In this document: in pieces, positions 1 to 35,895 of the stretch
Layout: the number at the start of each line of letters is the position of its first letter
Numbering within the stretch: position 1 is the first letter of the stretch
Assembly (NCBI GenBank): GCA_025362055.1
Contig: JANYIM010000088.1
Coordinates: 1-35,895 of the forward strand
DNA length: 35,895 bases
Origin: Bacteroidota bacterium
GTDB taxonomy: Bacteria; Bacteroidota; Bacteroidia; Chitinophagales; Chitinophagaceae
Direction: 5' to 3'
Notes under the pieces: model-generated
Databases searched by the model: none
Told to the model about the DNA's origin: nothing
What the model saw: only the letters and a program-made list of their open reading frames with translations
Made by a program: the position numbers and the translations under genes

Positions 1-1038
1 TGGATGGCTTTCTTTGTAATGCCTTATCCAAATAGTCGTGGCCCATTATGGGTCAACTTTAACTCACCCTTACTCTGGGACGTATTTGCGATATCAACTT
101 ATTTCACCGTATCCTTATTATTCTGGTATTCTGGTTTGTTGCCTGATCTGGCGACGGTGCGTGACCGTGCGAAAACAAAATTCAGAAAAATGTTTTACGG
201 GGTCGCTTCTTTTGGATGGAGCGGCAGTACCAAGCACTGGCAAAGGCACGAATCACTGGCATTGGTATTGGCGGGTTTAAGTACGCCGCTGGTATTGAGT
301 GTGCATACTATTGTATCATTTGACTTTGCCACATCGATCGTTCCGGGCTGGCATACCACCATCTTCCCTCCTTATTTTGTGGCAGGTGCCATCTTCAGCG
401 GATTTGCCATGGTGCAAACCCTGATGATCGTGGTGCGTAAGGTATTGAACCTGCAGGATTATATTACCGTTGGCCATATTGAAGCAATGAATAAAGTGAT
501 TGTACTAACGGGAAGCATTGTGGGCTGCGCATACCTTACAGAATTATTTGTTGCATGGTACGGGCAAAACCCTTACGAGTGGTATGCGTTTAGCCAAAAC
601 CGCGGCAACCTGTTTAGCCCCTATGGCTGGAGCTATTACCTGATGATGTTCTGTAACGTGGTATCCCCACAGTTATTCTGGAGCCGCAAATTGAGAAGAA
701 ATATCACAGTTACCTTTTTCATGAGCATTATTGTAAATATCGGTATGTGGTACGAGCGTTTTGTGATCATTGTTACTTCGGTGTACAGGGATTACCTGCC
801 ATCATCCTGGAGTACTTACTATAGCCCCAGTATCTGGGAGATAGGATTTTACCTGGGAACATTCGGGTTGTTCTTTACCTGCTTCTTCCTGTTCGGAAAA
901 TACTTCCCGGTAATTGCGGTGGCTGAGATAAAGGCAATATTAAAAACGAGCGGTGAGAACTATAAAGCAAAGATGACGGATATAGAAAAGGCGGATGCGG
1001 AGAAGTTTTATATTGAGGAAACGGCACATGCGCACTAA
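1..1038 (+). CDS. actC: Alternative complex III NrfD-like integral membrane subunit ActC (5' truncated by window edge)
   Basis: Multi-TM NrfD/PsrC-like protein open at the left edge, followed by ActD, ActE and ActF in canonical order. Confidence 0.85.
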   Translation, partial: WMAFFVMPYPNSRGPLWVNFNSPLLWDVFAISTYFTVSLLFWYSGLLPDLATVRDRAKTKFRKMFYGVASFGWSGSTKHWQRHESLALVLAGLSTPLVLSVHTIVSFDFATSIVPGWHTTIFPPYFVAGAIFSGFAMVQTLMIVVRKVLNLQDYITVGHIEAMNKVIVLTGSIVGCAYLTELFVAWYGQNPYEWYAFSQNRGNLFSPYGWSYYLMMFCNVVSPQLFWSRKLRRNITVTFFMSIIVNIGMWYERFVIIVTSVYRDYLPSSWSTYYSPSIWEIGFYLGTFGLFFTCFFLFGKYFPVIAVAEIKAILKTSGENYKAKMTDIEKADAEKFYIEETAHAH

Positions 1039-1129
1039 CCCCCGCTGCCCGCTAAAGGGGACCGGGGTACAAAAATTGAAGACTCGTTTAGTTTTAGGTT
1101 TTGACTTTTAACTTTTGAATTTATATCAT

Positions 1130-1720
1130 ATGGCTGGAGGAATTAAAAAATTTGTAGTAGGCTGTTTCGATGACGAAAAAGTTTTGTTTCCTGCTGTGAA
1201 GAATGTTCGCAAGGCGGGTTATAAGATCCATGACGTATATACGCCTTTCCCGGTGCATGGGTTAGACCATGCGATGGGCATACGCGAAACCAGCCTTCAT
1301 ACTGCAGGGTTCATTTATGCGATCACCGGAACAACAACGGCGCTTACTTTCATAAGTTGGGTATTTACCAAAGATTGGCCGTTGAACATCGGGGGTAAAC
1401 CGCATTTTGCGTTACCGGCCTGGATACCTATTACGTTTGAGCTTACGGTATTGTTTTCGGCAGTAGGGATGGTACTTACTTTTTGTTACCTCTGTCAGAT
1501 GGCGCCCTTCGTAAAAAAACATCATTTTCATCCAAGGGCAACTGATGATCTTTTTGTTATGGCCATCGAATGCACGGATAAAACAAATGACGCTGAAGTG
1601 CAGGCTTTTTTACAGAATGCCGGCGCAAAAGAAATAAATGTACAGAACGCCGAAACCGGATGGTGGATCGGGCGCTATGATAAAGAACAGAAACTGTATA
1701 AAGAAGAAAAAGGATATTAG
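1130..1720 (+). CDS. actD: Alternative complex III subunit ActD (DUF3341)
   Basis: Start MAGGIKKFVVGCFDDEKVLFPAVKNVRKAGYKIHDVYTPFPVHGLD; two TMs; position between actC and actE. ATG at 1130 preferred over the upstream 1115 start. Confidence 0.85.
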   Translation: MAGGIKKFVVGCFDDEKVLFPAVKNVRKAGYKIHDVYTPFPVHGLDHAMGIRETSLHTAGFIYAITGTTTALTFISWVFTKDWPLNIGGKPHFALPAWIPITFELTVLFSAVGMVLTFCYLCQMAPFVKKHHFHPRATDDLFVMAIECTDKTNDAEVQAFLQNAGAKEINVQNAETGWWIGRYDKEQKLYKEEKGY

Positions 1721-1801
1721 GCCTGCCCCTATCCCCTAAAGAAGGATTAGAACCGGCCGGAAACAGAACAGACCGATAATTATTTAATTGATAATTGATA
1801 G

Positions 1802-2461
1802 ATGAAACGAACTACTTATTTAGCGGCAATTTTAATTACAGCAATCATTGTAACTGTAAGCAGTTGCGACAGTAAGCGTGAGCCTGGTAAGATATATATG
1901 CCGGATATGGCATACAGCCGTGCTTATGAAACCTATGCGCAAAGGGATTCTTCCATATTTACCATGAACCCGGCCGAGCTTGGGGATAAAATATTTTACA
2001 ACAATATACCTGTTAAGGGAACTATTAAAAGAGGCGAACTTTTTCCATTCACAGTAACGCCGAATAATAACAATGGTTTGATCGATAGCAATGCATTGAT
2101 CAATTTAACCAGCCAGATAAAAAACCCATTGCAACCATTGAGTAAGATAGACAGTACAGAGGCAGGAAGATTGTTTAATATTAATTGTGCTATTTGTCAT
2201 GGCCCCAAAGCAGAAAATAACGGTCCGCTTGCGCCTAAGATCGGCGGAGTGAAAAGTATTGTTGCGGCATCACCCGGTTATAGCGACGGAAGGATATTTT
2301 ATGTTATGACCTACGGACAAAATAACATGGGTAGTTATGCATCACAATTAGACAGGAAGCAACGCTGGATGATCGTTCAGTATATCAGAACATTAGAACC
2401 AAAGGCAGCAACAACAGGAAGCTCACCTGCTAAAGCAGATAGTGCAACAGTAAAAAAGTGA
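1802..2461 (+). CDS. actE: Alternative complex III monoheme cytochrome c lipoprotein ActE
   Basis: Lipobox-like VSSC near the N-terminus; CAICH heme motif; locus context. Confidence 0.85.
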   Translation: MKRTTYLAAILITAIIVTVSSCDSKREPGKIYMPDMAYSRAYETYAQRDSSIFTMNPAELGDKIFYNNIPVKGTIKRGELFPFTVTPNNNNGLIDSNALINLTSQIKNPLQPLSKIDSTEAGRLFNINCAICHGPKAENNGPLAPKIGGVKSIVAASPGYSDGRIFYVMTYGQNNMGSYASQLDRKQRWMIVQYIRTLEPKAATTGSSPAKADSATVKK

Positions 2462-2594
2462 TGACAGGTAATAGATGATGAATAAAGAACAAAAGAAGAA
2501 TTGTTAGTAATAAAATAAATTAATAAAGGTTGGCCTTCCGCTCTATTGGAGAGGGAACGAGGGAGAGGCCACATTCACACAAAATAAAGAATAG

Positions 2595-3848
2595 ATGAAC
2601 CATCAATTTGAATTACCGGGCAGTTATAAAAAGTGGACCTATGGCCTGATCGGCGCCGGTATAATAGCATTGTTGTATGGATTGATAGCATTTCACCCCT
2701 TCACACACCCGGTAAACGGAGACAATGTGAACAGCACCCGTTTTTGGGCCGTATTGCTGCAAAACGGCGTTTATTGGTTACTGTTGGTAAATGCATCCAT
2801 GTTCTTTATCTGTATCACTACAATGGCAATGGGGGCATGGCAGATCGCATTCCGCAGGGTAACTGAAGCCATTTCAAGTGTGATGCCGATAATGGGAGTG
2901 ATCACTTTCATTATTTTGATGGCATTGGTATGGGGAGGAAGAACAGATATCTACCCATGGCTGGATAAGGCTGCTGTGGCAAAAGATCCCATACTGCTTG
3001 GTAAAAGCAAATTCTTAAGCCCGGGGTTCTTTACAATATGGTCTTCGGTGATTTTAATATTATGGTGGTTGCTCGGAAAGAAGATGCGTTCAATGAGCCT
3101 GAAAAGTGATAAAGAAGGGCAAATGGATTATGCCACCGGTAAAAAATGGATATGGAACAATACAGTATATGCTTCTCTTTTCGTAGTTGTGTTTACTTTG
3201 TCCGTTGCGTCTACCCTTCCATGGCTTTGGCTGATGAGTATTGATCCGCATTGGTATAGCACCATGTATAGTTGGTATACATTTGCAAGCACATTTGTAT
3301 CAGGGATATCGTTAATTGCCATTTTTGTCATCTACCTGAAGAACCGCGGGCAACTGGAATATGTTACCGATGAACATTTGCATGACCTGGGTAAATTCAT
3401 GTTCGCCTTTTCCATATTCTGGACCTATCTCTGGTTCTCTCAGTACATGCTGATATGGTATAGTAACCAGCCCGAAGAAACCAAATATTTCATCCAAAGG
3501 ATCGGCACCGCCGAGCATGTAGGGCCTTATCGGGCAATTTTCTTCTTTAACCTTATTGTAAACTTCCTTTGCCCGATATTGATATTGATGAAGCGTGGTA
3601 CCAAGAGGAACTGGACGTTGATGACCTTTATGGCGATACTGATAATATTCGGTCACTGGATAGATTTTTACCAGATGATAATGCCGGGAACTGTGCACGA
3701 AAAATATGAAATGATGCCTTTTGAATTTGGTATTGCATGCCTGTTCATTGGAGTGATCATGTGGGGGACAGGAAGATATCTTTCTAAGAATTCCTTGCTG
3801 GCAAAGAACAATCCTTTCCTGAAAGAGAGTATGATACACCATACCTGA
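2595..3848 (+). CDS. actF: Alternative complex III membrane subunit ActF (quinol:cytochrome c oxidoreductase)
   Basis: About 10-TM NrfD-like protein directly upstream of coxB. Confidence 0.85.
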   Translation: MNHQFELPGSYKKWTYGLIGAGIIALLYGLIAFHPFTHPVNGDNVNSTRFWAVLLQNGVYWLLLVNASMFFICITTMAMGAWQIAFRRVTEAISSVMPIMGVITFIILMALVWGGRTDIYPWLDKAAVAKDPILLGKSKFLSPGFFTIWSSVILILWWLLGKKMRSMSLKSDKEGQMDYATGKKWIWNNTVYASLFVVVFTLSVASTLPWLWLMSIDPHWYSTMYSWYTFASTFVSGISLIAIFVIYLKNRGQLEYVTDEHLHDLGKFMFAFSIFWTYLWFSQYMLIWYSNQPEETKYFIQRIGTAEHVGPYRAIFFFNLIVNFLCPILILMKRGTKRNWTLMTFMAILIIFGHWIDFYQMIMPGTVHEKYEMMPFEFGIACLFIGVIMWGTGRYLSKNSLLAKNNPFLKESMIHHT

Positions 3849-3940
3849 TAAGGATCGTTTTGTGACGAAATGGATATTAATAATATAGAGAGGTTTAAAC
3901 AAAGAATAGGAATAATATTTACTGAAAATAACTTTGAATC

Positions 3941-4981
3941 ATGAAGGAGTTTTTAATGATAGCTTTAGGCGTATTGATCTTCGTCGTCATCTTCCAGATA
4001 GCGAAAGCCAGTGAGTATGTAAGCGTATTAAAAGGCGAAGAAAAAACGCGTAAACAAAATAATAAGATCAATGCTTTTTTCCTGCTGGGCTTCCTCATAT
4101 TTGGTTTGATCGGCGCATGGTATTGCAATGAATTATATTATGGCAAAACCTTATTTCCCCAAGGTTCTGCATCTGTTGAAGGAGAAAAAATTGACCTGAT
4201 GCTCTGGATCACCATTGGAGTAACAGGTGTGGTATTCATTATTACACAGGTATTATTATTCTGGTTTCCCTTCAGATACCAGCAAGATGACAACAGGAAA
4301 GCATTTTATTTTCCGCATAACACAAAGTTGGAATTAGTGTGGACAACGGTTCCGGCTATTTTCTTAACCGTATTAGTGGTATTTGGATTGAAATATTGGT
4401 TTAAAATGACCAATGATGCACCTGGCAATTCCATTGTAGTAGAAGTAACAGGCCACCAGTTTGGATGGGAGTTTCGTTACCCGGGAGCAGATAAGGTATT
4501 GGGAAGAAAAAATTATAAACTAACAACAGGTGCTAATAGCCTTGGAGTGGATTTTGATGATCCTGCAAGTCACGATGATATTCATGTTAGCGGAACCATG
4601 CATCTGCCAGTAGGCGTTCCCGTTAAAATGGTCATCAACTCACAGGATGTGATACATGATGTTGGATTGTCGCAGTTCAGGTTAAAGATGGATGCGGTAC
4701 CGGGCATTCCAACCACGCAATGGTTTACTCCCAAGATAACCACGGCAGACATGAAGGTAAAGACAGGAAACCCGGATTATACCTATGAAATAAGTTGCGA
4801 CCAGATGTGCGGCAAGGGGCACTTTTCCATGAGAGGGGTGATCATTGTTGAAACTATGGCTGAATATAAAAAATGGCTGGCAGAACAGAAGTCGGAATAT
4901 TTTACGGTTCATCCGGAAAAAGCACCGGCCGCAACAGACAGTTCAATAAAAGTTGCTGCAGTACTGCAGGGGAATAAATAA
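3941..4981 (+). CDS. coxB: Cytochrome c oxidase subunit II
   Basis: TM hairpin plus cupredoxin domain with CuA motif CDQMCGKGHFSM. Confidence 0.93.
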   Translation: MKEFLMIALGVLIFVVIFQIAKASEYVSVLKGEEKTRKQNNKINAFFLLGFLIFGLIGAWYCNELYYGKTLFPQGSASVEGEKIDLMLWITIGVTGVVFIITQVLLFWFPFRYQQDDNRKAFYFPHNTKLELVWTTVPAIFLTVLVVFGLKYWFKMTNDAPGNSIVVEVTGHQFGWEFRYPGADKVLGRKNYKLTTGANSLGVDFDDPASHDDIHVSGTMHLPVGVPVKMVINSQDVIHDVGLSQFRLKMDAVPGIPTTQWFTPKITTADMKVKTGNPDYTYEISCDQMCGKGHFSMRGVIIVETMAEYKKWLAEQKSEYFTVHPEKAPAATDSSIKVAAVLQGNK

Positions 4982-5022
4982 TTTAAAGGTTCTGCCTCAG
5001 GCGGGAAGAAAAAAAATAAGAT

Positions 5023-6825
5023 ATGAGTAGCGTAGCCACATTGCACGGTGCAGATGTTCATGGAGCACATGATACACATCATGAACATCATCACCACGAA
5101 ACGTTTATAACGAAATACGTTTTTAGCCAGGATCATAAAATGATCGCCAAACAATTTTTGGTAACGGGTATGATATGGGCCATCATTGGCGGCTTGTTTT
5201 CGGTGATCTTTCGTTTACAATTGGGCTACCCCGATTCTACCTTTCCGTGGCTGGAAGATTTCCTGGGGCATTGGGCAAAGGGCGGAAAATTACAACCAGA
5301 ATTTTACTATGCATTGGTTACCATGCACGGAACTATATTAGTGTTCTTTGTATTAACGGCAGGATTGAGTGGAACCTTCGCTAACTTTTTGATACCACTA
5401 CAGGTAGGTGCAAGGGATATGGCATCTCCGTTTTTAAATATGCTGAGTTACTGGTTCTTCTTCATCGCTTCTGTTATCATGTTCTCTTCACTGTTTGTTC
5501 AAACAGGCCCTGCCAGCGGGGGCTGGACGATCTACCCGCCGCTAAGTGCATTGGGTGATGCGTCGAGTGGAAGTAAGATCGGCATGGACCTTTGGCTGGT
5601 GAGTATGGCCATGTTCATTGTTAGTGCGCTATTGGGAGGACTTAATTATATTACTACCATATTGAACATGCGTACAAAAGGCATGAGCATGACGCGATTG
5701 CCATTGACCGTATGGGCACTGTTCTTCACTGCAGTATTAGGGGTTTTATCTTTCCCTGTGTTGTTATCAGGCGCTATATTATTACTGTTCGACAGAAATT
5801 TAGGGACGAGTTTTTACTTAAGTGATATTGTTATTGCGGGTAAGATATTACCCAATGAAGGGGGGAGTGCGATCCTATTCCAGCATTTATTCTGGTTCCT
5901 GGGGCACCCCGAAGTATATATTATATTGTTACCGGCCATGGGGATGAGTTCAGAGATCCTTAGTGTGAACAGCCGTAAACCCATCTTTGGTTACATGGCC
6001 ATGGTAGGATCTTTATTTGCGATCGCTATACTAGCCTTCCTGGTTTGGGCGCACCATATGTTTGTCACGGGATTAAATCCTTTCCTTGGTTCTTTCTTTG
6101 TATTGCTGACTTTATTGATCGCGGTCCCATCGGCTATCAAAGTATTTAACTGGTTAACCACTTTGTGGCGGGGCAATATCAGGTTCACGCCGGGTATGCT
6201 ATTCGCCATTGGCTTTGTAAGTTTATTCATCAGTGGTGGTTTAACAGGCATATTCCTTGGAAACTCAGCATTGGATCTTCACCTGCATGATACTTATTTT
6301 GTAGTTGCCCACTTTCATATTGTAATGGGTGTGGCGTCTTTCTTTGGTATGTTCGCAGGGGTATATCACTGGTTCCCCAAGATGTTTGGCAGGTACCTGA
6401 ATAATACAATGGCGTATATACATTTTTGGGTAACCATTATCGGCGCTTATCTTATTTTCTGGCCAATGCACTACGAAGGTTTGGCAGGTATGCCTCGCCG
6501 TTATTATGAATTCTCTAACTGGGAATCCTTTAAAATGTTCGGTGGTTTAAATGAATTCATTAGTCTTGTGGCAATGATCGTATTTGCTGTTCAACTATTA
6601 TTTGTGTTCAACTTCTTTTACAGTATGTTCAAAGGAAGAAAAGTAACAACAACAAATCCATGGGGTTCTAATACATTGGAATGGACAACACCCATCAACC
6701 CCGGGCATGGTAACTGGGTTGGCGAAATACCTGAGGTACATCGTGGCGCTTATGATTATGCCAAAGACGGACATGAGTTCATTCCGCAAAATGTACCGGT
6801 GGGAGCGGATGAGACGAGCCACTAA
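5023..6825 (+). CDS. coxA: Cytochrome c oxidase subunit I
   Basis: GHPEVYIILLPAMG and HDTYFVVAHFHIVMG heme-copper oxidase signatures; His-rich N-terminus. Confidence 0.96.
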   Translation: MSSVATLHGADVHGAHDTHHEHHHHETFITKYVFSQDHKMIAKQFLVTGMIWAIIGGLFSVIFRLQLGYPDSTFPWLEDFLGHWAKGGKLQPEFYYALVTMHGTILVFFVLTAGLSGTFANFLIPLQVGARDMASPFLNMLSYWFFFIASVIMFSSLFVQTGPASGGWTIYPPLSALGDASSGSKIGMDLWLVSMAMFIVSALLGGLNYITTILNMRTKGMSMTRLPLTVWALFFTAVLGVLSFPVLLSGAILLLFDRNLGTSFYLSDIVIAGKILPNEGGSAILFQHLFWFLGHPEVYIILLPAMGMSSEILSVNSRKPIFGYMAMVGSLFAIAILAFLVWAHHMFVTGLNPFLGSFFVLLTLLIAVPSAIKVFNWLTTLWRGNIRFTPGMLFAIGFVSLFISGGLTGIFLGNSALDLHLHDTYFVVAHFHIVMGVASFFGMFAGVYHWFPKMFGRYLNNTMAYIHFWVTIIGAYLIFWPMHYEGLAGMPRRYYEFSNWESFKMFGGLNEFISLVAMIVFAVQLLFVFNFFYSMFKGRKVTTTNPWGSNTLEWTTPINPGHGNWVGEIPEVHRGAYDYAKDGHEFIPQNVPVGADETSH

Positions 6826-6909
6826 TGGGCAAAAAACAGAAGACCAGCGCTTAATAAAAAATGTGACGAACTAAAATTTGCATATTGGCACATTTGCAAA
6901 TTAATATAC

Positions 6910-7821
6910 ATGCAGGAGAATACAACTATAAGCAACTCAACATCGTTTACGTTGACGAGCAAAGTGAAAGATTATTTTCAATTGATCAAATTCACTTTAA
7001 GTTTTATGGTGGTATTCAGTACCGTAGTAAGTTACCTGCTGGCACCAAATGTAAGATTTGATTTACTACAAGTTCTTTTACTTTTTGCAGGAGGAATGTT
7101 GATCACCGGATCAGCAAATGCCATTAACCAGGTATTAGAAAAAAATACCGATGCACTGATGAAGCGAACTGCCAGGCGCCCCGTAGCAAGCGGTAGGATG
7201 AGCGTGACCGAAGCAACGGTCTTTGCCGTTATTGCCGGCGCTTTGGGCGTATTCATAATGTGGTATTGGTTCAACATGGAAAGTGCGTTGATAGGGTTGC
7301 TCAGTTTGTTTTTATACGGTTTTATTTATACGCCGTTAAAAAAAATTAATTCGATAGCGGTATTGGTTGGTGCATTTCCAGGCGCATTGCCTTGTTTGAT
7401 CGGTTGGGTGGCAGGTTTTTATGACACCCCCATTGTTTGGACGGGCGGGTTGATATTATTTGGTATCCAGTTTCTTTGGCAGTTCCCTCATTTTTGGGCA
7501 ATTGCCTGGGTGGCACATAAGGATTATACTGCCGCCGGATTCAAGCTGCTGCCAAGTGATAAGGGGCCAACAAAATTCACTGCACTGCAAACGATCATGT
7601 ACAGTGCAATGATGATACCGGTTGGCGTGTTGCCTTATTACTTTAATATGAGCGGGATCGTTAGTATGTGGATCGTGTTGGCTTGTAATCTGGCGATGTT
7701 ATTACTGAGCATCAGGTTATATATAAAGATGGATGTGGGTAGTGCAAGAAGAGTAATGTTCGGTTCTTATTTTTATTTAATGATCGTATTGCTGAGTTTA
7801 TATGCAAATAAGATCGGTTAA
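6910..7821 (+). CDS. ctaB: Protoheme IX farnesyltransferase (heme O synthase)
   Basis: UbiA-type prenyltransferase; NQVLEKNTDALMKRTARRPVASG motif; cox operon context. Confidence 0.95.
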   Translation: MQENTTISNSTSFTLTSKVKDYFQLIKFTLSFMVVFSTVVSYLLAPNVRFDLLQVLLLFAGGMLITGSANAINQVLEKNTDALMKRTARRPVASGRMSVTEATVFAVIAGALGVFIMWYWFNMESALIGLLSLFLYGFIYTPLKKINSIAVLVGAFPGALPCLIGWVAGFYDTPIVWTGGLILFGIQFLWQFPHFWAIAWVAHKDYTAAGFKLLPSDKGPTKFTALQTIMYSAMMIPVGVLPYYFNMSGIVSMWIVLACNLAMLLLSIRLYIKMDVGSARRVMFGSYFYLMIVLLSLYANKIG

Positions 7822-7840
7822 GAGACGTAAAATATTTTGA

Positions 7841-8407
7841 ATGAGTACGGTGGTGATGGAACAAAGAAAAAAAATTCATCCGCATAAATTTACCCTGTGG
7901 GTGGGCATCGGAAGTATACTGATGATGTTTGCAGGGTTAACCAGTGCATATATTGTTAAGCGCAACCAGGCTAACTGGCTTACGTTTGAACTACCACAGT
8001 TGTTCTGGTACAGCACTGCTGTAATTATGTTGAGCAGCGCTACCATTTATATGGCGGGCAAGGCTTTCAGGGAGAGAGAGATGACGAAATACAGGAACCT
8101 GATGGTTGCGACGCTTCTTTTAGGAGTTCTTTTTATTGTATTACAGGTGCTGGGTTTTAAACAACTCTGGGCAATAGGTGTAACACTCCAGTCCAATGTT
8201 TCGTACTCATTCCTGTACGTGATCGTTGGTTTACACGCAATACACGTGGTGGGTGGTGTTATCGCCCTGGCGGTGACCCTGGTAAAAGGGTTTAGTAAAA
8301 GAACAAGAAGCTATGATAGTGTACCGGTGGACCTGGTGAGTACATACTGGCATTTTGTAGATATACTTTGGATTTATTTATTGATATTTTTATTGATGAT
8401 CAGATAA
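7841..8407 (+). CDS. Cytochrome c oxidase subunit III family protein (short copy)
   Basis: COX3-like helices; GLHAIHVVGGVIAL and YWHFVDILWIYLLIFL. Confidence 0.88.
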   Translation: MSTVVMEQRKKIHPHKFTLWVGIGSILMMFAGLTSAYIVKRNQANWLTFELPQLFWYSTAVIMLSSATIYMAGKAFREREMTKYRNLMVATLLLGVLFIVLQVLGFKQLWAIGVTLQSNVSYSFLYVIVGLHAIHVVGGVIALAVTLVKGFSKRTRSYDSVPVDLVSTYWHFVDILWIYLLIFLLMIR

Positions 8408-8469
8408 AAGTTATAAGGTAAAATTAACTTTTGCACTTAAAAAATAAAATTCAGAACTTAATATTTTAT

Positions 8470-9351
8470 ATGTCAACAACAGCGATACCAACAAATACCA
8501 AATGGTGGAACGGCGGAAGAAGCCCTTTCAATGCCAGTTATGGTAAAGTGATGATGTGGTACTTTTTAATGAGTGACGCTTTCACTTTCGGGGCATTTTT
8601 GATCAGTTACGGAACGATCCGCTTTAGCGTGAACAATTGGGCCGACCCTAACCATGTATTTAATGCCTTTCCTTTTGCAGGCCATGCTAACCTGCCTTTG
8701 GCATTCGTAAGTTTGATGACCTTTATCCTGATCTTCAGTTCTGTTACAATGGTATTAGCTGTGCATGAAGGCCATAAGATGAATCGCAAGGGAGTAGAAA
8801 AATACATGATACTAACGATCTTTGGTGGCCTTGCGTTCTTAAGTTGCCAGGCATGGGAGTGGACGCACTTATTGACAGGCGAACACGTAGCATTACTAAA
8901 AGACGGAACATTATCGATCTTACCAACTACCGTAAAATCTAATCCCTGGGGGCTGGAAGTGGCGCATGATGCGATGTTGGCGGCATTACAAAAAACACCT
9001 CACGATCAACTCGCTTCTATTGCAGCAACTTTGCACCATGGGGGAGAAGCGGTTGTACATGATGTAAAAACGATGTCAGATGCGGAATTGATAAGCCTTA
9101 TTCAGTCATCCGACCTGCATGTATCAAACCCAGGCCCGATCGCTTTTGGCGGATATTTCTTTGGAATAACCGGCTTTCATGGTTTCCACGTATTCAGTGG
9201 TGTGATCATTAATATTGTAATGCTGGCTAAAACAAAACTGGGCCATTTTGACCAGCGCGGGCATTATGAAATGATCGAGAAGGCCGGACTGTACTGGCAC
9301 TTTGTGGACCTGGTTTGGGTATTTGTATTCTTATGTTTTTACCTGATATAA
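8470..9351 (+). CDS. Cytochrome c oxidase subunit III (long copy with an inserted soluble segment)
   Basis: COX3 signatures ITGFHGFHVFSGVIIN and YWHFVDLVWVFVFLCFYLI; ATG at 8470 preferred over the non-ATG-region 8431 ORF start. Confidence 0.9.
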   Translation: MSTTAIPTNTKWWNGGRSPFNASYGKVMMWYFLMSDAFTFGAFLISYGTIRFSVNNWADPNHVFNAFPFAGHANLPLAFVSLMTFILIFSSVTMVLAVHEGHKMNRKGVEKYMILTIFGGLAFLSCQAWEWTHLLTGEHVALLKDGTLSILPTTVKSNPWGLEVAHDAMLAALQKTPHDQLASIAATLHHGGEAVVHDVKTMSDAELISLIQSSDLHVSNPGPIAFGGYFFGITGFHGFHVFSGVIINIVMLAKTKLGHFDQRGHYEMIEKAGLYWHFVDLVWVFVFLCFYLI

Positions 9352-9384
9352 CTTAATAGTAACGATAATCAATAAACGCATTTT

Positions 9385-9819
9385 ATGAGTTCAGCAGCAA
9401 CATCAGCGGATATCAGCCTGGCACCGGAACATGGCTCAGGCACAAAACGAATATGGAAGACATTTTGGTTATTGTCTGTTTTAACGGTTATTGAGTTGGG
9501 TATTGGTTTAACCATCTATAATATTCACAAAGGCGCCAATCCCAATCCAACACTTGTACTCGCTTTCAAAGGAATGGTTTGCATTTTAACACTGGCCAAA
9601 GCCTACTATATTGTTTCGATCTTTATGCATCTTGGTGATGAGATAAGAAATATGATCATGACGATCGTAGTGCCACTTTGCCTTTTCATCTGGTTCATTA
9701 CCGCCTTTTTATGGGATGGTAATAGCTGGAAGATACTGAGGAACACCAATGCCGGCAGCCGCCCTGCACAAACAGAACAGCACCAGCCAGCGGCGATCGA
9801 GAAGGGTGAAAAACCATAA
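9385..9819 (+). CDS. Cytochrome c oxidase subunit IV-like (prokaryotic COX4 family)
   Basis: Three-TM small protein at end of cox operon; KAYYIVSIFMHL. Confidence 0.85.
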   Translation: MSSAATSADISLAPEHGSGTKRIWKTFWLLSVLTVIELGIGLTIYNIHKGANPNPTLVLAFKGMVCILTLAKAYYIVSIFMHLGDEIRNMIMTIVVPLCLFIWFITAFLWDGNSWKILRNTNAGSRPAQTEQHQPAAIEKGEKP

Positions 9820-9856
9820 GGTATATTTTAAGCAGGAACGTTTAAAAATATTATGA

Positions 9857-9886
9857 ACCATTCGCCTGACCGCGGATGGTTTTTGT
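9857..9886 (+). terminator. Rho-independent terminator after the cox operon
   Basis: accattcgc-ctgacc-gcggatggt (9-bp stem, one GT wobble) followed by tttttg. Confidence 0.65.
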
Positions 9887-9940
9887 TTATTATTTATTTG
9901 GATCTCATTGATGTAAATTTGTAGCCGTAGTAAAGAAATT

Positions 9941-10732
9941 ATGAGTAAGAAATCGATATTAGCCCTAATGCTGGCAATACTATTGCCATTGACCGGGTAT
10001 TTTTTGGTAAAATACTATAGCAAGGATGCCGTACAAATGCCTGGGAAATATTTTGAACCCGACAGTGTGATCGTAAAAGAAAAGAACGGGAAAACGACCA
10101 CGGATACTATCTGGCATAAAGTAAAGAACATTCATTTTGTGAACCAGCTGGGCAAGCATACTTCTTTGGATGACCTGCATGGAAAAGTATTGGTCATTGA
10201 TTTCTTTTTTTCAAGATGCCCATCGCTATGCCCGGGACTTGCCCTCAGAATGAAAAGACTACAAGACTCATTTAAACAGAATGACAGTATTGTGCAATTC
10301 ATCTCCATAACTGTTGATCCGTTGCACGACTCTGTGCCGCAATTGCGAAAATTTGCTGATCGTTTTAATGCCAACCACGATACCTGGTGGTTTGTAACCG
10401 GCGACAAAAAAGAGATATATGATTTTGCTTTGAATGAACTTAAGGCCGGACTTGCAGATACGGAAGTGGATACTGCATTCATCCATACTCCATACTTTTT
10501 TTTACTCGACAGCAACAGGATCGTAAGGGGGTATTATGACGGATTTGATTCGGTTAAACAGGCAAAATTAGTAAGAGATATCCCGCTATTAATGCTTGAA
10601 CGGGACAAAAAAGCCCCCTCTCTTTTCAGGGACTTTATCCCCTTATTGCCCGTTATCTTTTTTGGCATCGGCATCGTATTCATTATGGCGGTCATTTTTA
10701 CCCGGAAAAAAAATAGAGAAAATAAAAAATGA
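9941..10732 (+). CDS. SCO1/SenC family copper chaperone
   Basis: Thioredoxin-like fold with CPSLCP motif, TVDP, and conserved His in FIHTPYFFLLD. Confidence 0.93.
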   Translation: MSKKSILALMLAILLPLTGYFLVKYYSKDAVQMPGKYFEPDSVIVKEKNGKTTTDTIWHKVKNIHFVNQLGKHTSLDDLHGKVLVIDFFFSRCPSLCPGLALRMKRLQDSFKQNDSIVQFISITVDPLHDSVPQLRKFADRFNANHDTWWFVTGDKKEIYDFALNELKAGLADTEVDTAFIHTPYFFLLDSNRIVRGYYDGFDSVKQAKLVRDIPLLMLERDKKAPSLFRDFIPLLPVIFFGIGIVFIMAVIFTRKKNRENKK

Positions 10733-11316
10733 TGTTACCCGCTACCTTTAATAAGAATGATAAAAAAGCAAGGCTTTTAATTTATACCGTATCGATCGTG
10801 GTATTTGCAGCAGTGGCATCGCTAAGTAAATACAAACTGAATGTTAACTTAGGATTTAATGTTCACATCTTTGCCGTTGCAAATGCCATTATCAATTCCC
10901 TGGTAATGATATTGCTTTGCGCAGGCCTTGTTACGGCTAAACAAAAAAAATACCGGGTGCATAAAAAGATAATGCTTACTGCCATCGTATTATCTGTGCT
11001 ATTCCTGGTTTCTTATATCGCCCATCACTTATTGGCAGGCGAAACAAAATTTGGTGACATTAATCATGATGGAATACTTAGTGACGAAGAAAAATTACAG
11101 GCGGGCGGATTAAGGATATTTTATTATATCATCCTGCTCACGCATATCCCATTGGCAGCAATTATGCTCCCGTTCATCTTGTTTACTGCCTACCGGGCAC
11201 TGACTGGCGAATACGAAGCACATAAAAAATTAGTAAGGATCACCTGGCCGATATGGTTTTATGTTGCTTTTTCGGGGATCATGGTTTATTTGCTGATAAG
11301 CCCTTACTATAATTGA
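10729..11316 (+). CDS. DUF420 family membrane protein with an EF-hand-like loop
   Basis: Four-TM protein following SCO1 with overlapping start/stop (aatgatg); YIAHHLLAGETKFG...YYIILLTHIPLAAIMLPFIL. Confidence 0.85.
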   Translation: MMLPATFNKNDKKARLLIYTVSIVVFAAVASLSKYKLNVNLGFNVHIFAVANAIINSLVMILLCAGLVTAKQKKYRVHKKIMLTAIVLSVLFLVSYIAHHLLAGETKFGDINHDGILSDEEKLQAGGLRIFYYIILLTHIPLAAIMLPFILFTAYRALTGEYEAHKKLVRITWPIWFYVAFSGIMVYLLISPYYN

Positions 11317-11331
11317 TCAACTGGAACTTTA

Positions 11332-12060
11332 CTACACAATTGGTTCTACAATTATCCTTGACGTACTCAGGTAAGTGATCAACACTTTAATTTTATCTCC
11401 GATCTTCAGGCTGGTGGTACTATTTTCTGCCGGAGCAAGTTTTGACTGTATCTTATCCCCGATCACATTCAGGTAAATACCATGCGGTGTTATCTTATAG
11501 ACTTCAGCATCAACGGGTGTTTTGGCTTTATGCAATTTTACAGCTGCATAAAATTCGGGGATATAACTATTATTATAAAGCTTTGCGGTTATCTTATCTT
11601 TCTTATCTGTGTTCTCCAGCGAAAAGGTCACTGCTTCATTAAGTTCTTTCTCTGTTGGTTTTATAAACCAGGGAGATATGGGTAGGGGAAAGAAAAGATA
11701 ACTATCTATTTCTTTTACAAAATATTTATCATCCACAATTTTTAAATAACCAATGAAATTATTTTCCGTACGGGATCTATTGATGAGCAGGTCCAGTGCG
11801 GTATTGTAGAGATATTGAATATTTGTGGCGATCATGCGGTCGCCCCTGTCAGCTATTCTGATATTAAAGTTAACTGCATCGCCGATATGAAAATGATGCA
11901 TCTTCTTAATTTTCTTTTCGGCTTTTAATTTTTTTTGCAGTTCTTCATCAATACTGCCATTCACCGTTTTCTTCTTGCCATTTTGCTCATATTCAATGAT
12001 GATATATTTTTTTTCGTGATTAACGAAAGAAACACTGCCTTTTATGATCGTATTAGCCAT
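11332..12060 (-). CDS. Uncharacterised protein with OB/S1-like beta segments
   Basis: N-terminal GSVSFVNHEKKYIIIEYEQNGKKKTVNGSI and C-terminal VDAEVYKITPHGIYLNVIGDKIQSKL...LKIGDKIKVLITY resemble OB/S1 folds. Confidence 0.6.
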   Translation of the reverse strand: MANTIIKGSVSFVNHEKKYIIIEYEQNGKKKTVNGSIDEELQKKLKAEKKIKKMHHFHIGDAVNFNIRIADRGDRMIATNIQYLYNTALDLLINRSRTENNFIGYLKIVDDKYFVKEIDSYLFFPLPISPWFIKPTEKELNEAVTFSLENTDKKDKITAKLYNNSYIPEFYAAVKLHKAKTPVDAEVYKITPHGIYLNVIGDKIQSKLAPAENSTTSLKIGDKIKVLITYLSTSRIIVEPIV

Positions 12061-12077
12061 GGTAAAATATAAAGGGA

Positions 12078-12473
12078 TTAGAGTGCCAGTTCTGTTGAAG
12101 GGTCCCAGAATCTTTTTTTAAAATCTACAACAGTATCATTTTTTACGTTTACCCCATCTTTTTTTAACTGTTCTTCCATAAAGGTTGGTGTGGAAAAATG
12201 ATGCTTGCCACTAAGTATCCCGTTTCGGTTCACAACCCGCTGTGCAGGTACTTTTGGCTTGGCAGAACCGGCTGCATTCATTGCCCAGCCTACCATACGG
12301 GCAGATAGCCTGGACCCAAGGTAAGCGGCAATAGCTCCATAAGAGGTGACTCTTCCTTTGGGTATTTGCCGAACAACTTCATATACATCAACAAAAAAGC
12401 TATACTCTTTGAGTGTATTCTTAGGCATTTCTTTTTTTGCCCTGCTTTTAACAACCGTTACTTTCTTCTTCAT
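12078..12473 (-). CDS. MGMT-family / alkyltransferase-like (ATL) DNA-binding protein
   Basis: IPKGRVTSYGAIAAYLG and VPAQRVVNRNG; the Cys of the PCHRV motif is replaced. Internal ATG (MKKKVTVV) preferred as start. Confidence 0.85.
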   Translation of the reverse strand: MKKKVTVVKSRAKKEMPKNTLKEYSFFVDVYEVVRQIPKGRVTSYGAIAAYLGSRLSARMVGWAMNAAGSAKPKVPAQRVVNRNGILSGKHHFSTPTFMEEQLKKDGVNVKNDTVVDFKKRFWDPSTELAL

Positions 12474-12489
12474 GATATAAAAGATACAA

Positions 12490-13369
<880 letters not shown>

Positions 13370-13585
13370 CGAACGCAAAGATAATTAATGCTGCGTTGAA
13401 ATGAAATGTTGCATAGCGGTATATGGTACAAGAGTGCGACGCAACAATTTTGAATAGTAGTACAGCAGCCTGTAACATAAAGATCACTTAACGTGTAGAT
13501 ATTTAGCTAATACTTTCCCAGTGATTAGCGGAAAATGCTTTAATTTGCAACAATTATTTAATATGATTAGACTAAACTAAAAAGT

Positions 13586-14371
13586 ATGAATACCGTTATT
13601 GTTCCTGTTGATTTTTCTCCCACATCCTTACACGCAGCCCGTTATGCTGCCCAGTTATTGGTAGGGCATTATGGTGTAACCCTGGTTTTGTACCATAGCT
13701 ATTCAAAGCCTTCAGAGGCTGAGAAGGCCCTGGCAGACCTGGAAAACCTGAAAGAGATATTGATGAAAGATCATATTGTGAAGATGGAAGTGCTGGCACA
13801 TCATGAAGATGATTTTGTAGATGGGCTGGAAAGGGCGGCAAGGCATCGTGTAGCCGACCTCGTGATCATGGGGATCACCGGAAAATCTGCACTGGCACAG
13901 GTTTTCTTTGGCAGCAATACACTAAAGATGGCAGAAACCAAAGCCTGCCCGGTTCTAATCGTTCCTGAAAACGCCTCCTTTGAGCCTATTAAGAATGTAA
14001 TGCTTACATCTGATTTTAAGAATACATTGAATTCTACACCATCTGGCCCTATCAAGGATTTCCTGGACGTATTTCACCCACAGTTGCATATTGTGAATGT
14101 AGATGAAGACCATTTCATTTCTCTTACAGAAAATTATGAAAAAGAGAAGCAGGACCTGAAACAATTATTTGCAGATTATAACCCGGAATTTTATTTCATG
14201 CGTTTATATGATGTAGATGAAGCATTGAATCTTTTTGCTGAAACCAGAAATATTGATATGATGATCGTTATTAAGAAAGACCATTCATTTCTTGGAAAAT
14301 TATTTAGGACAGACAGGACAAAAAAACTGACCTATCAAAGCAAGTTGCCCATTCTTGTGATGCATGAATAA
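13586..14371 (+). CDS. Universal stress protein (UspA family)
   Basis: VIVPVDFSPTSLHAARYAAQL and IMGITGKSALAQVFFGSNT. Confidence 0.92.
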   Translation: MNTVIVPVDFSPTSLHAARYAAQLLVGHYGVTLVLYHSYSKPSEAEKALADLENLKEILMKDHIVKMEVLAHHEDDFVDGLERAARHRVADLVIMGITGKSALAQVFFGSNTLKMAETKACPVLIVPENASFEPIKNVMLTSDFKNTLNSTPSGPIKDFLDVFHPQLHIVNVDEDHFISLTENYEKEKQDLKQLFADYNPEFYFMRLYDVDEALNLFAETRNIDMMIVIKKDHSFLGKLFRTDRTKKLTYQSKLPILVMHE

Positions 14372-14388
14372 TCGGGAAATTTATTCTT

Positions 14389-14916
14389 TTAATTACCGCT
14401 GTCGGGGCCTGCGGCCGCCGACAGGGTGATTTCGTTTAACTGATGCACCAACTGGTGATCAGCGATGTTAAAGAATGATACTATAGCTTCGTATAAGCTA
14501 TCACGTACAACAATTAATAAATGCTTGTCTGTGCCCTGGTATACCAATCTTTCTGTTAAGGCCTTTATTGCTTCGTAAAGTCCATTTCGCTGCAGTTCCA
14601 GCTTTCCTGCTTCATCAATGATCACCCAATCACAACCGCTGGCCGATGCTTCCAGTAATACGGTATTGGCTTTTTCAAAACCTTTGCTGAAAAAATGATA
14701 TTGTCCAACTGATTGTAAAGGTTCTCTTGTGTTAGCAGGATATTTACATTCTATATCAAAAATTTCTTTTGTCCGGATATCAAAAATTTTCCTTGTGCCA
14801 TCAATATCGGGCATCAACACTCCGCCAATTTTGGCTGATACATGCTTATCACACCAATGCTGCAATTCACTGGTCTTGCCACTGTGGATGGGCCTTGAAA
14901 AAATAATAATGCTCAT
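14389..14916 (-). CDS. THEP1-like P-loop NTPase
   Basis: Walker A-like SRPIHSGKTSEL, WVIIDEAGKLEL (Walker B), GGVLMPDIDGTRKIFDIRTKE as in THEP1-type NTPases. Confidence 0.7.
   Translation of the reverse strand: MSIIIFSRPIHSGKTSELQHWCDKHVSAKIGGVLMPDIDGTRKIFDIRTKEIFDIECKYPANTREPLQSVGQYHFFSKGFEKANTVLLEASASGCDWVIIDEAGKLELQRNGLYEAIKALTERLVYQGTDKHLLIVVRDSLYEAIVSFFNIADHQLVHQLNEITLSAAAGPDSGN
14393..14425. repeat. Dispersed 33-bp palindromic repeat, copy A
   Basis: ttaccgctgtcggg-N8-ccgccgacagg; same sequence and spacing as copy B; overlaps 3' end of the NTPase ORF. Confidence 0.85.
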
Positions 14917-15998
14917 GCAGTTTTTTTGAAGGTCGGCTCTGTTATAGGTCCACCGGATCCTGCGGACTGATCATTATAAGTAAGCGACCAATGTATCAAT
15001 GTGCTAAGAAAAAAATCTAATCGTTTCCAACCTTTATATGGGCTACTTTTTTGCCAGGCGGTAGCAGTTAACTGTCTTAGTACGGGCAAAAAAGATAATG
15101 TCCTGGATACCTCTTCATTATATCGCCCTTCTTTTTTTTGTAAGAACTGTTTAATGAGCTTTGTAAGAAATGGATTGATGAGCAGGAACCAGATGATGAT
15201 CGCAGTAAGTGTCCAGCTGATCGTTTTTAAAACTGCCATCCATCCTTGCTTTGTACCAGAAGCAATGAAAAACATGGCAATCGACAGGGCTACAAGTATT
15301 GAAGCGAGTAACCATAATTTTTTCTTGTTGTTTTTTTTGTCCGGAATAACGGCATAGTCTTCCTTGCTGAAAGCAGTATCGTTTCTCCAATCCATTGGGG
15401 TATTGCCAATAGAAAAGCGGGTTACTATTTTCCAGGCTAACCAGGCAATGCAGACCCCTCCCGCCAGATAGATAAAGAGGTAGGTCCCAATTACCCATTG
15501 GCCACCATTAACTGCAGCCACTCCTAATTGTTTTACAACAGCTGCAACAAAAATGTCGGTTGCTTTCCAGATTGATTGTCCAAAGAATAGCGTGAGGATA
15601 AGCAATTGTTGTATTGCCGACTCAAGCATGGTAATGATACTAAGTAACAAAATACTAAGCGGGTTGATGCGAAAAAGATTGAATAAAGCATAACCTAAAA
15701 TGGCCTGGAAAGACACTGCAATGTAAGCGGGGAAAGGGGTGTAGGGGCTTACCATAGCCTTAATTATCAACACGAGCAAAAGACTTTTTAAGATCTCTTT
15801 GTATTGATGTTCAGAAATTTGTGCAATGAAACTGATTAAGATCACTGCCAGTCCGCCTACGACCAGACCTGTAAAAGGTATTTGCAAAGCATGCATGATG
15901 CCTCCCAGCCCCGATTCACTAAAAGCCCATAATGCGGTGAGCCGCTGAATAGCTAAAATGCGCTGTTCCCGGGATAAATTTTTATGATCGATATTCAT
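14913..15998 (-). CDS. Multi-pass membrane protein, unknown function; possible S-component-like transporter
   Basis: About 8 predicted hydrophobic segments; stop/start ATGA overlap with the downstream NTPase gene. Confidence 0.75.
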   Translation of the reverse strand: MNIDHKNLSREQRILAIQRLTALWAFSESGLGGIMHALQIPFTGLVVGGLAVILISFIAQISEHQYKEILKSLLLVLIIKAMVSPYTPFPAYIAVSFQAILGYALFNLFRINPLSILLLSIITMLESAIQQLLILTLFFGQSIWKATDIFVAAVVKQLGVAAVNGGQWVIGTYLFIYLAGGVCIAWLAWKIVTRFSIGNTPMDWRNDTAFSKEDYAVIPDKKNNKKKLWLLASILVALSIAMFFIASGTKQGWMAVLKTISWTLTAIIIWFLLINPFLTKLIKQFLQKKEGRYNEEVSRTLSFLPVLRQLTATAWQKSSPYKGWKRLDFFLSTLIHWSLTYNDQSAGSGGPITEPTFKKTA

Positions 15999-16210
15999 TG
16001 CAGTAAAATAAGCCTCCTGTTACAAAGATAAGCGCTGCGGCCCGACGGGATGGCTACCTTATTTAGTAAGCCATGTATTTGTCTGCTAACAGCCAATTTG
16101 TTATTTTTATCGTTGCTACACTTTTGCTGCCATGATAGTTCAACATTTTCATATGGAAATGAAGGGTAAAGTTTTGCAAAATGGTCCGCTGCGGACAAAA
16201 AATTAAAAAC

Positions 16211-16687
16211 ATGAGTACAGAAAATAAAGCATTTATGTTAGAGGCTATTCGCTTGTCGGTGGCCAACGTAGAAGAAGGCAAGGGTGGGCCTTTTGGTGCA
16301 GTGGTGGTTAAAGATGGAAAGATCATTGCGCGAGGTGCGAATGAAGTTACTTCCAGCAATGATCCTACGGCACATGCCGAGGTGGTGGCTATCAGGAATG
16401 CCTGCATTGCATTGAATAGTTTTCAGCTGGAAGGCTGTGAGATATATACCAGTTGCGAACCTTGCCCCATGTGCCTGGGCGCTATCTATTGGGCGAGACC
16501 GGCAAAACTGTACTATGCCAATTCAAAAGAAGATGCGGCAAAAATACAATTTGATGATCAGTTCATTTATGAGGAGATCGCTAAACCTGTTAAAGAACGA
16601 AAATTATTTACGCGGCAAATGTTCAGAGAAGAAGCATTGGAAGCGTTTAAAAAATGGAGCGAAAGTACCCTAAAAAAAGAATATTGA
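16211..16687 (+). CDS. Guanine deaminase / nucleoside deaminase (CMP/dCMP deaminase fold)
   Basis: HAEVVAIRNA and CEPCPMCLGAIYWAR zinc motifs; first gene of purine operon; TGATG overlap with xdhA. Confidence 0.88.
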   Translation: MSTENKAFMLEAIRLSVANVEEGKGGPFGAVVVKDGKIIARGANEVTSSNDPTAHAEVVAIRNACIALNSFQLEGCEIYTSCEPCPMCLGAIYWARPAKLYYANSKEDAAKIQFDDQFIYEEIAKPVKERKLFTRQMFREEALEAFKKWSESTLKKEY

Positions 16688-18186
16688 TGATCCGATTCAT
16701 ATTAAATAATCAGTTGGTAGAGACCGATCAGCGTACAGGCGGTACCGTTTTAGATTATGTACGGTATCACAAAAGACTGGTGGGAACAAAGATCGGGTGC
16801 CGTGAAGGTGATTGCGGTGCCTGTACTGTTTTGGTGGGAGATATGGAACATGGAAAACTGGTATATCGTTCTATGACCAGTTGCCTGATGCCATTGGGCA
16901 ATGCAAATGGCAAGCATATTGTTTCGGTGGAAGGGGTGAACCTGCCTGCCGACAGGAAAGGCAATACTGAATTATCTCCCGTACAACAGGCAATGGTTGA
17001 TACCAATGGAACGCAATGTGGATTTTGTACCATTGGTTTTGTAATGTCGTTGACAGGATTTGTACTGAATGAAAATGCAAAACAATATGAAGCGGCCATT
17101 GCTTCGATCGATGGAAATATTTGTCGTTGTACGGGATATAAATCCATTGAAAGAGCTGCGGCTATCCTTTCTCAAAAGATGGTAGATAAACCAGGAAAGG
17201 GAACCATTGAATGGCTGGTGGAGCAAAAATATATTCCTGCTTATTTCCAGGAAATAAAAGAGCGCTTACAACAATTAAAAGATTACACCGGCCTGAAGGC
17301 CGGTGCAATTCAGGCCGGTGCAATTCAAGGCGATGCAATTCAAGGCGATGCAATTCAGGCAAATACTCCTGGAGAAAAAATAATGTTTGGCGGTGGTACT
17401 GACCTGATTGTACAAAAGGCGTTGACGGTAAAAAAATCTGCTTTACAACATTTGTTTGATGATGCCCGGTTAAAAGAAATATCATTTGAGAATGAACAAT
17501 GCCATATTGGGGCTTCCGTAACAGTTACGCAATTCGCCGAATCGAAATTGATACAGGGATTCTTTCCTGACCTTGCAAAACACATCAAGCTTATTTCATC
17601 TACCCCTATCCGTAATATGGCTACGATGGCAGGCAATATCGTAAATGCTTCACCCATTGGGGACATGAGTATTTTCTTTTTATCATTGGATAGTGACCTG
17701 CAGCTTAGTAAGAATGGCAACAAAAGGGTCATTAAACTCAGGGATTTTTATAAAGCCTATAAGCAAACAGATAAAGCCCCGGATGAGATCATTGAAAAAA
17801 TTATTTTCACGCCACCGACAAATAGCTCGTTCAGTTTTGAGAAAGTATGCAAGCGTACACACCTGGATATTGCCAGTGTAAATTCGGCCTGCCAGGTTAA
17901 GTTGAATAAGGATGGAACCATTGCCGATATTCATTTAGCAGCAGGTGGTGTAGCACCTTTCCCCAAATACCTTACAAATACCATTGAATTTTTAAAAGCG
18001 AAGAAGATCAATAAAGAGATAATTGAAGAAGCTATTAAAATAATGAATGAAGAAATAGCACCGATCAGTGATGCAAGAGGAACAGAAACTTATAAACGAT
18101 TATTATTACGCCAATTATTTTTAGCGCATATGATATCATTGGATAAAAATTTAATCGTAACAGTTAAAGATATTTTACAAACATAA
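16687..18186 (+). CDS. xdhA: Xanthine dehydrogenase small subunit ([2Fe-2S] + FAD)
   Basis: GCREGDCGACTVLVG, CGFCTIGFVMS, GNICRCTGYKSIERA, MFGGGTDLIVQ, MAGNIVNASPIGD. Confidence 0.94.
   Translation: MIRFILNNQLVETDQRTGGTVLDYVRYHKRLVGTKIGCREGDCGACTVLVGDMEHGKLVYRSMTSCLMPLGNANGKHIVSVEGVNLPADRKGNTELSPVQQAMVDTNGTQCGFCTIGFVMSLTGFVLNENAKQYEAAIASIDGNICRCTGYKSIERAAAILSQKMVDKPGKGTIEWLVEQKYIPAYFQEIKERLQQLKDYTGLKAGAIQAGAIQGDAIQGDAIQANTPGEKIMFGGGTDLIVQKALTVKKSALQHLFDDARLKEISFENEQCHIGASVTVTQFAESKLIQGFFPDLAKHIKLISSTPIRNMATMAGNIVNASPIGDMSIFFLSLDSDLQLSKNGNKRVIKLRDFYKAYKQTDKAPDEIIEKIIFTPPTNSSFSFEKVCKRTHLDIASVNSACQVKLNKDGTIADIHLAAGGVAPFPKYLTNTIEFLKAKKINKEIIEEAIKIMNEEIAPISDARGTETYKRLLLRQLFLAHMISLDKNLIVTVKDILQT
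17286..17305. repeat. Perfect palindrome CACCGGCC-TGAA-GGCCGGTG inside xdhA
   Basis: 8-bp stem, TGAA loop, overlapping the start of the 15-bp tandem array. Confidence 0.9.
17298..17357 (+). repeat. Four tandem 15-bp units inside xdhA encoding AGAIQ/AGAIQ/GDAIQ/GDAIQ
   Basis: ggccggtgcaattca x2 then aggcgatgcaattca x2, read directly. Confidence 0.95.
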
Positions 18187-18237
18187 ATCAAACGAAATGC
18201 CCTTGTGCCCTTTTAGGGGGATAGGGCAGGGCAAGGT

Positions 18238-20505
18238 ATGAAAAACAATTCCGGAAATATCGATGCAGCAGGACATGTCACGGGCAGGTCAACCTACGTT
18301 GATGATATACCTGTAATGGAAGGCGTTTTGTTTGTAAAGGTCTTTGATTCACCCAATGCACATGGTAAGATAAAAAGCATTGACTTTTCTGCTGCAGAAC
18401 AAATGGAAGGTATTGTAAAGATATTTTCCTGCAAAGATGTTCCGGGAGAAAATCAAATTGGCGGTATCATTCCTGATGAACCATTGTTGGCGGATGGAGA
18501 AGTTCATTTCCAGGGACAACCCATCTTATTGATCGTAGCAGAAAATGAAGATGCCGCTGAAGAAGCGATAAAAGCGATAAAGATCGATATAGAACCACTC
18601 CCGGTTATCACTGACCCAAGAGAGGCGTTTAAGCAAGGTAAATTATTAAGTGTATCAAGAAAATTTGTAAAGGGAGATACTGGAAATGCATTTACAAAAT
18701 GCAAATACATTTTTGAAGGACGAACAGAATCGGGCGGACAAGAACAATTATACCTGGAAACACAAGGCGCATATGCGTACCCGATAGAACACAACAGCGT
18801 AAAGATTTTTTCCTCCACGCAGGGGCCTACCCAGGTGCAACGTACGGTGGCAAGGGTGCTTGGCCTTGGCATGAATAAAGTTGAAGTGGATGTACCCCGC
18901 CTTGGTGGCGGATTTGGTGGTAAGGAAGACCAGGCTTCTGCATGGGGTGCAATGGCAGCGATGACAGCATGGATATTAAAACGTCCGGCAAAATGTATTC
19001 CTCACCGTATGGAAGATATGCGCATGACGGGCAAAAGAAATCCTTACAGCAGCGATTATAAAATTGGGCTGGATGAAGGCTATAATATTATGGCCTACGA
19101 GGCAACCTTTTACCAGAACGGTGGCGCTGCGGCAGACCTGTCGCCTGCAATTTTGGAAAGAACCCTGTTTCATGCAACCAATAGTTATCATGTTCCTAAT
19201 GTAAATGTAACTGCACATTCCTGTAAAACAAACCTGCCTCCCAATACAGCCTTTCGTGGTTTTGGCGGCCCACAGGGAATGTTTGTGATAGAAGCTGCGA
19301 TAGACCATGCTGCGAGAAGTTTAGGGATCGATACCACGCTTATACAAAGAAAGAACATGATGGATAACGGTGATGAATTTCCATATGGCCAGATCGTTAC
19401 AGAATGCGAAGCAAAGCATTGCTGGGATGAAGTGGTGAACGCGTACGATATTGAAGCAATTAAAAAAGAGGTCAACACATTCAATCAGCAAAATACATTT
19501 CATAAAAAAGGGCTTTCAATGATGCCGGTATGTTTTGGTATTTCATTTACCAACACTATGATGAACCAGGCAAGGGCATTGGTACATGTATACTCGGATG
19601 GAAGTGTAGGAGTAAGCACAGGCGCCGTTGAAATGGGCCAGGGCGTAAATTCAAAAATGATACAGGTAGCGGCAAAATGTTTTGGTATTGCTGCTGAAAG
19701 AATAAAATTAGAAAGCACTAATACTACAAGGGTAGCCAATACATCTCCTTCGGCAGCCAGTTCCACAGCTGATCTGAATGGGAAAGCATTGCTGGATGCC
19801 TGTGATCAAATCAAAGAACGGCTGTTCTCCTTTATTAAAACAGAGTTAACAGGCAATGAAGAAGAGCGTGTGGAGATAAAAGAAGAGGTGGTGTACATCA
19901 ATGACGAGGCTTCGGTGTTTAACTGGAAGAATTTAATACAACAGGCATTCATTAAACGGATCAACCTCAGTGCCAAGGGGCATTACGCCACACCTTATAT
20001 TTATTATGATAAGACAACTGAAAAAGGCCATCCTTTCGCCTATCATGTTTATGGCACAGCACTGACGATAGTAACGGTTGACTGTATACGAGGAACCTAT
20101 GAAATTGATGAAGTGGACGTAGTGCATGATTTTGGCACCAGCATCAACCGGGATGTCGATCTTGGCCAGTGCGAAGGCGGTATCGTACAAGGTATTGGGT
20201 GGATGACGATGGAAGAAGTGGTGTACAATGAAAATGGAAAATTATTATCCAATGCATTGTCAACTTATAAGATCCCGGACATTTACGCAGTGCCTAAAAA
20301 AATAAATGTACATTTTTTAAATACTGATGGAAGCGACCTGGCAATTTTTAAATCAAAAGCAGTTGGCGAACCACCACTAATGTATGGTATTGGTGCATAT
20401 TTCGCCATTCGGAATGCTGTACTGGCGTTCAATGCAAAGGCAAGCGTGCCGTATGAAGCACCCATTACTCCTGAAAAAGTGTTGATGGGATTGTATGGAA
20501 ATTAA
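18238..20505 (+). CDS. xdhB: Xanthine dehydrogenase molybdopterin subunit
   Basis: LGGGFGGKEDQA, NTAFRGFGGPQG, GAVEMGQGVNSKM and KAVGEPPLMYG catalytic-Glu motif. Confidence 0.95.
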   Translation: MKNNSGNIDAAGHVTGRSTYVDDIPVMEGVLFVKVFDSPNAHGKIKSIDFSAAEQMEGIVKIFSCKDVPGENQIGGIIPDEPLLADGEVHFQGQPILLIVAENEDAAEEAIKAIKIDIEPLPVITDPREAFKQGKLLSVSRKFVKGDTGNAFTKCKYIFEGRTESGGQEQLYLETQGAYAYPIEHNSVKIFSSTQGPTQVQRTVARVLGLGMNKVEVDVPRLGGGFGGKEDQASAWGAMAAMTAWILKRPAKCIPHRMEDMRMTGKRNPYSSDYKIGLDEGYNIMAYEATFYQNGGAAADLSPAILERTLFHATNSYHVPNVNVTAHSCKTNLPPNTAFRGFGGPQGMFVIEAAIDHAARSLGIDTTLIQRKNMMDNGDEFPYGQIVTECEAKHCWDEVVNAYDIEAIKKEVNTFNQQNTFHKKGLSMMPVCFGISFTNTMMNQARALVHVYSDGSVGVSTGAVEMGQGVNSKMIQVAAKCFGIAAERIKLESTNTTRVANTSPSAASSTADLNGKALLDACDQIKERLFSFIKTELTGNEEERVEIKEEVVYINDEASVFNWKNLIQQAFIKRINLSAKGHYATPYIYYDKTTEKGHPFAYHVYGTALTIVTVDCIRGTYEIDEVDVVHDFGTSINRDVDLGQCEGGIVQGIGWMTMEEVVYNENGKLLSNALSTYKIPDIYAVPKKINVHFLNTDGSDLAIFKSKAVGEPPLMYGIGAYFAIRNAVLAFNAKASVPYEAPITPEKVLMGLYGN

Positions 20506-20512
20506 TTTCTAT

Positions 20513-20532
20513 CCCCGCTCTGAAGAGCGGGG
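20513..20532. repeat. Hairpin CCCCGCTC-TGAA-GAGCGGGG between xdhB and allB
   Basis: Perfect 8-bp stem, same TGAA loop as the xdhA palindrome. Confidence 0.85.
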
Positions 20533-20547
20533 CAAAAGAGCAGAGCA

Positions 20548-21933
20548 ATGAAACTGGCAAGGCTTTTTTCATGGGCTTCAGCCCACAAATTTTGGATAAT
20601 AAAATTGAGCGAAGAAAAAAAAATATATAGTGATCGATGCTGGTTAGATGGGAAACTTCAACCCGCTACCATATGCTTTGCGAATAGAGTCATTACAGCC
20701 ATCCATCACGCTAAATTAGATGATGCCACAACTGTCGGCGACAATATTTTAATGCCTGGCATCATTGACGCACATGTTCATATCAATGAACCTGGCCGTA
20801 CAGATTGGGAGGGATTTGATACAGCAACACAGGCTGCGGCTGCCGGGGGCATCACAACTATAGTTGATATGCCTTTGAATGCAAGCCCGGTTACAACAAC
20901 AGTAAAAGCTTTTCATGAGAAACAAGCAGCTTCAAAAAATAAACTGAATGTGAACTGTGGTTTTTATGGTGGACTGGTCCCCGGTAATACAAATGAATTA
21001 GAAGGATTGATCAAAGCCGGCGTATTGGGGATCAAATGCTTTCTCACACATTCGGGTATTGATGAATTTCCAAATGTTACAGAAAAGGACCTGGATGAAG
21101 CAATGCCCATCATTGCAAAGCATGCCATTCCTTTATTGGTACATTGCGAACTGGACGGGGATTACCCCAATGAACTTTCAAAATATCCAACAAGCTATAA
21201 GGCTTTCCTGGCAAGCAGGCCAAAACAATGGGAGAATGATGCAATAGCTTTAATGATAAGGCTCTGCCGAAAATATAATTGCCGTGTTCATATCGTACAC
21301 GTTTCATCTTCGGAAGCATTAGCGGATATTGAAGCAGCAAAAAAAGAAGGCTTGCCTATCACTGCCGAAACCTGTGCCCATTATATTTATTTCAATGCGG
21401 AAAATATCCCGGATGGAAAATGTATTTATAAATGTGCGCCACCGATCCGTGAAAAGGAAAACAATCAACAATTGAAAGAAGCTTTGCAGAATACTGTACT
21501 GGATTTTATAACTACCGACCATTCACCGGCGCCTCCTTCTATCAAGGAGATCGAAAGCGGTAATTTGCACAAAGCATGGGGAGGCATTGCAGGACTGCAG
21601 TTCTTACTGCCTGCAAGCTGGACTGCATTAAAAGAAAATATACCGCTTGAAAAATTCATTCCTTTATTGACAGATCATCCTGCAAAATTCATTGGCATGG
21701 ATAAAAGAAAAGGAAAGATTGCCATTGGATATGATGCCGACCTTGTGGTGTGGGACCCTTATGGAAAAAAGAAAATAATAACAGGGGATATTTTATTCAG
21801 GCATAAAATAAGTCCCTATATTGGCGAAGAGTTAACTGGTGTAGTGGAACAATCAATTGTGAATGGAATAACGGTCTATCAAAATAATTCGATCATCAAC
21901 AAAAATGCAGGACAATGGCTTTTACATCTGTAA
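20548..21933 (+). CDS. allB: Allantoinase (true start possibly downstream, e.g. in-frame TTG at 20605)
   Basis: DAHVHINEPGRTDWEGFDTATQAAAAGGITTIVDMPLN; GIKCFLTHSG; VHIVHVSS; TTDHSPAP; operon context. Confidence 0.92.
   Translation: MKLARLFSWASAHKFWIIKLSEEKKIYSDRCWLDGKLQPATICFANRVITAIHHAKLDDATTVGDNILMPGIIDAHVHINEPGRTDWEGFDTATQAAAAGGITTIVDMPLNASPVTTTVKAFHEKQAASKNKLNVNCGFYGGLVPGNTNELEGLIKAGVLGIKCFLTHSGIDEFPNVTEKDLDEAMPIIAKHAIPLLVHCELDGDYPNELSKYPTSYKAFLASRPKQWENDAIALMIRLCRKYNCRVHIVHVSSSEALADIEAAKKEGLPITAETCAHYIYFNAENIPDGKCIYKCAPPIREKENNQQLKEALQNTVLDFITTDHSPAPPSIKEIESGNLHKAWGGIAGLQFLLPASWTALKENIPLEKFIPLLTDHPAKFIGMDKRKGKIAIGYDADLVVWDPYGKKKIITGDILFRHKISPYIGEELTGVVEQSIVNGITVYQNNSIINKNAGQWLLHL
20572..20585. 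repeat. Hairpin TGGGC-TTCA-GCCCA at the predicted 5' end of the allB ORF
   Basis: Perfect 5-bp stem; loop TTCA is the opposite-strand form of TGAA. Confidence 0.7.
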
Positions 21934-22940
21934 AAGAAATCATCAAAGAGCCCCCGGCCTTTACCCAACTTACCGACCTTGCTGCAGAAAGATTGGGAGG
22001 AAAGGTTCTATATGCCACGGATGATTTTTTTGCTGAAAAAGAAAACCTTATCAAGCCGGGGCGAGGTATATTCATTACAGATAAATATACCGACCGTGGT
22101 AAATGGATGGATGGATGGGAGAGCCGTCGGAAGCGTGTTCCGGGCCACGACTGGGCCGTAGTACAATTAGCTACACCGGGAAGGATAACCGGCTTTGATA
22201 TTGATACCAATTTTTTCCTAGGTAATCATCCTCCGCAGGCATCTGTGGAAGCTACATATATTAATAATACTGACCCGATAACCAATTGGGAGAATGCTAC
22301 GTGGAAGGAGATCCTGCCAAAATCGCACCTTGATGCAGGCAGTCAGAATTTTTATCAAAGTAATAGTAGTGAATTATTCACGCATATTCGTTTACACATT
22401 TACCCGGATGGAGGCGTGGCACGGTTACGCGTATACGGAGAAGTTTTTAAGAACTGGGATGCTGTTTCAGCAAATGACGAAGTTGACCTGGTTGCAGCGA
22501 TCAATGGCGGAAAGGCAATTGCCTGTAACGATATGTTCTTTAGTGCAATGGGCAACCTTATCATGCCGGGCCGCGGCGTGAATATGGGAGATGGTTGGGA
22601 AACCAAGCGCAACCGTACACCTGGCAACAGGGATTGGGTGGTATTGAAACTGGCAAAAGCAGGGATGATCGGTCGTATTGTGGTGGACACCTGTCATTTT
22701 AAAGGAAATTATCCCGATAGTTGTTCAATTGAAGGTTGCACTGCCGATAATAATGAGGAAGTGATAAATGATAAGAATCAATGGCTAATGATCCTGCCCG
22801 CTCAAAAATTAAGTGCAGATCATGAACATGAATTTGTGAGAGAAATAAATGAAAACACCGGCATCACCCATGTGCGATTAAATATATTTCCTGATGGAGG
22901 GATAAGCAGGTTGAGATTGTTTGGAAAAATTATTAAATAG
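21915..22940 (+). CDS. alc: Allantoicase
   Basis: Two homologous halves: WMDGWESRRKRVPGHDWAVVQL and MGDGWETKRNRTPGNRDWVVLKL; overlaps allB by 19 bp. Confidence 0.94.
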   Translation: MAFTSVKEIIKEPPAFTQLTDLAAERLGGKVLYATDDFFAEKENLIKPGRGIFITDKYTDRGKWMDGWESRRKRVPGHDWAVVQLATPGRITGFDIDTNFFLGNHPPQASVEATYINNTDPITNWENATWKEILPKSHLDAGSQNFYQSNSSELFTHIRLHIYPDGGVARLRVYGEVFKNWDAVSANDEVDLVAAINGGKAIACNDMFFSAMGNLIMPGRGVNMGDGWETKRNRTPGNRDWVVLKLAKAGMIGRIVVDTCHFKGNYPDSCSIEGCTADNNEEVINDKNQWLMILPAQKLSADHEHEFVREINENTGITHVRLNIFPDGGISRLRLFGKIIK

Positions 22941-22966
22941 AACCCATTCACAAATTTTTACACCTG

Positions 22967-24370
22967 ATGTTTTATACAGTACTATATCTTTTACTCGGAG
23001 GCATTTTATTAATGCTGGTGGTGATGTCATATCATTTACCTGCATTATTAAAAAAGAATAGTAAGACGGATAATGAAAAGACCACTGCAAAAATAAACAG
23101 CGCTCAAAATTATATTTATGTAAGTATTATCCTGGTCATAGTAGCTGCGATCATCTGTACCTACTTAATGGCCAAAGGAACACCATGGGAAGCGCATTTG
23201 ATGGAATGGCTGAACATTGTGATACGGGTAATGCACATCACTTTTGGAATAGCATGGATTGGCGCTTCATTCTATTTCGTCTTTCTTGAAAATGCATTGA
23301 ATCGAACAGAAGATGTACGTGATGAACTGGCCGGAAACCTTTGGGCTGTTCACGGCGGCGGCTTTTATTATCTCGAAAAATACAAGACAGCCCCTAAAAC
23401 GATCCCCAAACACCTGCACTGGTTCAAGTACGAAGCTTATTTTACCTGGCTGTCGGGTTTTTGCTTATTATTTGTAGTGTATTATTTTAATGCGTCTGCA
23501 TTTTTAATTGATAAAAATGTTTTGGATATCAGTCCGCTTACCGGCGTTGCAATTGGAATCGGTTCCTTCATCATAGCATGGATATTGTATGATATACTTT
23601 GTAAAACATTGTTGAACAAAAACAAGACCGCATTTGCGATCACTGGCTTTGCCATACTCGTTGGCTTTGCGTATTTCTACAGCCATGTTTTCAACAGCCG
23701 CGCTGCTTACATTCATTTTGGTGCCATGATCGGCAGTATTATGGTAGCGAATGTTTTTTTTGTGATCATCCCTTCGCAAAAAGCAATGGTAAATGCTGCA
23801 AAGGAAGGCTTGCCATTAAATCCGCAGTTGGGAAAAAATGCGCTTGCCCGTTCCTTGCACAATAATTATTTCACATTGCCGGTGTTGTTTGTAATGGTGA
23901 GTAATCACTTTCCGTCAACATTTGGTTATAAATATCCCTGGTTGATCCTTGCCATCATTTCATTAGGAGCGGCGGGTGTAAAGCACTATCTTAACCTGAG
24001 AGAAAAAGGAAGACAAAGTGTTTGGGTGATGCCCGTATCGGTGATAATTTTGCTGGCAGCATGTTTTATTTCTGCACCTGCAAAGAACCCCAATGCATGT
24101 AAATCAGCCGTTAGTTTTTCAGAAGTGAATGCCATCATACAAAACCGTTGCGCGGTCTGCCATTCTGCTAAACCAACAGATGATGTAAACAAAGTGGCAC
24201 CCAATGGGGTAATGTATGATACGCCTGAAGAGATCGTAAAGAAAAAAGACCTGATCATGCAAAGGGTAGTGATCACCAAAACAATGCCGCAGAATAATAA
24301 GACAAATATCACACAGGAAGAAAGAGACCTGATCAGGTGCTGGATAGAACAAGGAGCTTCGGTGAAGTGA
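22967..24370 (+). CDS. puuD: PuuD-like membrane urate oxidase/hydroxylase with C-terminal cytochrome c domain
   Basis: N-terminal multi-TM domain with VMHITFGIAWIGASFYFVFLENAL and LWAVHGGGFYYLEK; C-terminal NRCAVCHSAKP heme motif; urate operon context. Confidence 0.88.
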   Translation: MFYTVLYLLLGGILLMLVVMSYHLPALLKKNSKTDNEKTTAKINSAQNYIYVSIILVIVAAIICTYLMAKGTPWEAHLMEWLNIVIRVMHITFGIAWIGASFYFVFLENALNRTEDVRDELAGNLWAVHGGGFYYLEKYKTAPKTIPKHLHWFKYEAYFTWLSGFCLLFVVYYFNASAFLIDKNVLDISPLTGVAIGIGSFIIAWILYDILCKTLLNKNKTAFAITGFAILVGFAYFYSHVFNSRAAYIHFGAMIGSIMVANVFFVIIPSQKAMVNAAKEGLPLNPQLGKNALARSLHNNYFTLPVLFVMVSNHFPSTFGYKYPWLILAIISLGAAGVKHYLNLREKGRQSVWVMPVSVIILLAACFISAPAKNPNACKSAVSFSEVNAIIQNRCAVCHSAKPTDDVNKVAPNGVMYDTPEEIVKKKDLIMQRVVITKTMPQNNKTNITQEERDLIRCWIEQGASVK

Positions 24371-24403
24371 GGTTACAGGGGTTAAGACGTTTAAAGATTT
24401 AAT

Positions 24404-25252
24404 ATGACACTGAAAGAATTTAATGAACTGGGAAAGCAGAAGGCCGCAGAAGAATTATTTGATTGCTGCGGTTCTGCAAAATGGGTGTCGTTGCTCATGA
24501 AAGATTTCCCTTTTGCATCGGAAGGAATGTTGGTTAAAAAAGCGACAGCGGTATGGTATAATGAATGCAGTACTGATGATTGGCTTGAGGCATTCACTTA
24601 TCACCCAAAGATCGGGGATAAAAAAAGTTTAGAGAAAAAATTCGCAGGAAAGGAACAATTGGGTGTAGCAACAGCGCCCAACACAATTATCGAAGCGCTA
24701 CTTAAAGCAAATGCGGAGTATGAAAAAAAATATGAATTTATTTTTATTGTATGTGCTACAGGCAAGGCCGCAGAAGAAATGTTAGGCTTGTTACACAACA
24801 GGCTGGCCAATTCAAAAGAAGAGGAATTGAACATCGCCATGGGCGAGCAACATAAAATAACCTTGATAAGGTTTAAAAAGCTTTTATCAGATGCAAACTT
24901 TCAATTTTTAAAAATGAGTCAACTTACTACGCATGTACTGGATATCAGTGTTGGCAGGCCAGGAAAAAATATTACTGCAAAACTGCAACAATCTGTAGAT
25001 AATAACTGGGCAACCATTGCACAGGGGATTACTGACGCTGATGGAAGGATAGCAGACCTGTTGCCACCGGAAAAATTGTTAACGCCAGGCAACTATAAAC
25101 TGGTATTTGAAACAGGCGCTTATTTTTCAGCCAATAATGTGAAGGGTTTTTATCCTGAAGTAGAGATACAGTTCACGGTTTTTGATGATGCGCATTATCA
25201 TGTGCCGTTGTTGCTCAATCCATTTGGATATTCGACGTACAGAGGGAGCTAA
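24404..25252 (+). CDS. Fused OHCU decarboxylase (UraD) and 5-hydroxyisourate hydrolase (UraH)
   Basis: UraD motif FTYHPKIGDKK; C-terminal transthyretin-like domain TTHVLDISVGRPGKNI ... FGYSTYRGS. Confidence 0.94.
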   Translation: MTLKEFNELGKQKAAEELFDCCGSAKWVSLLMKDFPFASEGMLVKKATAVWYNECSTDDWLEAFTYHPKIGDKKSLEKKFAGKEQLGVATAPNTIIEALLKANAEYEKKYEFIFIVCATGKAAEEMLGLLHNRLANSKEEELNIAMGEQHKITLIRFKKLLSDANFQFLKMSQLTTHVLDISVGRPGKNITAKLQQSVDNNWATIAQGITDADGRIADLLPPEKLLTPGNYKLVFETGAYFSANNVKGFYPEVEIQFTVFDDAHYHVPLLLNPFGYSTYRGS

Positions 25253-25351
25253 TAAGAAAGTAAAAAGTGAAAAGTCAAACCCCAAGACTTAGCGTATTTA
25301 CTTTTAGGTTTTTACTATTGCAAATAGAACAGCTAACTAAAAAAGTTAAAG

Positions 25352-26692
25352 ATGAGTTTATCTATTCCAACAAACAAACGGGAACAATTATTTAATACTT
25401 TAAAGAAAGCCAATACTGCTTTCCAGGAAATTTATCCCGGCGACAGGAGCGATCGCCAGCCCGTGCATACCCTATACGGGGGAGCTAATTTATTTAAGTA
25501 TGATGCTGCAAGAGCCCTGGGAGCAAGGGCCCTGGAGATATTCGAGACCTATGCACCCGATCACAAGGTATTTGGAAATGTATTTGGCATGGATACTTCT
25601 TCAGGATTCAGCGATAAAGTATACAATAAAGTGCTCGATAAATTAAAGACAGAGGCCATTGAAGATTTCAGGATAGATTTTGAAGACGGGTATGGTAACC
25701 GCAGCAATGAAGAAGAAGATGAGACAGCAAGAACTGCAGCGCTGGAAGTTGCAAAGGGAATGAAAGAAAGAACCTTGCCTCCCTTTATCGGCATTCGCAT
25801 AAAACCTTTTACAGAAGAAATGAAAGAAAGGGGCCTGCGTACGCTCGATATTTTTATAAGCACACTGGTAAAAGAAACAAGAGGAAAACTACCGGATAAT
25901 TTTATTGTGATGTTACCAAAGGTCACCATTCCCGAACAACCTGCAACACTTGCGGGGTTTTTTGATATACTGGAAGCAGCGTTAAAAATGGAAAAAGGAG
26001 TTTTGAAAATGGAGATGATGGTGGAGACCACACAATCTATCATGGATATTAATGGCACCAATCCCTTGTATCGTTTTATCAAAGCAAGTAATGGCCGCTG
26101 TATCGCCATGCACTTTGGCACTTATGATTATACTGCTTCCTGCAGCATCACCGCCAAGTACCAGGAGATGGATCATCCTGTTTGTGATTTTGCACACCAT
26201 ATGACGAAAGTGGCATTGGCACACACAGGTATCTGGCTAAGTGATGGTGCAACCAATACAATGCCCATTGGCCCGCATCGTGGCGAAACCCTTACTGAAA
26301 AACAGTTACAAGAGAACAGGGATACGGTTCACCATGCCTGGAAAAAGGGATATGATCATATCCGTCATTCATTGTGGAATGGATTTTACCAAGGCTGGGA
26401 CCTGAACCCGGCGCAATTCCCCATGCGTTATGCAGCGGTCTTTGCATTTTTCCTGGAGAGTTATGATGATGCGGTCGAAAGATTGAAAACCTTTGTTGAA
26501 AAAGCAGCCAGGGCAACATTGATCGGGGATGTTTTTGATGATGCCGCTACAGGACAAGGCTTACTCAATTATTTTTTACGTGCATTGAACAGCGGCGCCA
26601 TTACTGAAGAAGAAGTACTGGTAACGGGACTAACGCTGGAGGAGATACGAGGGCGCTCATTCAAGAAGATATTGGAAAACAGAAAGAAGTAG
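25352..26692 (+). CDS. CitE/HpcH-malate synthase-like TIM-barrel protein (DUF6986-like), function unassigned
   Basis: EDFRIDFEDGYGNR, LPKVTIPEQ, KMEMMVETTQSIMD, CIAMHFGTYDYTAS typical of the CitE/aldolase superfamily. Confidence 0.75.
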   Translation: MSLSIPTNKREQLFNTLKKANTAFQEIYPGDRSDRQPVHTLYGGANLFKYDAARALGARALEIFETYAPDHKVFGNVFGMDTSSGFSDKVYNKVLDKLKTEAIEDFRIDFEDGYGNRSNEEEDETARTAALEVAKGMKERTLPPFIGIRIKPFTEEMKERGLRTLDIFISTLVKETRGKLPDNFIVMLPKVTIPEQPATLAGFFDILEAALKMEKGVLKMEMMVETTQSIMDINGTNPLYRFIKASNGRCIAMHFGTYDYTASCSITAKYQEMDHPVCDFAHHMTKVALAHTGIWLSDGATNTMPIGPHRGETLTEKQLQENRDTVHHAWKKGYDHIRHSLWNGFYQGWDLNPAQFPMRYAAVFAFFLESYDDAVERLKTFVEKAARATLIGDVFDDAATGQGLLNYFLRALNSGAITEEEVLVTGLTLEEIRGRSFKKILENRKK

Positions 26693-26693
26693 T

Positions 26694-27662
26694 ATGGGTG
26701 TTTGGAAATTCATACTTGATAAGCTAAGCGCTGGTATAAATGTAATGTTATTGCATGTGCTGGAAAGCGAGGGCAGTTCTCCCGGCAGGCAGGGATTTAA
26801 AATGGCCGTTGCTGCTGATGGTACATTCAATGGAACAATTGGCGGTGGCATCATGGAACATAAGCTGGTAGAAAAAGCAAAGCAGCAGCTGGGTGATAAA
26901 GTTGATAAGATCGAATTGATGCGCCAGTTTCATGATAAGCAGCCAGTTTCAAATCAATCCGGAATGATCTGCAGCGGCAGCCAGTTGAATGTTTTTATTC
27001 CTTTATCACCTGCAGATAAACCGGCCATTGCTTCTATCGTGAATGACAGACAACAATTCATTGAACTTTCTCCAAAAGGAATTGCCATCCGGGGATCATC
27101 TACACAGGATAAGAATATCAACCTGCAATTTATTTCAGAAGAAGAATGGTTGTACACCGAAAAAATAAACCGGCAACAGGTGATACATATCATTGGCGGC
27201 GGACATGTGAGTCTGGCCTTGTCCGAATTAATGTCCTTCCTTGGTTTTTTCATCAAAGTATATGATGACAGGCCGGGGTTGAATACGATGCAGGAAAATA
27301 ATTTTGCCAATGAAAAACATTTCATTGAAGATTACCAGCAGTTAGGCAAAACCATCAATGCTTCAAAATATGATCATGTTGTGATCATTACATTTGGTTA
27401 TCGTTCAGATAAGATCGTATTGAAAGAATTACTGGATAAGGAATTTGCTTATATCGGCCTTATTGGAAGCGATAAAAAAACCGAAACGCTTTTCAAAGAA
27501 CTCGAAGAAGAAGGCATCTCTCCCGAAAAATGGAAACATGTATTTGCCCCGATCGGCATCAACATATTTAGTAAGACGGCGCCCGAAATTGCAGTGAGTA
27601 TTGCGGCAGAGATCATCAGGGAAAAGAATAAAGAACTGCCGACTGGAAGAAGCGATAATTAA
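26694..27662 (+). CDS. xdhC: XdhC/CoxI family molybdenum-cofactor insertion protein
   Basis: ESEGSSPGRQGFKMAV, GTIGGGIMEHKLVE, HIIGGGHVSLALSELM, YIGLIGSDKKTETLF. Confidence 0.92.
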   Translation: MGVWKFILDKLSAGINVMLLHVLESEGSSPGRQGFKMAVAADGTFNGTIGGGIMEHKLVEKAKQQLGDKVDKIELMRQFHDKQPVSNQSGMICSGSQLNVFIPLSPADKPAIASIVNDRQQFIELSPKGIAIRGSSTQDKNINLQFISEEEWLYTEKINRQQVIHIIGGGHVSLALSELMSFLGFFIKVYDDRPGLNTMQENNFANEKHFIEDYQQLGKTINASKYDHVVIITFGYRSDKIVLKELLDKEFAYIGLIGSDKKTETLFKELEEEGISPEKWKHVFAPIGINIFSKTAPEIAVSIAAEIIREKNKELPTGRSDN

Positions 27663-27688
27663 AAAATGATTTTTGTGTTGAATAAATA

Positions 27689-28357
27689 ATGACAACCATG
27701 AAAAAACTAGTGTTACTTCTGTTGACCATTTTATTCATTAGTAATGTACCGGCACAGGTTAAACATGCTCCCGTTAAGAAACCCATTAATCTTGTAAGTG
27801 TTAAAATTGGCAACCAGACCTGGATGAAAAAAAACCTGGATGTATCGACATACAGAAATGGTGATCCCATACCAAACGTAACCGATACGGTCACATGGAA
27901 CAAACTAACTACGGGTGCCTATTGCTATTATAATAACGACTCTGCAACCTATGCGGCAGTTTATGGTAAATTATACAATTGGTATGCGGTAAATGATCTC
28001 CGGGGATTGGCTCCCCGGGGGTGGCATATAGCTTCTGACAAGGAATGGTTATTAATAGGTGACTTGCTGGGAGGAGATAATGTTGCAGGAAGGCGAATGA
28101 AGGAAAAGGGGCATTCTCATTGGAGGGGCCTTGATTCCAGCGTTACTAATAGTAGTGGTTTCACCGCCCTTCCGGGTGGCTACTGTGCAGGCTCCAATTT
28201 CTATAGCCTTGGTTCATTTGGTTTTTGGTGGACTTCTACACCAACCGAGCTTGAAGGCGGTGGCATTTTCCGCGACCTCAGTTCTTCCGCAAACAAACTC
28301 GATGGTGACGGCATTGAAGGAAATTATTTTTATTCTGTACGTTGTGTGAAGGATTGA
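27689..28357 (+). CDS. Exported FISUMP-domain protein
   Basis: Signal peptide; VKIGNQTWMKKNLDVSTYRNGDPIPNV ... GKLYNWYAVNDLRGLAPRGWHIASDKEW ... FYSVRCVKD. Confidence 0.88.
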   Translation: MTTMKKLVLLLLTILFISNVPAQVKHAPVKKPINLVSVKIGNQTWMKKNLDVSTYRNGDPIPNVTDTVTWNKLTTGAYCYYNNDSATYAAVYGKLYNWYAVNDLRGLAPRGWHIASDKEWLLIGDLLGGDNVAGRRMKEKGHSHWRGLDSSVTNSSGFTALPGGYCAGSNFYSLGSFGFWWTSTPTELEGGGIFRDLSSSANKLDGDGIEGNYFYSVRCVKD

Positions 28358-28422
28358 ATGTATACTGTTGTTACCTTGATATTCTCTGAATAGTCCTAAA
28401 ATAGGTTGACAAATTTAAAATT

Positions 28423-28477
28423 GTCCTGTTGTCTTCACCCCCGAGACAAGGGGGTCGCTGCTAAAAATTTCGTCATC
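28423..28477. repeat. Noncoding direct repeat copy 1
   Basis: tgtcctgttgtcttcacccccgagacaaggggg...ctaaaaatttcgtcatc; shares identical 19-bp core cacccccgagacaaggggg (28436-28454) with copy 2. Confidence 0.85.
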
Positions 28478-28485
28478 AATAAAAG

Positions 28486-28518
28486 TTACCGCTGTCGGGA
28501 TTTTTAACCGCCGACAGG
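28486..28518. repeat. Dispersed 33-bp palindromic repeat, copy B
   Basis: ttaccgctgtcggg-N8-ccgccgacagg. Confidence 0.85.
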
Positions 28519-28521
28519 AGC

Positions 28522-28554
28522 AAATAAAAAAGCCTTCGTCGTTAAACGAAGGCT
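28522..28554 (-). terminator. Rho-independent terminator (minus strand)
   Basis: agccttcg-tcgttaaa-cgaaggct stem; minus-strand readout followed by ttttttattt. Confidence 0.75.
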
Positions 28555-28557
28555 TCG

Positions 28558-28665
28558 CTGTAGGGGGAGGGATCGAACCTCCACGGAGCAGTTAGTTGTA
28601 GCACAAAGTTCGGTGGTCGACCCCGGTCGCTCAGGTATTACTACCCTTGCGGCTCTATGCTATAT
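28558..28665 (-). ncRNA. Possible structured RNA with a tRNA T-arm-like 3' end; identity unknown
   Basis: Minus strand ends GGAGG-TTCGATC-CCTCC-CCCTACA immediately upstream of a minus-strand terminator; no matching 5' acceptor or anticodon arm found. Confidence 0.4.
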
Positions 28666-28666
28666 T

Positions 28667-28724
28667 TATCCTGTTACCTCCACCCCCGAGACAAGGGGGC
28701 ATGTCTGCCAAAAATTTCATCACC
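28667..28724. repeat. Noncoding direct repeat copy 2
   Basis: tatcctgttacctccacccccgagacaagggggcatgtctgccaaaaatttcatcacc; core at 28681-28699. Confidence 0.85.
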
Positions 28725-28866
28725 CCACAATGATTAAGAACTTGATATCACAAATCTAGGTAAAATGCTTATAATTTGAAAATAATTCAGTAAAAATTTG
28801 GTAAATATAGAATTAATTCAAATATTTGTATTTATTATTGAAAAATTATAAAAACATTACCTAAAA

Positions 28867-29349
28867 ATGGCGGCTAAATTAAATCTTGACAAATTAGATC
28901 TCCAGATCATCCACGAAATGATGGAGACCGCTGAGATATCTTATGCAGAATTGGGAAAAAAATTATTCGTGAGTGGAGGTACCATCCATGTGCGAATCAA
29001 AAAATTGCAGGAATCCGGGATAGTAAAAGGAACAAAGCTGAACGTTGACCTGAAGCAACTGGGCTATGATATTACCGCCTTCGTTGGTATTTATCTTGAA
29101 AAAAGTTCTTTATATGATGCGGTTGCAAAAGACCTGATGCGGATACCAGAGATCGTGCGGCTTAATTATATCACCGGTAACTACAGTATGTTCATAGAAA
29201 TAGTTTGTAAAGACATTAATCAATTGCGTTTTGTATTGCATGACGAGCTTCAAAAAATAAAAGGCATTGAACGAACGGAAACTTTTATTTCATTGGAGGA
29301 AGGGTTTAACAGGAATGTACAGGTGGCCCCAACGGGAACTAATTCTTAA
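28867..29349 (+). CDS. Lrp/AsnC family transcriptional regulator
   Basis: LDKLDLQIIHEMMETAEISYAELGKKLFVSGGTIHVRIKKLQESGIVKG HTH followed by RAM domain. Confidence 0.92.
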   Translation: MAAKLNLDKLDLQIIHEMMETAEISYAELGKKLFVSGGTIHVRIKKLQESGIVKGTKLNVDLKQLGYDITAFVGIYLEKSSLYDAVAKDLMRIPEIVRLNYITGNYSMFIEIVCKDINQLRFVLHDELQKIKGIERTETFISLEEGFNRNVQVAPTGTNS

Positions 29350-29359
29350 TTTCTAACTA

Positions 29360-30466
29360 CTAACTGGCTTTTACATCCATCGCATCCCTCAATCCATTTC
29401 CCAATAAATTAAAAGCCAGCACCAACAACATAATTGCCAGCCCCGGAATAATTGCCAGCATTGGATTATGCGTGATGATAAAATTATAATTCTCTTTAAT
29501 CATCAATCCCCAGCTGGGTTGTGGCGGCTGTACACCGATCCCTAAAAAACTTAATCCTGCTTCTATGATAATGGCTGTTGCAAAGTTACCTGCAGCGATG
29601 ACCATGATGGGGCCGGAAATATTTGGCAGGATATGCCGTAAAATAATACGACTATCTTTTAATCCCAGCGCTTTTGCCGCTTGTATATATTCCAGTTCCT
29701 TAACGGCCAGTACCTGCCCCCGTACCAATCTTGCAACATTTACCCACATGGTAAGTCCAACTGCAATGAATATTTGCCAAAGCCCTTTGCCCATTGCCAT
29801 GGTGATGGCAAATACCAATAATAATGTAGGAATGCTCCAGGTAACATTCACCAGCCACATGATCACTTCGTCTACCCATCCCCTATAGTATCCTGCCAAT
29901 GCACCGAGGAGAATGCCTACTATAAGTGAGATCAGCACTGCTATTAGCCCAACGGCCAGGCTAATCCTTGTACCGATAATTAACCGGCTCAGGATATCCC
30001 TGCCAAACCTATCTGTACCGAGCCAGTATCTTTTAGTGACAATATTTTGTTCAATAAATTTTTGCGGTTGGTTATTGGTAAGCTCACTGATAGCATAATA
30101 CCGGACTACGGCGGTATCTTCATCAATATATTTATTAACGGCTAACGAATCATTTCTGATAATATATTTGGTGATGGGCAGATAGCCGTAATCATCGGGG
30201 CTGCCATGCAATAATTTGCTTAGCCAGCCTGTTTCATGCCTGTTATTTGCTGGAATTTTTAAAAAGAGTTGCGAATAACCTGGTTTTTTTGCTTGTATCT
30301 CTACCGTTTGCAGATCGGCATTGGGAGAGCTGTCTGGCGCAATAACGTAAGCAAATACCGCAACAAGAAATGCAACTATAACAATGATCAAACCAAACAG
30401 GGCACCTTTATTTTTTTTAAGGCGTTTCCAGGTTTGTTGTGAAAAAGAAAATTCCTGTTGGGGCAT
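29360..30466 (-). CDS. Oligopeptide/dipeptide ABC transporter permease (OppC/DppC family)
   Basis: WLGTDRFGRDILSRLIIGTRISLAVG; EAGLSFLGIGVQPPQPSWGLMI; GLRDAMD. Confidence 0.93.
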   Translation of the reverse strand: MPQQEFSFSQQTWKRLKKNKGALFGLIIVIVAFLVAVFAYVIAPDSSPNADLQTVEIQAKKPGYSQLFLKIPANNRHETGWLSKLLHGSPDDYGYLPITKYIIRNDSLAVNKYIDEDTAVVRYYAISELTNNQPQKFIEQNIVTKRYWLGTDRFGRDILSRLIIGTRISLAVGLIAVLISLIVGILLGALAGYYRGWVDEVIMWLVNVTWSIPTLLLVFAITMAMGKGLWQIFIAVGLTMWVNVARLVRGQVLAVKELEYIQAAKALGLKDSRIILRHILPNISGPIMVIAAGNFATAIIIEAGLSFLGIGVQPPQPSWGLMIKENYNFIITHNPMLAIIPGLAIMLLVLAFNLLGNGLRDAMDVKAS

Positions 30467-30501
30467 ACTGTAAATTAAGAAATTTTAAAAGGGCGGAACC
30501 C

Positions 30502-31671
30502 TTATTTCACTTTTCTGCCTTTCCAGTTATACTTTCCAAACATACCAAGGAGGCCTGCGGTGACAGTATAAAGAATATGAAATGGTTGCAGGAAAGGGAA
30601 CAGCTTCAACATGTTTTGTTTACCGAAGAATTGGGCTACCGGAAAAAGAAACAATAGCTCTATTAATATTTTTAAAAGAAACATTATTCCCCATACTGTA
30701 ATCATTGAGCATTGAACATGGAGTATTGAATATTGAACATTATTGAATATTGCAATTACCGGAAGCCCCAACATCATCAAATTAAAAAGATAAACAAGTA
30801 ACAGCACCCCAAAAATCCTTTTGTCATCATATTTGCCCGCCTTGCTTGCCCAACGGATGCGCTGGCCAAAAAATTCCCTCATACTTTTTACAGGTTGTGT
30901 TTGAACGATCACTTCTTCTGATCGCAGAAACATTACCCTATCTGGATATCGTTTGTATATTTTATGCATCAGCAGCATATCATCACCACTGGCAATATTG
31001 TCAATGCCTTTGAATTCGCCTACTTCTTCAAATGCATTTTTTTCATAAGCCAGGTTAGCGCCATTGCACATACTATGCATTTTTTTATAAACAGATGCGC
31101 CCGTGATTCCCTGCAACACCATAAAATCCAGTGCCTGGAATTTTTCAATGAAACGATTACTGCAGTTTATCGATACGGGAGCGGCAATAAATGCTGGTTG
31201 ACGGGTATCATAAAATGCAGCAATTGTTTGTAACCAGTTTACCGGCACAATGCAATCTGCATCCGTTGTTACAATGAGTTCACCCGCCGATCGCTGAATG
31301 GCTACTTCAATTGCTTTTTTCTTGTAAGAATTCAATGGCTCATCAATAAAATCTTTTAGCGCAATACGTTTTATGTTTTGATCAGCATAGTCATCGATGA
31401 ATACTGCTGTCTTGTCGGTTGAATGATCATCAACAACGATCACTTCAAACAATTCTTTTGGATATGACTGCGCACAGATGGAATCCAGGCATGCTTTTAT
31501 ATTTTGCTCTTCGTTGCGTGCAGGGATAATGACCGTAATACGTGTTGTGGGTTTTGCGATAGGGGCAGGGCGGCTAAATATGGGAATAGATAACCAGCTT
31601 TGGCGGTAATAAATGATCAGTACTGTATAGCCCAGGAACAATGAAATGCTGATGATCAAAACCGCTGTCAT
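30502..31671 (-). CDS. Glycosyltransferase family 2, membrane-anchored
   Basis: VIIPARNEEQNIKACLDSICAQSYPKELFEVIVVDDHSTDKT; TTDADCIVP; QRIRWASKAGKY; C-terminal TMs. Confidence 0.9.
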   Translation of the reverse strand: MTAVLIISISLFLGYTVLIIYYRQSWLSIPIFSRPAPIAKPTTRITVIIPARNEEQNIKACLDSICAQSYPKELFEVIVVDDHSTDKTAVFIDDYADQNIKRIALKDFIDEPLNSYKKKAIEVAIQRSAGELIVTTDADCIVPVNWLQTIAAFYDTRQPAFIAAPVSINCSNRFIEKFQALDFMVLQGITGASVYKKMHSMCNGANLAYEKNAFEEVGEFKGIDNIASGDDMLLMHKIYKRYPDRVMFLRSEEVIVQTQPVKSMREFFGQRIRWASKAGKYDDKRIFGVLLLVYLFNLMMLGLPVIAIFNNVQYSILHVQCSMITVWGIMFLLKILIELLFLFPVAQFFGKQNMLKLFPFLQPFHILYTVTAGLLGMFGKYNWKGRKVK

Positions 31672-31776
31672 AAAGGCTCAATATAGGTTTGCGGTACAAG
31701 TGAGTGACACAACAATGCTGGGTTCATGCACTACTGACCGTTACAAAAATAAATTTTATAAAATCAAATTTAGTAT

Positions 31777-31784
31777 TATCTTTG
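31777..31784 (+). promoter_or_regulatory. Bacteroidota-type -7 element (TAnnTTTG) upstream of marR
   Basis: tatctttg matches the TAnnTTTG consensus. Confidence 0.45.
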
Positions 31785-31786
31785 AT

Positions 31787-31804
31787 TAGTTGCTTAAACA
31801 ACTA
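31787..31804. promoter_or_regulatory. Probable MarR operator
   Basis: Perfect inverted repeat TAGTTG-cttaaa-CAACTA ending 1 nt before the marR ATG. Confidence 0.65.
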
Positions 31805-31805
31805 T

Positions 31806-32246
31806 ATGTCAAACAACCAATTTAAAAAAGGAGAGTTATACAGTTTCATAACCGGCAAGGCCAGCACGGCCATTGCGAGGCGCCTGCAGAAGAATTTTAA
31901 GCAGAGCAATGTAGATATTACCATTGAGCAGTGGAGTGTATTGTATCATTTGTGGAAAGAGGACGGACTTAGCCAGCAACAATTATGTGATGCTACATTC
32001 AGGGATAAGCCCAGTATCACGCGGTTGGTAGATAATCTTGAAAGATTAAAATTAGTTAGAAGGGTTGCTTCAAAAGACGATCGCAGGATCAACATGATCT
32101 ACCTCACCACAGCGGCACAGCAATTGCAGGAACAAACGATGAATATTGCCAATCAAACATTGAATGAAGCATTGGATGGTGTAACGAACGGGCAAATTGA
32201 GATAGCGAAAGAAGTGTTGCAGAACGTGTATGATAATTTAAAATAG
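31806..32246 (+). CDS. MarR family transcriptional regulator
   Basis: WKEDGLSQQQLCDATFRDKPSITRLVDNLERLKLVRRVASKDDRRINMIYLT wHTH; start at MSNNQFKK. Confidence 0.93.
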   Translation: MSNNQFKKGELYSFITGKASTAIARRLQKNFKQSNVDITIEQWSVLYHLWKEDGLSQQQLCDATFRDKPSITRLVDNLERLKLVRRVASKDDRRINMIYLTTAAQQLQEQTMNIANQTLNEALDGVTNGQIEIAKEVLQNVYDNLK

Positions 32247-32319
32247 TTGGCCTGGTGAAGCGCTCACAAACAATGGCCAACGCTCAATAACCAACGATAA
32301 GTAATTTAAAATAAACTTT

Positions 32320-34113
32320 ATGGGCACCACCACACCAACCACCACATCGCTCAGAGGCGGTGAATGGTTAATTAAAGAAAGTAATGCGTTTGAAACCTAT
32401 ACACCGGAAGACTTCAACGAAGAGCACCAAATGGTGAAAGACATGTGCCTGCAATTCCTGCATGCAGAAGTGATACCGGTAATTGACCGTATTGATAAAA
32501 TGGAAGAAGGCCTTATGCCGTCACTAATGCTTAAGGCCGGTGAACAGGGGCTCCTGGGCGCTTCTATCCCCGAAGCCTATGGTGGACTGGGCAAGGATTT
32601 TATCACATCCACCCTGGTAAATGAAGGTTTGGGTGGCGGCTTTTCTTTTAGTGTGGCCATTGCTGCTCATACGGGCATCGGTACCTTACCGATATTATAT
32701 TTTGGTACAGAAGAACAAAAGAAAAAATATATTCCTAAGTTAACCAGCGGCGAATGGAAGGGGGCTTATGGACTAACGGAACCCAATAGTGGCAGTGATG
32801 CATTAGGCGCAAAATCAACAGCCGTACTTTCTGCAGATGGCAAAAATTATATTTTAAACGGGCAAAAATGTTGGATCACCAATGGGGGCTTTGCAGATGT
32901 GTATACTGTATTTGCTAAAATAGATGGAGATAAATTTTCTGCGTTTATCCTTGAACGTGGCATGGAAGGTTTTACACAAGGGCCCGAAGAGCACAAGATG
33001 GGTATCAAAGGATCTTCTACCGTTCAGTTGTATTTTCAGGATTGTAAAGTACCGGCCGAAAATTTACTGGGAGAAGCAGGCAAGGGCCATGTGATCGCTT
33101 TTAATATTTTAAATATCGGCAGACTTAAATTAGCTGCTGCGGCTATCGGCGCTTCTAAAATGGCATTGAGCATGACGGTGGATTATGCCAATACAAGAGA
33201 ACAATTTAAAACGGCCATCGCCAATTTCGGCGCTATAAAATATAAGCTGGCTGAAACGGCCATAAGGATCTATGCAAGTGAAAGCGCTTTATACAGAACG
33301 GCTAAATGGATCGATGATAAGGAAGTGGAATTACAACAAAGCGGCAAACAATTTAATGAAGCATTGTTGGGCGCCGCAGAAGAATATGCTATTGAATGTG
33401 CGATGCTAAAAGTACACGGCAGTGAAGTGTTGGATTATGCTGTGGATGAAGGTGTGCAGGTGCACGGGGGTAATGGTTACAGCGATGAATACCTGATCAG
33501 TAAAGCTTATCGCGACAGCAGGATCAACCGCATTTATGAAGGAACAAATGAGATCAACCGTTTGCTTACCGTTGATATGATGCTGAAAAGGGCGATGAAA
33601 GGAAAGCTAGACCTGATGGGGCCTGCAACGGCTGTTTCAAAAGAATTGATGAGCATTCCTGAATTTGGGAATGATGATGATTCGCCTTTTGCAAAAGAGC
33701 GCAAAGCCATTGCGAATATGAAGAAAGCCATATTGATGACGGCGGGTGCCGCTGTTCAAAAACTGATGATGAAGATCCAGGACGAGCAGGAAATACTGAT
33801 GAACATTGCAGACATGGCGATCGAAACTTTTATTGCAGAGAGCACTTTACTGCGTGTAATGAAACTGGCCGACAAGCAAGGTGAAGCTGCCGCACAACTA
33901 CAGATCGATATGATGCGTTGTAATTTGAATGATGCAAACGATAAAGTAAACAAAGCAGGCAAGGAAGCCATCAATGCTTTTGCAGGTGGCGATGAGCAAA
34001 GGATGATGTTGCTGGGTTTAAAGCGCTTTACAAAAATGGAACCGTTCAATAGTAAAGACGCACGTAGAAGAATTGCAGATAAATTAATTGCGGAAAATAA
34101 ATATCCATGGTAA
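32320..34113 (+). CDS. Acyl-CoA dehydrogenase
   Basis: GAYGLTEPNSGSDALGAKSTA; CWITNGGFADVYTVFA; VQVHGGNGYSDEYLISKAYRDSRINRIYEGTNEINR. Confidence 0.95.
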   Translation: MGTTTPTTTSLRGGEWLIKESNAFETYTPEDFNEEHQMVKDMCLQFLHAEVIPVIDRIDKMEEGLMPSLMLKAGEQGLLGASIPEAYGGLGKDFITSTLVNEGLGGGFSFSVAIAAHTGIGTLPILYFGTEEQKKKYIPKLTSGEWKGAYGLTEPNSGSDALGAKSTAVLSADGKNYILNGQKCWITNGGFADVYTVFAKIDGDKFSAFILERGMEGFTQGPEEHKMGIKGSSTVQLYFQDCKVPAENLLGEAGKGHVIAFNILNIGRLKLAAAAIGASKMALSMTVDYANTREQFKTAIANFGAIKYKLAETAIRIYASESALYRTAKWIDDKEVELQQSGKQFNEALLGAAEEYAIECAMLKVHGSEVLDYAVDEGVQVHGGNGYSDEYLISKAYRDSRINRIYEGTNEINRLLTVDMMLKRAMKGKLDLMGPATAVSKELMSIPEFGNDDDSPFAKERKAIANMKKAILMTAGAAVQKLMMKIQDEQEILMNIADMAIETFIAESTLLRVMKLADKQGEAAAQLQIDMMRCNLNDANDKVNKAGKEAINAFAGGDEQRMMLLGLKRFTKMEPFNSKDARRRIADKLIAENKYPW

Positions 34114-34133
34114 AAGATACCTGATAAAAAAAA

Positions 34134-34164
34134 CCATCCCGCCTCAGGCGGGATGGCTTTTTTA
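34134..34164. terminator. Bidirectional rho-independent terminator between convergent genes
   Basis: ccatcccgcc-tca-ggcgggatgg perfect 10-bp stem flanked by A-run on the left and T-run on the right. Confidence 0.85.
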
Positions 34165-34176
34165 TTATAGTAGTGA

Positions 34177-35748
34177 TTAGTTCAGTTTTTCCAATCTCAT
34201 CTCAAGCCTTTTCTCTTTCTTAAAATATTCCATGATCATCACGGAACCTGTTTTAGCTGGAAAGACCTTTAATTCTGATGCTTTTGATTTAAGATTGATC
34301 TTATCCCTGGACAATTCTTCATTGGTGTTTGTGATGGAATTAAAAGTAAGGCCTTTAAAGTCAGACGTTTTCTCGTAATCATGAAAACCCACCGCAAAAG
34401 TTTTCTTATCGGAACTAAGTTGGGTGTAATCATAATCAAATCCTCCCATCATTTTCACCAGTAATGCCATTGTGTGCGGACTTAAAAAATCGGTCCCGGC
34501 CATCAGGTCGATCGTATTAGAGAATTTATCAAAAATAGAGGCTTTTGTGATCTCGAATTTATCATTGAACTCCATTACCACCATATCGGTAACCCTTACC
34601 CGCGTGGCGTTTGCATTGCCACCACCAATCATGCTAATAGCTTTTAATGCTACACTTCCGGCGGTTACTACTTTTTTATATCCCTCCCCAATCGCGAAAA
34701 ATTTACCATCAGATGTCTGAAAAATCTTATGAAAATAAATATAACCGATATCATCTACCCTTCCCTTGCTGTCGGTTTTTAAATACTTTCCAATGTCCTC
34801 TGTCCAGGAGTTGTATTTTTTTGATGTGACGTTACCTTTGGGATCAATGATCCAGGAAGCCAACCCTAAACTTTTATCCTTTAATATCCTGTCGCCCTTA
34901 TCATAATAGGTACCTAATAGCATTACATTATCAGAATTCACTACCGGGGCTATATTCATCGGATAAAATTTATAATCGCCTTCTTTTTCCATAGAGACCT
35001 CAAACGCCTTTCTTCCATTTGCAATATTTATTGCCAATAACCAGGCATGCGCCTCATTGGAAAGAAGGTGTTTTTGTTTGGTGATTTCAAAAAAGACATA
35101 GGTATCGTTATATCCTAAATAGACCGACGTTGCAAATTTATCTTCCTGTTCTTCAGCTTCCTCATAGGTCCAGTGTTTTTTGTTGATCGTAGAAAAGTAG
35201 TCAATAGTAAAACTATAATATTTGGATTCTTTTACCCTGTCAACGGTTACATATCCCTTGTTCTCAATATCAAACAGCCGTACATTTTGACCTTTTTCGG
35301 ATTTAGGGCTATAGATATCGGCCATCATCCTTTTTGTTTTTTTTGTAACCTCTACTTCATAATCCATTTTCTGTTTGCCATCGAAGCCATATACCCTATA
35401 CTCAAGTAAGCTTTCCTTCGAATTGTAAAACAAGAATAAAATGGAATTACCATTGTAAGAGGATTCCACGAGGTTGATCTCCTTGTCATCTTCAAATTTT
35501 ACGTCCTTGATCTTATTCAGGTTATTGTCTAATAACTCCAATGTATATTCATTAGTATTCTTGTCTATTTTATCTGATTCATACAAGAAATAATACCCTT
35601 TTATTTCATTTCCTTCTACGATCGTGCCGCTGTTCTTTAATTGCACCGAACGGATATTATCGATAGTTAACTTGCCCTGCGCAAAACCGCCTGCCGCAAT
35701 AAATAGTAAGCCTGTGAGCGCTAATAATTTGGATAATATTATTTTCAT
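34177..35748 (-). CDS. Exported protein of unknown function
   Basis: Signal peptide MKIILSKLLALTGLLFIAAGGFAQG; long beta-rich protein without a motif I can assign. Confidence 0.75.
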   Translation of the reverse strand: MKIILSKLLALTGLLFIAAGGFAQGKLTIDNIRSVQLKNSGTIVEGNEIKGYYFLYESDKIDKNTNEYTLELLDNNLNKIKDVKFEDDKEINLVESSYNGNSILFLFYNSKESLLEYRVYGFDGKQKMDYEVEVTKKTKRMMADIYSPKSEKGQNVRLFDIENKGYVTVDRVKESKYYSFTIDYFSTINKKHWTYEEAEEQEDKFATSVYLGYNDTYVFFEITKQKHLLSNEAHAWLLAINIANGRKAFEVSMEKEGDYKFYPMNIAPVVNSDNVMLLGTYYDKGDRILKDKSLGLASWIIDPKGNVTSKKYNSWTEDIGKYLKTDSKGRVDDIGYIYFHKIFQTSDGKFFAIGEGYKKVVTAGSVALKAISMIGGGNANATRVRVTDMVVMEFNDKFEITKASIFDKFSNTIDLMAGTDFLSPHTMALLVKMMGGFDYDYTQLSSDKKTFAVGFHDYEKTSDFKGLTFNSITNTNEELSRDKINLKSKASELKVFPAKTGSVMIMEYFKKEKRLEMRLEKLN

Positions 35749-35895
35749 CTGGTTAAGTGTTTTAAAAATGATTTAATTAGTGGGTTTGAAAATTAATTTT
35801 ACTTTGTTCAAATGCAGCAATGAAATTTTTATCGATTGAAAGTTTGTTCTCATGCTGTTTCAAGAAATAGTAACTGAATGCCGCAATATCACGAA

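Follow-up and report, generated by a model that had tools for sequence, protein, structure and literature searches.

A membrane protein and THEP1-type NTPase gene pair of Bacteroidota as a candidate importer of preformed molybdenum cofactor

A membrane protein gene (TM) and the overlapping gene of a P-loop NTPase (NT), identified in a Chitinophagaceae genome and conserved in relatives across Bacteroidota, map beside unrelated molybdoenzymes, mostly in genomes lacking the genes for molybdenum cofactor (Moco) biosynthesis. From an analysis that is computational throughout, we infer that TM–NT is rather likely to be a membrane importer, with an ECF-like TM, salvaging preformed cofactor at the molybdopterin level, most likely Mo-molybdopterin. 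It is probably the first candidate system for the import of ready-made Moco. More tentatively, we propose that the pair could represent a new importer class for finished Moco, in which an ECF-like S(-T) membrane protein is combined with a THEP1-type NTPase replacing the ABC ATPases.

The gene pair and its divergent neighbours

The window, namely the whole stretch of 35,895 nucleotides analysed here (contig JANYIM010000088.1), had been described in a first-pass annotation as encoding a membrane protein and a P-loop NTPase which overlap by ATGA and are divergent from a purine operon. Both predicted open reading frames were confirmed on the minus strand at the coordinates proposed, with the ATGA overlap at positions 14913-14916. 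The relevant features are:

14913-15998, minus strand: TM, 361-aa integral membrane protein of no known family, core of the module
14389-14916, minus strand: NT, P-loop NTPase of THEP1 type, 175 aa, sharing ATGA with the TM gene
15408-15998, minus strand: TM N-terminal domain (residues 1-197), six predicted helices, ECF S-component-like
14979-15326, minus strand: TM C-terminal domain (about residues 225-340), hydrophobic helices followed by a long helix; may serve for coupling, like a T-component
15999-16210, no strand assigned: intergenic region between TM and the divergent purine operon, without known riboswitch
16211-16687, plus strand: guanine-deaminase-like deaminase, with which the divergent purine operon begins
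16684-18186, plus strand: XdhA, 2Fe-2S/FAD subunit of xanthine dehydrogenase (XDH), a neighbour putatively served by the module
18238-20505, plus strand: XdhB, Moco-binding subunit, with the active-site motifs GGGFGGK, FRGFGGPQG and KAVGEPP intact
26694-27662, plus strand: XdhC, Moco-binding insertion chaperone of the XDH operon

TM is separated from the ATG of the deaminase (16211) by about 212 bp, and the divergent operon continues in the order deaminase, XdhA, XdhB, allantoinase, allantoicase, urate oxidase, OHCU decarboxylase/HIUase, DUF6986 and XdhC. As judged by reading its active-site motifs, the XDH of the window looks intact. No Moco riboswitch was found upstream of TM, an Rfam search of 15999-16210 returning zero matches. 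On the other side of the pair, a two-domain universal-stress-protein-like open reading frame (13586-14371) is convergent with NT, and is retained beside the pair in two further loci (L001, L002).

The genome from which the window derives (completeness 88%) also carries, on contig C245, a second molybdenum operon with the order MobA-FdhD-small protein-FdhF (L112:7651-11824). The small protein (L112:9135-9509) belongs to a conserved type of about 122-150 aa, located between FdhD and the formate-dehydrogenase-type protein also in the c5 members L026-L029, L032, L039 and L004.

Conservation of the pair and its genomic contexts

TM homologues were found in 20 of the 200 Chitinophagaceae genomes sampled, and a wider sample of the rest of the phylum yielded about 20 further genomes with full-length TM and others with short or split forms; weak matches in G218, G344 and G474 were left out of the TM-positive set. 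NT lies directly downstream of TM in all 20 Chitinophagaceae loci, and at L034, L036, L037 and L041 the two are fused into a single open frame; the pairing is therefore beyond chance. Of the 26 loci from the wider phylum, 12 have NT close to TM and 14 do not, so that TM represents the constant part, or core, of the module, and NT may act in trans or be dispensable in some lineages. In the draft contig of L004, the TM gene (10001-11046) is broken by a frame change near its start; the copies of its relatives are intact. Plasmid searches gave zero matches.

A molybdoenzyme gene or a gene for MobA, FdhD or XdhC occurs within 10 kb of TM in 34 of the 46 sampled loci (16/20 in the family, 18/26 in the phylum), against a chance expectation that we estimate at a few per cent for a genome with a few molybdenum loci. 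Specifically, in the family, where the molybdenum genes are almost always direct neighbours of TM, XdhA, usually with XdhB, is divergent from TM in 7 of 20 loci, and MobA, in most cases together with FdhD and a protein of formate dehydrogenase type, is co-directional with it in 9 of 20. Beyond the family, TM stands beside a Psr-like reductase, Nap-type operons (NapD/NapGH), MobA alone or XDH. Since these enzymes are unrelated to each other, the cofactor appears as their common denominator. The survey thus found the co-occurrence with molybdoenzymes whose absence would have spoken against the first-pass annotation, and, together with the genome-level data given below, lends strong support to its guess of an undescribed system supplying such enzymes.

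The same contexts bear on the possibility that TM–NT transports a purine or an intermediate of the xanthine pathway, as its divergent orientation to the purine operon, seen in the window and in close relatives as well, might suggest. Nearly half of the family loci are instead at MobA (mostly MobA-FdhD-FdhF), free of purine genes, and the loci of the phylum include Psr and Nap operons. With formate dehydrogenase, Psr or Nap loci accounting for about half of all contexts, a purine cargo is extremely improbable, and a purine transporter was rejected on account of the many TM contexts that contain no purine genes.

Cofactor biosynthesis and molybdoenzymes in TM-carrying genomes

MoaC was detected in 97 of the 200 Chitinophagaceae genomes, namely in 1 of the 20 with TM versus 96 of the 180 without it (p = 2e-5, Fisher's test, phylogeny ignored). 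Of the 43 TM-positive genomes of the whole phylum sample, 10 had MoaA above its cut-off, 11 had MoeA and 2 had MoaE. Draft quality does not explain these absences, because three single-contig TM-positive genomes (G172, G318 and G325) contain molybdoenzymes and lack MoaA, MoaC, MoaE and MoeA altogether. In addition, in each of three genera (g1, g22 and g81) one genome carries TM and a sister genome carries MoaC, an alternation that speaks for several replacements rather than for a single coincidence passed on by descent. The earlier remark that adjacency is the only functional link is superseded by this genome-level pattern, which adds a further one.

Loss of the pathway is not uniform. Among MoaC-positive genomes, MoaE is present in 2 of 10 with TM versus 73 of 80 controls without it (p = 3e-6, Fisher's test, phylogeny ignored). 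Eight TM-positive genomes keep MoaA, MoaC and MoeA and lack MoaE, so import would not always be paired with complete loss. MoaA-MoaC-MOSC-MoeA-MobA operons occur in TM-positive genomes of other families (L115:7313-11150; L117:7562-11320), and no MoaD or MoaE was recognisable in these two loci as read; an alternative molybdopterin-synthase step is possible in such operons.

Clear molybdoenzymes, scored as canonical XDH or full-length DMSOR-family matches, were found in 18 of 20 TM-positive Chitinophagaceae, of which one is MoaC-positive (G166), versus 2 of 60 genomes without TM and MoaC. In the MoaC-negative genomes of the rest of the phylum, full-length DMSOR proteins were present in 9 of 14 with TM versus 2 of 66 without. 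From the DMSOR counts we excluded PF01568 matches of about 1000 aa that align to part of the profile only, which are probably Moco-free alternative complex III subunits. TM-positive genomes of this kind thus appear, by gene content, to have kept molybdoenzymes for which they could not build the cofactor.

As to the two family controls with clear molybdoenzymes, the missing MoaC of G034 looks like a gap, since MoaD/MoaE/MoeB-like proteins follow its FdhF, and the completeness of G044 is only 83%. IorB-like homologues of molybdenum hydroxylases form a separate group, occurring in about 17 of the 60 Chitinophagaceae without TM and MoaC (G129, G022, G023, G067 and others; L099-L104, L109). The GE motif is kept in those read, both in genomes without TM (L099, L100) and in a TM-positive one (L105). 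Either another route exists, therefore, or the IorB-like proteins are not Moco-dependent, and TM leaves these orphan enzymes unexplained.

The gene inventory also weighs on the nature of the cargo. An importer of high affinity for molybdate (or tungstate), in carriers making Moco by an unrecognised biosynthetic route, would be consistent with the molybdoenzyme neighbourhoods, with the retention of MoeA and MoaA/C in some TM-positive genomes and with ModA, which is over its cut-off in none of the 20 TM-positive Chitinophagaceae. Most carriers, however, lack MoaA, MoaC, MoaE and MoeA together, so that molybdate import alone would be of no help to them unless they had an entirely new pathway for using it; moreover, TM and MoaC are anticorrelated, whereas every one of the 22 genomes with ModA also has MoaC. 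On these grounds we regard a molybdate importer as unlikely. The known systems ModABC, WtpABC and TupABC likewise serve molybdoenzymes and map beside molybdenum genes, but their proteins differ from TM and NT, and they import oxyanions, which are useful only with Moco biosynthesis (PMC6147048).

Import of an early precursor, such as cyclic pyranopterin monophosphate (cPMP) or another pterin, would agree with the loss of MoaA and MoaC from most carriers; most carriers also lack MoaE and MoeA, and could not complete the cofactor from cPMP, and we consider this reading very unlikely. From the earlier list of substrates (purine, molybdate or other), the data thus speak against the first two and favour finished cofactor. 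Specifically, Mo-molybdopterin that arrives from outside and is finished inside the cell would be the best fit, because MobA and FdhD are kept beside TM. The lack of ModA in the TM-positive Chitinophagaceae speaks for cofactor import as well.

Protein features and a model for cofactor import

The earlier THEP1-like label of NT is borne out both by profile search (NTPase_1, PF03266: 3.9e-9, 37 bits, curated cut-off 23.9) and by fold. The AlphaFold model (pLDDT 88.7) matched THEP1 in Foldseek searches (1ye8: E 2.9e-6, TM-score 0.67; 2i3b: 7.1e-6). A PF03266 match at E <= 0.1 was obtained for all 22 NT relatives; the match of NT to DUF2478 (PF10649) reached 19 bits, below the curated cut-off of 22.3. 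In the 22 aligned NT sequences, GK of Walker A and DExG...E of the Walker B region are invariant. NT is thus a member of the THEP1/NTPCR family (PF03266; PDB 1ye8, 2i3b), from which it differs in its coupling, or fusion, to a membrane protein, in its link with molybdenum loci and in the first glycine of Walker A, which is replaced by Arg in the NT of the window and is also missing in some relatives.

In the case of TM, no Pfam or NCBIfam family was matched. In the TM alignment, 21 of the 22 invariant columns (M1 included) fall in the N-terminal domain, which suggests that this domain carries the function-specific residues; at other loci it occurs as a stand-alone protein of about 200 aa (profile match E=6e-22). 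The AlphaFold model, built from an alignment of five sequences, has a pLDDT of 70 overall, with six N-terminal helices, and of about 60-78 in the C-terminal domain. Foldseek found nothing significant for it in the PDB, including zero solved ECF structures, and searching the sequences of the PDB with a profile of TM returned nothing credible. Modelling both proteins, as had been suggested at the outset, was therefore informative for NT and gave a moderate model, with zero PDB matches, for TM.

Further indications came from five Nap-type operons (L093-L097) in which TM is replaced by a roughly 200-aa S-like protein homologous to its N-terminal domain. In these operons the S-like gene is followed by that of a CbiQ-like T protein of about 180 aa, a TonB-dependent receptor is also encoded, and NT is present in three of the five. 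Three of the four T-like proteins tested matched ECF_T_CbiQ (TIGR02454) at 2.9e-5 to 2e-3, far below the curated cut-off, and in a profile comparison homology between the TM C-terminal domain and the separate T-like protein was not significant. The receptor, mapped at L093:9651-11570 and likewise beside the Nap-type genes in L094-L097, is a candidate outer-membrane route for the cargo. At L098, a single 625-aa open frame (8561-10438) combines an S-like N-terminus, a T-like middle part and a C-terminal NTPase, and adjoins MobA and a Psr-like reductase.

All together, TM resembles the ECF-type transporters (S-component, EcfT/CbiQ and EcfA/A') in its small, predicted six-helix membrane domain, in the separate or fused T-like protein with its sub-threshold CbiQ similarity and in a vitamin-like cargo predicted from the gene neighbours. 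It differs from them in that its loci carry a THEP1-type NTPase where ABC ATPases would be expected, none of the latter being recognised by eye among the genes neighbouring TM in the family and phylum loci, and in that TM has neither a profile match above cut-off nor a match among solved structures. Relatives of the S-like domain gave sub-threshold matches to the S-component families YkoE (PF09819) and Trep_Strep (PF09605); no S-component profile exceeded its cut-off, the best value being 20.9 versus 25.2 bits for PF09819 in a relative, and the TM of the window had zero matches. An ECF-like architecture is thus a lead, short of proof of membership.

On the basis of these data, we propose the following model. 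The cofactor would cross the outer membrane through the TonB-dependent receptor in some operons and be bound by the N-terminal domain of TM as by an ECF S-component; the C-terminal domain would couple TM to NT, which would either power transport or process or trap the cargo. Inside the cell, the imported cofactor could be used directly, via XdhC in the case of XDH; alternatively, MobA, encoded next to TM, could turn it into MGD, with sulfuration by FdhD. The beneficiaries would be bacteria in which Moco biosynthesis has been lost or is kept incompletely.

A membrane-bound complex that handles Moco (insertion, sulfuration, storage or protection) and transports nothing would also account for the fusions and the operon linkage to molybdoenzymes and MobA/FdhD, and NT does resemble small P-loop factors, its relatives showing weak similarity to MobB. 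This proposal leaves unexplained both the source of cofactor in genomes devoid of the biosynthetic genes and the TonB-dependent receptor of the split operons, and the conserved domain consists, in the AlphaFold model, of several membrane-embedded helices; we therefore judge it improbable.

Import of finished cofactor has a parallel in Caenorhabditis elegans, in which uptake of external, mature Moco from the diet is established (PMC9793310); that case differs in concerning an animal, with no transporter named and the crossing of membranes stated as unknown (PMC9793310). In Proteobacteria, a 2025 paper speculated that molybdopterin might be taken up by outer-membrane proteins of the T11SS, which is a different system (PMC12282271). 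Our search of mostly open-access literature turned up no importer of Moco or molybdopterin.

In 2018, a survey counted about 305 bacteria with molybdoenzymes and without a complete Moco pathway, posed them as an open problem, proposed either new biosynthetic parts or Mo-independent enzymes, and called for tests (PMC6147048). Beside these two proposals, the import of finished cofactor is a third, testable answer to the orphan-molybdoenzyme problem. If it is true, many 'orphan' molybdoenzymes would be active, and bacteria could drop the whole Moco pathway and yet keep their molybdoenzymes. Moco, unstable and supposedly private, would then be exchanged among bacteria like vitamin B12, as a shared 'vitamin' of the community.
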